This document shows, in pieces, positions 1 to 64,000 of a stretch of 64,000 nucleotides of DNA. The stretch is taken from NCBI RefSeq assembly GCF_029504735.1, contig NZ_JAQFIP010000002.1:1-64000 (forward strand), read 5' to 3'. A model generated the notes under the pieces. It had not been told where the DNA came from and did no database searches. It saw only the letters and a list, made by a program, of their open reading frames with translations. A program made the position numbers and the translations under genes. Numbering within the stretch: the stretch's first letter is position 1; every line of letters starts with the position of its first letter. The DNA is from Ereboglobus sp. PH5-10 (lineage in GTDB: Bacteria; Verrucomicrobiota; Verrucomicrobiia; Opitutales; Opitutaceae).

Positions 1-1
1 C

Positions 2-118
2 CGGGCGCAGGGCCGTGCGACGGTCTTTGAGTGGATTGAGGCGTTTTACAATCCCCGGCGTCTGCACTCCTCACTCGGATATCTTTCCCCGGTTGACTTC
101 GAAAAACTTAACAACTGA
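2..118 (+). CDS. IS3-family transposase OrfB, C-terminal fragment
   Basis: Only the last 38 codons are present; the 5' part is outside the window. The fragment carries the end of the IS3 integrase core: YNPRRLHSSLGYLSPVDFE, the conserved Y-N-x2-R-x-H-x2-L-G-Y-x-S-P-x2-F-E block at the C-terminus of OrfB (rve_3 type). This enzyme is a DDE recombinase that moves the insertion sequence. The stop codon is TGA at 116-118. The catalytic residues lie upstream and cannot be checked here, so whether the copy is intact is unknown. Confidence 0.85.
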   Translation, partial: RAQGRATVFEWIEAFYNPRRLHSSLGYLSPVDFEKLNN

Positions 119-141
119 TCTCCCTTTCCCGTCTGCGCCAC

Positions 142-166
142 TGTCCGCAATTCGAGGGTAAGCCCA
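142..166 (+). repeat. Putative right terminal inverted repeat of the IS
   Basis: A 25-bp stretch 24 bp after the transposase stop begins with TGTCCG and ends with AAGCCCA. The position and terminal CA fit the right end of an IS3-family element. The partner repeat is outside the window, so this rests on position and composition only. Confidence 0.4.
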
Positions 167-247
167 CCTGATCGCATCGTTTACCATCGTGGCAGCGTCA
201 TTTATGCGCGCTTAAAGGATGGAGGAGAAGAGGACTACCGGCATCCG

Positions 248-1084
248 TTGGATGTATCCAATGGCCTTGAGTGCGGTTGTGTGTGTGATGAGTGTAATGA
301 ACCGCTTTTGGGGTGTGCGAATGACCCGGTGAAGCGGGAAGCTGGGGCATACAAGAAAATCGCCTATTTTGCCCACCAGTCCAACTCTGAGTGCGCGCCC
401 AAGGGCGAACGTGGATTGTTGGAGGCTTTCAGGTTGGTGATTGATGCTTCGCGAAAAATACTGCTGCCGGCGGCCTGCCAGAGGCTGGATGATGGACAGG
501 TGCTGAATGTCCCTTATCGAAAGGCGGCAGTGGCTGATGTCTATTCGCTCTCAGTCGAGCCCAGACAGCCGGGTGAGCCGTATTCGCTTTGGGTTGAGAC
601 TTCGCTGGGGACAATCCGCTTGTTGGTCGTCGTCAATCGCCCACGGGTCTTGAGCGCAAAAGCGTTGGAGCAAAAAACGTGTTCGATTGTGACTGCAAAC
701 ATGGTTCCTGATGTTGGCGGAATCATTCAAATGAGGGACGTGCTTGCGGCGGTTAATGAGGCGAGGGGATTGTATTGGGAATATTATCCAGAGATGGAGG
801 CGGACAAGGCTGCTCAGGCGGAAAAGATCCGTCTTTCCCGAGCAATCGAGCAGATTCGTAGCCGCGAGATTAGGATAGCACCGAAACGTGAGGTGCGGGT
901 AGCGTATGGAGGGAGAGTAAAGGAAAAGAAGGTGGATATCAGCGACGAAGAGGCGGTGCGGAGGGGGTGGAGGCGTGTGCTCTGTGTAGCGTGTAAGGCA
1001 GAGACCTGTTACGGCCCACCAGCTGGGGTTTGGCGGTATTGCACGGAATGCGGTCGATACACCAATTTCTGGACTATGGATTGA
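248..1084 (+). CDS. CoiA-like zinc-finger protein, 5' end probably cut by the IS
   Basis: The residues after a TTG at 248 include a possible CoiA-like N-terminal zinc module (CDEC, then YFAH, then a Cys), a middle part I do not recognise, and a C-terminal zinc ribbon (CVAC, then CTEC). CoiA-type proteins are nuclease-like and are common on mobile elements; the nuclease role is inferred. The reading frame stays open upstream to 119, directly behind the transposase stop. Residues read from about 167 (for example RIVYHRGSVIYARLKDGGEE) look like real protein. The TTG is therefore probably not the original start, and the gene likely lost its 5' end to the insertion. Codon use and GC content are lower than in the genes to the right. 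Confidence 0.55.
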   Translation: MDVSNGLECGCVCDECNEPLLGCANDPVKREAGAYKKIAYFAHQSNSECAPKGERGLLEAFRLVIDASRKILLPAACQRLDDGQVLNVPYRKAAVADVYSLSVEPRQPGEPYSLWVETSLGTIRLLVVVNRPRVLSAKALEQKTCSIVTANMVPDVGGIIQMRDVLAAVNEARGLYWEYYPEMEADKAAQAEKIRLSRAIEQIRSREIRIAPKREVRVAYGGRVKEKKVDISDEEAVRRGWRRVLCVACKAETCYGPPAGVWRYCTECGRYTNFWTMD

Positions 1085-1154
1085 AGGGTTTATTTAACAG
1101 GAGAATGCGAATGTTGTCGAAATGCCAACAGCTGTGCCCGACGCGCCATTTTAT

Positions 1155-1212
1155 CACGGCTGTGCAAGGTAGTGCTCGTTCCTCGCCTCCACCTTGACAG
1201 CCGTGTTTTTTT
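1155..1212 (+). terminator. Rho-independent terminator after the CoiA-like gene
   Basis: An inverted repeat of about 14 bp (arms near 1155-1169 and 1192-1205, starting CACGGCTGT, with one bulged base) is followed at once by a run of seven to eight T. It lies 70 bp downstream of the CoiA-like stop on the same strand. The loop is about 22 nt, longer than usual. Confidence 0.65.
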
Positions 1213-1757
1213 GCGCCTATCGGGTCACTGCTTAATAGGAATCACATGGAGAACTTAATGCGCCGCTCGTTGGCGGCTGGGTCGCCTGGCCTTGACGTTT
1301 CAAGAACGGCAAAGATTCCACGTCATGCCTTGTCCGCGATAGAGCAGTAAAACGCATAGGATGCATCGAATCGGCAGGGGCCAACCTCAAATTTGCCAGT
1401 GTCGGCTTCCACCCATTAAGGACATCGGCAAAAGTGCAGGTGTTGCGATTATCCGAAAGACGGACACTGGCAGCGTAAAGCACTTATACGCGAGTGCGCA
1501 CCAACGCGCAAAAATGAAATTTTAAGGCGTGCAAAACTGCAAATAAACACCCATCTTGAAATATAGAAATGTATTCATTTTTTGAATACAAGAGGCGTTC
1601 AAGTGATGCCAAAAAAGAGCTTAGGTTGCCACAAGGTTGCCAAAAACGCTTCTTTTTGCTTCCCTTGTTTGCCCTTTTCTGCTACTGTATTCCTTTCGTA
1701 AAATATTAATAATCAACAAGTCCGCCAATCTCAACGACTTAATCAAAAGCATGGAAT
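1213..1757. other. Gene-poor, AT-richer flank of a putative attachment site
   Basis: No convincing gene is seen on either strand; the short open frames lack recognisable motifs. Two small structures stand out. One is an inverted repeat TGTATTC/GAATACA at 1570-1590. The other is a pair of direct AGGTTGCCA repeats at 1623-1631 and 1634-1642. Both lie within 200 bp of the tRNA-like fragment at 1758-1784, where integrase arm sites or an excisionase operator would be expected. Confidence 0.4.
1623..1642 (+). repeat. Pair of 9-bp direct repeats, possible integrase arm sites
   Basis: AGGTTGCCA occurs twice with starts 11 bp apart, about one helical turn. It lies roughly 115 bp from the tRNA 3' fragment. 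The spacing and position resemble arm-type binding sites of tyrosine integrases. No integrase gene is in the window. Confidence 0.35.
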
Positions 1758-1784
1758 AGGGTTCGAATCCCTCCTCCTCCGCCA
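1758..1784 (+). other. tRNA 3'-end fragment (probably Ser), candidate att site
   Basis: The stretch contains a T-arm (GGG TTCGAAT CCC), a 7-nt acceptor 3' strand CTCCTCC, a G discriminator and CCA. That is the 3' end of a tRNA; the G discriminator and the predicted GGAGGAG partner strand fit tRNA-Ser. The D-arm, anticodon arm and 5' acceptor strand are absent upstream. A lone tRNA 3' end is what remains at one boundary of an element that integrated into a tRNA gene. The element would lie to the left, with the intact tRNA at its other end outside the window. The rhamnosidase stop codon is only 6 bp away. Confidence 0.6.
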
Positions 1785-1789
1785 TGCGG

Positions 1790-4700
1790 TTACTGCTCCG
1801 CGGTGAAAATATAATTGCCAGATTCGATGGCGTAGACGGCCTTGTTATCGGAATCGGCACCGCGCAGGGCGCGGACGCCCTTGGCGTTTGCGACTGCAAC
1901 ACCGCCTTCGCGCACGGTTGCCGGATTTTTGGTCGGGATGTGGACCGTGGCGGTAGAGCCGGTGGGTATTGAAATTTCCAATACAAATTTTCCGCCTTCC
2001 TTTTTCCATGCGCACGCGACCGGGCCGCGAGGTGATTCGTAGGTGGCGCGTGCCCAGGTGATGTCTCCGACGACTTGCGGCTTGATGATGATTTTGCGGA
2101 AGCCGGGGCCTTCGGGATCGGGCTGCACGCCCACAAGGTCGCCGTAAAACCATTCCGTGACCTGCCCGAGCATGAAGTGGTTTTGCGAGGTTTGGCGGCG
2201 GGCGTTCCATGCCTCGGTCAGGCTGGTCGCGCCTTGGGCGAGTTGGTGGGCGTAGCCGGGTTTTTCGTCGCCTCGCGTGAGCATTTTGTGGATGAGGTCG
2301 GAGCGGCCGTTGTCGGCGAGGGCGCGGAGAAGGTAGCGATAACCGACATCGCCCGAGGTGACGCCGTAGTCGTCGGCTTGAAGGCGCGCGACGAGTGTGT
2401 CGAACACGACTTTGCGGCGTTCGGGCGGGACAAGGCCGAGCGCGAGGGGCATGGCCTGCGCGGTTTGCGAGCCGGTGGCGTAAGTGGCGATGTTTGGGTC
2501 GTCGGTGAAGGGTTTTTGCGCGGGGTCGCCGTCGTTGTTGAGGAAGGCGCGGTTGAATGCGTCGGCGATTTTTGCGGCTTCCTTGTTCAGGCGGGAGGCG
2601 TCGTCGGCGCGGCCGATGACGGTGGCGATGCGCGCGAGCGTGTGTGTGATTTCGTAATAGATGGCGGTGGCGGTGAGGGGCACGGGGGTGAGTTGAGAGA
2701 CGCCGGGGCGGCGCGGGCCGGAGTCAAACCAGTCGCCGAGGCCGTGCGAGAGGATGTGTTTTTTTGCGCGGGTGTTGAGATAATCGACGTAGTCATCCAT
2801 CGCGTCGAAGTAGTCGCGCAGGGGTTTGTCGTCGTCGGTCCAGATGTAGTGCTGCCAGGCGGCGAGGACAAACGCGGCGCCCCACTCGGGGGAGTCTCGG
2901 AAGCCGCCGGCGAAGATGGTGTATTCGGGCGCGATGTCGGGGACGAGGCCGGAGGGGAGTTGCGAGTCGGCCATGTCGCGGAAGCATTTTGCGAAGAGGC
3001 GCGCGGCGTCCCATTCGTAGCGGAGCGCGGGGCCGTTGAGGTGGTATTGTTCGAGCCAGCCGAGTTTTTCGCGGTGCGGGCAGTCGGTGAGAACGTGCGC
3101 GAGGTTGCTGCGCTGCGCCCAGCGCACGAGCGTGCGGATGCGGTTGAAGAGTTCGTCCGAGCAGGCGAAATCCCCTGCGGGCGGCGTGTCGGAATGGGTG
3201 ACGAGTGATTTGATTTTTTCGACGACGGGGCGGTTTTGGCTGCCGTCGGGCGGGATGCGCTCGACCTGAATGTAGCGCGTGCCGTGGTAATAGGTGTCGG
3301 GAGTCCACGATTCGCCGAAGGGATCGCCGCGCAGCGTGTATTGCCAGTAGGCTGCGCCGCCGCCGACCGACCTGCGGTCGAGGGCGCCGGTGCCGGGATC
3401 AACGAGCTCGGCGGGCGTGAGTCGCACGATGGAGCCGGCGGGGCCGCGCACGGTGAGCGAGGGCATCATCGAGGCGTTTTGCCCGAAGTCGATGATGCTG
3501 ACGCCGTCGCGTATTTGTTTTTCGGATACAGGTGAGAATTCCTCGAAATGGTTGAAGTGCGGGGATGCGAGCGAGAGTCCGCGGAATTTGCCGGCGGGGC
3601 CGGGGGTGGTTGCGGCGGGCGTCCATGCGCTGTCGTCGAACCCGGAGTCGGTCCAGCCACGCGGTTCGAGGCGGGCGTCGTAGTCCTCGCCGCCGTAGAG
3701 GTTGGAGTAGGTGGCGGGGCCGGTCGAGACGCGCCAGGCGCCGTCGGTGCTGATTGTTTCGACGAGGCCGTCGTCGTATTCGAGGCGGATTTGTCCGTGG
3801 GCGACGAGGGGCCGGAAGGGGGTTGTGAATTTGTGATAGCGGTTTAGTGGGTCGGGCCGGATGTTGTAAAAACCGCCGTGGAGGATGAGCGCGAGGACGT
3901 TGGATCCCTCGTGGAGCCGCGAGGTGATGTCGTAGGTGTCGTAGAGGACGGTTTTGTTGTAGTTGGTCCAGCCCGGTGCGAGGAGGCCGGTGGTGATGCG
4001 CGTGCAGCCGACGGAAAACTCGTAATGGCCAAGGCCGGTGATGTGGGCGAGCGCGCGGACAAGGCCGGGGCGCACGTTGAATTTGCGGCGCAGGAGAAGG
4101 GTGGTGTTGGCGCGCGGGTTGTGCTCGGAGGTGTCGAGCCCGTCCGTGATCGCGCCGGGCCGCCAGTTCACGCTGTCGTCGCTGGTGTCGCTCGCGGTGA
4201 CCGGGGCGTTGAGTGCGATGTTCTTTTTTTCGGGGCCGGAAAGGACTTCGATCTGGCTGAGGGCGAGAACGGGTTTGCCGTCGGCGGGCGCGCGGAGCTT
4301 GGTGGCGGTGACGCGGAGGTAGCGCGCGATGGCTGTGTGCGTTGCCGGGGGTGTGCGCTTGATGACGGCGCTTCGCGGATTGAGATCGTTTGCGGTGTCG
4401 TCGGAGATGGTGTGGATGCGGTGGGCTTTTTTGAAGGCGGGATCGTCCGACGCCTCGATTTTAAAACGAACGGGGAAGCCGTGCCGGTCCGGAAAACCGT
4501 GCCTGACGGCGCGAAGGATGACGGTGTCGATGGGCTGCGGCGAGCCGAGGTCGAGTTGCACCCACTTGGGCGTGTTTGCGTGTTTTGCCTCGCGAGAACA
4601 GAAGCCGAACGCCTTGCGCTCCCATTTGAGGAGCGCGGGGTCGGTGATCCATTGCGCGCCGGGTTGCCAGCCGGGGCCGAGAGGAGTGTCGAGCACGCCC

Positions 4701-5143
4701 GTGGTGAAGGTGGCGACGGGACTCCACTTCGAGGCGCGCGAGCCGGGGGCGTTGCTCCAAACTCGAACTTTCCAGAAAACTTGCTGCGAGGTGGCGAGCG
4801 GGCGTCCGTTGTAGGGGATGTTGAGGGTTTCGGACGATGTGACGCGTCCGCTATTCCAGAGGTCGCCGTAGTCGCGCGCGAGACGCTCGGCGCTCGTGGC
4901 CGCGAGGATTTCGTAGGCGAGCTGGTTTTCGCCGCGTTCGGGCGAGGATATCCGCCAGCTGAAACGCGGTTTTTCGGAGTCGATGCCGAGCGGACTTTCG
5001 AGATTTTCGCAGCGCAGCGAATCGACCTCAAGCGCGGCGCGAGCGGCGGATGCGAAAGCGAACAAAGTGACAAGCATCGCAACCGCCGCGAGGGCGTGGC
5101 GCGACCCGCATGTTTTGCAAATCATCGTTCCGATACGAAACAT
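1790..5143 (-). CDS. Secreted GH78-type alpha-L-rhamnosidase
   Basis: This 1117-residue enzyme should hydrolyse terminal alpha-L-rhamnose from plant or microbial glycans outside the cytoplasm. Residues 1-36 form a signal peptide (hydrophobic stretch, then ASAARA). An Ig/fibronectin-like N-terminal domain follows. A discoidin/F5-8C-like module with WVQLDLGS and YLRVTA lies near 160-290. The bacterial rhamnosidase N-domain comes next, then an alpha/alpha-barrel with the hallmark DCPHREKLGW near 686-695, whose Glu/Asp residues are catalytic in the family. A beta-sandwich C-terminal domain ends the protein. The frame is open further upstream to 5860, but that part is antisense to the next gene. 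The start was set at the ATG before the signal peptide; an ATG at 5125 is an alternative. It is divergent from the U32 gene and no transporter adjoins it. Confidence 0.9.
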   Translation of the reverse strand: MFRIGTMICKTCGSRHALAAVAMLVTLFAFASAARAALEVDSLRCENLESPLGIDSEKPRFSWRISSPERGENQLAYEILAATSAERLARDYGDLWNSGRVTSSETLNIPYNGRPLATSQQVFWKVRVWSNAPGSRASKWSPVATFTTGVLDTPLGPGWQPGAQWITDPALLKWERKAFGFCSREAKHANTPKWVQLDLGSPQPIDTVILRAVRHGFPDRHGFPVRFKIEASDDPAFKKAHRIHTISDDTANDLNPRSAVIKRTPPATHTAIARYLRVTATKLRAPADGKPVLALSQIEVLSGPEKKNIALNAPVTASDTSDDSVNWRPGAITDGLDTSEHNPRANTTLLLRRKFNVRPGLVRALAHITGLGHYEFSVGCTRITTGLLAPGWTNYNKTVLYDTYDITSRLHEGSNVLALILHGGFYNIRPDPLNRYHKFTTPFRPLVAHGQIRLEYDDGLVETISTDGAWRVSTGPATYSNLYGGEDYDARLEPRGWTDSGFDDSAWTPAATTPGPAGKFRGLSLASPHFNHFEEFSPVSEKQIRDGVSIIDFGQNASMMPSLTVRGPAGSIVRLTPAELVDPGTGALDRRSVGGGAAYWQYTLRGDPFGESWTPDTYYHGTRYIQVERIPPDGSQNRPVVEKIKSLVTHSDTPPAGDFACSDELFNRIRTLVRWAQRSNLAHVLTDCPHREKLGWLEQYHLNGPALRYEWDAARLFAKCFRDMADSQLPSGLVPDIAPEYTIFAGGFRDSPEWGAAFVLAAWQHYIWTDDDKPLRDYFDAMDDYVDYLNTRAKKHILSHGLGDWFDSGPRRPGVSQLTPVPLTATAIYYEITHTLARIATVIGRADDASRLNKEAAKIADAFNRAFLNNDGDPAQKPFTDDPNIATYATGSQTAQAMPLALGLVPPERRKVVFDTLVARLQADDYGVTSGDVGYRYLLRALADNGRSDLIHKMLTRGDEKPGYAHQLAQGATSLTEAWNARRQTSQNHFMLGQVTEWFYGDLVGVQPDPEGPGFRKIIIKPQVVGDITWARATYESPRGPVACAWKKEGGKFVLEISIPTGSTATVHIPTKNPATVREGGVAVANAKGVRALRGADSDNKAVYAIESGNYIFTAEQ

Positions 5144-5296
5144 GAAAAGATGTTTTATGCGCATGGGCCGCGAGGTGAAGCGGAAACGCAGAAAAGCGCG
5201 CAAAATTTGGGGGATTTTTTTTGAACGCGTTTGGCGAAAAATGACGGCGGAATTGCGCGCGCTTGATTTGGGCGGGTTCGCTTGTAGTTGTTTTGC

Positions 5297-7891
5297 ATGG
5301 TGCAAAATAACGACACGCCTCGCCGTCCCGAAATCCTCGCGCCCGCGGGGGATTGGGAATGCGTGCGCGCGGCGGTCGAGAACGGCGCCGACGCGGTCTA
5401 TTTCGGACTGGAGCGCTTCAACGCCCGCATGCGCGCGAAAAATTTCACGCAGGCCGACCTGCCCGCGCTCATGGCGTTTCTGCACACGCGCGGCGTGCGC
5501 GGTTACGTGACGTTCAACACGCTTGTGTTTCCCGGCGAGATCGGCGAGGCGCGCGACTACGCGCGCACGATCATCGCCGCCGGCGCCGACGCAGCCATCG
5601 TGCAGGATGTGGGCGCGTGCAAACTCATCCGCGAAATCTCGCCCGATTTCCCCATCCACGCGTCCACGCAAATGACGGTCACGAGCGCGGCGGGCGTTGC
5701 GTTTGCGCGCGAACTCGGCGCGTCGCTCGTGGTGCTTGCCCGCGAAAACACGCTCGCCGACATCGAGGCGATCCAAGCCGCGCAGCGCGCCTCCGGCCAC
5801 GCGCCGCTTTCGCTTGAGGTGTTTGCGCACGGCGCGCTTTGCGTGGCCTACTCCGGCCAATGCCTGACCAGCGAGGCGCTCGGCGGGCGTTCCGCCAACC
5901 GCGGAGAGTGCGCGCAGGCGTGCCGGCTGCCCTACGAGTTGATTTGCGACGACCGCAAGGTCGATCTCGGCGACCGGCGCTACCTGCTCAGCCCGCGTGA
6001 TCTCGCGGGCATCGACGTGCTGCCGGAACTCGCGCGCCTCGGCGTCGCCTCGCTCAAAATCGAGGGCCGCCTGAAATCGCCCGAATACGTGGCGAGCATC
6101 ACGCGCGTTTATCGGGCGGCGCTCGATAAACTAATGGAGAACGAAAAATGCATAATGGAGAATGTCGGGGGCGATTGGCAGTCCGGGACTGCCCCGCATT
6201 CGAAATATGAACTGGAGATGACTTTTTCGCGCGGGCTGGGCACGGGATGGTTTCGCGGCATCGACAATCAAAATCTCGTCCACGCGCGCTTCGGCACCAA
6301 GCGAGGCGTGTTTTTGGGCGAGGTCGCGCGCGTGCAAAACGAAAGCGCCACGCTCCGCCTCGCCGCGCCGCTCAAGCCGGGCGACGGCGTTGTGTTCGAC
6401 GCGGGCACGCCCGAAATCCGCGAGGAAGGCGGACGCGTTTACCAAGTCGATGCGCGCCCCGGCGGCGAAACGACCCTGCGCTTCGGCCATGGCGACATCA
6501 ATTTCGGGCGCGTGCGCCCCGGCCAGCTTTTGTGGAAAACCAACGACCCCGCGCTCGACCGTGAATTGCGCGCCACCTACGACGGCGACAAGATTCGTCA
6601 CACGCGCCCCGTTGACGCCGAGGTGCACGGCCACGCCGACGCGCCGCTCACGCTGATTCTCAACGACCGCGCCGGGCATGTCGTGCGCGAGGATTCCGCG
6701 GTCGCGCTTTCGCCTGCGCAAACCCAGCCGCTCACGGAGTCGCGCCTGCGCGACCAAATCGGACGCCTCGGCGGCACGCCCTACAGTCTTGGCAAACTCG
6801 CCTCGCGCATCGAGGGCGACGTCATGCTGCCGATGAGCGAGCTCAATCGCCTGCGCCGCGCCGCCGTTGAAAAACTCACCGCCCTGCGCGCCGCGCCGAA
6901 ACGCTGGACGATTCACAACGGATCGAGTGGCACGGGCGACTCAACCGTGATTCGGCGCATTCAACACGGGCGAGTCGCCCGTGCCACTCAACCCGCCGCA
7001 GCCGAAATCATTCCCGTCTTGCGCAATCTTTCCCAGCTTGAGGCGGCGCTCACGGTGCCGGACATCGCGACGGTTTATTGCGAGTTCGAAAATCCGAAAC
7101 ACTACCGCGAGGCGGTGGCGCGCGTCCGCGATTTGGGAAAACCGGATTTGGAAATATGGGTTGCGCCGCCGCGCATCACCAAACCCGGCGAGGAATGGAT
7201 ACTCGCGCAAACGCGCTCGGCAAACGCCGACGGCTACATCGCGCGCAATGCCGACCACCTGCGCTACTTCGCGGACGACCGCAAGCGGGGCGATTTTTCG
7301 CTCAACGTCGCCAACCAAATCGCCGCCGAATATTTTCTCGCACATCATGGACTTGAGCGCGTTACCGCATCCTACGACCTGAACATCGCGCAACTCGAGG
7401 CGCTGTTGCAGGCGTCGAACAACGCTGCGCGTGCGCTCACGCCGGCATCCTACGACATCACGATTCACCAGCGCATGCCTATGTTTCACATGGAGCATTG
7501 TGTGTTTTGCACGTTTCTCTCCGGCGGCAAGGATTACCGCGACTGCGGACGTCCCTGCGAAAAACACCGTGCGCGCCTGCGCGACAGGACGGGCGCGGAG
7601 TTTCCGCTCAAGGCCGACGCCGGCTGCCGCAACACCGTTTTCAACAACCGCGCGCAAACCGGCGCCGAGTATGTCGCGCGGTTGCTCGCGCTTGGCGCGC
7701 GCCATTTTCGCGTGGAGTTTGTCGATGAGACGCCCGGCGAAGTCGTGCAAACGCTCGCGCGCTACCGTCAACTCCTGCGCGGTGAAATCGACGGCGCGGC
7801 ACTCTGGCGCGAATTAAAACTGCTCAACCAGCTCGGCGTGACGCGCGGCCAGATGGAAGCCGCCCCGAGAATCCTCCGCCGCAAAAATTGA
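5297..7891 (+). CDS. U32-family protein, RlhA/YegQ type, with DUF3656
   Basis: The 864-residue protein opens with PEILAPAGD and carries the U32 signature near residues 172-190 (EVFAHGALCVAYSGQC), followed by more conserved cysteines. A DUF3656-like middle region follows. A second cysteine-rich block lies near 734-755 (CVFC...DCGRPC). E. coli RlhA, of this family, hydroxylates C2501 of 23S rRNA; other members act in tRNA hydroxylation or ubiquinone synthesis. The length and DUF3656 favour RlhA, but the substrate is inferred. The ATG at 5297 is preferred over an upstream TTG at 5288. Two stretches look inserted in frame: about residues 277-300, and about 543-565, which is encoded by a perfect palindrome. 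Confidence 0.88.
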   Translation: MVQNNDTPRRPEILAPAGDWECVRAAVENGADAVYFGLERFNARMRAKNFTQADLPALMAFLHTRGVRGYVTFNTLVFPGEIGEARDYARTIIAAGADAAIVQDVGACKLIREISPDFPIHASTQMTVTSAAGVAFARELGASLVVLARENTLADIEAIQAAQRASGHAPLSLEVFAHGALCVAYSGQCLTSEALGGRSANRGECAQACRLPYELICDDRKVDLGDRRYLLSPRDLAGIDVLPELARLGVASLKIEGRLKSPEYVASITRVYRAALDKLMENEKCIMENVGGDWQSGTAPHSKYELEMTFSRGLGTGWFRGIDNQNLVHARFGTKRGVFLGEVARVQNESATLRLAAPLKPGDGVVFDAGTPEIREEGGRVYQVDARPGGETTLRFGHGDINFGRVRPGQLLWKTNDPALDRELRATYDGDKIRHTRPVDAEVHGHADAPLTLILNDRAGHVVREDSAVALSPAQTQPLTESRLRDQIGRLGGTPYSLGKLASRIEGDVMLPMSELNRLRRAAVEKLTALRAAPKRWTIHNGSSGTGDSTVIRRIQHGRVARATQPAAAEIIPVLRNLSQLEAALTVPDIATVYCEFENPKHYREAVARVRDLGKPDLEIWVAPPRITKPGEEWILAQTRSANADGYIARNADHLRYFADDRKRGDFSLNVANQIAAEYFLAHHGLERVTASYDLNIAQLEALLQASNNAARALTPASYDITIHQRMPMFHMEHCVFCTFLSGGKDYRDCGRPCEKHRARLRDRTGAEFPLKADAGCRNTVFNNRAQTGAEYVARLLALGARHFRVEFVDETPGEVVQTLARYRQLLRGEIDGAALWRELKLLNQLGVTRGQMEAAPRILRRKN
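6925..6989. repeat. Palindromic element inserted inside the U32 gene
   Basis: Two perfect 18-bp inverted arms (6925-6942 and 6972-6989, beginning GAGTGGCACGGGCG) flank a 29-bp loop. The reading frame is kept, so the element adds a segment reading SGTGDST...GRVARATQP. A diverged relative lies in the alpha-2-macroglobulin gene near 32201-32252. Confidence 0.85.
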
Positions 7892-7911
7892 CGGGAACGC
7901 GCTTGCGCCCC

Positions 7912-7998
7912 GGGAGCGCGGGCATCCTGCCCGCCGGTTTGGATGCTTGGGCGGCGCGGTGTGCCGCGCCGTCTTGCGGGCAAGATGCCCGCGCTCCC
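7912..7998. repeat. Intergenic palindromic element
   Basis: Inverted 23-bp arms at 7912-7934 and 7976-7998 (GGGAGCGCGGGCAT...) differ at one position. The loop contains a second small palindrome around GCGGCGCGG. It follows the U32 stop codon and has no T run, so it is a repeat element more than a classical terminator. Confidence 0.85.
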
Positions 7999-8103
7999 AG
8001 GCGCAATCCTGGTTTGAGCAAAGTTTTGAGATATGCCCCTTTTCCCGCAGTGGTTATTTCTTGTCTTCAAAAACGGCCGCGGTTGCGTGATACGTTTTCT
8101 GAT

Positions 8104-8190
8104 ATGTCCGCAAACAACACACAGGCTGCGAAACTTGTTTTGGATGTCCGCGCCGAACTCGGCGAGGGGGCGTTTGAATTTGCGGGGTAG
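8104..8190 (+). pseudogene. Remnant of an SMP-30/gluconolactonase gene
   Basis: The 28-codon frame reads MSANNTQ, then AKLVLDVRAELGEGAFEFAG, and stops at TAG. The LVLDVRAELGEG stretch matches the N-terminus of SMP-30/regucalcin-type lactonases, in which LGEGPxWD contains a metal ligand. The homology ends where P-V-W is expected, and the following sequence is a repeat of the type AACCGCGAATGAACGC. The rest of the gene is missing, so this is a 5' stump left by deletion or repeat-mediated recombination. Confidence 0.6.
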
Positions 8191-8265
8191 AAGCTTTTAA
8201 CCGCGAATGAACGCTAATGGACGCGAATAAAGGCAAGGGCAAGGTTTGTGAATTAGTTATGATTA

Positions 8266-8616
8266 CTAGGTGTAGTTCTTTGTATAAATAATCCATCCCT
8301 CTTCATAATTTATGGTTATTATCAAATGATTATTTTCGCTTTTTTTCTCATATCGTGTGTCGTTGATTCGATGGCCAGACATCTTCATTTTTTCAACAAA
8401 TAGAAGAAACTCTTCATGAGTTCCGCGTGATTGGAGTGTGTAGGTATAATCGTTATCGCCACAAAATGTTCGGGTCATTTCTTCTCGGACAAATGTATAG
8501 GGCATCGCTTCTTTTGGGGTCACTGGCTGGAAATAACTCCACACCAACGATAGGGAAGGCAGGAAGAGGACGCCCAAGAAAACCCATACCCAACGGTGGC
8601 GCAGAATTTTTTTCAT
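8266..8616 (-). CDS. Small membrane-anchored protein of unknown function
   Basis: The 116-residue product has a basic N-terminus and one hydrophobic segment at about residues 8-28 (WVWVFLGVLFLPSLSLVW), so it is probably a signal-anchored or secreted protein with a soluble domain of about 85 residues. I recognise no family. The gene is clearly AT-richer than its neighbours, which suggests recent acquisition. It starts 12 bp after the VOC gene on the same strand and could be the last gene of that run. Confidence 0.6.
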   Translation of the reverse strand: MKKILRHRWVWVFLGVLFLPSLSLVWSYFQPVTPKEAMPYTFVREEMTRTFCGDNDYTYTLQSRGTHEEFLLFVEKMKMSGHRINDTRYEKKSENNHLIITINYEEGWIIYTKNYT

Positions 8617-8628
8617 AACTGGATGTAT

Positions 8629-9006
8629 TCAGAACGGTTGCGTGCGCTGGCAGAATTGGAGGGCTAGGCCCCAGGGGTCGCGCATCATGAGGAGGGCGTT
8701 GCCGCCGGGGGTTTCCTCGACGACGAAGGTGGCTCCGGCTTTTTCCAGGCGGGCGCGGTCGGCTTTGGTGTCGGTTGAGACGAAGGCGACGTGGAGGACG
8801 AGCGGGGGCTGGTTGGCGTAATCGGGATAGGGCGTGGCGGGGTTGCTGTAGATTTCGATGAAGACGCGGCCGGTTTCGTCGGCAAGGAAATGCGTGTGCG
8901 GCGCGGCTTCGACGCGGCGGGCGACCGTGAGGCCGAGGTGCTCGACCCACCATGCGGCTTGGGCGCGGGCGTCGGGAGAGTTGAAGGCGAAGTGTTCGAA
9001 TTTCAT
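8629..9006 (-). CDS. VOC (glyoxalase/bleomycin resistance) family protein
   Basis: The 125-residue protein has a typical single vicinal-oxygen-chelate fold: FEHFAFNSPD at the start, a WWVEHLGL helix, a VFIEIYSN strand and a DPWGLALQF ending. Family members use a metal bound by His and Glu to act on small organic substrates, or bind antibiotics. His5 and the C-terminal region are compatible with metal binding; the substrate cannot be predicted. It lies downstream of oleB on the same strand, 81 bp away, with an AAGTCGA-type repeat between them. Confidence 0.85.
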   Translation of the reverse strand: MKFEHFAFNSPDARAQAAWWVEHLGLTVARRVEAAPHTHFLADETGRVFIEIYSNPATPYPDYANQPPLVLHVAFVSTDTKADRARLEKAGATFVVEETPGGNALLMMRDPWGLALQFCQRTQPF

Positions 9007-9051
9007 GGGCGGGTTGGTGCGGTTGGTGGTGGGTGGGTGTTGGCCGAGGGA

Positions 9052-9099
9052 AGCGACTTAAATCGACCGAAGTCGACTTGAGTCGATTTAAGTCGATGG
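9052..9099. repeat. AAGTCGA-type short tandem repeat
   Basis: Degenerate copies of a 7-8 bp unit (AAGTCGA, AAATCGA, GAGTCGA) run through this stretch in both orientations. The oleB stop codon (TAA, 9088-9090) and its last codons lie inside the repeat. Confidence 0.7.
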
Positions 9100-10083
9100 A
9101 AATAGAGGCTCGAAAAACTGCACGATTTTGGCGCGCACTTCCTCGCCGCCGTCGTCGAGGAGGTAGTGGCCGGTGTCGGGGAAGTGGTGCGTGGCGGCGT
9201 CGGGATAAACTTTGCGCCAGCGGTTGTAGAAGTGATCGTTGAAACAGAAATCGGCGCCGCCCCAGACGATGAGTTTCGGGTTGGCGGCGAGGAGCGGGAG
9301 GTTGCGCTCGATGGCGGTCAGCGTGGCGTGGGTGGGGTGCGCGGGCGACATGGGGATGTCGCGCACGAATTCGTGCACGGCGACGCGGTTGGCCCAGTTG
9401 TTGTGGGGGAAAAGATAGGCGCGTTTTTCGTCGGGGGTGAGTTTGCGGCGGTGCATGGTCATCCATGTCGCCGGCCATGCGAAGCCGTTGACGCCGCGGA
9501 CGATCAGGGCGCCGATGCCGAGGGGGGCGCGGCAGAGGCCGATGCGCGCGGGCATGTGGATGTCGGGGAACGCCGCCGTATTCAGAATTGTGATACGTCC
9601 GATTTTTTCGGGGTGGCGCGTGGCGAAGCCGAAGCCGATTGCGCCGCCCCAATCGTGAACGATGAGGTGAACGCGGCGGAGGTTGAGCGCCGCGACGAGC
9701 GCCTCGATGTCGGCGATGCGTTGCGCGAGTGTGTAGGGGTAATCGCGGGCGGAGGGTTTTTCGGAGAGGCCCATGCCGATGTGGTCGGGGGCGATGCAGC
9801 GGAGCGAGGGCGAGAGGGCGCGGATGATGTCGCGATAAAAAAACGACCACGTGGGATTGCCGTGAAGCATGAGCACGGCCTCGTCGGTGCGCGGGCCTTC
9901 GTCGGCGTAGTTCATGCGCGCGCCGCGGGGCGTGACGAAGGTGTTTTGCGCAAAGGGATAGAGGGCGCGGAGCCAGTCGGGGAGGGGCGCGCAGTTCGTA
10001 GCGCGGACTGCCAAGTCTGCTTTTTCGGAGGCAGACTTGGCAGTCTGCGCTACGCTGGCGTTCGTTTCGTTCGGGGTGTTCAT
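9088..10083 (-). CDS. oleB: OleB-like alpha/beta hydrolase (beta-lactone decarboxylase)
   Basis: This is a 331-residue alpha/beta hydrolase of the haloalkane-dehalogenase-like group. It has an oxyanion-hole motif (LMLHGNPTWSFFYRD), an APDHIGMGLSEKP strand and the nucleophile elbow HDWGGAIGFG, with Asp as nucleophile. A C-terminal catalytic His lies in DTGHYLLDD. OleB proteins remove CO2 from a beta-lactone in long-chain olefin synthesis; the adjacent oleA supports this assignment. The ATG at 10083 overlaps the oleA TGA by one base, indicating coupled translation; ATG 10089 is an alternative. About residues 10-29 are encoded by a palindromic repeat and look like an N-terminal insertion. No oleC or oleD is nearby. 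Confidence 0.8.
   Translation of the reverse strand: MNTPNETNASVAQTAKSASEKADLAVRATNCAPLPDWLRALYPFAQNTFVTPRGARMNYADEGPRTDEAVLMLHGNPTWSFFYRDIIRALSPSLRCIAPDHIGMGLSEKPSARDYPYTLAQRIADIEALVAALNLRRVHLIVHDWGGAIGFGFATRHPEKIGRITILNTAAFPDIHMPARIGLCRAPLGIGALIVRGVNGFAWPATWMTMHRRKLTPDEKRAYLFPHNNWANRVAVHEFVRDIPMSPAHPTHATLTAIERNLPLLAANPKLIVWGGADFCFNDHFYNRWRKVYPDAATHHFPDTGHYLLDDGGEEVRAKIVQFFEPLFPST
9997..10054. repeat. Palindromic element inside the oleB 5' end
   Basis: Inverted 24-bp arms at 9997-10020 and 10031-10054 differ at one position. Read on the minus strand, the element encodes a segment beginning VAQTAKSA. The right arm is the exact reverse complement of 19381-19404 in batB. Confidence 0.9.
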
Positions 10084-11123
10084 CACCATTCGACTCCGAG
10101 CATGAGGCAGTTGAGGCCGCTGCCGATTCCGAGGAGGGCGACGCGGTCGCCGGGTTTGACGGCGGAGTTCTCGGCGGCGAGGGCGAGCGTGACGGGGAGC
10201 GAGGCGGAGCCCATGTTGCCGAGTGTTTCGAAGGTGGAGAAATCCTTGGCGAGATCGAGTCCGACGGTTTCGTAGAGTTTGCGGCGGTGCACGGAGCCGA
10301 CTTGGTGGCAGATGTAGCGGTCGATGCCGGCGGTGTCCCACGCGGTGGCGGCGGTGAAGTCGGCCCAGGTTTCGCGGGCGAGGCCGACGCCGGCGATGAG
10401 GAGTTGCTCGGAGTCGGTTTGCATGGCGAGGGCTTCGGCGCCGTGGGTGTCGCCCTGGCAGAGGTCGTTGTATTGCGTGGCGGCGCGCCCGGCTCCGCCG
10501 ATGAGTCGCGGGGCGCGGCTGCCGGCGGGGAGGAGCGAGCGGTGGCAGAGGATGGCGGCGACGGCTCCGGAGCCGATGGTGAGGTTGGCGAAGTAGGGTT
10601 TGATTTCGTTGCGGTTGAGCGGCGCGGTGGTGAGGTGCGCGAGTGTTTGCTCGATGAGGGGGCGTCCGTTTTCGCCGGAGACGATCATGCCGGCGCCGAT
10701 CTGGCCGGATTCGATGAGGCCGGCGAGGATGACCATGCTGTTGAGGAAACCGAGGCAGGCGTTGGAGACGTCGAAGATTTGCGCGCGGGCGGTGAGGCCG
10801 ATTTTGCGGTGGGCGAAGGAGGCGGTGGCGGGTTCGAGCATGTCGCGGCAAACGGCGGCGTGCGTGAACATTTCGATTTGCTCGGCGCGGAGGGAGGATT
10901 TGGCGAGCACGGCGCGTCCGGCGGCGGCGCTGGCGTCGGATGCGCGCGTGTGCGCAGGCCAGTGGCGGCGCTCGCGAATGCCGGTCATGAGTTCGAGGCG
11001 GCCGAAGGGCAGGCGCAGGCGTTCGTAGAGCGGGCGGAGTTGTTCCTCGATCGCGGCGGATGTCCAGACTTCGTCAGGCAGCGCGATGGCGAGGGATTCG
11101 ATGTGGACGTTTTCGAACTTCAT
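10083..11123 (-). CDS. oleA: OleA-like thiolase, head-to-head acyl condensation
   Basis: The 346-residue protein is a FabH-like thiolase-fold enzyme. The nucleophilic cysteine sits in SNACLGF, and there is a C-terminal GIGSGLN glycine loop. OleA joins two fatty acyl-CoAs head to head to give a beta-keto acid, the first step of long-chain olefin synthesis. A FabH-like 3-oxoacyl-ACP synthase is the alternative, but the directly following OleB-type hydrolase favours OleA. Upstream on the same strand are fabI and fabZ, so acyl-chain supply and condensation may be co-transcribed, although a 160-bp repeat element separates oleA from fabI. Confidence 0.8.
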   Translation of the reverse strand: MKFENVHIESLAIALPDEVWTSAAIEEQLRPLYERLRLPFGRLELMTGIRERRHWPAHTRASDASAAAGRAVLAKSSLRAEQIEMFTHAAVCRDMLEPATASFAHRKIGLTARAQIFDVSNACLGFLNSMVILAGLIESGQIGAGMIVSGENGRPLIEQTLAHLTTAPLNRNEIKPYFANLTIGSGAVAAILCHRSLLPAGSRAPRLIGGAGRAATQYNDLCQGDTHGAEALAMQTDSEQLLIAGVGLARETWADFTAATAWDTAGIDRYICHQVGSVHRRKLYETVGLDLAKDFSTFETLGNMGSASLPVTLALAAENSAVKPGDRVALLGIGSGLNCLMLGVEW

Positions 11124-11152
11124 GAGTGGGAGGCGGAGTGCGCGAGCGCTAG

Positions 11153-11305
11153 AAATTCCAAATTCCAGTGATCAAATTCCAATGGGCGAGGCTCCGCCTC
11201 GTCCGGCGGCTGAAAGCCGCCGCTCCTTGTCGCATGCGCGTGTCTCACACGAGTTTGTCCATTGGAATTTGGCATTTGGAATTTGATCATTGGAATTTGG
11301 AATTT
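11153..11305. repeat. Composite repeat with AATTCCA arms and palindromic core
   Basis: Outer arms are tandem copies of the heptamer AATTCCA, direct on the left and inverted on the right. The core holds two adjacent palindromes (GGCGAGGCTCCGCCTCG and a GGCGGC/GCCGCC hairpin). A related composite in the opposite orientation lies at 17043-17242. The fabI gene ends inside the right arm. Confidence 0.85.
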
Positions 11306-12144
11306 CCACCGGCGTCAGCCGGTGGCTCGGGTCTCATTGCGAGGCGGATGATTTCGGCGTCGTAAAAGTTGCCGCCGAGGCCGGCGTCGATGGTGAGCGT
11401 GGTGGCGTTGATGCCGCTGGCGCGCGGGCTGAGCAGGAACACGGCGGAGTCGGCGACTTCCCGCGTGGCGAGGTTGCGTTTGCGGAGGGTGAGTTTTTCG
11501 GAGTAAAGGTAGCTTTCGATGTAACCGGGGATGCCGGCGGAGGCGCTGGTTTTGAGCGGGCCGGCGCCGACGATGTTGAAGCGCACTTCGCGCGTGGCGG
11601 GATCGGCGGAGAAGGATTTTGCGAGGAAGCGCGAGGCGGATTCGAGCGCGGCCTTGATCGGGCCCATGTAGCCGTAGTTGTCGGGCGTGACGAGGAGCGA
11701 CGAGATGCCGATGGTGACGACGGAGGCGTCGGACGCGAGGTGCTGCTTGAAGGCGCGGGCGATTTCGACGAGCGAGAAGGCGGAGATGGTCACGGCCTGG
11801 AGGAAGTCGGTGCGCTTGGTTTCGTCGAAGGGTTTCAGGCCCTCGGAGTAATTGGCGAAGGCGATGGAGTGGACGATGCCGTGGATGGGCGCGTGTCCGG
11901 CGGTGGCGATTTCGGCGGCGAGGCGCGCGGGCGCGCCTTCGTGTTCGACGTCGCAGATGAAAACGGGTTTTCCGGCGAGAAGGTTTTCGAGGGATTTTTT
12001 GCGCGCCTCGGAGCGGACGCTGTAAATGACGCGCGCGCCTTGTTCCTCGAGCGTGCGCGCGATGTGCCACGCGACGCTTTTGCGATTGGCGACGCCGAAG
12101 ACGACAAATGTTTTTCCGGCGATTTGGAGGAAGTCGGTGCTCAT
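11287..12144 (-). CDS. fabI: Enoyl-[acyl-carrier-protein] reductase FabI
   Basis: The 285-residue protein is an NAD(P)H-dependent short-chain dehydrogenase-type reductase that completes each fatty-acid elongation cycle. It has the FabI cofactor motif (GVANRKSVAWHIA), the HSIAFA segment, and the catalytic Tyr/Lys pair in NYGYMGPIKAALE at about residues 156 and 163. The DAGLGG ending is typical. The final residues (PPADAGGNSKFQ) are extra compared with the family and are encoded by the AATTCCA repeat. The gene starts 29 bp after fabZ. Confidence 0.95.
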   Translation of the reverse strand: MSTDFLQIAGKTFVVFGVANRKSVAWHIARTLEEQGARVIYSVRSEARKKSLENLLAGKPVFICDVEHEGAPARLAAEIATAGHAPIHGIVHSIAFANYSEGLKPFDETKRTDFLQAVTISAFSLVEIARAFKQHLASDASVVTIGISSLLVTPDNYGYMGPIKAALESASRFLAKSFSADPATREVRFNIVGAGPLKTSASAGIPGYIESYLYSEKLTLRKRNLATREVADSAVFLLSPRASGINATTLTIDAGLGGNFYDAEIIRLAMRPEPPADAGGNSKFQ

Positions 12145-12164
12145 ATTGTTTCAGTTTTTCCGAT

Positions 12165-12190
12165 TTCAGCCCTTCAGCCCTTCAGGCCTT
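12165..12190. repeat. TTCAGCCC octamer tandem repeat at the fabZ 3' end
   Basis: Three to four copies of an 8-bp unit (TTCAGCCC, last copy TTCAGGCC) overlap the fabZ stop codon at 12174. The unit also occurs in batD, the alpha-2-macroglobulin gene and several intergenic spacers. Confidence 0.8.
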
Positions 12191-12740
12191 GTGTCTCTGC
12201 CGGCCCAGAGGGCACCCCGTCAGAGCCAGCCCTTCGGGCCGCCACCTCCGGTGGCGCCATCTTCGCGCTGTCGCGCTCGTCAGCCTTTCCTGTTTGGCCT
12301 TCGGGTGTTTTCCAGACGACGGAATAATCGACGTTCATGACGCGCGTGCCGTCGGGTTTTTTGATTGAGCCGGTCATCATGGTGAAGCCGCCGAGGGTTT
12401 CTTTTTTCCTCACGTCGATGACGATGGTGTCACCGGGATAAACGGGGGCGCGGAAGCGCACGTCGTTTATTTTGGCGAGGAGCGGCACGCCTTCGCCGGG
12501 TTTGGCGCCCGCGGCCTGCGCCTGGCGGGCCATGTAGAGAGCGCCGGTTTGGAAGACGGCCTCGCAGAGCAGCACGCCGGGCGTGATGGGCGCGCCGGGA
12601 TAGTGGCCGCGATAAAAATCCTCGTCGGCGCGCCATGTGCGGCGAGCGGTGAGTCCGTCGGCGGTTTCGGCGACGATTTCGTCCACAAACAAAAACGGCG
12701 GGCGATGCGGTATGAGTTCTGTGACTGCTTGCGTTGACAT
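12174..12740 (-). CDS. fabZ: 3-hydroxyacyl-ACP dehydratase, FabZ/FabA hotdog family
   Basis: The 188-residue protein removes water from 3-hydroxyacyl-ACP in fatty-acid elongation. It has PHRPPFLFVDEI at the start and the active-site helix GHYPGAPITPGVLLCEAVFQ with the catalytic His and Glu. The FRAPVYPGD strand follows. FabZ proteins are usually about 145-160 residues; here about 45 residues follow the hotdog domain (from KTPEGQTGKADERD) and are encoded by palindromic and TTCAGCCC repeats. The ATG at 12740 is chosen because it places the domain start normally. It is first in the fabZ-fabI-oleA-oleB direction and divergent from the DUF971 gene. Confidence 0.88.
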   Translation of the reverse strand: MSTQAVTELIPHRPPFLFVDEIVAETADGLTARRTWRADEDFYRGHYPGAPITPGVLLCEAVFQTGALYMARQAQAAGAKPGEGVPLLAKINDVRFRAPVYPGDTIVIDVRKKETLGGFTMMTGSIKKPDGTRVMNVDYSVVWKTPEGQTGKADERDSAKMAPPEVAARRAGSDGVPSGPAETQGLKG

Positions 12741-12771
12741 TAGTAAAAGGAGAATGAGAAGGGGCGTTTTG

Positions 12772-13137
12772 ATGCGAGGCAAGAATCCGTTCTTTCACAA
12801 ATGCGCAAAGTTGCCTACAAACACCGTTTTAATTTTGAAGACGCCGCGGAACATCCAGCTCATCGGGACCGAAGTCGCCATCGCGTGGGACGATGGCAGC
12901 GAGTCGTATTTTCAGGGTGAAAAGCTCCGCGCGGCGTCCCCGAGCGCCGAGACGCGGGGCGAAAAGGACATCCTTGGCAACCAATACGGCGGGGACGGCC
13001 CGAGGGAGTTTCCGGGCGTGACGGTCGTCGGCTGGGCGCGCGTGGGCAATTACGCGCTGCGTTTCGATTTCAGCGACGGACATGGGAGCGGCATTTATAG
13101 CTTTGAGTATCTTGAGAAGTTGGCTCGCCAATTGTGA
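12772..13137 (+). CDS. DUF971-domain protein (GBBH-like N-terminal domain)
   Basis: The 121-residue protein has the core DUF971 pattern: IAWDDGSESYFQGEKLRAASPSAE, then VGWARVGNYALRFDFSDGHGSGIYSFEYLEKL. In larger proteins this small beta-rich domain precedes gamma-butyrobetaine hydroxylase and can bind zinc. As a stand-alone protein it is often linked to Fe-S cluster handling; its role here is unknown. The start at 12772 is backed by one of the few Shine-Dalgarno-like stretches in the window (GAGAAGGGG, 7 bp upstream). It is divergent from fabZ, with the two starts only 31 bp apart. Confidence 0.8.
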   Translation: MRGKNPFFHKCAKLPTNTVLILKTPRNIQLIGTEVAIAWDDGSESYFQGEKLRAASPSAETRGEKDILGNQYGGDGPREFPGVTVVGWARVGNYALRFDFSDGHGSGIYSFEYLEKLARQL

Positions 13138-13140
13138 TTT

Positions 13141-13278
13141 TTTATTTTGGATTTTCGATGTCAGACACTCATAGGCTCGTAGACTCGATTTTGGATTGCG
13201 CGCTTCCGCGCGAAAACGAAATCACGGTGGAGTGGCAGCTCCCAATCCAAAATCGAGAATCCAAAATCCAAAATTTCC
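13141..13278. repeat. Composite repeat with TCCAAAA arms upstream of hisI
   Basis: Heptamer arms (TTTTGGA on the left, TCCAAAA on the right) flank a core starting GCGCGCTTCCGCGCGAAAA. The same core with different arms (GATTCTC/GAAAATC) recurs at 15982-16118, so core and arms appear to be exchangeable modules. Confidence 0.8.
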
Positions 13279-13285
13279 ACACACC

Positions 13286-13744
13286 ATGAACTATCCAGCA
13301 CGCACCAATAATCAGGAGATCGAGCTTGGCTCGACGTTTCAGCCGAAGTTCGGCGAGGACGGCCTCATCCCTTGCATCACGCAGGACATCACCACGGGGC
13401 AGGTTCTCATGTTTGCCTTCATGAACGCCGAGTCGTTCGCGCACACGCTCAAGACGCGCAAGGCCACCTACTGGAGCCGCTCGCGCAAAAAACTTTGGGT
13501 GAAGGGCGAGGAGTCCGGCAACGTGCAATGGGTGAAAGAAATCTACACCGACTGCGATCAGGACGTCGTCCTCGTAAAGGTTGAGCAAACCGGCTCGGCC
13601 AACGCCTCCTGCCACAACGGCTACAAGAGCTGCTTCTACCGCAAGTTTGCCGACCTCGACACCGCCGCCGCCGGCACCGAATACAAGCTCACGACAATCG
13701 CCGAACGCCTCTTCGACCCGGCGACGGTGTATAAGAAGAAGTAG
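13286..13744 (+). CDS. hisI: Phosphoribosyl-AMP cyclohydrolase
   Basis: The 152-residue enzyme opens the purine ring of phosphoribosyl-AMP, the third step of histidine synthesis. It has [14 protein letters not shown], the [20 protein letters not shown] block and the zinc and catalytic residues in YTDCDQD and [13 protein letters not shown]. There is no fused HisE domain, so the pyrophosphohydrolase must be encoded elsewhere. No other his gene is in the window. The ATG at 13286 gives the usual family N-terminus. Confidence 0.95.
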
Positions 13745-13837
13745 CGAGTAGCGGGTAGTGAGTAGCGAGTAGATAGGTCGGCTAAACCACGCTTGCGTCC
13801 GGCTTCTACTCGCTACCCGCTACTCACTACTCGCTAC
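13741..13837. repeat. GTAGCGA heptamer repeat in inverted arms
   Basis: Left arm 13741-13772 is four and a half copies of the heptamer GTAGCGA (variants GTAGCGG, GTAGTGA). Right arm 13806-13837 is the inverted version. The hisI stop codon (TAG 13742-13744) lies in the first unit. Confidence 0.9.
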
Positions 13838-13853
13838 TTTCCCCTCTTCCGCC

Positions 13854-14786
13854 ATGTCCGCCACTTGGGATATTCTCAAAGTCATTTCCGATCCGACGCG
13901 GGTGCGTCTGCTCGCGTTGCTGCAACACGAGGAACTCGCCGTCGCGGAAATGCAGGATATCCTCGGCATGGCGCAATCGCGCATCTCGTCGCAGCTCGCG
14001 ATTTTGCGGCAGGCGGGGCTTGTCGCGGATCGCCGCGAGGGGAAGAAGTCGTTTTACTCGTCGGTCGCGCAAGCCGATCCTGCGCAAAACGCGCTCGTCA
14101 AGGCGGCGTGCAATGCCGCGACGGGCGATCCCGCGCTTGTCGAGGATCGCGAAAATCTTGACCGCGTGCTCGCGCGCCGGCGCCAGCAATCCGAGGCGTA
14201 TTTTAACCTCATCGCGGGCAAGCTCGGCAAAAACCATTGTCCCGGACGTTCGTGGGAGGCCATCGGGCATCTCGCGCTCCGTCTCACGCCCGCGATCACG
14301 ATTGCCGATCTCGGGGCGGGGGAGGGGTTGGTTTCGCAACTCCTCGCGCGCCGCGCCGAGCGCGTTTGGTGCATCGACAATTCGCCGCGCATGGTCGAGG
14401 TCGGCACCGAGTTGGCCAAGCGCAACAACCTCGCCAACCTCGCCTACAAACTCGGCGACATCGAGGACGTGCCGCTGCCCGACGCGTCGGTCGATCTCGC
14501 GATACTCAGCCAGGCGCTCCACCACGCGCAGCATCCGCAAAAAGCGGTCGGCGAAGCGTGGCGCATACTGCGCCCCGGCGGACGCCTTCTAGTGCTCGAC
14601 CTGAAGGCGCACACGTTTGAAAAAGCGCGCGAACTTTACTCCGATGTTTGGCTCGGCTTTCAGGAAAACGTGTTGCACGGATTTTTGAAAAAAGCCGGTT
14701 TCCAGCAAGTCGAGGTTTCGGTCGTCGCGCGCGAGCCGATGGAGCCGTTTTTCGAAACGCTCCTGGCGAGCGGAACGAAAGCGTGA
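13854..14786 (+). CDS. ArsR-type regulator fused to a SAM methyltransferase
   Basis: This 310-residue protein has two domains. Residues 1-90 are an ArsR/SmtB winged helix (WDILKVISDPTRVRLLALL, then QSRISSQLAILRQAGLVADRR). Residues 135-305 are a class I methyltransferase with motif I (IADLGAGEGLVSQLL), a CIDNSPRMVEVG acidic loop and LRPGGRLLVLDL. Fusions of this type are known and are thought to tie transcription to a methylation reaction, but the ligand and substrate here are unknown. No metal-binding cysteine pair is evident in the ArsR domain. It is flanked by repeat elements. Confidence 0.85.
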   Translation: MSATWDILKVISDPTRVRLLALLQHEELAVAEMQDILGMAQSRISSQLAILRQAGLVADRREGKKSFYSSVAQADPAQNALVKAACNAATGDPALVEDRENLDRVLARRRQQSEAYFNLIAGKLGKNHCPGRSWEAIGHLALRLTPAITIADLGAGEGLVSQLLARRAERVWCIDNSPRMVEVGTELAKRNNLANLAYKLGDIEDVPLPDASVDLAILSQALHHAQHPQKAVGEAWRILRPGGRLLVLDLKAHTFEKARELYSDVWLGFQENVLHGFLKKAGFQQVEVSVVAREPMEPFFETLLASGTKA

Positions 14787-14790
14787 CGTT

Positions 14791-14893
14791 CGTAGGGGCG
14801 CACCTGGCGTGCGCCCTCGTGCCCGCCCGCTTTGTGCAAGCGCGCGCGGATCGTTTTTCGGATGCGAGGGCGCACGCGAGGTGCGCCCCTACG
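14791..14893. repeat. Long palindromic element after the ArsR-methyltransferase gene
   Basis: Inverted 29-bp arms at 14791-14819 and 14865-14893 (CGTAGGGGCGCACCT...) differ at one position and enclose a 45-bp loop. It starts 4 bp after the stop codon. The rest of the spacer to moxR (14894-15002) shows nothing recognisable. Confidence 0.88.
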
Positions 14894-15002
14894 GCGTGTT
14901 TTTTCTGCAAATCCAACTTGCACGACACGGCTCCACGGAAACAATTGTCCGTTCATTCAGTCTTAGCACATTTTCAAACACACCATCTCCACATCACAGC
15001 TT

Positions 15003-15980
15003 ATGATTACCGGTCCCGTTTGGTCCAAGAAACTCCGCGAAGAAATTGGCAAGGCAGTCATCGGTCAGGAGGCCACCATCGAGCGGCTGCTCGTCGCCCT
15101 GCTCGCCAATGGCCACGTGCTTCTCGAGGGCATGCCCGGCCTCGCGAAAACCCTCCTCGTCAAATCGCTCGGCACCGCGCTCGGCGTGCAGTTTGAGCGC
15201 ATCCAGTTCACGCCCGACCTTCTGCCGAGCGACGTCGTGGGCACGATGGTTTTCCAGCCGAAAACCGGCGAGTTCGTGTCGCATCGCGGCCCGATTTTCG
15301 CGAACCTCGTGCTCGCCGACGAAATCAACCGCGCCCCCGCCAAGGTGCAAAGCGCGCTGCTTGAGGCCATGCAGGAGCGGCAGGTCACCATCGGCGGGCA
15401 AACGCATCCGCTCCCGAAGCCGTTTTTCGTGATGGCCACGCAAAACCCCGTCGAGCAGGAGGGCACTTATCCGCTTCCCGAGGCGCAAACCGACCGCTTC
15501 CTTTTCAAGCTCATCGTCGATTACCCGAGCAGCGACGAGGAATCGCAAATGATGCAGCGCTGGGGCCAGGTCACCAAGCAGCCCGAGCTGCTTCCCGTTT
15601 CCAGCGGCGAGGAGCTCCTCTCGTTGCGCACGGAAGTGGACAGGGTGCACGTCGCGCCCGCGATGCAGGGCTACATGCTCGCGCTCGTCCGCGCCACGCG
15701 CGCGCTGGCCGCCGATCCGTCCACGCAACTCGAGCCGAATGCCAGACGCCATCTTTCCTTCGGCGCCTCGCCCCGCGCCTCGCTCGCGCTCTACCAGGCT
15801 TCGCGCGCGCTCGCATGGATGCGCGGGCAGGATTTTGTCAGCCCGTCGCTCGTGCAAGACATCGCAACCGACGTCCTCCGCCACCGCATGGGCCTGACCT
15901 ACGAGGCCGAGGCTGAAAACATAACCACCGACAAAGTCGTCGCCATGGTGCTCGACAAAACTCCGGTGCCGAAACTGTGA
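15003..15980 (+). CDS. MoxR-family AAA+ ATPase
   Basis: The 325-residue AAA+ ATPase has a MoxR-type Walker A (EGMPGLAKTLLVKSL), Walker B (LVLADEINRAPAKVQ), the sensor segment FVMATQNPVEQEGTYPLPEAQTDRF and a C-terminal lid. MoxR ATPases act as chaperones for VWA-domain proteins. It is the first gene of the moxR-DUF58-batA-batB-batC-batD/E series, the standard aerotolerance cluster. The ATG at 15003 gives a normal N-terminus (no Shine-Dalgarno). Confidence 0.93.
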   Translation: MITGPVWSKKLREEIGKAVIGQEATIERLLVALLANGHVLLEGMPGLAKTLLVKSLGTALGVQFERIQFTPDLLPSDVVGTMVFQPKTGEFVSHRGPIFANLVLADEINRAPAKVQSALLEAMQERQVTIGGQTHPLPKPFFVMATQNPVEQEGTYPLPEAQTDRFLFKLIVDYPSSDEESQMMQRWGQVTKQPELLPVSSGEELLSLRTEVDRVHVAPAMQGYMLALVRATRALAADPSTQLEPNARRHLSFGASPRASLALYQASRALAWMRGQDFVSPSLVQDIATDVLRHRMGLTYEAEAENITTDKVVAMVLDKTPVPKL

Positions 15981-15981
15981 A

Positions 15982-16118
15982 GAAATTTTCGATTCTCGAT
16001 TCTCGATTTGACGGACTGTCGCTAACGCTCGAAACGATTGCGCGCTACCGCGCGAAAACGAAATCGAAAATGGAGCGGTAGCTCCCAATCGAAAATCGAG
16101 AATCGAAAATCGAAAATT
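15982..16118. repeat. Composite repeat with GATTCTC arms between moxR and the DUF58 gene
   Basis: Left arm is built from GATTCTC heptamers, right arm from their inverse (GAGAATC, GAAAATC). The core (GCGCGCTACCGCGCGAAAA...) matches the one upstream of hisI. It fills almost the whole 143-bp spacer. Confidence 0.85.
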
Positions 16119-16123
16119 CCGCC

Positions 16124-17035
16124 ATGTCCGCTCCTCTCACGCCACAGAATCTCCTTCCCGGAATCTCCAACCCGCTCGCGCTCCTGCGCAAGCTGGAGTG
16201 GCGCGTGCGCAATGCCGTCGAATCCACGCTCGGCGGCATTTACCGCTCGGCGTTTCGCGGGCGCGGCATGGAGTTCGACCAAGTCGTGCGTTACGAATTC
16301 GGAGACGACATCCGCGACATCGACTGGAACGTCACCGCGCGCCTCGGCGAACCCTACCGGAAAAAATTTGTCGAGGAGCGCGAGGTCACGCTGATCGTCG
16401 TTTTTGAGGACACGCCCAGCCTGCAATTCGGCTCCGCGGGCATTTCCAAGCGCGAGGCGCTGCTCGAACTCGCCGGGCTCGTCATGCTCCTCGGCGCGGT
16501 CAACCGCGACCGCGTCGGCACCATCCACGCCACGCCGCGCGGCTACACGCTTCACGAGCCGGTGCGCGGACGCGGCCCCATCATGCACGCCGCAGCCGAA
16601 CTCTTCGGCCAGCCCGCGCCCGACATCACCGACGGCGCCACGACCGCCGCGATTCCGTGGCAGCTCCTCTCGCGCTCCGCTCCCAAGCACAGCATCATGA
16701 TTTGGCTCGGCGATTTCGCCCCGCGCCCCGCGCCCGAGGGCTGGCCGATTTTCCAGCGCCGTTACCAGACGATGGGCTTTCGCATCGACGACCCGTGGGA
16801 GCGCGCGCTGCCCGCCGGCGAGGGCTTCGCCGCCTACGATCCGGTGAGCGGACGCCTCGTGAACATCGGCGGCACCTCCGCCGAGCGCGCCGCGCACGCC
16901 CGCTGGCGCGAGACGCGCGATGCCAACTGGCGCGCGCTTTTCCCCGACCAGTTCAGCCGCCTCCAAGTCGGCACCGACGAAAACCGCCTGGATGCGCTCG
17001 TCCGCTTTTTCCACAGGAGAATGAGCGCGCGCTGA
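16124..17035 (+). CDS. DUF58 domain protein of the Bat operon
   Basis: The 303-residue protein has the DUF58 hallmarks: YRSAFRGRGMEFDQVVRYEFGDDIRDIDWNVTARLGEPYRKKF, then a VWA-like fold beginning LIVVFEDTPS. DUF58 proteins almost always follow moxR and precede BatA/BatB and are thought to work with the MoxR ATPase at the membrane. The metal site is degenerate (DTPS in place of DxSxS). No membrane segment is seen, so it is probably cytoplasmic or peripheral. Confidence 0.92.
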   Translation: MSAPLTPQNLLPGISNPLALLRKLEWRVRNAVESTLGGIYRSAFRGRGMEFDQVVRYEFGDDIRDIDWNVTARLGEPYRKKFVEEREVTLIVVFEDTPSLQFGSAGISKREALLELAGLVMLLGAVNRDRVGTIHATPRGYTLHEPVRGRGPIMHAAAELFGQPAPDITDGATTAAIPWQLLSRSAPKHSIMIWLGDFAPRPAPEGWPIFQRRYQTMGFRIDDPWERALPAGEGFAAYDPVSGRLVNIGGTSAERAAHARWRETRDANWRALFPDQFSRLQVGTDENRLDALVRFFHRRMSAR

Positions 17036-17042
17036 CGCGCGC

Positions 17043-17242
17043 GCAAATTCCAAATTCCAGCAGCCAAATTCCAGTAAAATTCCAATGACCAAATTCCAAA
17101 AAACAAACCGTTCCAACCTCGCGCTTGCGAACGGAGCGGCGGTCTCCAGGCCGCCGGACGAGGCGCAGCCTCGCCTCTTTGAAATTTGGAATTTGAAATC
17201 TGGAATTTCGTTGGAATTTGACCACTGGAATTTGGAATTTTT
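17043..17242. repeat. Composite repeat with AATTCCA arms upstream of batA
   Basis: Tandem AATTCCA heptamers at 17043-17100 and inverted copies at 17180-17242 enclose a core of GGCGGTCTCCAGGCCGCC and GAGGCGCAGCCTCGCC palindromes. The core is homologous, in reverse orientation, to the one at 11153-11305. Confidence 0.85.
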
Positions 17243-17270
17243 TCCACAGGAGGGCACCGCATAACCACTG

Positions 17271-18329
17271 ATGTTTGACGGCACCTACATCTTCAAGGAC
17301 CCGCTCTGGTTTCTCGCGTTGCTCGCCATCCCCGCGATCATGTGGCTGCGCTCGCGCCGCACCGTGCCCGTGTTGATCGTTCCGTTTGCCGCCGCGTGGC
17401 ATCGCGCGTCGCTCACCGGCCCCTCGCGCTGGCCCGTCATTTTTGCCTCGCTCGGAATCGTCCTCATCACCATCGCGCTCGCGCGTCCGCAAAAAGTCGA
17501 GGACAAGCGCGAAGTCCGCACGCAAGGCTACGACCTCATGCTCTCCATCGACCTTTCCGGCTCGATGTATTCCGAGGACTTCACCGAGGGCGGCACGCCC
17601 ATCAACCGCCTCCAGGCGATCAAACCCGTCATCAAGGCCTTCATCAACGACCGCCCCAGCGACCGCATCGGCGTCGTCCTTTTCGCCGGGCACGCCTACA
17701 CGCTTGCGCCGCTCACCTTCGATCACGACTGGCTCGCGCGCCAGATCGAGCAAATCAACATCGGCCTCATCGAGGACGGCACGGCAATCGGCGACGGACT
17801 CGGCGTGGCGCTCACCCGGCTCGAACAATCCGAGCGCACCGAGGACGGCAACAAGCGCAAAGGCGCCTTCGTGATTCTCCTCACCGACGGCGCCAACAAC
17901 CGCGGCATGCTCTCCCCGCAGCAAGCCACCGAAATCGCCAAGGAGCGCAACATCCCCGTCTACACCATCGGAGCCGGGCGCGAGGGCTGGGTGCCGTTTC
18001 CCGTCCTCGACCAAAATAGAAACCGCGTCGGCACGCGCCGCGTGGTCAGCGACCTCGACGAGGAAACGCTGCGCACCATCGCGCGCGAAACCGGCGGCCT
18101 CTATTTTCGCGCCCGCGACAACAACACCATCAAGTCCGCGTTCGCCGCCATCGACCGCGCGCAAAAAATCGAGTTTCAAGCCAAGTCCTACCTCGTCACC
18201 ACCGAGTATTTCCACTGGTTCGCCATTCCCGGCGGCGCGCTCTTTTTACTCGCCGCATTGTTCACGCGCCTGAATACGCGCGCTTCATTCCGCACTCCGA
18301 GTTCCGAACTCCGCACTTCCACCCAATGA
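17271..18329 (+). CDS. batA: BatA, VWA-domain membrane protein
   Basis: The 352-residue protein has two N-terminal hydrophobic segments (about residues 9-22 and 53-70). A von Willebrand A domain follows with an intact MIDAS motif (SIDLSGSMYSED) and LLTDGANNRG. A C-terminal membrane anchor (WFAIPGGALFLLAALF) completes the layout. BatA and BatB are periplasm-facing VWA proteins linked to oxygen and stress tolerance in Bacteroides and Leptospira. The stop overlaps the batB start (ATGA). Confidence 0.93.
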   Translation: MFDGTYIFKDPLWFLALLAIPAIMWLRSRRTVPVLIVPFAAAWHRASLTGPSRWPVIFASLGIVLITIALARPQKVEDKREVRTQGYDLMLSIDLSGSMYSEDFTEGGTPINRLQAIKPVIKAFINDRPSDRIGVVLFAGHAYTLAPLTFDHDWLARQIEQINIGLIEDGTAIGDGLGVALTRLEQSERTEDGNKRKGAFVILLTDGANNRGMLSPQQATEIAKERNIPVYTIGAGREGWVPFPVLDQNRNRVGTRRVVSDLDEETLRTIARETGGLYFRARDNNTIKSAFAAIDRAQKIEFQAKSYLVTTEYFHWFAIPGGALFLLAALFTRLNTRASFRTPSSELRTSTQ

Positions 18330-19423
18330 GTTTTTACTGGCCGCAACTTCTCTGGCTCCTCGCCATCCCCGCGTTTTTCCTGCTCGGGGAAATCGTGCGT
18401 CGCGCTGGTGTCGCGTTCACCTACCCGAAAATCCTCCGCGCCCGCGCCGGCCGACGCTCGCTCCGGCTTGAATCCGACAATCCAAAATCCAAAATCCAAA
18501 ATCCAAAATCGTCCCGTCCCCGCGTGCTGCTCTACCTCGGCCTCGCGCTCGCCATCGCCGCGTGCGCCCGTCCGCAATGGGGACGCATCGAGGAACCCGT
18601 TTTCGACCAGTCCCGCGAAATCCTGATCGCGCTCGACCTCTCGCGCTCGATGGACGCGACCGATGTCAAGCCCACGCGCCTCGACCGCGCGCGCCTGCTC
18701 GTTTCCGGACTCCTCTCCGATCTCAAGGGCGAGCGCGTCGGCCTGATTGTTTTTGCCGGCACCGCGTTTTTGCAAAGCCCGCTCAGTTCCGACTACGAAA
18801 TCCTTCGCGACTTCCTGCCGCTCATGGACACGAAGTATCTGCCCCAGGGCGGCACCGATTACACCGCGCTCCTGAACTCCGCGCTCGGCTCCTTCAGCCA
18901 GGGCGACGGCGCCGACCGCTTCCTCATCATCCTCAGCGACGGCGAGGCAAACGACGACACCTGGCGCACCCTCGTTGACAAACTCAAGGAGCGAAACATC
19001 CGCGTTGTCAGCCTCGGCGTCGGCACCGAGGCCGGCTCGATCATGCCCGACGGCGCGGGCGGACTCATCAAGGACGAGCGCGGCGCGGTCGTGCTCTCCA
19101 AGCTCGAAAGCAAAACCCTTCGCGAACTCGCCGAGGCCACCACCGGCGTCTATGCCGACGCCAGCAGTTGGGTCAACCTTGCCGAGATCATCGAGCAAAC
19201 CGTCGCCACCGGACGCAAAGGCGCGTTTCGCGAGGAAAACCGCGTGCGCCTCGCCGAGCGCTACCAATGGCCGCTCGCCGCCGCGCTGCTCCTGCTCGCG
19301 TTCAGCTACTGGTTCGAGTTTCCCGTGCGCCCCAAAAACCGCGCCATCCGCCTCGCCCCGCAAAAGAAACATCCCGCCAACGTAGCGCAGACTGCCAAGT
19401 CTGCCCCTCCGCCACTCGCATGA
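18326..19423 (+). CDS. batB: BatB, VWA-domain membrane protein
   Basis: The 365-residue protein has an N-terminal membrane segment (WLLAIPAFFLLGEIV), a second one (VLLYLGLALAIAAC), then a VWA domain with MIDAS ALDLSRSMDATD and ILSDGEAND. A C-terminal anchor (WPLAAALLLLAFSYWF) follows. Two stretches are repeat-encoded: about residues 52-62 (tandem TCCAAAA, translated PKSKIQNPKS) and the C-terminal NVAQTAKSAPPPLA. The same VAQTAKSA occurs in OleB. Start overlaps batA and stop overlaps batC, so the genes are translationally coupled. Confidence 0.93.
   Translation: MSFYWPQLLWLLAIPAFFLLGEIVRRAGVAFTYPKILRARAGRRSLRLESDNPKSKIQNPKSSRPRVLLYLGLALAIAACARPQWGRIEEPVFDQSREILIALDLSRSMDATDVKPTRLDRARLLVSGLLSDLKGERVGLIVFAGTAFLQSPLSSDYEILRDFLPLMDTKYLPQGGTDYTALLNSALGSFSQGDGADRFLIILSDGEANDDTWRTLVDKLKERNIRVVSLGVGTEAGSIMPDGAGGLIKDERGAVVLSKLESKTLRELAEATTGVYADASSWVNLAEIIEQTVATGRKGAFREENRVRLAERYQWPLAAALLLLAFSYWFEFPVRPKNRAIRLAPQKKHPANVAQTAKSAPPPLA
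18481..18510. repeat. TCCAAAA heptamer tandem repeat inside batB
   Basis: Four perfect tandem copies of TCCAAAA plus two bases lie between the first and second hydrophobic segments of BatB. The same heptamer forms the arms of the element at 13141-13278. Confidence 0.88.
19381..19404. repeat. Single arm of the VAQTAKSA element at the batB 3' end
   Basis: These 24 bp are the exact reverse complement of 10031-10054 in oleB. Only one arm is present and the palindrome partner is missing. It encodes VAQTAKSA near the C-terminus of BatB. Confidence 0.9.
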
Positions 19424-20493
19424 CACTGCGCCCGACATCTCTTTTTTCAAAAATCCCCGGTCGAATCAGCCTGATCGGACTGGCCGGCTTGCTCTGTCTC
19501 TCGCTCCCGCAACTTTTCGCCATCGAAGTCGCGAAACCCGCCGAACCCACCGAGCCGGCCGCGCCCGTCGAGGATCCCGCGAAGCCGCTCGGCGAACTCG
19601 TCGGACGACTCTCCGCGCTCGACACGCTCGCGCCGCGCGACTTCGCCGACTTCGCCACCGAGACGATCGCCTACAGCCAGGCCGTGCAGGCGTCGAAACA
19701 GCCTGTATCCGAAAAACCAATACGCGACGCGCTCGCCGCCGTTGACCAGGGCCGCAAGCTCGACCCCAAGGCCGCCGACTGGGACGACCTTCAATCCCGC
19801 CTCGAAAAATTCCTCGAAAAAACCGAGCAGCAAAACCAGGACCAGCAGCAACAGGACAAAAACGACCAGGACAAGCAGGATAAGGACAAACAAGACCAGC
19901 AGCAGAATCAGCAGGACAAACAAAACCAGTCCGGCGACAAAAACGACGACCAGCAAAACAAGCAGGACCAGCAAAACCAACAACAGCAGCAGGGTGACAA
20001 GTCCGAGCAGCAACAAGGCGACCAGCAAAAACAATCCGGCGAAAACCAGGACCAGCAGCAACAGCAAGGCTCGCAAGATCAGCAGAACCAGCAATCCGGC
20101 GACCAACAGCAGCAACAACAGGACAAGCAGGACGGCCAGGGCAAAAACGACAACGCCCAGGAGCAGGAACCCAAACCCAAACAGGAATCCGCGTTCGGTG
20201 ACATGCGGAAAAAAGACGAGGACAAACAAAACGCCGGCCAGCAATCACAGGAGCAGCAGCAACAACAGCAACCCGAAGCCCAGCCCGAACAATCCGAAAA
20301 CATGCAGCAAATCGGCGGCTCCGACGGCAAGGAGCAGAAGCCCATCGACTCGCGCCTGATCATCCCCATGCAGCAGCTCGATCAAGTGCGCGACAAGGAC
20401 GCCCCCGCGATTCTTTTCCAGCGCATGCAAGCCGCGCAGGACGGCGGCCAGCAGCAACAATCCGCGCAACAACCCAAAGGCAAGAATTGGTAA
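19420..20493 (+). CDS. batC: BatC-like protein with a long Gln/Asn/Asp/Lys-rich tail
   Basis: The 357-residue protein starts with a signal peptide (ISLIGLAGLLCLSLPQLFA). A short alpha-helical part around residues 60-135 resembles a remnant of the TPR domain found in BatC proteins. From about 140 to 325 it is low-complexity, dominated by Q, N, D and K, with QQ and DKQ motifs. The segment is expected to be disordered and strongly polar. The ATG at 19420 overlaps the batB stop (ATGA). BatC proteins normally complex with BatB and BatE; the assignment rests on position and the signal peptide more than on the tail. Confidence 0.75.
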   Translation: MTLRPTSLFSKIPGRISLIGLAGLLCLSLPQLFAIEVAKPAEPTEPAAPVEDPAKPLGELVGRLSALDTLAPRDFADFATETIAYSQAVQASKQPVSEKPIRDALAAVDQGRKLDPKAADWDDLQSRLEKFLEKTEQQNQDQQQQDKNDQDKQDKDKQDQQQNQQDKQNQSGDKNDDQQNKQDQQNQQQQQGDKSEQQQGDQQKQSGENQDQQQQQGSQDQQNQQSGDQQQQQQDKQDGQGKNDNAQEQEPKPKQESAFGDMRKKDEDKQNAGQQSQEQQQQQQPEAQPEQSENMQQIGGSDGKEQKPIDSRLIIPMQQLDQVRDKDAPAILFQRMQAAQDGGQQQQSAQQPKGKNW

Positions 20494-23087
20494 TGACGAA
20501 CTTTCTCAGATTCACGATGACGCGACTCACCACAACTCTTCCGCTGCTCGCCACGCTGATCCTTTCGGCCCTTCAGCCCTTCAGCCTTTCAGCCCTTTCT
20601 CAAACCATCCGCTGGGACCCATCCGGCGGCAGCCTCGCCAAGGGCCAGGTCAGCCAGATCCAGCTCGTGTTTGAAAACTGCCAGCCGCAGGGCAACGTCG
20701 CGTTTCCACCCGTGGCCGGCCTCGAACTTCAGCACAACGGCAGCCGCTCGCAAAACTTCAGCAGCATCAACGGCCGCACCGTGCAAAGCGTCTCCTTCGG
20801 CTTCAACGCCCGCCCCACCACCGAGCAGCGCGTCACCATCCCCGCGTTCAAGATCAACACCGACAAGGGCGAGGTCACCGTGGCGTCCGTCAGTTTCGAC
20901 GTCGGCGCGGCCACCGTGCAGGGCGGGCAACTCACGCTCGACCAAGTCGTCGGCTCCAAATTCATCGTTCCCCAAACCGTCTGGGCCGGCGAGGTGTTTC
21001 CCCTCACGTATCGCATCACCGCGCTAAAACGTTTCCTCAACTCGCTCGGCAGCGAGCACCCCGAGTGGGACTCGCTCCCGCTCAATCCCGAGCCCTGGCC
21101 GAAATACCAAGTGGCCGACGAACTCAAAAACGGCGAACCGTGGATCAACGTCACCTACACCACCCGCGCCATCGCGCGCGATCCCGGCGAGATCACGCTC
21201 AACCCCGCGCGCCACGCCGTCGCGCTCAACACCGGGCGCCGCGACATCTTCGGCTTCGCGCAACAGGAGCAATTTGCCATCACAAGCGACCAGCCCAAAA
21301 TCACCGTCAAGCCGCTTCCCGCCGGCGCGCCCGCGAAATTCTCCGGCGCGGTCGGCCAGTTTAAACTCGAATCGAAAATCGTCCCCGAAAACGCCGCCGT
21401 CGGCGAACCCATCACCTGGACGCTCACGCTTTCCGGCCAGGGCAACTGGCCCGACATCCAATCGCTCCCCTCGCGTTCCGTCTCAAAGGATTTCCACGCC
21501 ATCCAGCCGCAAGTGAAACGCACGCCGCAGGGTGAAAACGCGCTCTACGAATTCACCCTCTCCGAGGATGTCGTGCTCGTCCCCACCAAGCCCGGCCCCT
21601 ACACGCTCGGCCCCGTCGAATGGAGTTACTTCGACCCCGCGCAAGGCCGCTACGTGACCGTCACCGCTCCCGCCGCAAAAATCACCGTCGCCCCCGCCGC
21701 CAACGCCGCCGCGCCCATCTTCGCCGGCTCGGGCACGCAAGCCGCGACGCCCACTCCCGGCGCGCTCACACTCGCCGACGCGCCGAAGCAACCCGCCAAC
21801 ATCCCCGGCGATCCGCTCCCCTCCGCCGCCCCCGCGCCGACACCGCTCCCGCGCTCCCCGCTCATTCTCTACCTTCTGGCCGCCGGCCTCTGGCCTCTTC
21901 TTCTCTGGCTCGTCCTTGCGTTTCTGCGCGCGCGCCGCACCGATCCAAACCGCCCTCAACGTGAAGCCCGCGCGCGCATCCAGAAAACACTCGCCGCAAT
22001 CGACGAGACACCCGCCGCCGAACGCGAACGCCTCGTCTCGCTCCTGCAAGCCTGGCAGCACGACACCGCCATCCTCTGGAAAATCCCGCAAGTCGTGCCC
22101 TCCGCGTCGCTGTTCCTGAAAACAAACGACAAGGAAACCGGCGCCGCATGGTCCGCGCTCTGGAGCGACAGTGAACGCGCTCTCTACCGCGCCGGCTCGC
22201 CGCTTCCTCCCGACTGGAGCGCGCGCGCCCACGACGCGCTCGCCGCCAAACGCGCGCGCGGCTTCAACCCGCTCTCGCTCTTCGCCCCGCGCAACCTCTT
22301 CCCGCTCGCCGCGGCGCTGCTTGTTTCCATTTCAGTCCTTCAGCCCTTCAGCCCATCGGCCTTCGGCGCCACCAACACAAGCTCCGCTCAAACACCGGAA
22401 GCCGCCTACAAATCCGGCGATTTCAAAACCGCCGAAACCGCGTGGCGCCGCGCCGTCGAGGCCGCGCCGACCGATTGGGTGTCGCGCCACAACCTCTCGC
22501 TCTCGCTCGCGCAACAAGACCGCTGGGCCGAGGCGGGCGCGCACGCCTTTGCCGCGTTTGTGCAGCACCCGAACGAACCCGCGATGCTCCGCAATGTGCT
22601 CCTCACGCTCAGTCGCGCCGGATACACGCCGAGCGCGGTTGCGGAAGTCACGCGCCCCGGACCGGTGCGGGAAGTCGCGTTGCGCTATGCGCCCGCGCAA
22701 TGGCAATGCGCGCTCGGCATGTCGGTCGCGCTCGCCGCGCTCGCCTTCGCGTTTGTGCTGCTCGCCGTTTACGGACGCCGCTTCCGGCTGCCGCTTTTCA
22801 TCCTGGCGGGCGCGGCGTTTGGCTTCGCGGCGCTTGGCGTGACGGTGTCGCTGCTCAGCCTGCACGCCTACGGTTCCGCGAAGGACGAACGCGCGGTGAT
22901 CGTATGGAAATCGGGATCGCTCCGCTCGATTCCGACAGTCGCCGACACAACGCAAAAAACCACGCCGCTCGCCGCGGGCACGGTTGCGATTGTCGACAAG
23001 GATTTCCCCGGCTGGGTGCGCCTCGTTTTCGAGGACGGCCAAACCGGCTGGGTGCCAAGGGAAGACATCGTGCGCTTGTGGAAGTGA
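20493..23087 (+). CDS. batD: BatD protein fused to a BatE-like TPR and SH3 region
   Basis: The 864-residue protein has a signal peptide whose core (LILSALQPFSLSALSQ) is encoded by TTCAGCCC octamers. Residues 40-400 are the BatD beta-sandwich repeats. A membrane segment lies near 456-482 (LILYLLAAGLWPLLLWLVLAFL). A cytoplasmic part follows, then another hydrophobic segment containing SVLQPFSPSAFG, again repeat-encoded. TPR-like helices (about 630-700, AAYKSGDFKTAETAWRRA), two more hydrophobic segments and a C-terminal SH3-like domain (about 800-864, ending GWVPREDIVRLWK) complete it. The second half corresponds to BatE, so this is a BatD-BatE fusion. The ATG at 20493 overlaps the batC TAA by one base. 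Confidence 0.88.
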   Translation: MTNFLRFTMTRLTTTLPLLATLILSALQPFSLSALSQTIRWDPSGGSLAKGQVSQIQLVFENCQPQGNVAFPPVAGLELQHNGSRSQNFSSINGRTVQSVSFGFNARPTTEQRVTIPAFKINTDKGEVTVASVSFDVGAATVQGGQLTLDQVVGSKFIVPQTVWAGEVFPLTYRITALKRFLNSLGSEHPEWDSLPLNPEPWPKYQVADELKNGEPWINVTYTTRAIARDPGEITLNPARHAVALNTGRRDIFGFAQQEQFAITSDQPKITVKPLPAGAPAKFSGAVGQFKLESKIVPENAAVGEPITWTLTLSGQGNWPDIQSLPSRSVSKDFHAIQPQVKRTPQGENALYEFTLSEDVVLVPTKPGPYTLGPVEWSYFDPAQGRYVTVTAPAAKITVAPAANAAAPIFAGSGTQAATPTPGALTLADAPKQPANIPGDPLPSAAPAPTPLPRSPLILYLLAAGLWPLLLWLVLAFLRARRTDPNRPQREARARIQKTLAAIDETPAAERERLVSLLQAWQHDTAILWKIPQVVPSASLFLKTNDKETGAAWSALWSDSERALYRAGSPLPPDWSARAHDALAAKRARGFNPLSLFAPRNLFPLAAALLVSISVLQPFSPSAFGATNTSSAQTPEAAYKSGDFKTAETAWRRAVEAAPTDWVSRHNLSLSLAQQDRWAEAGAHAFAAFVQHPNEPAMLRNVLLTLSRAGYTPSAVAEVTRPGPVREVALRYAPAQWQCALGMSVALAALAFAFVLLAVYGRRFRLPLFILAGAAFGFAALGVTVSLLSLHAYGSAKDERAVIVWKSGSLRSIPTVADTTQKTTPLAAGTVAIVDKDFPGWVRLVFEDGQTGWVPREDIVRLWK
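20561..20599. repeat. TTCAGCCC octamers encoding part of the BatD signal peptide
   Basis: Four tandem copies of an 8-bp unit (CCCTTCAG, one CCTTTCAG). Three octamers equal eight codons, giving an LQPFSLSA-like octapeptide in the hydrophobic core of the signal peptide. Confidence 0.88.
22331..22356. repeat. Second TTCAGCCC octamer tract in batD
   Basis: Three copies of TTCAGTCC/TTCAGCCC encode LQPFSPSA at the BatE-like segment of the fusion protein. Confidence 0.85.
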
Positions 23088-23108
23088 GTTTGCGGGCGCG
23101 CGGCGGTT

Positions 23109-26100
23109 TTACGCATTCGGCAGGTTGTTCAGGAAAACGAGAATTTCCTTCAATCGCGCGAGCGGTTTGGGGGCGGCGAGTCGCGGGAAGCGCGTGCCGT
23201 GCATCACAAAAGCGTCGTGCTTGCCGGTGTTGCGCAGGCATTTCAGGCGGGTGCCGGCGGTTTCCACGCTGAGGATGTTTTTCTGCTCCGCGCGTATCCG
23301 GATTTCGGTGATTAAAAACAGCGCCTTCACTTCGTCGCCGTATTTGCCGAAACGGTCGCGCAGGTCGTTTTGGATTTGCTTGAGCGCGTCGGGGGTTTCG
23401 GCGAGCGCGAGGCGGCGATAGAAATCAATGCGCAGCCGCGTTTCCGAAATATACGCGCTCGGGATGCGCGCCTGGATTTTCGGAATCTCGACAATGCCGC
23501 TGGCGGCGTCCTCGGCCGCCTTGATCGCGGAGTAGGACGTGGCGTGGGCTTGGGAGTGTAGGGCGCGCTCGCCGGAATTGGGTTTGAGTTTTGTGGCGGC
23601 TCCGGGCGGCGGCTTCGGCGAAGCCGCCCTGCCTTCATCCGCCTCGCCCACATAGACAAAATCCAGCTTCACATTTGCGCGAATGCTCGCCGCCGTTTTT
23701 TCGCCTTTCAGGCGCGCCACCGATTGCCGCAACAACTGGCAATACAGCTCGAAGCCGACGCCGACGATGTGGCCGCTTTGCTCCGCGCCCAACAGGTTTC
23801 CCGCGCCGCGCAGTTCGAGGTCGCGCATTGCGATGCGGAAGCCCGCGCCGAGCTGGTTGTGCGCGCGGAGGGCGTTCAGGCGCTGGCGCGCGATTTCCAC
23901 GAGGTGCGTGTGGCGGTGCAGCAGCAGATACGCGTAGGCTTGGTGCTTGAAACGCCCGACGCGGCCGCGGAGCTGGTAAAGTTGCGAGAGGCCGAAGCGA
24001 TCCGCGCCCTCGATGATGATTGTGTTGCAGTTCGGAATATCGAGGCCGCTTTCGATAATGGTGGTGCAGACGAGGATGTCGTATTTGCCCGCGACAAAAT
24101 CGGTCATCACATGCTCGAGGTCCTTTTCGTGCATTTGTCCGTGGCCGACGCCGATGCGCAGGTCGGGCAAAAGTTCGCGCAGGCGCGCGGCGACGAGGTC
24201 GATTGTTTGCACGCGGTTGTGCAGATAAAAAACTTGCCCGCCGCGTCGCAGCTCGTGGCGCACGGCCTCGACGATGAGTTTTTCGTCGTAGGTTTTGACG
24301 ATGGTCTGGACGGGGTGGCGGTTGGTGGGCGCGGTTTCGATGACGCTCATGTCGCGCGCGCCGGTGAGCGCCATGTAGAGCGTGCGCGGGATCGGCGTGG
24401 CGCTCATCGAGAGCACGTCCACGGTGGCGCGCATGGTTTTGAGGCGCTCCTTGTGTTTCACGCCGAAACGCTGCTCCTCGTCGATGACAACGAGGCCAAG
24501 GTTGCGAAAGACGATGTCTTTTTGGAGAAGGCGGTGCGTGCCGATGAGGATGTCAACTTGTCCGGCGGCGGTGGCGGCGATGATTTTGTTCTGCTCGCCG
24601 CGCGTGCGGAAGCGCGAGACCATTTCGATCACGATCGGGTAGCCGGCCATGCGTTCGCGAAAGGTGTTGAGGTGTTGTTGCGCGAGCACGGTTGTCGGCA
24701 CGAGGAGCGCGACCTGGTAGCCGTCCTGCACGGCCTTAAACGCGGCGCGGATGGCGACCTCGGTTTTGCCGAAGCCGACGTCGCCGCAGATGAGGCGGTC
24801 CATGCTGCGCTCGCGTTCCATGTCGGCCTTGGTTTCATCGATGGCGCGGAGCTGGTCGCGCGTTTCGGTGAATGGGAACGACGCCTCGAATTCCTTTTGC
24901 CAGGTGGTGTCGCCTCCAAAGGCGTGCCCGGACTGCGCCTCGCGCGCGGCCTGGATGCGGAGCAGTTCGGCGGCGAGGTCGATGGTGGCGACTTCGGCGG
25001 CGCGGCGTGTTTTTTCCCAGCGGTTGGTGCCGATGCGCCCGAGCTGCGGGCGCGTTTTGCTGAGGCCGACGTAGCGGCTGACGAGATGCGATTCCTGCAA
25101 CGGAACGTGGAGCGTGACGCCGTCGTCGAACTCGAGCGAGATGACTTCGCGCATGCCCGTGGCGTGGTCGATTTTTGCGAGGCCGCGATAGATGGCGATG
25201 CCGTGCTGGATGTGGACAACGAGATCGCCCTCGACGAGCTCGGAGAAGTCGAGGAGCTGGTCGACTTGGGCGCGCTGCACGAGCGCGCGTTGTTGCAGCG
25301 CCGCGCCGCCGGCCCGTCGCGCGCGCTGGCGCCCGAAGAGTTCGGTTTCGGTGATGTAGAGCGCGGGTTGGAAAGGCGGCGCAGATATTTCTGCCTGTGC
25401 CACCTTGCGCGTTATGCGGAAGCCTTCGTTCAATGTGCCGCGCAGGTAGCGCGGACGGATTTTTTTGAAGGCGGTTGTGCCGGCGAGGATTTCCTTGGCG
25501 CGGTTTTCCTCGCCCTCCTTGGCGGTGATAATCGTGAGCGCGTAGCCGTCGCGGGTTGTCCATTGGGCGACTTGTTTCAGGAAACGCGCGCGGGCGTCCT
25601 CCTCGGCTTGGAGACGTTCGTTGGCGACGAGATCATTGGAGGGATAACTGCGGTGGTGAACAAGGCTGTCGGTTTCCCAAACAACTTCGCGCGTGCCGGG
25701 CGCGTCGAAAATTTCGCTGGCCTCGTCGAGATCGCTGACTCCAAAAAGTCCGGAGACTTTTTGGAGAAGGGTGAAGAGTGAAGGGGGAAGGGTGAAATCG
25801 GACGCAGGCGTGGTGCTGACGCCGGCTTCGCTGGAGAGCGCGTTGAAATTTTCCTCCAGCATTGCGGGTTCGACGAGGAGCAGGTTTGTGCCGGCGGGAA
25901 GGTAATCGGCCATGCCCGTCTTCGACGGCTCGAGGCGCACGCGCGGACTGGCGGAGAGCGTGATACTGGCAACGGATTCGCCCGAGCGTTGTGTGAGCGG
26001 ATCGAAGGCGCGGATGTCCTCGATTTCATCGCCGAAAAAATCGAGGCGATAAGGTTGCGTGGCGGTGATCGGATAAACGTCGATGATGCCGCCGCGCACG

Positions 26101-26645
26101 GCGTAGCTGCCCGGCGCCTCGCAAACGGCCTCGCTGTCGTAGTCGAGCTCGCGGAGTTTTTCTATTAGCGCCTGAAACGGCTGCGCTTGTCCGCGCGAGA
26201 GCGTGATTTCCGCCGTGGCAAATTGCGCGAGGGCGGGGACGGGTTGTGACAATGCCGCGGGCGTTGTGACAATCAGTTTGGGGTGTGAAATTTTTGGTTC
26301 AGCGTTAAGGGAACCTCGCAGGGCGGAGAGGACGGTAAGGCGGTCGGCGCTGGCGGCAAAGGCTTCGCGCATGTCGCGCGTGTCGGGCATCGATTCGGGG
26401 AGGATGTAGATCGCGGCGGAGTTTCCGGTTTTCAGTTTGCGGTTTCCAGTTGGGGAATCTGTTGCGCCGGCAGTTTCAAAAAACGCGATATCCTCTGCGA
26501 GTTGTTCGGCGAGCTTGGGTTCGTCGACAACGATCAACCACAGCGGCGCGGGGTGGGCGCGCACGAGCTCGCCGATGACTGCGCCGCGGGCGGGCGGGCA
26601 GACTCCGACGTGCTTTGCTCGATACGGAATCGCTGAGGCTGACAT
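23109..26645 (-). CDS. mfd: Transcription-repair coupling factor Mfd
   Basis: The 1178-residue ATPase removes RNA polymerase stalled at DNA damage and recruits UvrA. The UvrB-like N-terminal region is followed by the RNA-polymerase-interacting domain (QRALVQRAQVDQLLDF, ELVEGDLVVHIQHGIAIY). The RecG-type motor has Walker A GDVGFGKTEVAIRA, Walker B IDEEQRFGVKHKERL and the Q-rich GRVGRFKHQAYAYLL block, and a TRCF C-terminal domain ends it. Three in-frame stretches are repeat-encoded: SPTGNRKLKTGNSAA near residue 65, PSLFTLLQKVSGLFG near 285-300, and GRAASPKPPPGA near 1005-1015. It converges with the bat operon, 21 bp from batD. Confidence 0.95.
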   Translation of the reverse strand: MSASAIPYRAKHVGVCPPARGAVIGELVRAHPAPLWLIVVDEPKLAEQLAEDIAFFETAGATDSPTGNRKLKTGNSAAIYILPESMPDTRDMREAFAASADRLTVLSALRGSLNAEPKISHPKLIVTTPAALSQPVPALAQFATAEITLSRGQAQPFQALIEKLRELDYDSEAVCEAPGSYAVRGGIIDVYPITATQPYRLDFFGDEIEDIRAFDPLTQRSGESVASITLSASPRVRLEPSKTGMADYLPAGTNLLLVEPAMLEENFNALSSEAGVSTTPASDFTLPPSLFTLLQKVSGLFGVSDLDEASEIFDAPGTREVVWETDSLVHHRSYPSNDLVANERLQAEEDARARFLKQVAQWTTRDGYALTIITAKEGEENRAKEILAGTTAFKKIRPRYLRGTLNEGFRITRKVAQAEISAPPFQPALYITETELFGRQRARRAGGAALQQRALVQRAQVDQLLDFSELVEGDLVVHIQHGIAIYRGLAKIDHATGMREVISLEFDDGVTLHVPLQESHLVSRYVGLSKTRPQLGRIGTNRWEKTRRAAEVATIDLAAELLRIQAAREAQSGHAFGGDTTWQKEFEASFPFTETRDQLRAIDETKADMERERSMDRLICGDVGFGKTEVAIRAAFKAVQDGYQVALLVPTTVLAQQHLNTFRERMAGYPIVIEMVSRFRTRGEQNKIIAATAAGQVDILIGTHRLLQKDIVFRNLGLVVIDEEQRFGVKHKERLKTMRATVDVLSMSATPIPRTLYMALTGARDMSVIETAPTNRHPVQTIVKTYDEKLIVEAVRHELRRGGQVFYLHNRVQTIDLVAARLRELLPDLRIGVGHGQMHEKDLEHVMTDFVAGKYDILVCTTIIESGLDIPNCNTIIIEGADRFGLSQLYQLRGRVGRFKHQAYAYLLLHRHTHLVEIARQRLNALRAHNQLGAGFRIAMRDLELRGAGNLLGAEQSGHIVGVGFELYCQLLRQSVARLKGEKTAASIRANVKLDFVYVGEADEGRAASPKPPPGAATKLKPNSGERALHSQAHATSYSAIKAAEDAASGIVEIPKIQARIPSAYISETRLRIDFYRRLALAETPDALKQIQNDLRDRFGKYGDEVKALFLITEIRIRAEQKNILSVETAGTRLKCLRNTGKHDAFVMHGTRFPRLAAPKPLARLKEILVFLNNLPNA
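23608..23628. repeat. Palindrome encoding GRAASPKPP in mfd
   Basis: A 21-bp near-perfect palindrome (GGCGGCTTCGGCGAAGCCGCC) in the coding sequence. The identical 21 bp and the same reading frame recur in hsdM at 54064-54084. Confidence 0.9.
25741..25795. repeat. Palindrome and GTGAAGR heptamers inside mfd
   Basis: A 10-bp perfect hairpin (CCAAAAAGTC/GACTTTTTGG, 25741-25764) is followed by GTGAAGA/GTGAAGG-type heptamers to about 25795. The heptamer is the one in the alpha-2-macroglobulin signal peptide and in spacers near fmt and the DJ-1 gene. Confidence 0.75.
26421..26450. repeat. GTTTCCG-type heptamers near the mfd 5' end
   Basis: Four imperfect tandem heptamers (GTTTCCG, GTTTTCA, GTTTGCG, GTTTCCA). 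They encode the polar stretch TGNRKLKTGN in the UvrB-like domain of Mfd. Confidence 0.75.
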
Positions 26646-26695
26646 TTATGTCGCAGATTGAACAACGAAGGTGCCGATGCGCGAAGTTTTTTTAA

Positions 26696-26777
26696 TCGCG
26701 GAAGCGCGGAAGGGCGGAAAGGCGAAAATTCAGAATGAGATTTGATTCCGTGCTTCAGCTCTTCCGCGTTTCCGCGA
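26696..26777. repeat. Palindromic element between mfd and the A2M gene
   Basis: Inverted 17-bp arms at 26696-26712 and 26761-26777 (TCGCGGAAGCGCGGAAG) differ at one position. It lies upstream of mfd and just downstream of the alpha-2-macroglobulin stop and could act as a hairpin in that transcript, although there is no T run. Confidence 0.8.
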
Positions 26778-26787
26778 TGGGGTTTTC

Positions 26788-29700
26788 CTATTCGACGACG
26801 AGGGTGGTGCTGGCGGAGTGGGAGTTGTATTCGGGCGCATACATGCACTGGATTTCGGCGATGCCGCTTTCGTAGACGCCGCGCAGTTGCACGCGCACCG
26901 GATACTCGAACACATGCGTGCCGGCGGGCAGCCAGTCCATGAAGAAGTGCGTGGCGGTGTCGCGCGTGCTCTCATAGTAGCCGAGGCCGTTTTTCCAGCG
27001 GTAACCGCTCAGGACGTTGACCGGCTCGGTGCCGCTGCCTCGCTGGTCTTTCAAGTGCACGAACTCCATGTCTCGGTCGGTGCGCAGTTCGATGCGCGCG
27101 ATGAGGGTGTCGCCGGGTTCGAGCTTGGTTTTGTCGAGCGCGACGAGGGTTGGGCCGCTCGATGTGTTGATTTGTTTCCAAAGGGTTTTCTTGAGCGTGA
27201 GCGGCGTGCCTTCGTGCGGGGTGATTTTGTCGATGGTTTGAAGATACTGCCAGGTGACGCCGCCCCACGCCGGGCCGGCGTCGGTTTTGGTGACGGTGAT
27301 TTTTTCTCCCATTGACGGTGTGATCGAGGGGCCGGGGATGCGTTCGCGATAATAGCCGGTGCCGGCTTCGGATTGGGCGGGTTCGATTTTTTTGCCGCCA
27401 AGCGAAACGGTGACAAGGGCGTCGGAGGCGAGTTTGTCGGCGCCGCGCAGGAGCAGCGCGTAGACGGCGTCGGCGGTCGCCTTGGTGCTGGGCCAGGCTT
27501 GGGTTTGTTTTTGCTTGAGCAGCCAGAGTTGGAGGTCGGAGACGGCTTGGGTGTCGCGCGCGACTTCGTCGAAGACTTCGATCATGAGCGCCTGGGTTTC
27601 GATTGGGGCCTGCCACCAGAACCAGCCGCGGTTGGTGTCGGCCCAATACATGCCGAGTTCGTCGTGGTTTTGGGCGTGTTGCTTGAGCGAGGTGACGATG
27701 GCGGCGGGTGTGGCGGTGTCGCCCATTCGGGCGAGCGCGAGGGCGGCGTGGCCTTGGGATTGGCGCGGAAGCGAGAGCCAGTGTTTGCGGGCTTGCGCGG
27801 TGTAGAAGTCGTAGGCGGCGCGGGCGGTGTCGGGGATGGGGATTTGCTTCAGGTAGAAGCTGCGTGTGTAGAGTTGGAATGCGTCGGCGCTGCGGATGTG
27901 GTTGCCGTCGGGGTTGAAGTTTTCCGTGGCGATGAGCTCGGCATGGTGTTTGGCGAGGGCGGCGTCGAGCGCGGTGACGGCGCGCTTGAGCATGGTGTCG
28001 GCGCGGTTGTCGAGCGGGATGCCGAAGTGGCGCAGGCGCGCGAATCCGGCGACGAGGTAGCGGGTGATGTAGTCGCTGCCGCGTCCGCCGGGGAACCATG
28101 CCCAGAGTCCGTCGTTCATCTGGCGCTCGGCGAGTTGCGCGATGATGGCCTGGGTTTGCGCGGCGGTGCGGTTGGCATCGAAGAGATTTCCGATGGCGCG
28201 GCGGTTTTCACTTTCGCGCGTGGCGTCGCGCAGCCACGGGGTTTCCTCGATGAGCACGGATTTGAGGTCCTCGTTTTTGAGGAGGGGCGATTCGAGCGCG
28301 GGGGTGTTGCGCCATTGCTCGAAGACGCGCGCGATTTTCGGGTCGGAGTTGGCGATGTGCGCGGCGAGGGCGTTGGCGTAGTAGCGGTTGAAGAGTTGCT
28401 CGGTGCATTCGTGCGGGTATTCCATGAGGTTGGGCAGCGCAAGCACGGCATACCAAGCGGGGTTGCCGGTCATTTGCACGGTCAGGGATTCGTGGCGAAG
28501 GGCTGAAGGACTGAAGGACTGAAGGGCTGAAGTTTCGGACTCGGCCAGCTTGGGGAATCGGAAGGTGTAAGTGCCTTTGTCGCGGACGGGCAGTGTGATG
28601 GATTCGGTGACGAGCTGGCGGCGACTGAGGACGGGCAGGAAACCCTCCTCGCCGTCGCTGACCGCGCCGGTGGAGGCGACGGCTTTGTAGGTGAGAAAAC
28701 CCTGGCCGTCGGGAATGGTGATGCGCCAGGAGAGCGTTTGGGATCTGTTTGCTCCCAAACTGAAGTTTACGGGTTTCTGTTCACTGTTTACAGTTGAGCC
28801 GGTGAAGAGATTCACGGCTTCGAGAGAGCTGGCGTCGGCGAAGCTGAGTTGGGCGGAGCCGGTTTGCGGCTTGTCCGTCATGTTGGTGACTTTGACGGTG
28901 AACTCGACGGTGTCGCCCTCGCGTAGGAAGCGCGGCGGGTTGGGTTGCACCATGAGGTCTTTTGCGGTGACGGCGGTGTCGGTGAGGATGGCGGAGCGCA
29001 GTTGTTTGTCGTGCGCGAAGCCGAGGAACTTCCAGCGGGTGAGCGCCTCGGGCACGGTGAACTCCATGCGCACGGAGCCGTCCGAATCGGTGAGAAGTTG
29101 CGGGAAGAAGAAAGCCGTTTCGTTAAGGTTCTTGCGCGCAGTGACGGCGGTCAGGTCGGGGGCGGGAGATAATGGAATGCCGTCAACGGAAAAAGCGGCG
29201 TGTTTGGGATCGAGACCGCCGACGCGAATAAACGAGGCTTCTTCATCGCTAAGGTCGAGCGTGACTCCGGGCATGTATTTCATGAACTCGCCCACGGTTT
29301 TATTAGAGATCTCACCAAAGTTATCAACGGAGACAGCCTCTATATATGATGATGCAGCTCTTTGCTGCATAACGCCGCTGGATTCTTCATCTGTCACGAC
29401 ATATCTATCCAGCTTGATAATATCATTCGTGTTAAATGATATGCCCCAATGGCGGTATTGTGAACCGTGATTAATCCTGTGGTATTTCAACTTAATCGAA
29501 TAGATCACATCGTCGAACTCAATGCCTCTATTACTAATGCTCCAATTTCTATAATATCCGCTTTCGAAACGGAAGGGCGCGATGGTTGAGGGCCAGTTGT
29601 GGGGGCGATATTGATCGAGTGACGCGTCGTAGAGCGCGGCGGCGAATTCGGCGGCGACGGTAGTCGCATCCGGCGAGGTGATTTTGGCCGTCCATGTTTC

Positions 29701-32700
29701 GCGTCCGCCGGGAACGAGCTTGGAGTTAAAGTGCTCCCATGAGATTTTTAGTTTTTTGTTGCCCCAGGGGATGTCGATGCGGCGAGTTTTGGTGACGAGG
29801 CGGTTGTCGCGGACTTGCACAATGTTCAACGTGATGCCGCCGCGCATGGACTCTGTGATTTCAATGGGGATGTGTTGCTGTGAGGCGTTTGGTTTCGTCC
29901 AGAATGCGCGCAGAGTTTCGCCGTCCTGCTCGATGCTAATATGGGCGCGCGCAGTATCGTAACCGGAGCTCCAGAGCGCGGTGAGTGTGTCGCCGGGTTG
30001 CGCGGTCCAATTGGGCGCGGCGAGAGAGATGGGCTCCTTGATGGGATGGCGCGGGGCTTCGGGTGCGAGGACGCGGATTTCGGTTTGCGCGGTGACGGGT
30101 TTGCCGAAGCGATCCTGCGTGGTGACGATGGCGCGATAGATGCCGGCGGGGAGCTTCTGTGTGATTTTGGCAAGGCCGGTTTTTGAGTCGGTTGTGAATG
30201 CTTGGATGGCGAGAGCATCTTTTTCAGCAGGCCATTTCTGGGGATCAGGTGAAGTAGGGTCGATGGTAGAGTATTCGCTTGAGGCGCGATGATAATAGTA
30301 ACGGCCTTTTTGCGCCTCGGGTTGCGGAACCGAGGCGGGTTGCGTGAGCGCGTGAAATGCGATTTGGCCGGTGGCGGATTGCGGGGCGCCGTCGAGCGTG
30401 GTGGTGGCGAGTTTCAGGGCGACTGGGGCTTGGTCGGTGAGCCAGTCGCCTTCGATTGTGATGTCGGCGGCGATCGCGGTGTAACCAACGGAGACGGTGC
30501 GCGAGGCGGTGCGTGTTTCGCCAGTGGTGTCGGTGACTTCGGCGGTGACGGAATAGGCGAACACGGGTTCGTTCTTGGCATCGGCGACGGGGTCGGGCAG
30601 GGCGGTGAATTCGAGTGTGAATTTGCCCGATGCGTCGGTTGTCGCGGTTCCGTGGGCGATGGCGTGGGGTTGGTTGGGAAGGAAGTCCGTCCACCAGCAC
30701 CAGCGCGGCCAGCGGATGAGGCGCTGGACGCGCCAGGTAACCTTGGCTCCATCGATGGGTGCGCCGGTGTAGGAGACGGCGGCGCCGGCGAGGGTGACGG
30801 TGTCGTTGAGCTTGGGGGCGATTTCCGGTGCGGGGAGCGTGACCTCGAATTTTGGGCGTTTGTATTCCTCGACGTTGACGCTGGTGTCGCCGATCTCATT
30901 GGTTTGCGAATGGAGGCGATAGTATCCGGTGAGGCGTCCGGCGGGAACAGTGAAGCTGCCGGACACGGAGCCGAAGCCGTTGGTGACGAGTTCAAGTTTT
31001 CCCGCCTCCTTGCTGTTGGGGTCGGAGAGCACGATGGTGAGCCGATGATTGGTGAGAAGCGAGTAGTTGCCTTTCTTGGGAATGGCGCGCATGGCGACCG
31101 CCTTAAAATTGATGGATTGCCCCGGGCGGTAGATTGAGCGGTCTGTGAAAAAATAAATGCGGGTGTGTTCGTTTCCGGCGGGCGGATGGTTGGCGTATCC
31201 ATAATCATTGCTGGAGACGGCGATTACCCGGCCATCGGGCGCAATCGCATGGATGACACGTAGCCTGTTGTGGCGAGGCGATTTCGCGCGGTTGTCGGTC
31301 AACAGGAAGAATCCATCCTCGTTCGCGGTGGTTTTCTCCACATGGTAGTTTTCGTTTTCACCATCAAACGCTGCGGAAACCGTGGCAGCCGGAACGGGAT
31401 CGCCGGTAATCGCATTAACAACAAAGCCGGAGACGTTTCCATCCAGCCTGTTGTATCCGTTGTGGATGATGGCGAGGTCGGACACCCATACCGTGGCGGT
31501 TGTTATGACGTTTTTTTCCTCGGAAAAGTTTTTGTCAGGGCTGGCCGCGATGAGGTAAAGTCCCGGCTTGAGGTCGCGGGGCGCGGGAAGTTTTTCATCG
31601 CGATAACGGTAATCCGGCGTGGCGGGGAGGTTGGCATTCCAGGATTTCGCGATTTTGCGATCCTTGAATTGATCCCAATTCGCGGACATAAAGATGCTGT
31701 TTTGACTTTTGATGAGGGCGTTTTGATCGACCTCGTATGCTCGAAAATAGACTTTTTTGAGATTACGATACTGAACGCTAATGAAAGGAGCCGTGGCATC
31801 GTCCGAGATGGGCCAGGTGCTTTCAGTGGTGATGCTTTGAAGCGAACCGGCCTTGATCCTAACGATGATATTACGAAGGGAGTTGAATGCGCTTTTATTG
31901 AGCGAATTCGCGTCGTTGTTGACGGCGGCTTGGGCGATTGCGACTGCTTCGTCGGGGGCATCATGCTGCCGGAGTTGGGCAAGTGTGAGCGCGGCTGCGG
32001 TGGCGACGGAGGGTTCGGCGGGTGACGCGCGCTCAATGAAATCACGCAAAGCGGCGAAATAGCGGTCTTGGGCGGGCGAGCCGAGGATGCGCGCGGCCCA
32101 GTTGAGGCGGGAGTGCTCAATGTCGGCGAGGGCGAGTTGGGGGAGCGGGTCGTCGAGATGGAAGCGGAGGAGTTGTTGGTAGAGTTGGATGGCGCGAAGG
32201 ACGGGTTGGGTGGTGCGGGCAACCTGCCCGAGTTCCGATTTCACGGGCGGGCTGCTCGTTCCACTTTCAGGGTTCCATGCGAGGAATTCTTCGAGGGAGC
32301 CGAGTATGGGGGAGTCGGGGGTGGGCTCGAAGGTATTCTCGGATTTGGCGACTCCCTGTTCGCCAGCACTGTAAAAGGCGATGGCTTCGTGGACGAGAAA
32401 ATCGTAGAGGGTGGGGCGGTAGTCGTCGGGGAGATTGCCTTTGGCGAGGAGAGGTTCGAGTTTGGCGATGGGTGTTTTTTGGAGCACGACGGGATCGGCG
32501 AGCGCGGCCTCAAAATGTCGCGCGGTTTCGGCGAGGACGCGGCGGGCATCCCATGTGCGGAAATCGTCGGAGGGCTGCTCTGCGGTTTGTGTGCGTTGGA
32601 GGAGTTGCCAGCGGTTTTGTTGGTAGTAGTTCCACCATGTTTTTGCGAGCGCGGCTTCGAGAAGCGGGCGCATTGACGCAGGTAGCGCGGGCGCGTGGTC

Positions 32701-33000
32701 GTCGGCCAGCCATGCGGTGAGCGAACGAATGCGCGCGGCGGGTTGGCCGCGGCGGTCCACGTTGGCGGCGTCGGCTTGCGCTTTGATGAGAATTGCACGG
32801 ACGGCTTCGGGCCAGGCTTCGTCGGCGATGGCTCCGGTGATTATTTTATCGAGCGCGGCGGAGGCGGTTTTGGGCTGGCCTGCTTTTTGTGCGTCGGCGA
32901 CAGCGCGCCAGTCCGCGGCGCGATCCGCCGCGAAGAGTGAAGGGTGAAGGGTGAAGAGCGAAAGGAGGAGCGCGAGGACGAGCGGGAGGTTGCGTTTCAT
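26788..33000 (-). CDS. Bacterial alpha-2-macroglobulin with a TonB-plug-like insert
   Basis: This 2070-residue periplasmic or lipid-associated protease trap has a signal peptide (VLALLLSLFTLHPSLFA). Macroglobulin domains follow, including the YFFTDRSIYRPGQSINFKA segment. A CarboxypepD-reg-like module lies near 518-565 (FVVNAITGDPVPAATV). The conserved NETAFFFPQLLTDSDG block is present. The thioester motif CTEQ lies at about residue 1532 (YPHECTEQLF), so covalent trapping should be possible. Between the macroglobulin core and NETAFFF, at about 1200-1280, is a segment resembling a TonB receptor plug (VGEFMKYMPGV, then RVGGLDPKHAAFSVDGIPL). The coding DNA there is AT-richer. No pbpC gene adjoins it. 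The ATG at 33000 starts the signal peptide. Confidence 0.9.
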   Translation of the reverse strand: MKRNLPLVLALLLSLFTLHPSLFAADRAADWRAVADAQKAGQPKTASAALDKIITGAIADEAWPEAVRAILIKAQADAANVDRRGQPAARIRSLTAWLADDHAPALPASMRPLLEAALAKTWWNYYQQNRWQLLQRTQTAEQPSDDFRTWDARRVLAETARHFEAALADPVVLQKTPIAKLEPLLAKGNLPDDYRPTLYDFLVHEAIAFYSAGEQGVAKSENTFEPTPDSPILGSLEEFLAWNPESGTSSPPVKSELGQVARTTQPVLRAIQLYQQLLRFHLDDPLPQLALADIEHSRLNWAARILGSPAQDRYFAALRDFIERASPAEPSVATAAALTLAQLRQHDAPDEAVAIAQAAVNNDANSLNKSAFNSLRNIIVRIKAGSLQSITTESTWPISDDATAPFISVQYRNLKKVYFRAYEVDQNALIKSQNSIFMSANWDQFKDRKIAKSWNANLPATPDYRYRDEKLPAPRDLKPGLYLIAASPDKNFSEEKNVITTATVWVSDLAIIHNGYNRLDGNVSGFVVNAITGDPVPAATVSAAFDGENENYHVEKTTANEDGFFLLTDNRAKSPRHNRLRVIHAIAPDGRVIAVSSNDYGYANHPPAGNEHTRIYFFTDRSIYRPGQSINFKAVAMRAIPKKGNYSLLTNHRLTIVLSDPNSKEAGKLELVTNGFGSVSGSFTVPAGRLTGYYRLHSQTNEIGDTSVNVEEYKRPKFEVTLPAPEIAPKLNDTVTLAGAAVSYTGAPIDGAKVTWRVQRLIRWPRWCWWTDFLPNQPHAIAHGTATTDASGKFTLEFTALPDPVADAKNEPVFAYSVTAEVTDTTGETRTASRTVSVGYTAIAADITIEGDWLTDQAPVALKLATTTLDGAPQSATGQIAFHALTQPASVPQPEAQKGRYYYHRASSEYSTIDPTSPDPQKWPAEKDALAIQAFTTDSKTGLAKITQKLPAGIYRAIVTTQDRFGKPVTAQTEIRVLAPEAPRHPIKEPISLAAPNWTAQPGDTLTALWSSGYDTARAHISIEQDGETLRAFWTKPNASQQHIPIEITESMRGGITLNIVQVRDNRLVTKTRRIDIPWGNKKLKISWEHFNSKLVPGGRETWTAKITSPDATTVAAEFAAALYDASLDQYRPHNWPSTIAPFRFESGYYRNWSISNRGIEFDDVIYSIKLKYHRINHGSQYRHWGISFNTNDIIKLDRYVVTDEESSGVMQQRAASSYIEAVSVDNFGEISNKTVGEFMKYMPGVTLDLSDEEASFIRVGGLDPKHAAFSVDGIPLSPAPDLTAVTARKNLNETAFFFPQLLTDSDGSVRMEFTVPEALTRWKFLGFAHDKQLRSAILTDTAVTAKDLMVQPNPPRFLREGDTVEFTVKVTNMTDKPQTGSAQLSFADASSLEAVNLFTGSTVNSEQKPVNFSLGANRSQTLSWRITIPDGQGFLTYKAVASTGAVSDGEEGFLPVLSRRQLVTESITLPVRDKGTYTFRFPKLAESETSALQSFSPSALRHESLTVQMTGNPAWYAVLALPNLMEYPHECTEQLFNRYYANALAAHIANSDPKIARVFEQWRNTPALESPLLKNEDLKSVLIEETPWLRDATRESENRRAIGNLFDANRTAAQTQAIIAQLAERQMNDGLWAWFPGGRGSDYITRYLVAGFARLRHFGIPLDNRADTMLKRAVTALDAALAKHHAELIATENFNPDGNHIRSADAFQLYTRSFYLKQIPIPDTARAAYDFYTAQARKHWLSLPRQSQGHAALALARMGDTATPAAIVTSLKQHAQNHDELGMYWADTNRGWFWWQAPIETQALMIEVFDEVARDTQAVSDLQLWLLKQKQTQAWPSTKATADAVYALLLRGADKLASDALVTVSLGGKKIEPAQSEAGTGYYRERIPGPSITPSMGEKITVTKTDAGPAWGGVTWQYLQTIDKITPHEGTPLTLKKTLWKQINTSSGPTLVALDKTKLEPGDTLIARIELRTDRDMEFVHLKDQRGSGTEPVNVLSGYRWKNGLGYYESTRDTATHFFMDWLPAGTHVFEYPVRVQLRGVYESGIAEIQCMYAPEYNSHSASTTLVVE
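28498..28533. repeat. GGGCTGAA octamers inside the A2M gene
   Basis: Four tandem octamers (GGGCTGAA, GGACTGAA) in the coding sequence, read on the minus strand as LQSFSPSAL. This is the same repeat-encoded peptide as in BatD/E. Confidence 0.88.
32201..32252. repeat. Diverged GRVARATQP-type element inside the A2M gene
   Basis: About 31 bp align with the right arm of the U32-gene palindrome (6958-6995 region) with roughly one quarter of positions changed. Encoded residues read GQVARTTQPV, compared with GRVARATQPA in the U32 protein. Confidence 0.65.
32932..32963. repeat. GTGAAGR heptamers encoding the A2M signal peptide
   Basis: Tandem GTGAAGG/GTGAAGA heptamers read on the minus strand give LFTLHPSLF, the end of the hydrophobic core of the signal peptide. 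Confidence 0.8.
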
Positions 33001-33031
33001 ATAAAGGAAAAACGGTTGAGTTGAGTTTTTA

Positions 33032-33120
33032 TTAACCACGGAGAGGCACGGAGGAATTCATGAGGAATGGCTGATCAATTTTTCTCTGTCTCCGTGCATC
33101 TCCGTGTTCTCCGTGGTTAA
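33032..33120. repeat. Palindromic element between the A2M gene and the oxidoreductase
   Basis: Left arm TTAACCACGGAGAGGCACGG is matched by the inverted right arm ending CTCCGTGGTTAA at 33120, which contains three TCTCCGTG copies. It fills nearly all of the spacer between the two genes. Confidence 0.85.
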
Positions 33121-34548
33121 TTATTGGTTTGTTTTTTCGGCAAGTTCTTCGAGGGGGTAGGTGATGATTTCGGCGATGGTGGGATGATACCAGGGAGCGC
33201 GGAGCATGTCGTGGACTGTCGCGCGCATTACGAGCGGGGTGCTGAAGATGTGAATCAGCTCGCCGGCGTCGCGGCCCACGATTTCGGCGCCGAGGATGCG
33301 GCCGCGTTTTGGGTCGGCGAGGACTTTTACGTAGCCGGCGTTGGCGTCCATGAGGATGGTTTTGCCGTGGTCGTTGTAGGGATAGCTGGCGGCGATGAAG
33401 GGGATTTTTTTTGCGCGGAGCTGGCTTTCGAGCAGACCGATGGTGGCGAGCGCGGGGTCGGTGAAGACGACGTTGAGGAGGTGCGTTGGAGAGAGGATTG
33501 CGGGGATGCGCGGCGGGCGGGTTGACGGGAGAAATGCGTGGCGGGCGGCGAGTTCGCCTTGGGCGATGGCGAGGTGCACGATGTCGTTGGGACCGCAGAC
33601 ATCGCCGCCGGCGTAGATGTGCGGCGCGGTGGTTTGCTGGTGGCGGTTGGCGCGGATGCGGCCGGCGGGTGTGAGGCGGACGCCGGCGGCGGCGAGATTG
33701 AGGCCGGCGGTGTTGGGTTCGCGTCCGAGGGCGTTGAAGAGGTGGGCGGCTTCGCGGGCGACGCTTTTTGTGGTGCCGTTGCGCGTGTGCGCGAAGGTTA
33801 CGCGGACGCCGCGTTTTGTCCGCGCGATTTTTTCTATGCGAGTGTGGGTAAAGAGTTCGACGCCCTCGTCGCGGAGCGCCTGCTGAATGACGGCGCTGGC
33901 CTCGGGGGAGTGATCGCGGAGGATGTTGGGGCTGCGCTGGATGAGCGTCACGCGGACGCCGAGGCGGCGGAGGTATTGCGTGAGTTCGACGGCGATGATG
34001 CCGCCGCCGAGGACGATCACGCTTTTGGGGATGAAGTTGAGGTCGAGGACGTCGTCGCTTGTCCAGTGCGGGGTGTCGGCGAGGCCGTGTATTGGCGGAG
34101 TGGATACGCGCGAGCCGGTGGCGATGAGGATTTTTTTTGCGGAGAGCCGGGTGCGTTTGTCGTCGTTGAGTTCGACGGTGTGCGGGTCGATGAATCGGGC
34201 GTTTGCGCGGTAGAGGTCGTATTTGCCGGAGTTCATGGCGCGCGCGCGGTAGTCGGCGAACTCGGCGATGATTTTTTTCTTCCGCGCGTGCATGGCGCGG
34301 ATATCCGGGCGCGCGACGGGGATGTGGAGGCCGAAGGTTTTGCCTTTTTGCGCGAGGTGGAGAACCTCGGTCATCCAGAGGAGGGTTTTCGAAGGCATGC
34401 ATCCGCGAAGAATGCACAGGCCGCCGAGTTCGCGCGCGCCGTCAACGATGGCGACGCGTTTGCCGAATTCGTCGCGCGCGACTCGCGCCGCGTTAAAACC
34501 GGCGGAGCCGCCGCCGAGGACGAGAAGGTCGTAGGGTTTGGTGGGCAT
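33121..34548 (-). CDS. Class I pyridine nucleotide-disulfide oxidoreductase
   Basis: The 475-residue flavoprotein has an FAD-binding N-terminus (DLLVLGGGSAGFNAA), the redox-active disulfide GGLCILRGCMPSK, the NAD(P) site VIVLGGGIIAVELTQYL and the second FAD motif IYAGGDVCG. The C-terminal dimerisation domain carries the catalytic His of HPTIAE. It belongs with dihydrolipoyl dehydrogenase, mercuric reductase and related enzymes. It lacks the extra cysteines of MerA and has no 2-oxoacid dehydrogenase genes nearby, so the physiological disulfide is unknown. Confidence 0.9.
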   Translation of the reverse strand: MPTKPYDLLVLGGGSAGFNAARVARDEFGKRVAIVDGARELGGLCILRGCMPSKTLLWMTEVLHLAQKGKTFGLHIPVARPDIRAMHARKKKIIAEFADYRARAMNSGKYDLYRANARFIDPHTVELNDDKRTRLSAKKILIATGSRVSTPPIHGLADTPHWTSDDVLDLNFIPKSVIVLGGGIIAVELTQYLRRLGVRVTLIQRSPNILRDHSPEASAVIQQALRDEGVELFTHTRIEKIARTKRGVRVTFAHTRNGTTKSVAREAAHLFNALGREPNTAGLNLAAAGVRLTPAGRIRANRHQQTTAPHIYAGGDVCGPNDIVHLAIAQGELAARHAFLPSTRPPRIPAILSPTHLLNVVFTDPALATIGLLESQLRAKKIPFIAASYPYNDHGKTILMDANAGYVKVLADPKRGRILGAEIVGRDAGELIHIFSTPLVMRATVHDMLRAPWYHPTIAEIITYPLEELAEKTNQ

Positions 34549-34587
34549 GTGAAAAAGGTTTGCTGGCGTTAAATTTCAGGCAGGGGA

Positions 34588-34683
34588 GCGGCGGAAGGGT
34601 GAAGAGTGAATGGTGACGGGTGAAAACGGAAGAAGTGCGCTTTTTCCTCACTCTTTCTTTTTCAGGTTTCACTCTTCCGCGCA
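34588..34683. repeat. Inverted GTGAAGA/ACTCTTC repeat between two redox genes
   Basis: Left part GCGGAAGGGTGAAGAGTGAA, right part ends TTTCACTCTTCCGCGC. The arms are GTGAAGR heptamers and their inverse. Confidence 0.75.
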
Positions 34684-34688
34684 GCGGC

Positions 34689-35228
34689 TCAGGCGCAAAT
34701 GGAGGCTTGGATTTCGCGGGCTTTTTCGGGGGTGGTGAGTTTTTCGACGAGCACCAGTCCGAAGTCGATGGCGGTGCCGGCGCCGCGCGAGGTGATGATG
34801 TTGGCGTCAACAACAACGCGTTCTTGCATGAGCGCGGTGGGGAGTTCGTTGAGGACGGATGTGTGGCAGGTGTAGCGGAGGCCGGCGAGGAGGCCGGCGT
34901 CGTTGAGGACGGTGGGCGCGGCGCAGATGGCGGCGAGCCAGTGGCCGGCCCCGGCGTGGGCGCGCACGAGCGCGGAGACGCGCGGATCGGCGCGGAGGAG
35001 TTTCACGCCGGGGCCGCCGGGGATGAGGAGCATGTCGCGAAGTTTTTCCGAATTTGCGGAAAGTGTGGCGTCGGCTTGGATTGTGATGCCGTTGCGGCCG
35101 TTCACGGAGAGGGTTTCCGTGAGCGAGGCGGTGGTGACCCCGACTCCGGCGCGGCGGAGCATGTCGATGGGGGCGATGGCTTCGAGTTCCTCAAAGCCTT
35201 CCGGCAATAGTGCAAGGACTGTTGGCAT
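34689..35228 (-). CDS. DJ-1/PfpI family protein
   Basis: The 179-residue protein shows the DJ-1 pattern: the catalytic-site Glu in LLPEGFEELEA, GGPG in the middle, the nucleophilic Cys in LAAICAAPTVL near residue 100, and a TSRGAGTAIDF ending. Members include YajL-type chaperones and deglycases or glyoxalases; the length and motifs fit the YajL/ThiJ branch. The start at 35228 was chosen because the upstream open frame is repeat sequence. It follows the disulfide oxidoreductase region and may take part in thiol or carbonyl stress defence (inference). Confidence 0.88.
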   Translation of the reverse strand: MPTVLALLPEGFEELEAIAPIDMLRRAGVGVTTASLTETLSVNGRNGITIQADATLSANSEKLRDMLLIPGGPGVKLLRADPRVSALVRAHAGAGHWLAAICAAPTVLNDAGLLAGLRYTCHTSVLNELPTALMQERVVVDANIITSRGAGTAIDFGLVLVEKLTTPEKAREIQASICA

Positions 35229-35238
35229 GATGGGTGTG

Positions 35239-35315
35239 AAAACGGAAGGAGTTAGGATGTAGGAGTCAGGAGTCAGAATACAAGAGTCAGGAGTTGAATA
35301 ATGGTGAAGTGTGGA
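35239..35315. repeat. AGTCAGG-type heptamer repeat
   Basis: Several AGGAGTC/GGAGTCA heptamers run through this spacer. The same heptamers occur at 41228-41275 and, inverted, at 43902-43951. Confidence 0.75.
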
Positions 35316-35385
35316 AACAAGACTACACAGAATGAGGGCGGTTGCACTCGGAAAGTTTGAGGGGGCGGCTCGGGACGGGCTGCGC

Positions 35386-35414
35386 AAAAAAGCCGAGCGG
35401 GGGCTCGGCTTTTT
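35386..35414 (-). terminator. Rho-independent terminator of the RpoD-type sigma gene
   Basis: A strong hairpin (AAAAAGCCGAGC paired with GCTCGGCTTTTT, short G-rich loop) lies 25 bp after the sigma-factor stop. Read on the minus strand it ends in a T run. Confidence 0.85.
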
Positions 35415-35438
35415 CCGGGACGCGGGTGCGCGAGGGTT

Positions 35439-36515
35439 TTAGGAGACCGATTGTGTGTTGGCCTCGATGAACTCGCGGATGACCTCCATGCGTTTGCGCT
35501 GGCGCGTTTCCTCGGCGACTTCGGCGCGCGAGCGCAGGGCCTCGTTTTGCGCCATGGCTTTTCGCATTTTTATGAGGGCGGAGTTTTGCAACTGCCGGAT
35601 GCGTTCGCGTGTGATGCGGAATTTCACGCCGATTTCCTCAAGGGTCATTTCGTTGAGCCCTTCGAGGCCAAAGCGCAGTTTGATGATTTCGGCTTCGCGC
35701 GGGTCGAGCGCGTTGATCATGTTGCGGAGATCGATGCTAAGATTGCGCGCGCGCAGGCTGTCGAACGGGTCCGCGGTGTTTTCGTCGCCAATGAGTTCCC
35801 CAAGGGGCGCCGAGTCGCTGTCGCTGCCGACGGGGGCGTCGAGCGAGCTTGGGCGGGCGCTGACGGATTTGAGGTGCGTGACCTTGGCGGTCGGAATCTG
35901 GAGTTCGGCGGCGAGCTCCTCGTCGGTCGGCTCGCGTCCGAGTTCCTCGCTGAGCGCGTGGGCGGCGCGGCGGAGTTTTGAGATTTTTTCGACGAGATGG
36001 ACGGGCAGGCGGATCGTTTTGCTTTGGTTGGCGAGGGCGCGCTTGATCGATTGTTTGATCCACCACGCGGCGTAGGTGGAGAGTTTTCCGCCCTTGTCGG
36101 GGTCAAAGCGCTCGACGGCCTTGATTAGGCCGATGTTGCCCTCGCTAATGAGGTCGAGGAAGGGGAGGCCGAAGTCCTTGTAATCGCGGGCGATTCTCAC
36201 GACGAGTCGGAGGTTGGCCTTGATCATGTGGTCGCGGGCTTCCTTGTCGCCGCTGAGGACGCGGCGGGCGAGGGCGGTTTCCTCCTCCAAGCTAAGAAGC
36301 GGCGTCCTGCCGATTTCCTGCAAGTAGAGTTGCAGGTTGCTTCGTCCGGCGGACTCGGTCTCGACGGAGGGGGCCTCGTATTTTTCAAGAAACGACGGCG
36401 GCGCATCCGGCGATGGCATGCGGTTTGGCGCGAAGGGGGGTGTGGTTGTCAGTTCGGTTTCATCATGCTGTGCATGTGTGTTATTTTGGTATGGTTGATT
36501 GAACATGGGCTGCAT
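35439..36515 (-). CDS. RNA polymerase sigma factor, RpoD/SigA family
   Basis: The 358-residue protein contains sigma-70 region 1.2 (LQLYLQEIGRTPLLSLEEE), region 2 with the -10 recognition helix (STYAAWWIKQSIKRALANQSKTIRLPVH), region 3 and region 4 (LEEIGVKFRITRERIRQLQNSALIKMR). There is no long acidic region 1.1, so it resembles short SigA or an RpoD-like alternative factor. A housekeeping role is likely but not provable here. ATG 36515 and ATG 36506 are both possible starts; neither has a Shine-Dalgarno. Confidence 0.9.
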   Translation of the reverse strand: MQPMFNQPYQNNTHAQHDETELTTTPPFAPNRMPSPDAPPSFLEKYEAPSVETESAGRSNLQLYLQEIGRTPLLSLEEETALARRVLSGDKEARDHMIKANLRLVVRIARDYKDFGLPFLDLISEGNIGLIKAVERFDPDKGGKLSTYAAWWIKQSIKRALANQSKTIRLPVHLVEKISKLRRAAHALSEELGREPTDEELAAELQIPTAKVTHLKSVSARPSSLDAPVGSDSDSAPLGELIGDENTADPFDSLRARNLSIDLRNMINALDPREAEIIKLRFGLEGLNEMTLEEIGVKFRITRERIRQLQNSALIKMRKAMAQNEALRSRAEVAEETRQRKRMEVIREFIEANTQSVS

Positions 36516-36832
36516 TTCTACGTGTGTTTGAGTGCTTTTGTGGGCGCGCCACTGATGTTACTCGATTTAAAAATGCGCAAAAAATTGTTAATAAATCGCG
36601 ATTTGGCAGGTGTTTATATTTTATTTACAATTTCGCGCGGAAAGTCGGGCGCCAAGTGGGGGTAAATACCAAGAATCGTGTGTGAGTGCCTGCGACGTGT
36701 GCGCTGGAATCCGTGGAGGCAAACATAACAGCACTTGTTTGCGCCTAAATTGCTGAAAAAGGCGGAGCGTTCGTTTTTGGGCTCAATGTATTTGCATGGC
36801 GGGCTTCCAGCCTTCAATGATTCCGCCAATTC
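36516..36832. other. Divergent regulatory spacer between the sigma gene and corC
   Basis: This 317-bp AT-richer spacer separates the sigma gene and corC, which are transcribed away from each other. It contains one good sigma-70 promoter toward corC (36603-36631). Its remaining sequence shows no convincing gene; a short minus-strand open frame at 36614-36829 has no recognisable features. Confidence 0.5.
36603..36631 (+). promoter_or_regulatory. Predicted sigma-70 promoter upstream of corC
   Basis: TTGGCA and TACAAT are separated by 17 bp, each box one base from consensus. It points toward corC and would give a 5' leader of roughly 195 nt. It is supported by the AT-rich context, without transcription data. 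Confidence 0.5.
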
Positions 36833-38152
36833 ATGACCAGCCTTTCAACAGAACTTTTTGTCATTTTCCTTTTGTTGCTGGCCAACGGCTTTTTTGCGCT
36901 CGCGGAGATTGCAGTCGTCTCGGCCCGCAAGGCCCGCCTGAAGCAACTCGCCGACGAGGGCAAGGCGCGCGCTGCGGTCGCGCTCGCCACGGCGATCTCG
37001 CCGACCCGCTTCCTGTCCACCGTGCAAATCGGAATCACGCTGATCGGTTACACGAATGTCGCGTTCAGTAGCGAGACTGTCGGCAGGAAACTGGATGTGT
37101 TGCTGGCGCAGGTGTCGTGGATGCCGGCGTTCACCCGGGAAATCGCCATCGCGCTGGTTGTTGTCGTGCTGACGCTCGGCACGGTTGTCTTGGGCGAGCT
37201 GGTGCCGAAACGGATCGCGCTTGCGTATCCCGAGCGCATCGCGATGTGGACGGCGCCCATCCTCAACAAGCTCGCGGTCGTGGTCTCGCCGGTTGTCGCG
37301 TTGCTGTCATATTTGACCGAGGGATTCCTGCGTATTTTCGGACTGAACAAGGCGCCGAAGGACGCGCCCGTCTCGGACGAGGAGGTCAACATACTCATCG
37401 AGCAGGGATTGCACGCGGGCGTGTTCAACAAGGCCGAGCAGGAAATGGTGGAAGGCGTGCTCGAACTCGACCAGATGGCCGTGACCGCGATCATGACGCC
37501 CCGCCCGAAGATTGTTTTTCTCAACCTCGACGACACCGAGGAGGTGAACTGGCGCAAAATCGTGGCGAGCGGCCATTCGTATTTTCCCGTTTACCAAGGC
37601 AGCCGCGATCATGTGCTCGGCATGATCGCCGTGAAGGCGCTCTGGGCGCATTCGGCGATCGGGTTAAAAACCAATTTGAAGGACCTGCTCGTTTCGCCGC
37701 TGGTGGTGCCCGAGACGATGATGGCGATGCACCTCCTGGAGTCGTTCAAGAAGACCGGCAAGCACATCGCGCTTATAACCGACGAGTTCGGCGCGATCCA
37801 GGGGCTCGTCACGCTCATTGACGTGCTCGAGGCGATTGTCGGCGACCTGCCCGCGCAGGACAGCCGCGAGGCGCCCGCATCGAAACAGCGCGAGGACGGC
37901 TCGTGGCTGATCGACGCCACTCTGACCACGGGCGACTTAAAATCGCTGCTCAACATCGACGAGCTTCCCCACGAGGAGGAGGCGGATTTTCAAACGCTCG
38001 GCGGTTTCATGGTGACGAATTTCGGACGCATTCCCGCGTCCGGGGACTTCTTTGAATACGCGGGCTGGCGCTTCGAAATCGTGGACATGGACCGCCACCG
38101 CGTGGACAAGGTGCTCGTGAGCAAAGTGGATGCGGGCGCGGCGGAGAAGTAG
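36833..38152 (+). CDS. CorC/HlyC-type transporter-associated protein (DUF21-CBS)
   Basis: The 439-residue inner-membrane protein has a DUF21 domain with four hydrophobic segments (FVIFLLLLANGFFALAEIAVVSA at the start). A tandem CBS pair follows (about residues 205-330, with VTAIMTPRPKIVFL and ALITDEFGAIQGLVTLIDVLEAIVGD), then a C-terminal CorC_HlyC domain. Family members take part in Mg2+/Co2+ or other cation transport and resistance. The older haemolysin label does not imply toxicity. The direct substrate is unknown. Confidence 0.9.
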   Translation: MTSLSTELFVIFLLLLANGFFALAEIAVVSARKARLKQLADEGKARAAVALATAISPTRFLSTVQIGITLIGYTNVAFSSETVGRKLDVLLAQVSWMPAFTREIAIALVVVVLTLGTVVLGELVPKRIALAYPERIAMWTAPILNKLAVVVSPVVALLSYLTEGFLRIFGLNKAPKDAPVSDEEVNILIEQGLHAGVFNKAEQEMVEGVLELDQMAVTAIMTPRPKIVFLNLDDTEEVNWRKIVASGHSYFPVYQGSRDHVLGMIAVKALWAHSAIGLKTNLKDLLVSPLVVPETMMAMHLLESFKKTGKHIALITDEFGAIQGLVTLIDVLEAIVGDLPAQDSREAPASKQREDGSWLIDATLTTGDLKSLLNIDELPHEEEADFQTLGGFMVTNFGRIPASGDFFEYAGWRFEIVDMDRHRVDKVLVSKVDAGAAEK

Positions 38153-38252
38153 CAACGCCTTCCGCAATATGGTTCATGGTTGGCGATGGCGGAAAATGCC
38201 TCGCGTATTCAGTTTTCGAATACATGATTCAAGGGGCGTGGATCTTCGATTG

Positions 38253-38354
38253 CGCAACCCTTTCAGGGTTGTGTGCGTTTTTTTCCAATTCCCCAGGGTG
38301 GCTTGCGCTTCGCTGCAGCAACCCTGGGCTGTCTTATGGAAGCCCGTTGGGCTT
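38253..38354. repeat. Cluster of three small palindromes after corC
   Basis: GCAACCCTTTCAGGGTTG (38254-38271), a longer CCCAGGGT/ACCCTGGG hairpin with a GCGCTTCGC inner stem (about 38292-38328), and AAGCCCGTTGGGCTT (38340-38354) follow each other. No gene is evident between corC and fmt (38153-38512). Confidence 0.75.
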
Positions 38355-38440
38355 CAATACCGATGTTTTATAAAAGTGTTTGGGTGGATGCGGTTGCCAA
38401 GTGCGCCAATCGGTCGAAGCGTTCGTTTTCCACCATGGTG

Positions 38441-38517
38441 CGTAGGGGCGTCGCTTGCGACGCCCGTGAACGGCGCGCATTGTCCCCAAGCAGGGCGTCG
38501 CTTGCGACGCCCCTACG
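38441..38517. repeat. Palindromic element at the fmt 3' end
   Basis: Inverted copies of CGTAGGGGCGTCGC...GCGACGCCC at 38441-38466 and 38493-38517; each copy is itself palindromic. The fmt stop codon (TAG, 38513-38515) lies in the right arm. Confidence 0.88.
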
Positions 38518-39589
38518 AGAGTAATTTCGTCATGGGTTGCGAGCTCAGTAGCGTGCCGGGGCTGATGGAACATTTAATCTGGTAGTCGGCCGCGGGAACC
38601 ATTTTGCCGTATGGGCGTTGCAGGCGGTGAATGCGAAGGATGCCGTCGGCAGTGGCGATGTGGATGATGCTGGTGTCAGAGGGAAGGATAGTGCCGGGCG
38701 GGAGCGGATCCGCCGTGCCAGCCAATCCGCCGGCTGCCCACATCAGCGTATTGCCAAATGACACGCAACTGACCTTGCCCTTGTAACCCGACAGTATGCG
38801 CATCCATGTGGGAATGGTCCATTCCACGCTATCCGCCTGGCCGAATTTTATCGGGTGGGTGCCGTTGATTTCGACGCTGCACGCTGGCCACGGATAAAGG
38901 CCGTTGATGCGGGCGGCGAGCACGGCGGCGGGGACGTTGAAATCGAGCGCGCTATCGGCCTTGTCAAGGCGCCGGCAAAAGGTGGCGTCCGCCTCGTTTT
39001 GTTCGGTGAACTGAAGCCCGCCGGTTGCGAGTCGGGGAAGCGCGCGGGCGATGAGGGGGACGCAGGCGGCGGCGAGTTTTTGCTCCACGTCGAGCGCCGT
39101 ATCCAGATTTTCGATACGAACGCGCTCGACATCGGCGACGGGGCCGGCGTCGAGTTTACGGACGATGCGCATGAGCGAGACGCCGGTTTCGCGCTCGCCG
39201 CACGCGATGGCGGTCTGGATGGGCGACGCGCCGCGATACTTGGGAAGCAGCGAGGTGTGGAGGTTGAGCGTGCCGAGGCGGGGCGTGTTGATGAAGTCGT
39301 CGCGCAGGATGTGCCCGTAGGCCATGACGAGCGAGAGGTCGGGCGCGAGCGAGGCGAGTTCGGCGCGGGTTTCACCGGTGAGTTTTTCCGGCTGGTGCAC
39401 GGGGATGCCGTGCTCGAGCGCCCACGTTTTTATGGCGTTGGGCCGGATTTTCATGCCGCGCCCCGAGGGGCGGTCGGGCTGCGTGTAAACCGCGACGATG
39501 CGCGCGTGCTGTGCGCCGTCGGCGCCGGCGATCCAGTTGAGAAGCGGCAGGGCGATGGGATCGGAACCCATGAAAACGATGCGAAGCAT
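38513..39589 (-). CDS. fmt: Methionyl-tRNA formyltransferase
   Basis: The 358-residue enzyme formylates initiator Met-tRNA. It has the Rossmann N-terminus (MLRIVFMGSDPIALPLL), the folate-site signature (SLLPKYRGASPIQTAIACGE), the catalytic Asn/His in LNLHTSLLPKYRG, and the C-terminal oligonucleotide-binding domain (INGLYPWPACSVE). The length is slightly above the usual 310-320; the last residues before the stop come from sequence bordering the palindromic element. No def gene is adjacent. Confidence 0.94.
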   Translation of the reverse strand: MLRIVFMGSDPIALPLLNWIAGADGAQHARIVAVYTQPDRPSGRGMKIRPNAIKTWALEHGIPVHQPEKLTGETRAELASLAPDLSLVMAYGHILRDDFINTPRLGTLNLHTSLLPKYRGASPIQTAIACGERETGVSLMRIVRKLDAGPVADVERVRIENLDTALDVEQKLAAACVPLIARALPRLATGGLQFTEQNEADATFCRRLDKADSALDFNVPAAVLAARINGLYPWPACSVEINGTHPIKFGQADSVEWTIPTWMRILSGYKGKVSCVSFGNTLMWAAGGLAGTADPLPPGTILPSDTSIIHIATADGILRIHRLQRPYGKMVPAADYQIKCSISPGTLLSSQPMTKLLS

Positions 39590-39591
39590 GG

Positions 39592-39626
39592 AGAAGGGTG
39601 AAGAGTGAATGGTGAAGAGTGAAAGA
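39592..39626. repeat. GTGAAGA heptamers upstream of fmt
   Basis: Tandem GGTGAAGAGTGAA units lie directly upstream of the fmt start, in the same family as the heptamers at 32932-32963. Confidence 0.75.
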
Positions 39627-39685
39627 AAGGCACTGCGGCCGGGATAGTGACTCGTGCGTTCGACAATTTAAGCCGCTGTGAGTAA

Positions 39686-41218
39686 TCAGTCCTCGATTGT
39701 TTCGAAAGGTTGGAAGTCGTCGTCATCGCCGCCGGGAGTTTCGCCGGCGGGCGAGTTTTTGCGGAGGCGGGCGAGGTGCGCGCGTTTTTCGTCGCTGTAT
39801 TTGCCGACGCGCTCGGGGTCGATTTTTTTGCCGACGAGGTCGAAATAAACGGGGCAGCCGTGGAGATCGAATTCGTTGATAACGCCGGCCTCCAGGTAGC
39901 GGCGGTAGTTTTCGGCGAGGTTTCCCTCGCGGTTGCAGAAAATTTTTATCCGGAAGGGGTGGTTGCTGGTTTGCGTGGCGTAGTAGATGCGGAAGCGGCG
40001 GCCGGCGACGGCGGGCGGCGGTGTGCGCTCGGCGAGGTGGACGATGAGTTTGTTGAGTCGCGCGGTGGGGATTTTTTTATCGAGGACGCGATGCAGTTTC
40101 ACGGCGCTGTTTAACATGCGCGACACTTCGTAGCCGCTCATGGCCGAGACAAAGATGAGGGGCGCGCCGGGCGTGAAGTAGAGGCGCTCGAACACGGCTT
40201 TCTCGTATTTCTCTCGGTATTCGCGCTCATCCTTGAATCCGCGCAGCGCGGTGCCGGCGGTCGTGCCGTCGGCGAACGCCTTGTGCACGAGATCCCATTT
40301 GTTGACGACGACGATGATGGGTTTGTGCTCCTTGATGGCTTCGCCGGCGATGGCCTTGTCCTGCTGGGTGACGCCTTCCATGGCGTCGAGAACCACAAAG
40401 ACGACGTCGGTTTCCTTGATCGAGTCGAGCGAGCGGAGGCGCGAAAAATATTCGACGGGCGATGCGAGCTTGGTCGCGGCCTTGATGCCGGCGGTGTCGA
40501 TGAGGCGGAAGGGGTGGAGTTTTTTGTCGCGTCCCCGGAATTGGAAGTCGTAGGTGACCGCGTCGCGCGTGGTGCCGGGCACGTCGCTGACGATGAGGCG
40601 GTCGGAGCGGAGGAGGCGGTTGGAGAGCGAGGATTTGCCGACATTGGGGCGCCCGATGAAGCAGACGCAGAGAGGTTTCGGCGCGCCATCTTGTGTTTCT
40701 ACCGCCTCGCCGGTGTCGCTGGCGTCGAGGTGTTGTTTTATCGCGGTGCGAAGGTCGGTTTCGCCGCGTCCGTGCTCGGCGGAGATGAAGAGGGGCTCGC
40801 CGAGGCCGAGGCGGTAGGCTTCGGCGACGTCGATTTTTTCCTCGCCGAAATCGGCCTTGTTCACAACGAGGAGCACGGGCTTTTTGCCTTTGCGCAGCTC
40901 GGCGGCGATGCGTGTGTCGAGCGCGGTGAGGCCCTCGAGTCCGTCGACGACAAAGAGGATGAGCGTGGCGGTGTCGATGGCGAAGGAGACTTGTTTTTCG
41001 GACGCGGCGATGAGTTGCGCGGGCGTCTCTCCGCCCTTGAGCCCGAGTCCGCCGGTGTCCTGGAGCGTGTAGTCGCCGTCGGCGATGCGCGTGGTGACGA
41101 CGTCGCGCGTGATGCCGGGCTTGTCGTGGACAATGGAAATGCGTTTGCGCGCGAGCCTGTTGAAGAGGCGGCTTTTGCCGACATTGGGACGACCTACGAT
41201 GACAACGGAGCGGGACAT
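39686..41218 (-). CDS. der: Ribosome assembly GTPase Der (EngA)
   Basis: The 510-residue protein has two tandem GTPase domains. The G1 motifs are GRPNVGKSRLF and GRPNVGKSSLS; the G3 motifs are DTGG and DTAG; NKAD and NKWD are the G4 motifs. A C-terminal KH-like domain follows (about residues 370-470). Der is essential for 50S subunit maturation. The C-terminal 40 residues are charged and acidic, a common variable tail. Confidence 0.96.
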   Translation of the reverse strand: MSRSVVIVGRPNVGKSRLFNRLARKRISIVHDKPGITRDVVTTRIADGDYTLQDTGGLGLKGGETPAQLIAASEKQVSFAIDTATLILFVVDGLEGLTALDTRIAAELRKGKKPVLLVVNKADFGEEKIDVAEAYRLGLGEPLFISAEHGRGETDLRTAIKQHLDASDTGEAVETQDGAPKPLCVCFIGRPNVGKSSLSNRLLRSDRLIVSDVPGTTRDAVTYDFQFRGRDKKLHPFRLIDTAGIKAATKLASPVEYFSRLRSLDSIKETDVVFVVLDAMEGVTQQDKAIAGEAIKEHKPIIVVVNKWDLVHKAFADGTTAGTALRGFKDEREYREKYEKAVFERLYFTPGAPLIFVSAMSGYEVSRMLNSAVKLHRVLDKKIPTARLNKLIVHLAERTPPPAVAGRRFRIYYATQTSNHPFRIKIFCNREGNLAENYRRYLEAGVINEFDLHGCPVYFDLVGKKIDPERVGKYSDEKRAHLARLRKNSPAGETPGGDDDDFQPFETIED

Positions 41219-41227
41219 GGGAAAAAA

Positions 41228-41275
41228 GGAGTCAGGATTCAGAATACAGGAGTCAGGAGGGCGCTGCCGCGCCGA
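41228..41275. repeat. AGTCAGG heptamers with GGCGCTGCCGCGCC core
   Basis: AGTCAGG-type heptamers abut a GC-rich core. A stretch of 27 bp (41247-41273) is the exact reverse complement of 43905-43931. Confidence 0.88.
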
Positions 41276-41383
41276 AAGTTTTTTAATGATGAGATTTGGT
41301 TTGAGACACTGGCGATCCGGCTCTCCGGCCTTTGGCTTTCTGATTCAGCCTTTCAGCCGTTCAGTTCTTCAGCCCTTCCTTCG

Positions 41384-41812
41384 CTACGCTCCGGCCTGGG
41401 TGTCGAAGGTGACTTTGTTTAGGTTGTTCTGCTTGAGATCGTCGATCAGCGAAATGATTTTTTGATAGGGCACGTTGCCGTCGGCGCGGATACGGATGAC
41501 GATGTTTGCCGGGTTTGCGCCAAGGGCCTTGAGGCGGGTGCGGAGTTCGCTGAGCGTGACCAGTTGTTGATCGATGAAGTAGTCGCCTTGTTCGCGGATG
41601 GTGACGGCGATGAATTGGGTTTTCGGGTCGGGCTTCAGGCCTTCGGACGGAGATTGGATGGGCAGGTTTACGGGAATGGTTTGCTCCTGGTTGATCAGGG
41701 GCGTGGCGATCATGAAAATGATCAGAAGCGTGAAGCCGAGGTCGATCAGGTTGGTGACGTTCAACTCTGCGATCGGGTGCGACTGGCGCGGGCGTCTGAC
41801 AAAACGGGACAT
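41384..41812 (-). CDS. exbD: ExbD/TolR-family biopolymer transport protein
   Basis: The 142-residue protein has a cytoplasmic N-terminus, one membrane segment containing the conserved Asp (NVTNLIDLGFTLLIIFMIATPL), and a periplasmic domain. With ExbB it uses the proton gradient to energise TonB or Tol functions at the outer membrane. It lies downstream of exbB across a 126-bp repeat-containing spacer. No tonB or tolA is in the window. The last codons read into repeat-rich sequence with TTCAGCC units. Confidence 0.9.
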   Translation of the reverse strand: MSRFVRRPRQSHPIAELNVTNLIDLGFTLLIIFMIATPLINQEQTIPVNLPIQSPSEGLKPDPKTQFIAVTIREQGDYFIDQQLVTLSELRTRLKALGANPANIVIRIRADGNVPYQKIISLIDDLKQNNLNKVTFDTQAGA

Positions 41813-41818
41813 TGTGGT

Positions 41819-41936
41819 GGAAGTTCTGAAGTTCTGAAAACCTGAATGCTGAATTTCGGAACTTCGTCGGTGTGAGATTTGTGGTGTCTGGGATGATTTT
41901 TTCAGCCTTCAGGCCTTCAGGTTTTCAGGCTTTTCC
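41819..41936. repeat. TTCTGAA/TTCAGG repeats between exbB and exbD
   Basis: The left part holds AAGTTCTGAAGTTCTGAA and the right part TTCAGCCTTCAGGCCTTCAGG, together able to form an imperfect hairpin. The repeat fills the whole spacer between the two genes. Confidence 0.7.
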
Positions 41937-41938
41937 CC

Positions 41939-42625
41939 TTATTGTGATTCGAGCTCGATGCGGTCGGAGAGGGAGCTGGCGAAGTTTTCGAGCTCGGTGA
42001 TGAGGCGTTTGTTGTTTGAGAAAAGATAATTGTATCCGAACATCGAGGGAATCGCGACCACGAGGCCGGCGACCGTGGTGAGGAGCGCGGAGGCGACGCC
42101 CGGCGCGAGGGTCTGGATGCTGGCGGTTTGCTGCACGGTAACGGCGTTGAAGGATTCCATGACGCCCCAGACGGTGCCGAGCAGCCCGAGGAAGGGCGCG
42201 CCGGACACGATCGAGGCGAGAAACACCATGCTCGACTCATAGTTGAGGATCTGGCGCGAGAGGGCGCGCTGGAGGGCGTTTTCGGTGTGCTCGAGACGGT
42301 ATTGTTTTGTGTCGATTCCCTTGGCCTTGCCGATCTCGGCGGCGCGCCAGTAGGCGTTGATTGCGTCGGCGAAAAGGTCGCCGTAGGGGATCGAGCGTTT
42401 GTTGCGGTAGGACTCGGGGAGATCGAGCAGCGATCGCTGGTCGCGGAGGTGCTGGTCGAAGGCGAGATTGAGCCGGCGGAGTTGCGCGAGGTCGTTGCGT
42501 TTGCCGATCATCACGGCCCATGCGATGATGCTGGCCACGGCGAGCCCGCACACGATGACCTTGCCGACAAGATCGCAGCGCATGAACACATCAACAACGG
42601 AAATACTTGCCAGGATCGAATACAT
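41939..42625 (-). CDS. exbB: ExbB/TolQ/MotA-family proton channel
   Basis: The 228-residue protein has three membrane segments: near residues 20-40 (VIVCGLAVASIIAWAVM), about 140-165 (MVFLASIVSGAPFLGLLGTVWG) and about 180-205 (ALLTTVAGLVVAIPSMFGY). The conserved GLLGTVWGV and LLTTVAGL signatures are present. It forms the pentameric proton channel that works with ExbD. It is divergent from ribH. Confidence 0.92.
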   Translation of the reverse strand: MYSILASISVVDVFMRCDLVGKVIVCGLAVASIIAWAVMIGKRNDLAQLRRLNLAFDQHLRDQRSLLDLPESYRNKRSIPYGDLFADAINAYWRAAEIGKAKGIDTKQYRLEHTENALQRALSRQILNYESSMVFLASIVSGAPFLGLLGTVWGVMESFNAVTVQQTASIQTLAPGVASALLTTVAGLVVAIPSMFGYNYLFSNNKRLITELENFASSLSDRIELESQ

Positions 42626-42848
42626 GAACGTGAAAACAATGAAAATGGTTTGAGTTTTGAAAAACGAAGATTGAAGCGTTGCGGTTTTTGGGGGCGGGCA
42701 TCAACAGGAAAAGGGCGTTTGTGCGCGGTTTTTCTTTGCGGGAGGCGGAATGTGCGCGGGGTTTTTCGCGCGAAGGCGGATCGGGCGCATTTTCGATGTT
42801 GCGCCGCGCGCCCGCCGATTGCACACAGACAGGTTCATTTTTTCACTC

Positions 42849-43328
42849 ATGAGTCTCGACACGCCCAAGCCACAATCCATCAACGGCGCCGCCTTCAAGG
42901 TCGGCATCGTAGCCGCGCGCTTCAACGGCGTGCTCGTCGATGCGCTTCTGCATCAGGCATACGAGACGCTCGTCAGCGCCGGCGTTAAGGAAAAAAACAT
43001 CCGCATCCACCGCGTGCCCGGCTCGAACGAGGCGCCCTCCGCCGTGCAACTGCTCGCCGCCTCGCAAAAGCCCGACGTTCTCATCGCGCTCGGCGTGCTC
43101 ATACGCGGCGACACCATCCACTATGAGGTGATCGCCGACGCCTCCGCGCACGCGCTCCAGCGGGTCGCGCTCGACACGCGCACGCCGGTCATCAACGGCA
43201 TCATTGTCGCCGAAAACCAGCAGCAGGCAAAAACGCGCTGCCTCGGCAAGATCTCGCGCGGTGGCGAGTTCGCGCACACCGCGCTCGAAATGGCCGCGTT
43301 GAAGAAAACCCTTTCCGCAAAAAAATGA
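42849..43328 (+). CDS. ribH: 6,7-dimethyl-8-ribityllumazine synthase
   Basis: The 159-residue enzyme makes lumazine from the ribityl pyrimidine and dihydroxybutanone phosphate, the penultimate riboflavin step. It has GIVAARFNGVLVDALL, the VPGSNEAPSAVQLLA motif, ALGVLIRGDTIHYEVI with the catalytic His, and the RGGEFAHTALEMAAL ending. Its stop overlaps the nusB start. No FMN riboswitch-like structure was seen upstream. The matching ribBX gene is 16 kb away. Confidence 0.95.
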   Translation: MSLDTPKPQSINGAAFKVGIVAARFNGVLVDALLHQAYETLVSAGVKEKNIRIHRVPGSNEAPSAVQLLAASQKPDVLIALGVLIRGDTIHYEVIADASAHALQRVALDTRTPVINGIIVAENQQQAKTRCLGKISRGGEFAHTALEMAALKKTLSAKK

Positions 43329-43777
43329 ACCACGGTAAAAAAGGCATCTTTGCCCAGCGCCGCGACGGCCGCGTCGCCGCCATGCAGTTTCTCTACGCTT
43401 GGAGCCTCAACGCGCCCGCGAACCTCGCGCAGGATTTGCACGTGTTTTTCCAATCACAACAAAACCCCCGCGAGCATTACGCGTTCGGCGAGGAGCTCAT
43501 CAATGGCGTGATCGAAAACCTCGGCGAGATCGACGCCCGCATCAAGGAGTTCGCGCACAACTGGGAGTTCGACCGCATCGCGCGCATCGACCTCGCGATC
43601 CTGCGCATGGCGATTTTCGAGATGACGCATCGCAAGGACATCCCGCCCATCGTCTCCATCAACGAGGCCATCGACCTCTCGAAACAATTTTCCACGCACG
43701 ATTCAAAACGCTTCATCAACGGCATCCTCGACCGGCTTAAAGACCAGCTCGGACGCGACGCCCGAAAAGCCGAGTGA
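43325..43777 (+). CDS. nusB: Transcription antitermination factor NusB
   Basis: The 150-residue all-helical protein has RRDGRVAAMQFLYAWSLN at the start and the conserved RIARIDLAILRMAIFEMTHRKDIPPIVSINEAIDLSKQFS and KRFINGILDRL segments. It works with NusE and NusA in rRNA antitermination. The ATG overlaps the ribH stop (ATGA); the ribH-nusB pair is a common bacterial arrangement. Confidence 0.95.
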   Translation: MNHGKKGIFAQRRDGRVAAMQFLYAWSLNAPANLAQDLHVFFQSQQNPREHYAFGEELINGVIENLGEIDARIKEFAHNWEFDRIARIDLAILRMAIFEMTHRKDIPPIVSINEAIDLSKQFSTHDSKRFINGILDRLKDQLGRDARKAE

Positions 43778-43782
43778 TTTTG

Positions 43783-43951
<169 letters not shown>

Positions 43952-43986
43952 TCCGCATTCAGTCTTTCAGCCATTTTCTTATTTCC

Positions 43987-44937
43987 ATGTTTGGTTTATT
44001 TAAAAAATTCAAAGACGGCCTCTCGAAAACCGTCACGGCCATTGCCTCGAAAACAGCCGCGCTTTTTGGCGGCAAACCAATCGACGCCTCATCGCTGGAA
44101 ACCCTGGAGGAGGCGCTTTACACGGCGGATTTCGGAGTCGAGACAACCGAGGAAATTTTGCAGGAAATTCAGTCCGCCTACAAAAAGGACAAGACGCTCC
44201 GCGGACAGCAGGCGGCCGAAATCGGCGCGGCGGTTTTGCGCCGCGTGCTCGCCGGCTCCGAGGGTCGCCTCGAGGACACGCCGCCGTCCACCGCCGACGA
44301 TGGCGCGCCGAATCCCACGGTCATCGCCATGATCGGCGTCAACGGCTCCGGCAAAACCACCACGTCGGCCAAGCTCGCGTGGCGCTTGCGCGAAGACAAC
44401 AAAACCGTCGTGCTCGCCGCGTGCGACACCTTCCGCGCCGCCGCCGTTGAGCAGCTCAAAACCTGGGCCGCGCGTCTTGAACTCGACATCGTCGCGAGCC
44501 ACACCGGCGCCGATTCCGCGGCCGTAGCTTATGACGCATGGCAGGCGGCGAAGGCGCGCAAGCGCGACGTCCTCATCGTCGATACCGCCGGGCGCCTCCA
44601 CACCAAGGCGAATCTCATGGAGGAACTTGCGAAAATCCGCCGCGTGCTCCAGAAAAACGACCCGTCCGCGCCGCAGCATCGCTGGCTTGTTGTCGATGGC
44701 AGCCTCGGTTCCAACTCGATCCAACAGGCGAAGGTTTTCCATGAAAGCTTCAACCTCACCGGCCTCGTGCTCACGAAACTCGACGGCACCAGCCGCGGCG
44801 GCGCGATTGTGGGAATCTACCGCCAGCTCAAGCTCCCCATCTATTTCCTCGGTTTCGGCGAGCAACCCGAAGACCTCCAGCCCTTCTCAATCGACAACTA
44901 CGTGAACGCAGTCTTCGGCTTGGAGAATGGGAATTAA
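43987..44937 (+). CDS. ftsY: Signal recognition particle receptor FtsY
   Basis: The 316-residue SRP-type GTPase targets nascent membrane proteins to the translocon. It has an N domain with the amphipathic membrane-targeting helix (MFGLFKKFKDGLSKTV) and the G domain motifs MIGVNGSGKTTTSAKLA, DTFRAAAVEQLKTWA, DTAGRLHTKANLMEEL and TKLDGTSRGG. It lacks the long acidic A domain of E. coli FtsY, as in many other phyla. No Shine-Dalgarno precedes the ATG. Confidence 0.96.
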   Translation: MFGLFKKFKDGLSKTVTAIASKTAALFGGKPIDASSLETLEEALYTADFGVETTEEILQEIQSAYKKDKTLRGQQAAEIGAAVLRRVLAGSEGRLEDTPPSTADDGAPNPTVIAMIGVNGSGKTTTSAKLAWRLREDNKTVVLAACDTFRAAAVEQLKTWAARLELDIVASHTGADSAAVAYDAWQAAKARKRDVLIVDTAGRLHTKANLMEELAKIRRVLQKNDPSAPQHRWLVVDGSLGSNSIQQAKVFHESFNLTGLVLTKLDGTSRGGAIVGIYRQLKLPIYFLGFGEQPEDLQPFSIDNYVNAVFGLENGN

Positions 44938-44955
44938 GCCATCGCGCGTCCAGCG

Positions 44956-45537
44956 TCAGGAACAGAAAACCTTGCGCAGGTGATCTTGATAGCGGGCGAT
45001 GTCGGCTTCGATGTCGGGCTGCTTGATGACGTCGTTGCACATGAAGGTGGGCAGCGGCGACATGCCGAGGAATTGGTTTGCCTTGTGAACGGGCAGATAA
45101 ACGCCGTCCACTCCCACTCCTCCGAAAAATTGCGCGGGATCGTCGAACGCCTCCACGGGCGCGTTCCATGTCACGGAGAGCATGTAGCGCTTATTTTTGA
45201 CGAGTCCGCCGGAGCCGTATTTGGCGTCGGAGTGACGGCTGCGCCCGTCGCTGGCGTAGAGCTTGCCGTGCCCGGCGGTGAAGACGTCGTCGATGTATTT
45301 TTTGATGATCCACGGCGGTCCCATCCACCAGCCGGGCATCTGGTAAATGAGAGCGTCGGCCCGAAAGATTTTGCCGACCTCGGCCTCGATATCGTAGCCA
45401 TGATCGACATGGGTGACTTGGACATCGTGCCCGTTTGCGCGAAAGAACGTTTCCGCGATTTCCGTGAGCGTGTTGTTCAGCCGGCCTTCGGAATGCGCAA
45501 ATCGCTTTGCGCCGTTGATAATGAGTATGTGCGACAT
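44956..45537 (-). CDS. mdaB: MdaB-like NADPH-quinone reductase
   Basis: The 193-residue flavodoxin-fold enzyme starts MSHILIINGAKRFAHSEGRLN and contains YQMPGWWMGPPWIIKKYIDDVF and KRYMLSVTWNAP, matching MdaB closely, including the length. MdaB reduces quinones by two electrons with NADPH and FAD, preventing redox cycling. It converges with ftsY; the genes are 18 bp apart with no clear terminator. Confidence 0.9.
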   Translation of the reverse strand: MSHILIINGAKRFAHSEGRLNNTLTEIAETFFRANGHDVQVTHVDHGYDIEAEVGKIFRADALIYQMPGWWMGPPWIIKKYIDDVFTAGHGKLYASDGRSRHSDAKYGSGGLVKNKRYMLSVTWNAPVEAFDDPAQFFGGVGVDGVYLPVHKANQFLGMSPLPTFMCNDVIKQPDIEADIARYQDHLRKVFCS

Positions 45538-45595
45538 GGGTGTTGGTGTGGTTCGAGTTTGTGATGCTGATGCGAGCGATTGAAAGGGGAAAAAC

Positions 45596-45802
45596 TTAAC
45601 CACAGATAAACGCAGATTGACGCGGATTCAAACAGGCAATCTCAAACTGCCGATCCGTTTGGCCGCGAAGAGGCGCAAGATGCGCAAAAGGAGAATTTTT
45701 TACTGTGCAAAATGCGCCCTCGGTAGGGCGAAGCCTCCGGCTGAGCCGAAATTGTTCGAATATCATGGCGTTTTCCGGCTCAGCCTGAGGCTTCGCCCTA
45801 CC
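45596..45802. repeat. Repeat pair in the spacer between mdaB and hsdR
   Basis: An AACCACAGATAAACGCAG repeat lies at 45596-45628. A palindrome with 27-bp arms (45722-45748 and 45776-45802, GGTAGGGCGAAGCCTC...), one mismatch, follows. The remaining spacer up to 45969 has no recognisable gene and is probably the downstream flank of the defence island. Confidence 0.85.
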
Positions 45803-45969
45803 CAAAAACCGTCTGTTTCAAAGAGTAAAAGTATTGAGACAATTGGTATGAGGTGCGGGTTGGTCGGGCATGGGGGCGGGTGGTTATGGAGTTCTGTATC
45901 GTTAGGTTGAGCCCGGTTTGAGTTATTGCAATCTTTGCAACAACTCAGGCTCCACGAGGCAATCCGTCA

Positions 45970-48900
45970 TCACTCCACCACGGGCTTTCTCAGCATTTCA
46001 TAGACGTTGTGCAGCAGGTGTTCGAGCGCGAGCTTCCTGAAATCGCCGTCGCTCATCAGCTTGTTGAAGATGTCCTCGTTGCCGTCCATGCGGTCGATGA
46101 CGAGGCCTTCGAAGGCTTTTTCAAAAACGTAGCGAAAGTCCTCTTTCGTGTTGGCGGCGGCGGCTTTTTTCAGCGTCTCGCTTCCAATTGCTTCCTCTTG
46201 AATCTGGTCGAAGAAAAGCTGGTCGGCTTGCGTGAAGTCGGTGCCGAAGCGTTCGTTGAGAATGTCGATGAGTTCGGACAATTTGACCGCCTTGTCATCC
46301 TGTCCGGTGCCGACGTCGCTGGGACCTTTGAGCGGGGAGCCGTCGCCGGTGTTGAGCGCGATTTGGCCTTCGCTGATTTTTTGCAGCCGGTAATATTGGA
46401 GTTCCACATCGTCGCCGAAGTCGTATCCGGGGCCGGTATTGCGGCGCGGGAGTTTGGTGAGGAGAAAGCGCAGGTAAGTGTAAAGCCGCTCCAGGTCGGA
46501 ATCCTGATACGGGATGACTTGGGAGAGAAATCCATACATGTTGCGGAAGTTCACGAGCAGTGTTTTCAACTCCTCGCGCGTTTCCTCGGTGTTCGCTTTG
46601 AATCGCTCAACGGCTTTGTCCAAAATGCCGTTCATCGCCGCGTGTTCGCGGGCGGTTTCCTTGCGGCCTGACTTGAAATAGACTTCGCAGAAGGCGGCGA
46701 CTTCTTCCTCGTGGATGAGTCCGGTTTCCTCGATCTGGTGATGCAGGCGGTAGAGATGCTGCGCGTCGGTGAGCGGCTCGGAGGGCGTGTCCTCGTAGTA
46801 GGGCTTGAAGGCCTTAAAAATGTCCTCGGGCTTGTTGCGGAAATCGAGGATGAAGGTGTCCTCTTTGCCCGGATGCATGCGGTTGAGGCGGGAGAGGGTT
46901 TGCACGGCGTGCAGGCCGGTCAGGGTTTTGTCCACATACATGGTGTGGAGAAGCGGCTGGTCGAATCCGGTCTGGTATTTTTCGGCGACGAGAAGAACTT
47001 GGTATTCATGACTGTCGAAGCGTTCGGGAAGTTCGCTTTCCTTTATGCCTCCGTTCATGCCGACTTCGGTGTAGTTTTTGCCCGGCGCCTCGGGGTCATC
47101 GACCGTGCCGGAAAAAGCGACGAGTGTTTTGATGTCGGTGTAACCTTTTTCGGCGATGTAGGCGTCGAAGGTTTGTTTGTAGCGCACGGCGTGGAGACGG
47201 CTTTCGGTGACAACCATCGCCTTGGCACGTCCGCCGATCTTGTGTCTCACGTGGGTGCGGAAGTGCTCGACCATCACCTCGGTTTTGGCGCGGAGGTTGA
47301 CGGGGTGAAATGTGAGCGTGCGCGCCAGTTCGCGGGATGCTTTTTTGCGCTGCACGTGGGGATCGTCGTCGCCCACTTGCACGAGCCGGTAATACGCCTC
47401 GTAGGTGATGTAGTTTTTGAGAACGTCGAGGATGAACTTTTCCTCAATCGCCTGCCGCATGGTGTAGAGGTGAAAGGGCGCTTCTCCGGTCGGGCCGGGC
47501 TCGTCGAAGACTTTCAGAGTTTTGTATTTTGGCGTGGCGGTGAAGGCGAAGAAACTGAGGTTGGGTTGCTTGCCGCGTTTCATCATTTCGCGGACAACGC
47601 CCGCGAGGTGGTCGGCATCATCGTCGGGGTCGAGACCTTGCTCGGCCATGTATTTGCCGGCTTCCTCCTCAATGACATGTTCGCTGAGGATGCCTTTGAG
47701 TTCCATCGCGCTTTCGCCTGATTGGGAGCTGTGCGCCTCGTCAACGATGACGGCAAAGCGTTTGTCCTTCGTGGAGATGGTGATGCCGTATTGGGTTTCC
47801 TCGCGCAATTTTTCCAGCGTCTCGGCGATGAAGGGGAATTTCTGGAGCGTGGTGATGACGATGGGCGTGCCGTCGGCGAGCGCCTGCACGAGCTGGCGGG
47901 TGTCCTCGTCGATCTTTTTAACAACGCCCTGCTTGTGCTCGAATTGGTAAATGGTGTTTTGAAGCTGCTGGTCGAGAAGGCGGCGGTCGGTGACGACGAT
48001 GACGGAATCGAAAACTTTTTTGTCCGCGTCGTCATGGAGCGAGGCGAGGCGGTGGGCGAGCCAGCCGATGGAGTTGGATTTGCCGGAGCCGGCGGAGTGC
48101 TGCACGAGGTAGTTGCGACCCGCGCCGTGCGCGCGCGCGTGCTCAATAAGGCGGCGCACCGAGTCGAGCTGGTGATAACGCGGAAACACCATCGTTTCCT
48201 TGGTGATCTTTTTTATGCTGCCGTCGTCGGCGAGGATGCGTTTTTCCTCAACTTGCAGGTGGATGAAGCGTCCGATGATGTCGAGGAAGCTGTCACGCTG
48301 CCAGACCTCGCGCCAGAGATAGGCGGTGCGGTGGCCGAAAGTGGCGGGAGCATCCTGCTCCTTTGTTGGGGAGCTGGAAGCTCCCCCCACGATGGGATTG
48401 CCGGCGTGGCCGTCGTTGCCGAGATTGAAGGGGAGAAAGTGCGTTTTGTCGCCGGAAAGGCGCGTGGTCATCCAGACTTCGTCCGGGTCAACTGCGAAGT
48501 GGACGAGCGTGCGTTTCTTAAACTCAAAAATCAATTCGCGGTGGTCGCGGTCGGTCTTGTATTGCCGCTTGGCGTTTTCGACCGTCTGGCCGGTGAGCGG
48601 GTTTTTCAGCTCGGCGGTGGCGATTGGCAGGCCGTTGAGGAAGAGAACGAGGTCGAGCGACTTGGAATGCGCCGCGCCGTAATAAAGCTGGCGGGTGACG
48701 CTGAGCACATTGCGGGCGTAGAGCGCGAGCGTGTCAGGGTTCATGCGGTTGCCCGGCGCAAAGACGGCGACGCGCAATTTCTTGCCGTAACATTTGAAGC
48801 CATTGCGCAGCACCTTGAGAATGCCCTGCGTGTCGATTTCCTTGACGAGATGGTCAATCACGACGGCGGGCGTATCCGCGCCGTGGATGGCTTCGAGACT

Positions 48901-49083
48901 CTTCCAGAGTTTGGGCTGGGTGTCCCTGATAAAATCGAGCACGAGCACGGGGTCGAGGGCGCGGGTTTTGTCGTAACGATCCTTGGCCTCGCCGTTGCGG
49001 TAATCAATGAATTGATAACCGCTGTGCGTGACGAGGTCATCAACAATGGCGTCTTCGAGCCGGGCTTCGATGTGCTTTTTCAT
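45970..49083 (-). CDS. hsdR: Type I restriction endonuclease subunit HsdR
   Basis: The 1037-residue translocase-nuclease cuts unmodified DNA far from the recognition site. The N-terminal PD-(D/E)xK nuclease has its core at PIATAELKNPLTGQ. The helicase part has Walker A SAGSGKSNSIGWL, DEAH-type VIVDEAHSSQSGE and FTATP motifs. A C-terminal helical domain binds HsdM/HsdS. Residues about 232-246 (VGGASSSPTKEQDAPAT) are encoded by a palindromic element. The start overlaps the hsdS stop (ATGA), the order hsdS-hsdR being the last part of the operon. Confidence 0.95.
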   Translation of the reverse strand: MKKHIEARLEDAIVDDLVTHSGYQFIDYRNGEAKDRYDKTRALDPVLVLDFIRDTQPKLWKSLEAIHGADTPAVVIDHLVKEIDTQGILKVLRNGFKCYGKKLRVAVFAPGNRMNPDTLALYARNVLSVTRQLYYGAAHSKSLDLVLFLNGLPIATAELKNPLTGQTVENAKRQYKTDRDHRELIFEFKKRTLVHFAVDPDEVWMTTRLSGDKTHFLPFNLGNDGHAGNPIVGGASSSPTKEQDAPATFGHRTAYLWREVWQRDSFLDIIGRFIHLQVEEKRILADDGSIKKITKETMVFPRYHQLDSVRRLIEHARAHGAGRNYLVQHSAGSGKSNSIGWLAHRLASLHDDADKKVFDSVIVVTDRRLLDQQLQNTIYQFEHKQGVVKKIDEDTRQLVQALADGTPIVITTLQKFPFIAETLEKLREETQYGITISTKDKRFAVIVDEAHSSQSGESAMELKGILSEHVIEEEAGKYMAEQGLDPDDDADHLAGVVREMMKRGKQPNLSFFAFTATPKYKTLKVFDEPGPTGEAPFHLYTMRQAIEEKFILDVLKNYITYEAYYRLVQVGDDDPHVQRKKASRELARTLTFHPVNLRAKTEVMVEHFRTHVRHKIGGRAKAMVVTESRLHAVRYKQTFDAYIAEKGYTDIKTLVAFSGTVDDPEAPGKNYTEVGMNGGIKESELPERFDSHEYQVLLVAEKYQTGFDQPLLHTMYVDKTLTGLHAVQTLSRLNRMHPGKEDTFILDFRNKPEDIFKAFKPYYEDTPSEPLTDAQHLYRLHHQIEETGLIHEEEVAAFCEVYFKSGRKETAREHAAMNGILDKAVERFKANTEETREELKTLLVNFRNMYGFLSQVIPYQDSDLERLYTYLRFLLTKLPRRNTGPGYDFGDDVELQYYRLQKISEGQIALNTGDGSPLKGPSDVGTGQDDKAVKLSELIDILNERFGTDFTQADQLFFDQIQEEAIGSETLKKAAAANTKEDFRYVFEKAFEGLVIDRMDGNEDIFNKLMSDGDFRKLALEHLLHNVYEMLRKPVVE
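48346..48388. repeat. Double palindrome inserted in hsdR
   Basis: GGGAGCATCCTGCTCC is followed by GGGGAGCTGGAAGCTCCCC. Both are in frame and add a short GGASSSPTKEQD-like loop just after the nuclease domain. Confidence 0.75.
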
Positions 49084-50363
49084 GGGGTTTGCTTCGCAGG
49101 GATTTTTACATTGCGCACATCAATCTTGCCGGTGGTGGCGGCGGTGATGAGCGCCGTGCGGTATTCGGCGAGGCGGGCGATAGTTTGTTTTGTCGATACT
49201 GACAATTTGTCAATTAAAACGGTTTCATTTGTTATGCTTTTAGCGATAGCAATTTGTTCTTCATAAGGAGGGAATGGCATTTTTAGGCGGCCTATTGCCT
49301 CAACTGATAAACCCGGTTGTGCGGCAGATTCGGAATACTGATTGAGGTTCATTGCACGTAGCGTTTCGCCCAACCATATTGTATATAGCTTTCTATCCGG
49401 TTTTGCGACGACCGCATGTTCAGACGCCCAGAATTTACCCGAGGCATAATTTATGTTTCCGCAATGCGCACCTTGACGGCCAATCAAAACAAAATGCCCA
49501 TCATGTGTATATTTGTCAAAGAAGCCCCTAATACCATTGCCACCGTAAACGGGATATGCACCTGCTTCCTCTATGTCTGAACTAGTAATAGACTCTCCAC
49601 TTTTCATGCGAATGACATGATGCAGACTCATGACTTCCCAATGTTGCGGCACTTTGCCGAGCCAGGGGATACCGGAGTCTTTGAGCGGGGCGTTGGGGTT
49701 GAGGCCTTTGGTGACGGCTTGGGTGATGAGCGCGAGCCGCTTTTCCTTGAGCTTCTCCAGCAGAGCTTGCTTCTTCGCAATCAACGCGTCGATCTGCCCC
49801 GTCTTCCAATCCAAAAACGCCGCGATCTGGTGTTGCTCGGAAAGTGGGGGAACCTGCATGGGAAAGTTTTTAGCGAATTCTGGAGGAACCCGCTTCTGTC
49901 CACCGGCACCATACATCTCCGACTCGCCCAATTTCCGAAAACTATCCGATACCACAGCGTAAAATAGAAATTTATTATTCAACTTGGAATCGGCTCGCAA
50001 CACATGTAGTTCAGTTGTCCCGAACGCTGCGCCATTCAATAACCCTGATGCCAACGCGGCTTTCCCGTTTTCAAAGCAAGGTGTGATTTTGGCCACAATA
50101 ACATCATCGTTTTGAAATTCTGTGTATCCACTCGAAACATCTTCAATGACGCGGGTTTGATCAAGATTGATGCCTCCGTATTCACCCACTGCGTCCATGG
50201 GCACAAATGAAACCTCCTCTTCGGTCTTGAGTTTGCGCAGGCAAGGAGAAGGCGGATTCACCTTCATCACAAAACGCCCACGCATGACATCCCAAGACTC
50301 CGGCACATCACCGAGTTGAGAAATTTCGGAAGGTTTATATTTTGAATATGGAGGTAGTTTCAT
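49080..50363 (-). CDS. hsdS: Type I restriction specificity subunit HsdS
   Basis: The 427-residue DNA-recognition subunit has two target-recognition domains, each opening with a LGxVPxxW-type motif (LGDVPESWDVM and LGKVPQHWEVM). Each is followed by a conserved coiled-coil (LSEQHQIAAFLDWKTGQIDALIAKKQALLEKLKEKR, and EEQIAIAKSITNETVLIDKLS...). The recognition sequence cannot be predicted. The ATG at 50363 is used; it follows the upstream ATPase gene by 14 bp. GC content is lower than in hsdM and hsdR, typical of the variable TRDs. Confidence 0.93.
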   Translation of the reverse strand: MKLPPYSKYKPSEISQLGDVPESWDVMRGRFVMKVNPPSPCLRKLKTEEEVSFVPMDAVGEYGGINLDQTRVIEDVSSGYTEFQNDDVIVAKITPCFENGKAALASGLLNGAAFGTTELHVLRADSKLNNKFLFYAVVSDSFRKLGESEMYGAGGQKRVPPEFAKNFPMQVPPLSEQHQIAAFLDWKTGQIDALIAKKQALLEKLKEKRLALITQAVTKGLNPNAPLKDSGIPWLGKVPQHWEVMSLHHVIRMKSGESITSSDIEEAGAYPVYGGNGIRGFFDKYTHDGHFVLIGRQGAHCGNINYASGKFWASEHAVVAKPDRKLYTIWLGETLRAMNLNQYSESAAQPGLSVEAIGRLKMPFPPYEEQIAIAKSITNETVLIDKLSVSTKQTIARLAEYRTALITAATTGKIDVRNVKIPAKQTP

Positions 50364-50377
50364 TTTTCCGAACAAGG

Positions 50378-52375
50378 TTATTTCCAAGAGGCGACAACAC
50401 CATTGATTGCGTCAATGACCTTTCGGAACTTGCCAACCGTATCTGCATCGACCTCGGCGAGGCTTTTCTTTCCTAAATCTGTGATGATCCGCTTGGCGAC
50501 ACGTCCTTTATTGTATTCGCCTAATTTAAGCTTCGCAAAGGCATCGCCAACGCGATCAACAATGGACTTCTTCCCTGCAGTTTTCGGATCCAGCGCAATG
50601 ACCCTCTTATCTCGTTCTTTAGCATAAGATTCATTTATTTTTTCGAGATAGTATTCCTCCCCGAATAGATCTTCCAACGCACATGGTTTTATGCCAATGG
50701 CGTCACCGACCATGACGACAAGCTTATCTTTAAGAATCCACTGATGAACCAACTGTTCAAATGCCTGTTCCCCAGCTGTATCGGAGTCAAGCAACACGGC
50801 AACGTTCAATTCCTGCCCCTTGAGAATTGTTCCGACATAGGCAACTTTGCTCGCGCCTCCTGCTGGGGTTATGACAAGCCTTTGGTCAATACCTTGTTGT
50901 CCAGCATCTTCAAACATTGTTGAGAATGTGGTAAGAACCCAAAAATCATCCACGCCCTCCACGATCAGATTGAATTGTCCGACAAATAGCGATTGGCTCC
51001 ATGATAGACCGAGCGCGGCTTGTAGCGTGAATCGGGCATCCTTGTCGGCTAATGCCCAATCTTTGTGAATCCTTGAGCCTTCTTTTGGTTTCTCCTCGGC
51101 GATATAAATATTATCGAGTCGCTTAAAATCAATCATAAACGGCAAGTGCGTTGTATAAAAAAGCTGATTTCCATTTGCATAGGCCCTCATCCGTTCAAGC
51201 AAGTCCCTTTGTGCGGCGGCGTGTAAATGCAGCCCAGGCTCATCAAGCAGAATGATGGCATTTTTAAAATTTCCTTCAGTCTCGTGCATAAATCGCATAT
51301 CGAAAGAGAAAAACCATTGAAACCCTTTTGATCGTTCTTCCAAGGGAATCAATCCCTTGTCGTTCACGTCTTTTACAAATGTGATGAAATGCTGTCCATC
51401 TGCCTGAAACATAACTTCATAACGCTTCTGTGACCATCGCTCCGCGATCAGAGTTGTAAGCGTCGCGCTTGCATCATTCATATCAAGAATGCGTTGCTCT
51501 CGATCGTCTGCCTCACCTTTCTCAACCTCTTCTTCTAAACTAAGCCCCGATTTTTCCATGATAATGATGATGGTTTCTTCATCGGGGCTGAGCCGTCCCT
51601 CGTTTTTGTGCTTCAGTATTTCGTCAAGCTGGGCAGAGCCTGCAAATGCACGGTGGTCATCCATATAAATAAACGTCGGCATGATTTCATGCACAACATC
51701 AACAGCTCGAAGTAACGGCGTAGCTTCGATCTCAGTAATCAAACTATCAATGATTTCACTTAACAGGGAAACTCCCTTTTGATCCTGTTGATTATATGGG
51801 GGTTGAGGATGCTTAAGGCGGGAAAGTGTATTTTTAAACTCCGGAAGTTTTTCGAGCGCACGGGAGCTTCCATCGGCTTCTTTTAGTGAGTCGATGAGTT
51901 CTTCCCTCTTAGTGGTATATTGATTTTGAAAATGTTCTGTGATGCCTTGTGGTGTTTCAGGAAGTTTGTTTCGGATCAGATCAACGACCCATTTCACACT
52001 ATGTTCGTTGGTTGGATTTTTTGGCGTGAAATTGTGCGTGTAATCACCTGCATACGTCCTTGCAATTTCAACACCAGTGATGCCCTTCGCCGATTCGTGA
52101 ACACCTTCAATTTGGGCAATTTCATCAGGGCTGAACTCAAATTTAGTTTCTACTACCACTTTGTTTGAAGATTTTTCCTTACGCCTTCCTCTTGGCCACT
52201 CCCGATCAATATTATATTCCGTTTCGTCAAATGGATTGAATTTCCAAAGTGCTTTTAGAAAGGAGGTCTTTCCTGATTCGTTTTTTCCGACTATTACGGC
52301 GATGTCGTCAATATCGACCCAGCCCGAATCAGTTATGCTTCGGTAGTTTTGGACGCGGCATGATGTTAGTTTCAT
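50378..52375 (-). CDS. OLD-like AAA ATPase with TOPRIM domain (type I R-M associated)
   Basis: The 665-residue protein has an ABC-type ATPase N-terminus (Walker A VGKNESGKTSFLKAL) split by a long helical insert. LLDEPGLHLHAAAQRDLLE and TTHLPFMID form the second half of the site. A C-terminal TOPRIM nuclease-like domain carries LIVEGVDDFWVLTTF and VAVLLDSDTAGE. This is the OLD-family layout, seen in Gabija GajA and phage P2 OLD; RloA-type ATPases sit in type I operons. The gene is the most AT-rich of the region. No partner helicase (GajB/UvrD) follows, so its defence role, if any, is probably linked to the type I system. Confidence 0.85.
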   Translation of the reverse strand: MKLTSCRVQNYRSITDSGWVDIDDIAVIVGKNESGKTSFLKALWKFNPFDETEYNIDREWPRGRRKEKSSNKVVVETKFEFSPDEIAQIEGVHESAKGITGVEIARTYAGDYTHNFTPKNPTNEHSVKWVVDLIRNKLPETPQGITEHFQNQYTTKREELIDSLKEADGSSRALEKLPEFKNTLSRLKHPQPPYNQQDQKGVSLLSEIIDSLITEIEATPLLRAVDVVHEIMPTFIYMDDHRAFAGSAQLDEILKHKNEGRLSPDEETIIIIMEKSGLSLEEEVEKGEADDREQRILDMNDASATLTTLIAERWSQKRYEVMFQADGQHFITFVKDVNDKGLIPLEERSKGFQWFFSFDMRFMHETEGNFKNAIILLDEPGLHLHAAAQRDLLERMRAYANGNQLFYTTHLPFMIDFKRLDNIYIAEEKPKEGSRIHKDWALADKDARFTLQAALGLSWSQSLFVGQFNLIVEGVDDFWVLTTFSTMFEDAGQQGIDQRLVITPAGGASKVAYVGTILKGQELNVAVLLDSDTAGEQAFEQLVHQWILKDKLVVMVGDAIGIKPCALEDLFGEEYYLEKINESYAKERDKRVIALDPKTAGKKSIVDRVGDAFAKLKLGEYNKGRVAKRIITDLGKKSLAEVDADTVGKFRKVIDAINGVVASWK

Positions 52376-52388
52376 TGTATTTTTTCCT

Positions 52389-52454
52389 TTAGTTGAATTT
52401 CCATTTTGCAGTTAAGGGTGTGATTCTCGTGGTGGAATAATTTGACATGATCAC
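52389..52454 (-). CDS. Mini-ORF after the duplicated hsdM end
   Basis: A 21-codon frame starts GTG at 52454, overlapping the TGA of the duplicated hsdM end (GTGA), exactly as rhuM overlaps the hsdM stop. The product is not recognised. It may be the vestige of a gene displaced when rhuM arrived, or may be non-functional. Confidence 0.3.
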   Translation of the reverse strand: MIMSNYSTTRITPLTAKWKFN

Positions 52455-52499
52455 GCGGAGACCTCCCTGAGCAGGTCGAGGATTTCGGTTTCGAGGGTT
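52451..52499. repeat. Duplicate of the hsdM 3' end, downstream copy
   Basis: These 49 bp match 53502-53550 at 47 positions in direct orientation. Together the two copies bracket the rhuM gene. Confidence 0.92.
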
Positions 52500-52507
52500 A
52501 ATTTCAT
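52451..52507 (-). CDS. 18-codon copy of the HsdM C-terminus
   Basis: An ATG at 52507 overlapping the rhuM stop (ATGA) opens an 18-residue frame MKLTLETEILDLLREVSA. The last 15 residues match the HsdM C-terminus (TLETEILDLLKEVSA). It is most simply a target-site-type duplication and not an independent gene. Confidence 0.45.
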   Translation of the reverse strand: MKLTLETEILDLLREVSA

Positions 52508-53505
52508 GTGCTTGGCTTTCTTTTGCGTGCGGTTTTTTCGGCGTCTTCAAGTTCCTTGATGTCCTCGGCGTCGGCGGCGAGGGCTTCGGCGGCGCGGCGG
52601 GCGGCATCAAAGGTTTCGTAACGGTCGTGGGCGATGGTTTTCATGGTCTCGTGGCTGATGGCGCCGACGTGGTCGAGCACGGGGCGTTCGTTGAATTGCA
52701 GGAGGCGATCCACGTTTTGCCGCCAGTATTCGAGCGTGAGTTCTTTGCGCTCCTTGACGCGCAGCTCGGCTTGTTCGAGGAAAATGACGACGAGACGGTT
52801 GAGCGTGTCGACTTCGTCCGCAGTCAGGTAATTTTTGGCGGTGATGACGTCTTTTTTGCGCACGCGGCCGCCTTCCCATGCGGTGAGAGCCATGTTGGGC
52901 GCGGTCGGGTCGGCGCGCTCGACCACAATTTCGGCGGCGGTTTTTGAGGTGACGGCGTAGAGGAGTTTGTTTTGCACCTCGGCAAAGAATAGTTGGGCGT
53001 CGTGCTCGCCGGCGCGGTAATCGGTGCTGAGCGCGAAGAGGTCGCGCACTTTTTGGTAAAAACGCTTTTCCGAGGCGCGGATTTTTCGGATTTCGGCAAG
53101 AAGTTCGTCAAAGTAATCCCAGCCGCCGGGGTTTTCAAGGCGCTTGGTGTTGATGACAAATCCTTTGACGAGGTATTCGGCCAGGTGCGCCGTTGCCCAC
53201 TGGCGGAATTGCGTGCCGCGCGGGCTTTTGACGCGGTAGCCGATGGCGAGAATCATTTCGAGCCGGTAGAGTTTGGTGCGGTAGTTCTTGCCGTCGGCGG
53301 CAGTTGTCAAGGATTCCTTGACAACTGAATTTTCGCTTAACTCATTTTCATCAAGTATGTTTTGAATATGCAGGCTGACGTTCTGCTTGCTCGTTGCGAA
53401 CAGCTCGGCGATTTCCAATTGAGTCAGCCAGACTGTGCCGCCTTCCAAGCGGAGTTGGATTTCGGCGCGGCCGTCGTCGGTGTGATAGAGGATGAATTCG
53501 CTCAC
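52504..53505 (-). CDS. rhuM: RhuM-family protein
   Basis: The 333-residue protein matches the RhuM (virulence protein RhuM) family: a winged-helix-like start (WLTQLEIAELFATSKQNVSLHIQNIL), LYRLEMILAIGYRVKSPRGTQFRQWA, then a Fic/Doc-like C-terminal part (TADEVDTLNRLVVIFLEQAELR). RhuM genes are frequent passengers of type I R-M operons and also occur in pathogenicity islands; the molecular function is not established. The GTG start at 53505 overlaps the hsdM TGA. The gene is bracketed by direct copies of the hsdM 3' end. Confidence 0.88.
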   Translation of the reverse strand: MSEFILYHTDDGRAEIQLRLEGGTVWLTQLEIAELFATSKQNVSLHIQNILDENELSENSVVKESLTTAADGKNYRTKLYRLEMILAIGYRVKSPRGTQFRQWATAHLAEYLVKGFVINTKRLENPGGWDYFDELLAEIRKIRASEKRFYQKVRDLFALSTDYRAGEHDAQLFFAEVQNKLLYAVTSKTAAEIVVERADPTAPNMALTAWEGGRVRKKDVITAKNYLTADEVDTLNRLVVIFLEQAELRVKERKELTLEYWRQNVDRLLQFNERPVLDHVGAISHETMKTIAHDRYETFDAARRAAEALAADAEDIKELEDAEKTARKRKPST

Positions 53506-53550
53506 GCGGAGACCTCCTTAAGCAGGTCGAGGATTTCGGTTTCGAGGGTT
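53502..53550. repeat. hsdM 3' end, upstream copy of the direct repeat
   Basis: The genuine last 15 codons and stop of hsdM. The 49 bp differ from 52451-52499 at two positions only. Confidence 0.92.
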
Positions 53551-55835
53551 TTGATGTCGGCTTCGATGGCTTCGAGCGGGCGCGGGGGCTCGTATTCGTA
53601 GAAGTGGCGGTTGAAGGGAATTTCGTAGCCGACTTTGATTTTGTCGTGGTCGATCCATGCGTCGGGACGGTAGGGCAGGACTTCCTTTTTCAAATAGACT
53701 TCGCAGTGGTCGCGGACGAGGGCGAGGAGCGGGGCGGTGTCCACTTTGCCTTTGTTTTTCTTGCTTTCGTAGTCGAGCGGAAGCGGGAGGGCGATGTTGT
53801 CGGGAAAGGGAACGTTTTCGGTGTCGCGAAGTTCGGGGTCGGGCTCGGGGTTGCCTTTTTTGTCGGTGCAGGCGTCGGCGTCGGGGTCGCGTTCGCCGAG
53901 CGTGCCGGGGGATAGGAGCGCGTCGCGGAGTTTGCCGGGGAGTTTTATGCCTGCGGCGTCGAAGGCGGCATCAAGTTGGGCGGCAAAGGTGTCGCGGTTT
54001 TTGATGAGTTTGGGTAGGGCGTGCTCGCCGAGCGCGCCGTTGTCGTCGGAGGCGGAGGATTTCGGCGGCTTCGGCGAAGCCGCCCTACCATGTGCCATGT
54101 TTTCGAGGACTTCGAGGATGGCGGCTTGCGCTTCCTCGCCAGCGAGTTCCTCGGACTCGATGGCTTTTTTGTTTTTTCGTTTGCGGGAAATGGCGATGCC
54201 GGCGAAGGCGGTGGTTTGCCGGACGCGCGCGATGCGTTCGGGGGTGACGGCGAAGTTGAGACGCAGCGGGCGTTCGACGGTGATTTTGAGGAAGCCGAAG
54301 TCTTGGTTGTTAAAAATTTTGCTGACAGAGCGGGGTTTTTGTTGGTCGCGCTCGGTGTCGATGTTGGTGCGGATTTCGGCAAGGGTGGCGCGGATGTCGT
54401 GGCGGAAGGTGTCGTAGAGTTTGGTGATGGCGGCGATGTGGTCGGGGCTTTTTTCAGTGCCATCGCCAATTTTTTTGCGCTTGTTGCCGAGGCTTTTTGT
54501 CATTTTCCAAGCGAAATCGACGGCGTTGATGAGCTGGATTTTGCCGCGGCGTTTTTTGGATTTTCGGTTGGAGACGATCCAAACGTAGGTGGAGATGCCG
54601 GTGTTGTAGAAGAGCTGGTCGGGGAGGCCGACGATGGCTTCGAGCATGTCGTTTTCGATGATCCAGCGGCGGATGTTGCTTTCGCCGCTGCCGGCGTCGC
54701 CGGTGAAGAGCGGGGAGCCGTTGAAGACGATGCCGATGCGGGAACCTTCGCCGCCGTCGGACGGGGAGGGCTCCATTTTGGAGATCATGTGGAGCAGGAA
54801 GAGGAGCGCGCCGTCGTTGATACGGGGGAGCCCGGGGCCGAAGCGGCCTTTGAAGCCGAATTTTTCGTGCTCGCCGGTGACGTGGTCTTTTTCGGGTTTC
54901 CACTCCACGCCGAAGGGCGGGTTGGCGAGCATGTAGTGGAAGCGTTCGCCGGGGTGGCCGTCGCCGTCGTGAAAGCCCTCCTTGGGTTTGCCGGTGCCGA
55001 GGGTGTCGCCAAAGACGATGTTTTTCACGTCCTCGCCCTTGATCATGAGGTCGGAGCCGCAGATGGCGTAGGATTCGGGGTTGTATTCCTGGCCGAAGAG
55101 TTCGAGGTGGGCGTCGGGGTTGAGGCCGGTTTCGGGGTCTTTGATGAGTTTTTCAGACTCGGACAACATGCCGCCGGTGCCGCAGGCGGGGTCGTAGATT
55201 TTGATGACTTTGCCCTTGGTGTAGACGAAGTCGTCGGGCGTGAAGAGGAGGTTGACGATGAGCTTGATGACTTCGCGCGGCGTGAAGTGATCGCCCGCCT
55301 CCTCGTTGGCCTGTTCGTTGAAGCGGCGGACAAGATCCTCGAAGATGTAGCCCATGGCGATGTTGGGAATGCGGTCGGGGTGGAGATCGACGGCGGCGAT
55401 TTCCTTGACGACTTCGAAGAGGCGGTTGGCTTCGTCGAGCTTTTCGATCTCCTCGTCGAACTTGAATTTCTCGATGATTTTGCGGGCGCGGGAGGAGAAG
55501 CCGGCGATGTATTTGGAGAGGTTGGCGGCGAGTTTGTCGGGGTCGCCGAGGAGGGACTGAAAGGTGAAGCCGCTGGTGTTGTGGAAGGTGAGTTTGAACT
55601 TCCGGTTGATCATTTTTTCGATGGTGGCCTCGTCGTGCTTGGCGGCGGACTTGAGGCGTTTGTGTTCGGCGACGACGGCGTCCTTGGTGGATTCGAGCAC
55701 GCAATCGAGGCGGCGCAAGACGGTGAGGGGAATCATCACGCGGCGATATTGCGGCGGGCGGTAGGGGCCGCGGAGAAGGTTGGCGATGCTCCAGATGACG
55801 TCGCCCTGCTGTTTGAATGCGTCGAGATTTGGCAT
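53502..55835 (-). CDS. hsdM: Type I restriction methyltransferase subunit HsdM
   Basis: The 777-residue N6-adenine methyltransferase protects host DNA and forms the enzyme core with HsdS and HsdR. It has the HsdM N-terminal helical domain, SAM motif I (YDPACGTGGMLSES) and the catalytic NPPF motif (ANPPFGVEW). It is longer than typical 500-550-residue HsdM proteins because of a C-terminal extension (about residues 560-777) rich in charged residues. The extension includes GRAASPKPP, encoded by a palindrome also found in mfd. Its stop overlaps the rhuM GTG start. Confidence 0.94.
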   Translation of the reverse strand: MPNLDAFKQQGDVIWSIANLLRGPYRPPQYRRVMIPLTVLRRLDCVLESTKDAVVAEHKRLKSAAKHDEATIEKMINRKFKLTFHNTSGFTFQSLLGDPDKLAANLSKYIAGFSSRARKIIEKFKFDEEIEKLDEANRLFEVVKEIAAVDLHPDRIPNIAMGYIFEDLVRRFNEQANEEAGDHFTPREVIKLIVNLLFTPDDFVYTKGKVIKIYDPACGTGGMLSESEKLIKDPETGLNPDAHLELFGQEYNPESYAICGSDLMIKGEDVKNIVFGDTLGTGKPKEGFHDGDGHPGERFHYMLANPPFGVEWKPEKDHVTGEHEKFGFKGRFGPGLPRINDGALLFLLHMISKMEPSPSDGGEGSRIGIVFNGSPLFTGDAGSGESNIRRWIIENDMLEAIVGLPDQLFYNTGISTYVWIVSNRKSKKRRGKIQLINAVDFAWKMTKSLGNKRKKIGDGTEKSPDHIAAITKLYDTFRHDIRATLAEIRTNIDTERDQQKPRSVSKIFNNQDFGFLKITVERPLRLNFAVTPERIARVRQTTAFAGIAISRKRKNKKAIESEELAGEEAQAAILEVLENMAHGRAASPKPPKSSASDDNGALGEHALPKLIKNRDTFAAQLDAAFDAAGIKLPGKLRDALLSPGTLGERDPDADACTDKKGNPEPDPELRDTENVPFPDNIALPLPLDYESKKNKGKVDTAPLLALVRDHCEVYLKKEVLPYRPDAWIDHDKIKVGYEIPFNRHFYEYEPPRPLEAIEADIKTLETEILDLLKEVSA
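54064..54084. repeat. Palindrome encoding GRAASPKPP in hsdM
   Basis: Identical over 21 bp to 23608-23628 in mfd and translated in the same frame. Confidence 0.9.
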
Positions 55836-55897
55836 GAAAAAGGGTGGGGGCTTGTTTGTTTTGAGTGAAGCGGGTTGGGTTCGAAATGGCGGCGGGA

Positions 55898-56938
55898 TTA
55901 TGTTTTTTTGTCGATTTCGAATTCCTTGATGGCGTTCAGGGCGTAGAATTCGTGGAGTTTTGCCTGAAGGAGTTTTTTGTCGGGCAGTTGTGTTTTGTAT
56001 TCGGCGATGAGCGCAGGGGAAAGGCTGCGACTCAGGGCGTATTCCGCCACTTCGTCGTCCTTGCTCGCGCAGAGGAGAAGCCCGATGGAAGGGCGTTCGT
56101 GCGGCTTGCGAACATCGCGGTCGAGCGCTTCGAGGTAAAAATTCATTTTGCCGAGGTATTCGGGTTCGAAGCGTCCGACTTTCAGCTCTATCGCCACGAG
56201 GCAGTTGAGCCCACGGTGGAAGAAGAGCAGATCGAGCGCGAAATCCCTGCCACCGACTTGCAGGGGATATTCGGAGCCCGCGAAGCAGAAGTCGCGGCCT
56301 ATTTCGATGAGGAAGTCGCGAAGGTGGTCGAGCAGGCCGCGATGAAGTTCAACTTCGGAGTGGGGTTGTGGGAGGTTGAGAAACTCCACGGCGTAGGCGT
56401 CGCGAAAAACAGAAAGTGCCTCGGGGAGGGTTTGTCTCACCACTGGCGAGACTTTTGGCGGATTGAGGGCGGTGCGCTCGAAAAGGGCGGCGGCGAATTG
56501 GCGTTCAAGCTGCCGTTTGCTCCAGTGCTCCTTGACGGCCATGCGCGCGTAGAACTCGCGTTCCTCGGGGCGTTTGCCTTGCCCGAGAATGATGAGATTG
56601 TGCGCCCATGGCAATTGTCGCACCAGTGGTGCGACAATTTCATCATGCCGGTAGGTTTCATAAAACTGGCGCATTCTAAGCAGGTTGCTACGAGAGAAAC
56701 CGCGCGCGCCGGGCTGGATGAGGGCAATGTGGCGCGCGAGGCGGTCAACGGTGCCGTCGCCCCATTCGGCTGCGGCTATGCGCTGGCTGATGATTGCACC
56801 GATTTGCCAATAGAGATCGATCAAGGTTGCATTGACCGACTGCATGGCACGTTGTCTGGATGCGTCAATCAGGCGGACGATTTCAGCGAATCCCGTTTCG
56901 TCCGCAGGGGGTGGCACGTTTTTGGGCTTTTCGCTCAT
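55898..56938 (-). CDS. YhcG/DUF1016-family nuclease-like protein
   Basis: The 346-residue protein starts with the DUF1016 N-domain (LIDLYWQIGAIISQRI, RGFSRSNLLRMRQFYETYR, LPWAHNLIIL) and ends with a PD-(D/E)xK nuclease fold (FALDLLFFHRGLNCLVAIELKVGRFEPEYLGKMNFYLEALD, with D and ExK residues). YhcG-type proteins are thought to act on DNA replication intermediates or foreign DNA and often sit next to type I R-M genes. It is 62 bp upstream of hsdM on the same strand and may be part of the same operon. Confidence 0.9.
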   Translation of the reverse strand: MSEKPKNVPPPADETGFAEIVRLIDASRQRAMQSVNATLIDLYWQIGAIISQRIAAAEWGDGTVDRLARHIALIQPGARGFSRSNLLRMRQFYETYRHDEIVAPLVRQLPWAHNLIILGQGKRPEEREFYARMAVKEHWSKRQLERQFAAALFERTALNPPKVSPVVRQTLPEALSVFRDAYAVEFLNLPQPHSEVELHRGLLDHLRDFLIEIGRDFCFAGSEYPLQVGGRDFALDLLFFHRGLNCLVAIELKVGRFEPEYLGKMNFYLEALDRDVRKPHERPSIGLLLCASKDDEVAEYALSRSLSPALIAEYKTQLPDKKLLQAKLHEFYALNAIKEFEIDKKT

Positions 56939-57057
56939 GATGTGGTTTTGATTTTGAGGCAGCGTGGCGAGGTGCGGGGTATAATCATACTGCGGTTATT
57001 GGGGATGGTTTTGTTGTCGCGTGTTTTTTTGGGGGGCAAAAATATGCACCCAATCAC

Positions 57058-57939
57058 TCAGTCGATAAACCGCTTCGTCAGCCTATCGTAGGCGTCGATG
57101 CGGCGGTCGCGGAGGAAGGGCCAGTGGGTGCGGGTCACGTCAACTTTGTCGAGATCGACGGGGACTAGGAGGATTTCTTCCTTGTTGGTGCTCGCTTTCG
57201 CCAGGATTTGGCCGCTGGTGCCGGCCACGAAACTTTGGCCCCAGAACTCTATGCCGTCTCCGCCGACGCCGTCGATCACTTCGTGGCCGATGCGGTTGAT
57301 CGAGGCGACGTAGCAGCCGTTGGCCACCGCGTGCGAGCGCTGGATCGTCTCCCACGCGCCGTGCTGGTTGACGCCGTATTCGGCTTTTTCTGACGGGTGC
57401 CAGCCGATGGCGGTCGGGTAGAAGAGGATTTCGGCGCCTTGCATCGCCGTGAGGCGCGCGCCTTCGGGATACCATTGGTCCCAGCAGATGAGGACGCCGA
57501 TTTTGCCGTAGCGGGTTTCCCAGGCGCGGAAGCCGGTGTCGCCGGGCGTGAAGTAGAATTTTTCGTAGAAGAGCGGGTCGTCGGGAATGTGCATCTTGCG
57601 GTAGATGCCGAGGAGCGAGCCGTCGGCGTCGATGATGACCGCGGTGTTGTGGTAAAGGCCGGAGGCGCGTTTCTCGAAGAGCGAGGCGACGATCACGACG
57701 GCGTGTTTTTTGGCGAGTTTCTGGAACGCCTTGGTCGTGGGGCCGTCGATGGGCTCGGCGAGCTTAAAATAGTCGTGGTTCTCACTCTGGCAAAAATACT
57801 GCGAGCGGAAGAGTTCCTGCGTGCAGATGATTTTCGCGCCTTTGCGGGCGGCCTGCTCGGCGAGGGCGAGCGTTTTTTTGAGGTTCGCCGCGGGGCTGGC
57901 GACACAGGCGTGCTGGAGGAGTCCGAGTGTGACTTTCAT
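57058..57939 (-). CDS. aguB: N-carbamoylputrescine amidohydrolase-like nitrilase
   Basis: The 293-residue carbon-nitrogen hydrolase shows the Glu-Lys-Cys triad: Glu in CTQELFRSQYF, Lys in GIYRKMHIPDD and Cys near residue 150 in LICWDQWYPEGARL. The pattern, including NQHGAWETIQRSHAVANG, is that of AguB, which converts N-carbamoylputrescine to putrescine. No agmatine deiminase gene (aguA) is visible beside it, so the polyamine pathway assignment rests on the protein alone. Confidence 0.85.
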   Translation of the reverse strand: MKVTLGLLQHACVASPAANLKKTLALAEQAARKGAKIICTQELFRSQYFCQSENHDYFKLAEPIDGPTTKAFQKLAKKHAVVIVASLFEKRASGLYHNTAVIIDADGSLLGIYRKMHIPDDPLFYEKFYFTPGDTGFRAWETRYGKIGVLICWDQWYPEGARLTAMQGAEILFYPTAIGWHPSEKAEYGVNQHGAWETIQRSHAVANGCYVASINRIGHEVIDGVGGDGIEFWGQSFVAGTSGQILAKASTNKEEILLVPVDLDKVDVTRTHWPFLRDRRIDAYDRLTKRFID

Positions 57940-57940
57940 G

Positions 57941-57982
57941 AGGAAAAATTAGGAAGTAGAAATTAGGAATTAGGAAGTAGAA
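57941..57982. repeat. TTAGGAA-type heptamers
   Basis: Degenerate TTAGGAA/GAAGTAGAAATTAGG units fill the spacer between the L,D-transpeptidase and aguB genes. Confidence 0.6.
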
Positions 57983-58000
57983 AACGGAGGTGTTTCCCGG

Positions 58001-58540
58001 CTACACGATCAACACCTGGTCGCCCGCGCGCACTTGGTCGTAGAGGTCTATTATGTCGAGGTTGCGCATCACGATGCAGCCGGAGCTTTGCGGCGTGCCG
58101 ATGAGGTCCTCGCGGTTCGTGCCGTGGATGTAGATGTAGCGGTCGTGGCTGTCCACGTCGCCGCCGAGGTTCACGCCCGGCTCGAGTCCGCGCAGCCAGA
58201 GTATGCGTGTGGTGACGAGCGCGGTCGAGGCGGCGCCGGCTTCCCTCACGGCGGGTTCGCTGAAATGAAAACCCGTCGGGCGGCGCGCCTTGAAAACCAT
58301 TCCCGGCGGCTGGCCCGCGCCGATGCGCTCGGCGATCTCGTGCAGGCCGCGCGGCGTGCCGAGCGAGTTCTTGATGTTTGATGGCGGGCGTTTTGACGTG
58401 GAAATCGCGTAGCCGCGCACGAGCGCGCCGTCGCGGAAGAATTGCATGGTCTGCGTGTCGATGCGCACGAACAAAATCCGTTCTGCGGGCTTGATGCCAA
58501 GCCGCGCGCAGTTCTTAGTTATCGTTTCCCACGTTTCCAT
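58001..58540 (-). CDS. L,D-transpeptidase (YkuD family)
   Basis: The 179-residue protein has the YkuD catalytic block near residues 137-158, HGTNREDLIGTPQSSGC, with nucleophilic Cys155 and the preceding HGT. The usual SHGC is SSGC here. Such enzymes make 3-3 cross-links or attach proteins to peptidoglycan in the cell envelope. No signal peptide is evident at the chosen ATG, which is odd for an envelope enzyme; a related group of cytoplasmic-looking YkuD proteins exists. It is divergent from asd, 15 bp apart. Confidence 0.85.
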   Translation of the reverse strand: METWETITKNCARLGIKPAERILFVRIDTQTMQFFRDGALVRGYAISTSKRPPSNIKNSLGTPRGLHEIAERIGAGQPPGMVFKARRPTGFHFSEPAVREAGAASTALVTTRILWLRGLEPGVNLGGDVDSHDRYIYIHGTNREDLIGTPQSSGCIVMRNLDIIDLYDQVRAGDQVLIV

Positions 58541-58555
58541 TATCGTCTGAATAAA

Positions 58556-59587
58556 ATGAATCCATCACTCACAGTTGGCATCGTCGGCGCGACCGGCGCG
58601 GTTGGTCAAGAACTCGTGCGTCTCATGCACGAGCGCAATTTCCCGTTCACCACGCTGAGGCTCTTCGCCTCGGCGCGTTCCGCGGGCAGGACAATCGAGC
58701 ACAGCGGCAAAAAATATGTCGTCGAGGAAGCCAAGCCAGGTGTGTTCGCCGGGGTGGACCTGGCGTTTTTCGCGGCGGGCGGCTCCGTGACGCGCGCGCT
58801 GGCGGGCGACGCGGTGAAGGCCGGCTGCCTTGTGATCGACAAGAGCTCCGCGCTTCGCCAGGAGTCGGACATTCCGCTCGTGATTCCCGAGATCAATCCC
58901 GAAAAACTGCGCGCGCACAAGGGCATCATCGCCAATCCGAATTGCTCGACCGCCGTCATGCTCATGGGCTTGTGGCCGCTGCACCAGTTGTTCGGCGTGA
59001 AGCGCGTGATCATTTCGACCTACCAGTCCGTGTCCGGCACGGGCGCGGAGGCGGTGCGCGAGCTAGACGACCAGGTGCATGCGTATGTGGCGAAGCAGCC
59101 GCTCGTGAAAAAAGTTTATCCGTATCAGATCGCGTTCAACTGCATCCCGCACATCGACACCTTCGACGACACCGGCTACACCGGCGAGGAGACGAAGATG
59201 GCGATGGAGAGCCGCAAGATCATGGGCCTGCCCGGGCTGAAAGTCTCGGCGACGACCGTGCGCGTGCCGGTGGTGCGCGCGCATTCGATTTCCGTGTGCG
59301 CGGAGTTCGAGCGTCCCGTCGATGTCGAGAAGGCTCGCGCGGCGGTGGCGGCGTTTCCGGGCGCGGAGCTCGTCGATGATCCGGCGAACAAGAAATATCC
59401 GACGCCGGTTGATTTTGCGGAAAAAGTGAAATGCGGCGTGGGTCGCATCCGCAAGGACACCGCGTTTGAAAACGGTCTCTCGTTCTGGGTGAGCGGCGAC
59501 AATCTCTGGAAGGGCGCCGCGCTCAACGCCGTGCAAAACGCCGAGCTGATGATCCGCGAAAACCTGCTCAAGCCGTCGGCGGCCTGA
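58556..59587 (+). CDS. asd: Aspartate-semialdehyde dehydrogenase
   Basis: The 343-residue enzyme makes L-aspartate semialdehyde for lysine/diaminopimelate, threonine and methionine synthesis. It has the NADP-binding VGIVGATGAVGQEL, the nucleophilic Cys130 in IIANPNCSTAVMLM and the YQSVSGTGAEA segment. The ATG at 58556 is preferred over a longer upstream frame that overlaps the divergent transpeptidase. ribBX follows 90 bp downstream. Confidence 0.95.
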   Translation: MNPSLTVGIVGATGAVGQELVRLMHERNFPFTTLRLFASARSAGRTIEHSGKKYVVEEAKPGVFAGVDLAFFAAGGSVTRALAGDAVKAGCLVIDKSSALRQESDIPLVIPEINPEKLRAHKGIIANPNCSTAVMLMGLWPLHQLFGVKRVIISTYQSVSGTGAEAVRELDDQVHAYVAKQPLVKKVYPYQIAFNCIPHIDTFDDTGYTGEETKMAMESRKIMGLPGLKVSATTVRVPVVRAHSISVCAEFERPVDVEKARAAVAAFPGAELVDDPANKKYPTPVDFAEKVKCGVGRIRKDTAFENGLSFWVSGDNLWKGAALNAVQNAELMIRENLLKPSAA

Positions 59588-59677
59588 GCGCGGGTTGCGT
59601 GTTTGCGCAGGGTGGGGCGCAAATATCCAGCTCAACCTTTGTTGACACGCGCGCCCGCCCGACAGATTTTTCTCCGC

Positions 59678-60787
59678 ATGTCCGCCAATTCTTCCGCTTC
59701 TGTTGAATTTGATTCCGTCGAGTCCGCCATTCAGGACATTGCCGATGGAAAGATGGTCATTGTCACCGATGACGAGGGCCGTGAAAACGAGGGCGATCTC
59801 ACCATCGCCGCGGAAAAGGCGACGCCCGAGCATATCAACATGATGATCCGCCACGCGCGCGGACTCATTTGCACGCCGATGACGGAGCCGCACCTCAAGC
59901 GCCTCGGCATCAGCCCGATGGTGCAGCAAAACCGCGAGTCGCACAAAACCGCGTTCACCGTTTCGGTCGATGCCGCCGAGGGCATCACCACGGGCATCAG
60001 CGCGTTTGACCGCGCGCGCACGATCAAACTCCTCGGCGACCCGAACACGGGGGCCGACGAACTCGTGCAGCCCGGGCACATCTTTCCGCTCGCGGCGCGC
60101 TCGGGCGGCGTGCTCGAAAGGGCGGGGCACACCGAGGCGGCGGTCGATCTTGCCGCGCTTGCCGGGCTGACTCCCGCGGCGGCGATTTGCGAGATCATAA
60201 ACGAGGACGGCTCCATGGCGCGCATGCCCGACCTTGTTGAATACAAAAAGAAGTTCGGCCTGAAACTCATCTCCATTTCGTCGCTCATCGAATACCGGCA
60301 CAAGCGCGAGCAGCTCATTGAGGAGGTGTGCGCGAAGCCTTTTTCGTCGGAGTTTGGCGAGTTCACGCTGCATGTTTTCCGCAACAAGCTCGACCATCGC
60401 CAGCATCTCGCGTTCGTGATGGGCAAACCCGGCCCGGGGGCCGCGCTTGTGCGCGTGCAAAGCGAAAACCTGCTCAGCGATGTGTTTCGCGCGCGCGGCA
60501 TGAACGGCTATCACGCGCTCACCGTTTCGCTCGCGGCGGTTGCGCGCGAGGGCGCGGGGGTCGTCCTCTACATGGAGCCCGCCGATCACGGGGCGGGCAA
60601 CGTCCGCCGACTTGGCTTGACGCCGGGCGAGATGCCCGCGCCGATGGGATTCCGCGACTATGGAATCGGCGCGCAAATCCTCTCCGCGCTCGGTTTGCAA
60701 AAAATCCGCCTGCTCACAAACAACCCGCGCAAAGTCGTCGGACTCGCGGGATATAATCTCGAAATTGTCGAGCAGGTGTCGCTTTAA
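59678..60787 (+). CDS. ribB: 3,4-dihydroxy-2-butanone-4-phosphate synthase with degenerate RibA domain
   Basis: The 369-residue protein has an intact RibB domain (residues 1-205) with DDEGRENEGDL, RHARGLICTPM and GHTEAAVDLAALAG. The C-terminal RibA-like domain (about 210-369) keeps the fold (GYHALTVSLAAVARE, RRLGLTPGEMPAPMGFRDYGIGAQIL). The zinc-binding cysteines of GTP cyclohydrolase II (SxCLTGDxFxSxRCDC) are replaced by SENLLSDVFRARGMNG. It therefore resembles the RibBX class, which makes dihydroxybutanone phosphate but has no GTP cyclohydrolase activity in its second domain. Confidence 0.9.
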   Translation: MSANSSASVEFDSVESAIQDIADGKMVIVTDDEGRENEGDLTIAAEKATPEHINMMIRHARGLICTPMTEPHLKRLGISPMVQQNRESHKTAFTVSVDAAEGITTGISAFDRARTIKLLGDPNTGADELVQPGHIFPLAARSGGVLERAGHTEAAVDLAALAGLTPAAAICEIINEDGSMARMPDLVEYKKKFGLKLISISSLIEYRHKREQLIEEVCAKPFSSEFGEFTLHVFRNKLDHRQHLAFVMGKPGPGAALVRVQSENLLSDVFRARGMNGYHALTVSLAAVAREGAGVVLYMEPADHGAGNVRRLGLTPGEMPAPMGFRDYGIGAQILSALGLQKIRLLTNNPRKVVGLAGYNLEIVEQVSL

Positions 60788-60811
60788 AAAAACTTTTTTT
60801 CGCAAGGACGG

Positions 60812-60861
60812 AAAGGCGCAAAGATTTGGCCGGGTTTAACTTGGCTCATCTTTGCGCCTTT
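60812..60861. repeat. Inverted repeat after ribBX
   Basis: Perfect 14-bp arms (AAAGGCGCAAAGAT/ATCTTTGCGCCTTT) at 60812-60825 and 60848-60861, 25 bp after the ribBX stop. It may act as a transcript-end hairpin but lacks a T run. Confidence 0.75.
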
Positions 60862-60918
60862 GCTGTTTCCTAATTTGAAATAAACTGCAACTTTCGCGCG
60901 CCGCCCTGTGTTCTGTGC

Positions 60919-61551
60919 ATGAACAATGAAACACAAAAGCCAGTTTCACCCTCGACGCCGCCCGTGTCCGCGGAAGCACGCCCGCACATGAGCACGTCCC
61001 GGGAAACAGACTTTTCTCTCTTCATGCGCAAACACCAGAACATGGTTTTTACCACTGCCGCGCGCCTGACCGCCAACGACGCGCAGGCCGAGGACATCGC
61101 CCAGGAGGTTTTTATCAAGGCCTACGATCATTTCGACGCGCTCCGCGACGAACCCGCCGCGCCCGGCTGGCTGCGCACCGTCGCCACGAATCTTTCGCTC
61201 AATCACCTGCAACGCTACCGCAAGCGCTGGCGGTTTTTCTCGGAGTTCCGGCGCGCCGACGACGATGACTCGTCCGAAAACACGCCCGGGGTCGAGTGGG
61301 CCGCGCCCGACACGTTTTTTGACGACCTCGACCGCGCCGACCGGCGCGCCTGGGTCGAAAACGCGCTCGCCAAACTTCCCGAGCACCAGCGTGTGCCGCT
61401 CGTGCTCTTCCACTACGAGGACATGCCCTACGACGAGATTGCGAAAACCCTGCGCGTCTCGCTCTCGAAGGTGAAGATCGACATCCTGCGCGCGCGCGCC
61501 GCGCTTGCGCGCACGCTCACGCAAAACCCCGAAAACCCGGTTTCAAAATGA
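60919..61551 (+). CDS. ECF-type RNA polymerase sigma factor
   Basis: The 210-residue protein has sigma-70 region 2 (FMRKHQNMVFTTAARLTANDAQAEDIAQEVFIKAYDHFD, then WLRTVATNLSLNHLQRYRKR) and region 4 (LPEHQRVPLVLFHYEDMPYDEIAKTLRVSLSKVKIDILRARAALA). The first 35 residues are a variable extension; ATG 60988 would omit it. It starts a run of genes whose next member has two membrane segments and overlaps it by ATGA, the arrangement of sigma/anti-sigma pairs. Confidence 0.9.
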   Translation: MNNETQKPVSPSTPPVSAEARPHMSTSRETDFSLFMRKHQNMVFTTAARLTANDAQAEDIAQEVFIKAYDHFDALRDEPAAPGWLRTVATNLSLNHLQRYRKRWRFFSEFRRADDDDSSENTPGVEWAAPDTFFDDLDRADRRAWVENALAKLPEHQRVPLVLFHYEDMPYDEIAKTLRVSLSKVKIDILRARAALARTLTQNPENPVSK

Positions 61552-62036
61552 ACAACACACCGCAACCTCACGATTCCAACGACCGGCTCTCCCGCGAAAT
61601 CCACCGCGTGCTCCGCGCCCAACCCGACCGCGCCGCCCCCGACTCGCTCGAGGCGCGCGTGTTTGCCGGGATCGAGCGCCGCGCCGCGCTTCCGTGGTGG
61701 AGGCAGTCGTTCGCGCGCTGGCCGATCGCGGCCCGCGCCGCGTTCATGATTGTTTCGGCGGCGCTCGCGGCCGTGATGATTGTGACATTCGCGCGCGTGC
61801 TGAACATCGTGCCCGCGCAGATCGAATCGCGGACGGGCGCCTTGGTTTCGGACTACTGGGAAATTATCACCGGTTACTGCGCCCGTTACCTGGCGGGCAT
61901 ACCGTCGCATGTCTTTGCAATCGCGGCGGCCGTGATCGGCGCGTGTTACGCCGCGCTCTTCGGCTTGGGCGCGGCCGCGTATCGCTATTTTTGGAAACCC
62001 GGCGCGCGCCACTCCGAACCTGTTTCGCACACATGA
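61548..62036 (+). CDS. Two-TM membrane protein, candidate anti-sigma factor
   Basis: The 162-residue protein has a soluble N-terminus with charged residues (about 1-50) and two membrane segments near 60-80 (RAAFMIVSAALAAVMIVTFARVL) and about 120-148 (HVFAIAAAVIGACYAALFGLGAAAY). The soluble stretch does not show a zinc-binding HxxxCxxC motif. Overlap with the upstream ECF sigma gene (ATGA) suggests a regulatory partner, but the sequence family is not recognised. Confidence 0.6.
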   Translation: MNNTPQPHDSNDRLSREIHRVLRAQPDRAAPDSLEARVFAGIERRAALPWWRQSFARWPIAARAAFMIVSAALAAVMIVTFARVLNIVPAQIESRTGALVSDYWEIITGYCARYLAGIPSHVFAIAAAVIGACYAALFGLGAAAYRYFWKPGARHSEPVSHT

Positions 62037-62076
62037 CCAATCCTTCAACAACGGCCCGACTATAAAACTCTTTATC

Positions 62077-63723
62077 ATGAAAAAAATCTTACATCTTTTC
62101 ACACTGCTGGGCGCATTCAGCGTTCTCTCATGCGGCGTGCTTCAATCGCAGGGCAACACGCCCGCGGAGCCCCAGGCTCTGCCGCCAACGGAAGCCGCAT
62201 CGGGTGAAACTCCGACCGCGCCGGATGCGCAACCCGCTTCCGATGCGACTGCCGGCGATGATGAAAAACCGGCCAAACCCGAAAAGAAGAAACGGAAATC
62301 GCGCGACCGCGCCTCTGTTTCGCGAGCCAGCGGGGAGATTGTGACCTTTTTTTCCGACGCCATTGTTCCCAAGGATAAAAAAGTGGAATCCGCCGTTGCT
62401 GTTTTCGGTGACGTGCGGGTTGACGGCAGCGCGGACGAGGCGGTTGCGGTCATCGGCTCGGTCACGGCCAACTCAAAAGTGCGCGAGGCGGTTTCGATTG
62501 TCGGCTCCACGACTGTCAACGGCGGAGCAAGAGAGGCTGTCGCGGTTGTGGGCAATGTCTATGTGAACAGCCATGTGACAGGACAGGTCGTTGCCGTCGG
62601 CGGAGGCGTGGAGCTTGGTCCGGACGCGCGCGTGGACGGCCAGGTTGTCGCGCTCGGCGGCGGCATCACACGCGACGAGTCGGCGAGCATCGGCGGCGAG
62701 ATCGTGGAGATGAAGCTGTTCAACGACATCAACGGTTTTAACGCGTGGATCACGCAAGCGATTGCGAAGGGGCGGCTGCTCGCGTTTGATTCGGCGCTTG
62801 TGTGGGCGTGGATTATCGCGGGTGGTTTCCTGCTGTGCTATTTGCTCACGGCGTTGTTTGTCCCGAAGGCGGTCACCGCGAGCGCGGCGGCGCTGGAGCA
62901 GCGTCCCGGCGGCACCTTTTTGGCGGCGCTGCTCACCGCGATCATAGCGCCGATACTCGTGGTGCTGCTGGCCGCGACCGGCGTCGGCATTTTCATTTTG
63001 TTTTTTGCAAAACTCGCGCTCGTCCTTGTGGGCAAGGCGGCGTTTCTCGCATGGATCGGACGTCGCGCCAGGATAACGTATCCGTTGTTTGCGGTCCTTT
63101 TCGGCGGTGTGGCGCTCGCGCTGCTCTATTGCGTGCCCGTGCTCGGCATTGTGATGTGGAAGTTCAGCAGTTTCCTCGGCGCGGGCATGGTGGTTTATGC
63201 CGCGCTTCTGGCGCTTCGCCGCCGCCGCGACGAACGCGATGCGGCGCGCAACGAAAAGGCGGACGCGGCCGCAGCGAATCCCGCGCAGCCCGGCGAGCCT
63301 CCCGTCATCACCGGAACGGAGATTGTCACGACCCAAACCGCCGCGTCGTTCGCGACACGCGCGGGCTTCTGGGTGCGCGCGGGAGCACTGTTGATCGACT
63401 TTGTGTTGATCGCGATTGTGGCGAATGTGTGCCACGTTGGCGTGCTGATGCTGCCGTTGTTCGCGGTGTATTGCGTCGTGATGTGGGCGTTGCGGGGAAC
63501 GACGATCGGCGGCATCATTTGCGGCCTGAAAGTTGTGCGCTTGGACGGACGGCGGGTTGACTGGGTCACTGCGATTGTTCGCGCGCTGGGCGGCTTCATA
63601 TCCGTGGCGCCGGCGGGGCTTGGTTTCATCTGGGCGGCGTTCGACGACGAGCGCCAGGCTTGGCACGACAAAATCGCCGGCACCGTGGTCGTTTACGCGC
63701 CCAAGGGGCAGTCACTCGTTTGA
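62077..63723 (+). CDS. Bactofilin-like repeat and RDD-domain membrane protein
   Basis: The 548-residue protein begins with a signal/lipoprotein-like segment (AFSVLSCGVLQ). A low-complexity Pro/Ala/Lys-rich linker follows, then about 110 residues (100-210) of regular short repeats (AVAVFGDVRVDGS, AVAVIGSVTANSK, AVSIVGSTTVNGG), a beta-solenoid like the bactofilin or polymer-forming fold. Four or more hydrophobic segments lie at 245-380, and an RDD domain closes it (WVRAGALLIDFVLIAIV, GLKVVRLDGRRVDW, DDERQAWHDKIAGTVVV). It is probably an inner-membrane protein with an extracytoplasmic beta-solenoid. Position after the ECF sigma and TM gene suggests joint expression. Confidence 0.8.
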   Translation: MKKILHLFTLLGAFSVLSCGVLQSQGNTPAEPQALPPTEAASGETPTAPDAQPASDATAGDDEKPAKPEKKKRKSRDRASVSRASGEIVTFFSDAIVPKDKKVESAVAVFGDVRVDGSADEAVAVIGSVTANSKVREAVSIVGSTTVNGGAREAVAVVGNVYVNSHVTGQVVAVGGGVELGPDARVDGQVVALGGGITRDESASIGGEIVEMKLFNDINGFNAWITQAIAKGRLLAFDSALVWAWIIAGGFLLCYLLTALFVPKAVTASAAALEQRPGGTFLAALLTAIIAPILVVLLAATGVGIFILFFAKLALVLVGKAAFLAWIGRRARITYPLFAVLFGGVALALLYCVPVLGIVMWKFSSFLGAGMVVYAALLALRRRRDERDAARNEKADAAAANPAQPGEPPVITGTEIVTTQTAASFATRAGFWVRAGALLIDFVLIAIVANVCHVGVLMLPLFAVYCVVMWALRGTTIGGIICGLKVVRLDGRRVDWVTAIVRALGGFISVAPAGLGFIWAAFDDERQAWHDKIAGTVVVYAPKGQSLV

Positions 63724-63765
63724 ATACGAAATTAGGAATCCTCGTTTCGCGTTTTTAATGTTCCC

Positions 63766-63972
63766 ATGAAACTCATCCTTACAATTCTTCTCTGGTGCAT
63801 TCTGTGGGCGTTGTGCTGGCCGCTGGCGTTGCTCGTGCTTCTGGTGCTTCCGTTCATCTGGCTGCTTTCGATCCCGTTCAAGATATTTGCGGTATGCTTG
63901 AAGTCGCTGCTGGCGTTGCTCGAATCGCTTCTGCTTTTGCCCGCGAGGATGCTCGGATACCGGGTGTCGTGA
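63766..63972 (+). CDS. Small, very hydrophobic membrane protein
   Basis: The 68-residue product is almost entirely hydrophobic (MKLILTILLWCILWALCWPLALLVLLVL...), with two to three membrane segments. No family is recognised. It lies 42 bp after the RDD gene on the same strand and may complete that operon. Confidence 0.55.
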   Translation: MKLILTILLWCILWALCWPLALLVLLVLPFIWLLSIPFKIFAVCLKSLLALLESLLLLPARMLGYRVS

Positions 63973-64000
63973 GGGCGCGCCGGATCGCGCCAAATGGACG

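Follow-up and report, generated by a model that had tools for sequence, protein, structure and literature searches.

An IS3-like insertion in the last gene of a predicted ICE ending at a tRNA-Ser(TGA) fragment in Ereboglobus sp. PH5-10

The window analysed here is the whole stretch of 64,000 nucleotides that forms bases 1–64000 of contig C2 of Ereboglobus sp. PH5-10, whose genome of 3.58 Mb is represented by 45 contigs. The contig opens inside an IS3-like element, followed by a reading frame with remote similarity to CoiA and by the 3' end of a tRNA gene. The initial annotation saw here a CoiA-like gene cut by the IS, and the right boundary of an integrated element with the IS inside it. The question is which element this could be, where its other end lies, and what the gene has lost. 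We are confident that an ICE of about 39.8 kb, residing in tRNA-Ser(TGA) and below called ICE-A, has its right end at positions 167–1784, and that its last gene was cut by the IS at codon 11. The proposed boundary is thereby borne out and made more specific, the element being an ICE with T4SS genes and a relaxase.

Results

The IS3-like element and the cut gene

The right end of the IS (Table 1) is sharply delimited. Five such ends (on C2, C24, C26 and two on C27) agree up to ...GGGTAAGCCCA and then break off; since they diverge after 166, the protein-like sequence, formerly placed at about 167, starts at exactly this position. The transposase remnant ends with the TGA codon at 116–118. An IS fragment on C27, related to the window copy, yields 53.9 bits with rve_3, and the score of the 113-aa C27 fragment against the full-length IS3 model NF033516 is 140.9 bits at a cut-off of 160, this being a partial copy. 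The left end of the IS forms the first 94–95 bases of contigs C13, C25 and C27, and the left and right ends are equal at 19 of the 25 outermost bases, forming terminal inverted repeats. A shared 3-bp duplication (CCT) is seen in only one of fifteen pairs of left and right IS ends, C13–C2. The rve transposase core, the terminal inverted repeats and the 3-bp duplication are common with the IS3 family; only fragments are assembled here, and the family model remains below its cut-off on the partial copy.

One IS3-like copy (L024, 1344–3902) has its upstream part replaced by the IS21-type genes IstA and IstB. Another IS copy adjoins an integrase fragment (L022, 168–605, minus strand) and tRNA-Asp(GTC) (724–800).

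The frame following the IS is open from 119 to 1084, that is, up to the transposase stop as stated before; it is the same frame as that of the transposase, and it contains no ATG, GTG or TTG ahead of TTG 248. Three relatives of the encoded protein were compared: L033 from G046 (315 aa, 79% identity), L070 from an Opitutaceae MAG (307 aa, 50–52%) and L034 from G006 (25%). The first two start upstream of TTG 248, namely 10 (L033) and 8 (L070) residues upstream of the residue aligned with codon 167–169. The conservation begins with the first residues past the IS (IVYHRG, with more invariant positions before TTG 248).

The start of the gene is found on C13. The flank of the IS there, read in the IS orientation, carries ATG, nine further codons and, at its end, CCT, and the window flank begins with CCT. 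Fused on one copy of CCT, the flanks yield a single open frame matching the relatives, which places the IS at codon 11 in the CoiA-like gene. Judged by the sequence of the two flanks, the IS3-like element has split the start codon of this gene from its remainder; the join of C13 to C2 is drawn from these flanks, the IS interior between them being unassembled. Since no usual start precedes TTG 248, and a protein starting there loses 37 residues, some of them invariant, the truncated gene is probably dead. The earlier claim of a cut thus stands, whereas the likeness to CoiA is remote: the Pfam CoiA_N match has 15.0–15.2 bits, below the cut-off of 26.3, and hence the protein is named CoiA-like, not CoiA.

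Table 1. Features of the window and loci of the second element
Feature	Coordinates	Strand	Evidence
IS3-like right end	1..166	+	shared through 166 with further IS ends of this genome
IS transposase, C-terminal 38 codons and stop	2..118	+	rve_2, 26.2 bits (cut-off 22)
Target duplication, right copy (CCT), coinciding with codon 11 of the truncated gene	167..169		left copy on C13
CoiA-like gene minus its first 10 codons (IS-truncated)	167..1084	+	relatives L033, L070, L034; start on the C13 flank
Conserved non-coding segment of ICE right ends	1131..1280		85% vs C25 and vs the G002 element
ICE right-end arm	1622..1758	+	93% vs C25 (1622–1784), 95% vs G002 (1622–1789)
Two direct GGTTGCC repeats, candidate integrase arm sites	1624..1641 (1624–1630, 1635–1641)		sequence
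attR core, 26-bp tRNA-Ser(TGA) 3' fragment, T-arm to gene end	1759..1784	+	26/26 vs tRNA-Ser on C13
Host ORF right of the element, outside the ICE	1790..5860	-	1790–6500 95.4% identical to G002 DNA
ICE-B loci	L027 15607–19492; L020/L021 (contigs C24, C25)

The attachment site and the gene content of ICE-A

An intact tRNA-Ser with the same 3' end, which the initial annotation had called for, is tRNA-Ser(TGA) at C13:38267–38357; its last 26 bases are those of the attR core. The tRNA fragment of the window is confirmed, but not its former extent of 27 bases from 1758, as it starts at 1759. With an E-value of 8.7e-7 in this genome, the match is not due to chance; the other tRNA-Ser found in the search, tRNA-Ser(CGA) on C5, is 92% identical over the same 26 bases. 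As read from the assembled contigs, the element has the undamaged tRNA gene on its left and, as its right border, the 26-bp copy of that gene's 3' end.

The expected integrase gene lies beside tRNA-Ser(TGA) on C13, starting 73 bases past it, with the unassembled IS interior between it and the window. Leftwards from the tRNA, C13 encodes this 413-aa tyrosine integrase, T4SS genes, a coupling protein, a MobF relaxase and a metal-efflux block (RND pump, P-type ATPase, AraC-type regulator); the leftmost extent of ICE-A on C13 is the IS end at C13:1–95. From the tRNA to the right end, without the IS and one copy of the duplication, the element comprises 39,786 bases. The relaxase (228.8 bits, cut-off 100), the coupling protein (TrwB_AAD_bind, 45.1 bits, cut-off 20.5) and TrbI/VirB10 (83.8 bits, cut-off 35) are above their thresholds. 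The integrase matches Phage_integrase with E 7e-5 (23.1 bits, below the cut-off of 27.1) and the XerC model with E 1.3e-5, likewise below the cut-off, and all matches to TrbC/VirB2, PrgI/VirB3, VirB4 and VirB5 are below the curated cut-offs as well. The proteins at the VirB8 and VirB9 positions match no profile, and VirB6, VirB8 and VirB9 were assigned by position only. ICE-A is hence predicted to be a self-transfer element of about 40 kb.

The right-end arm contains the motif AATCAACAAGTCCGC, which is present in this genome (G000) on C2 and C25 and, with one base more, on C26. The heptamer GGTTGCC, direct at the right end, occurs again as an inverted pair between the tRNA and the integrase gene at the left end, and these repeats may be arm sites of the integrase. 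The host ORF beyond the element is presumably rhamnosidase-like, as assessed by eye. Rfam at the gathering score gave nothing in window positions 1–3000, and neither did promoter and terminator scans in positions 1–2000. No empty tRNA-Ser(TGA) site with the same flanks was found, the neighbours in G051, G001 and G010 having other flanks.

The features listed suggest the following course of events. The tyrosine integrase would join the circular ICE to the T-arm part of tRNA-Ser(TGA), with the tRNA being restored. Single-strand transfer by a relaxase and a T4SS is established for such systems, and by analogy those of ICE-A would transfer a single strand. Later, the IS3-like element inserted at codon 11 of this element's last gene, which is CoiA-like cargo; it thereby duplicated 3 bp and probably disabled the gene. 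The closest known systems are tRNA-integrated ICEs and islands (Islander, PMC4383910), which share with ICE-A a tyrosine integrase adjoining the intact tRNA, a displaced 3' fragment and conjugation genes; ICE-A differs in residing in an Opitutaceae-type genome, in having an IS at its right end and in having sister elements, with related integrases, that appear to lie at palindromes, not tRNAs.

The same locus is seen in G002, a genome from this genus that is closed. Its tRNA-Ser(TGA) is at 2887942–2888032, and the 26-mer is repeated at 2927924–2927949, 39.9 kb apart. Region C13:316–42957 aligns with G002 as one collinear piece (98.2% identity), including the host flank, and the window flank (1790–6500) aligns about 0.8 kb beyond the G002 attR; these alignments demonstrate that C13 and C2 bound one locus. 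The last 2 kb of the G002 element are different, being a C25-type right end by DNA alignment, and a protein search found no CoiA-like protein in G002. Hence G002 is proof of the locus, not of the gene junction.

A second ICE in the same genome

Another element, ICE-B, is spread over two contigs. On C24, tRNA-Ser(GCT) is followed by an integrase 68% identical to that of ICE-A and then by the genes known from ICE-A, as far as the beginning of virB4, at which an IS sits. C25 picks up in the last part of virB5. At its own end, 31 bases match the 3' terminus of tRNA-Ser(GCT), five of these bases being beyond the tRNA; a 353-aa gene is in its right-end slot. Compared with G002, ICE-B lacks about 3.6 kb, that is, most of virB4 and virB5 (in the alignment C24 ends at 13731 and C25 starts at 17303), and its IS flanks share no duplication. 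The gap is either an IS-linked deletion or a lost contig. The cargo of ICE-B is of the arsenic type (ArsR, methyltransferase, ArsP, SBF permease, LMWP).

Alternative readings

The right end in the window could belong to ICE-B rather than to the C13 element, as two close ICEs coexist and their common T4SS proteins are 92–99% identical. This is very improbable: C25 already holds the right end for tRNA-Ser(GCT), with its 31 bases reaching past the tRNA, the core in the window agrees with the TGA tRNA at all positions, the target duplication fits C13 only, and in G002 the host flank of the window is found at tRNA-Ser(TGA). It is even less probable that the 26-mer is a chance match or a decayed tRNA remnant with no attachment site, since, although ARAGORN finds no tRNA in the window, the exact 26-mer marks the edge of an element both here and in G002, and C25 repeats this arrangement with a tRNA of its own; of all readings considered, we give this one the least credit.

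A similar choice concerns the gene start. Within the frame, no usual start codon comes before TTG 248, and if this were the true start, the similarity upstream of it would be irrelevant. Yet IVYHRG and the further invariant positions are retained in three relatives whose frames extend upstream, which makes a start at TTG 248 highly unlikely, slightly more so than ownership by ICE-B. The TTG 248 start, the assignment to ICE-B and the chance tRNA match were all rejected on this evidence, and we retain ICE-A with its last gene cut at codon 11.

Related integrases and their targets

The integrase of ICE-A has matches in 44 of 100 family genomes (E 1e-20 or better). Genome G046 (7.8 Mb) alone yields 18, some of them fragments, and most of those examined (L112–L125) adjoin palindromes. 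We considered a sample of 39 integrases: 20 returned loci, 17 hand-picked ones, mostly from G000, G002 and G046 (L124 being the L103 integrase again), the one on C24 and the one at tRNA-Ser(CGA) of G002. Of the returned loci, 16 have a tRNA or tmRNA predicted by ARAGORN immediately before the integrase gene (Ser, Glu, Asp, His, tmRNA); in the other four, a tRNA 3' end was recognized by eye (L093, L099) or a palindrome is present (L102, L105). Among the hand-picked integrases, one follows a tRNA (L126) and 16 do not. The total is 21 genes after a tRNA or tmRNA, 16 after a palindrome at a near-constant distance, and two with neither of these clearly recognizable.

The motif GCNGGCATCNTGCCNGC is present in half of the 18 non-RNA loci, starting 80 or 90–91 bases before the integrase gene, in one case with a second copy at 117. 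A perfect stem of at least 7 pairs occurs between positions −140 and −55 in 13 of these 18 loci, versus 7 of the 144 control zones taken farther upstream at these loci; the T-arm at ICE-A lies at −99 to −87 relative to the integrase gene. In four of the 18 loci, this zone lacks a perfect stem of 6; L111 and L115 carry the motif with unpaired arms, and the palindrome scan of the zone gave nothing clear for L119 and L125. The palindromic motif has 21 copies in G000, 30 in G002 and 108 in G046, and its reversed control has none.

Two elements of G002 end in the same palindrome beside a right arm similar to that of the window, their ends lying 42.0 kb and 51.6 kb apart. Relatives of the relaxase, the coupling protein and T4SS genes are present in each, the T4SS block of one being inverted relative to the integrase gene, and the other showing no VirB2–VirB4 match. 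The integrase tree (38 rows, with the truncated L125 dropped and L119 unlabelled) follows the target type, with two changes between RNA and palindrome targets, and a supported branch has 14 of the 16 palindrome rows on one side; the rows were hand-chosen, the labels were assigned by eye, and near-copies from G046 weigh heavily. For the two palindrome-flanked elements of G002, the left flank was found in G000 and G051, with the right flank beside it in none of four cases; as no empty palindromic site emerged from these comparisons, the palindrome might be borne by the element rather than be a host target. Literature searches on REP or palindrome targets of such integrases gave no matching case among the matches listed.

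We lean slightly towards a reading in which ICE-A belongs to a large integrase group, widespread among these bacteria, whose core site is a hairpin palindrome, either the T-arm of a tRNA or tmRNA or a dispersed REP-like sequence, and in which the right-end slot holds exchangeable, possibly anti-phage, cargo. If so, the shift to dispersed palindromes would let a genome gather many copies, as in G046. Leaving single tRNA targets for dispersed repeats may be selected against. For an ICE group of a bacterial family that has been little studied, the exact ends, target and cargo are now given, and several related copies within one genome as well as a closed sister genome serve for comparison; should the palindrome reading hold, the family would provide a direct test of an integrase moving from a single tRNA to dispersed repeats.

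A third integrase of the family in G000 (L141, C5:59805–61025) has the palindromic motif 80 bp upstream, no tRNA, and T4SS genes after it. After another ICE-like right end, at L023 11949–12514 (C26:21948–22512), comes the palindromic motif instead of a tRNA fragment. In the window, positions 7918–7992 contain an inverted pair of REP-like palindromes 41 bases apart, and similar pairs are found elsewhere in the genome.

The CoiA-like protein and the right-end slot

A single-protein search finds the CoiA-like protein in three of 61 family genomes, including this one. A four-row profile matches nine of 387 phylum genomes, again counting this one, but seven of the nine matches are partial and do not exceed 28 bits. 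By eye, the protein has an N-terminal Cys-rich segment and an F-x-H motif in the alignment, both shared with the CoiA competence family; unlike that family, it is below the Pfam cut-off, is borne on mobile elements and has no identified catalytic motif, the PD-(D/E)XK motif not being conserved in the four-row alignment as inspected by eye. The structure model (pLDDT 40.6) is unusable, and the best match among solved structures has E 0.49. NCBIfam and PHROGs yielded no match, and PADLOC none for the CoiA-like proteins, except a marginal 10.5-bit Cas10 match for L070 that was disregarded. Viral contigs gave 28 stretches fitting the pattern and no confirmed relative, phage records no relative, and the plasmid search one remote match that is annotated as CoiA family and is 25% identical across 71% of the query. 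Literature searches for CoiA in combination with ICEs, and for ICEs of Opitutaceae or Verrucomicrobia, gave nothing of use among the matches listed.

In L070 (6680–10900) the CoiA-like gene is downstream of a large serine recombinase, so that the gene also occurs on a different kind of element. The ORF adjoining this recombinase we take, by eye, to be comM/Mg-chelatase-like.

PADLOC profiles applied to ten chosen proteins identified PDC-S64 (161 bits) in ICE-A, and AbiTii (152 bits) and PD-Lambda-3_B (309 bits) in ICE-B. CoiA is a predicted PD-(D/E)XK nuclease (PMC1189080), and a CoiA-domain protein is listed among E. coli anti-phage systems (PMC9519451). Together with the defence-type neighbours, these accounts make a defence role of the CoiA-like protein at most possible; it may act on DNA in defence or be related to uptake.

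The right end is thus a variable slot: in the sister right ends, the 353-aa gene takes the place that the CoiA-like gene has in the window. The 353-aa protein in the ICE-B slot (L021, 17745–18806) has no match in Pfam, PHROGs or PADLOC; by eye, it contains what we take to be a restriction-enzyme-like E-V-K stretch.
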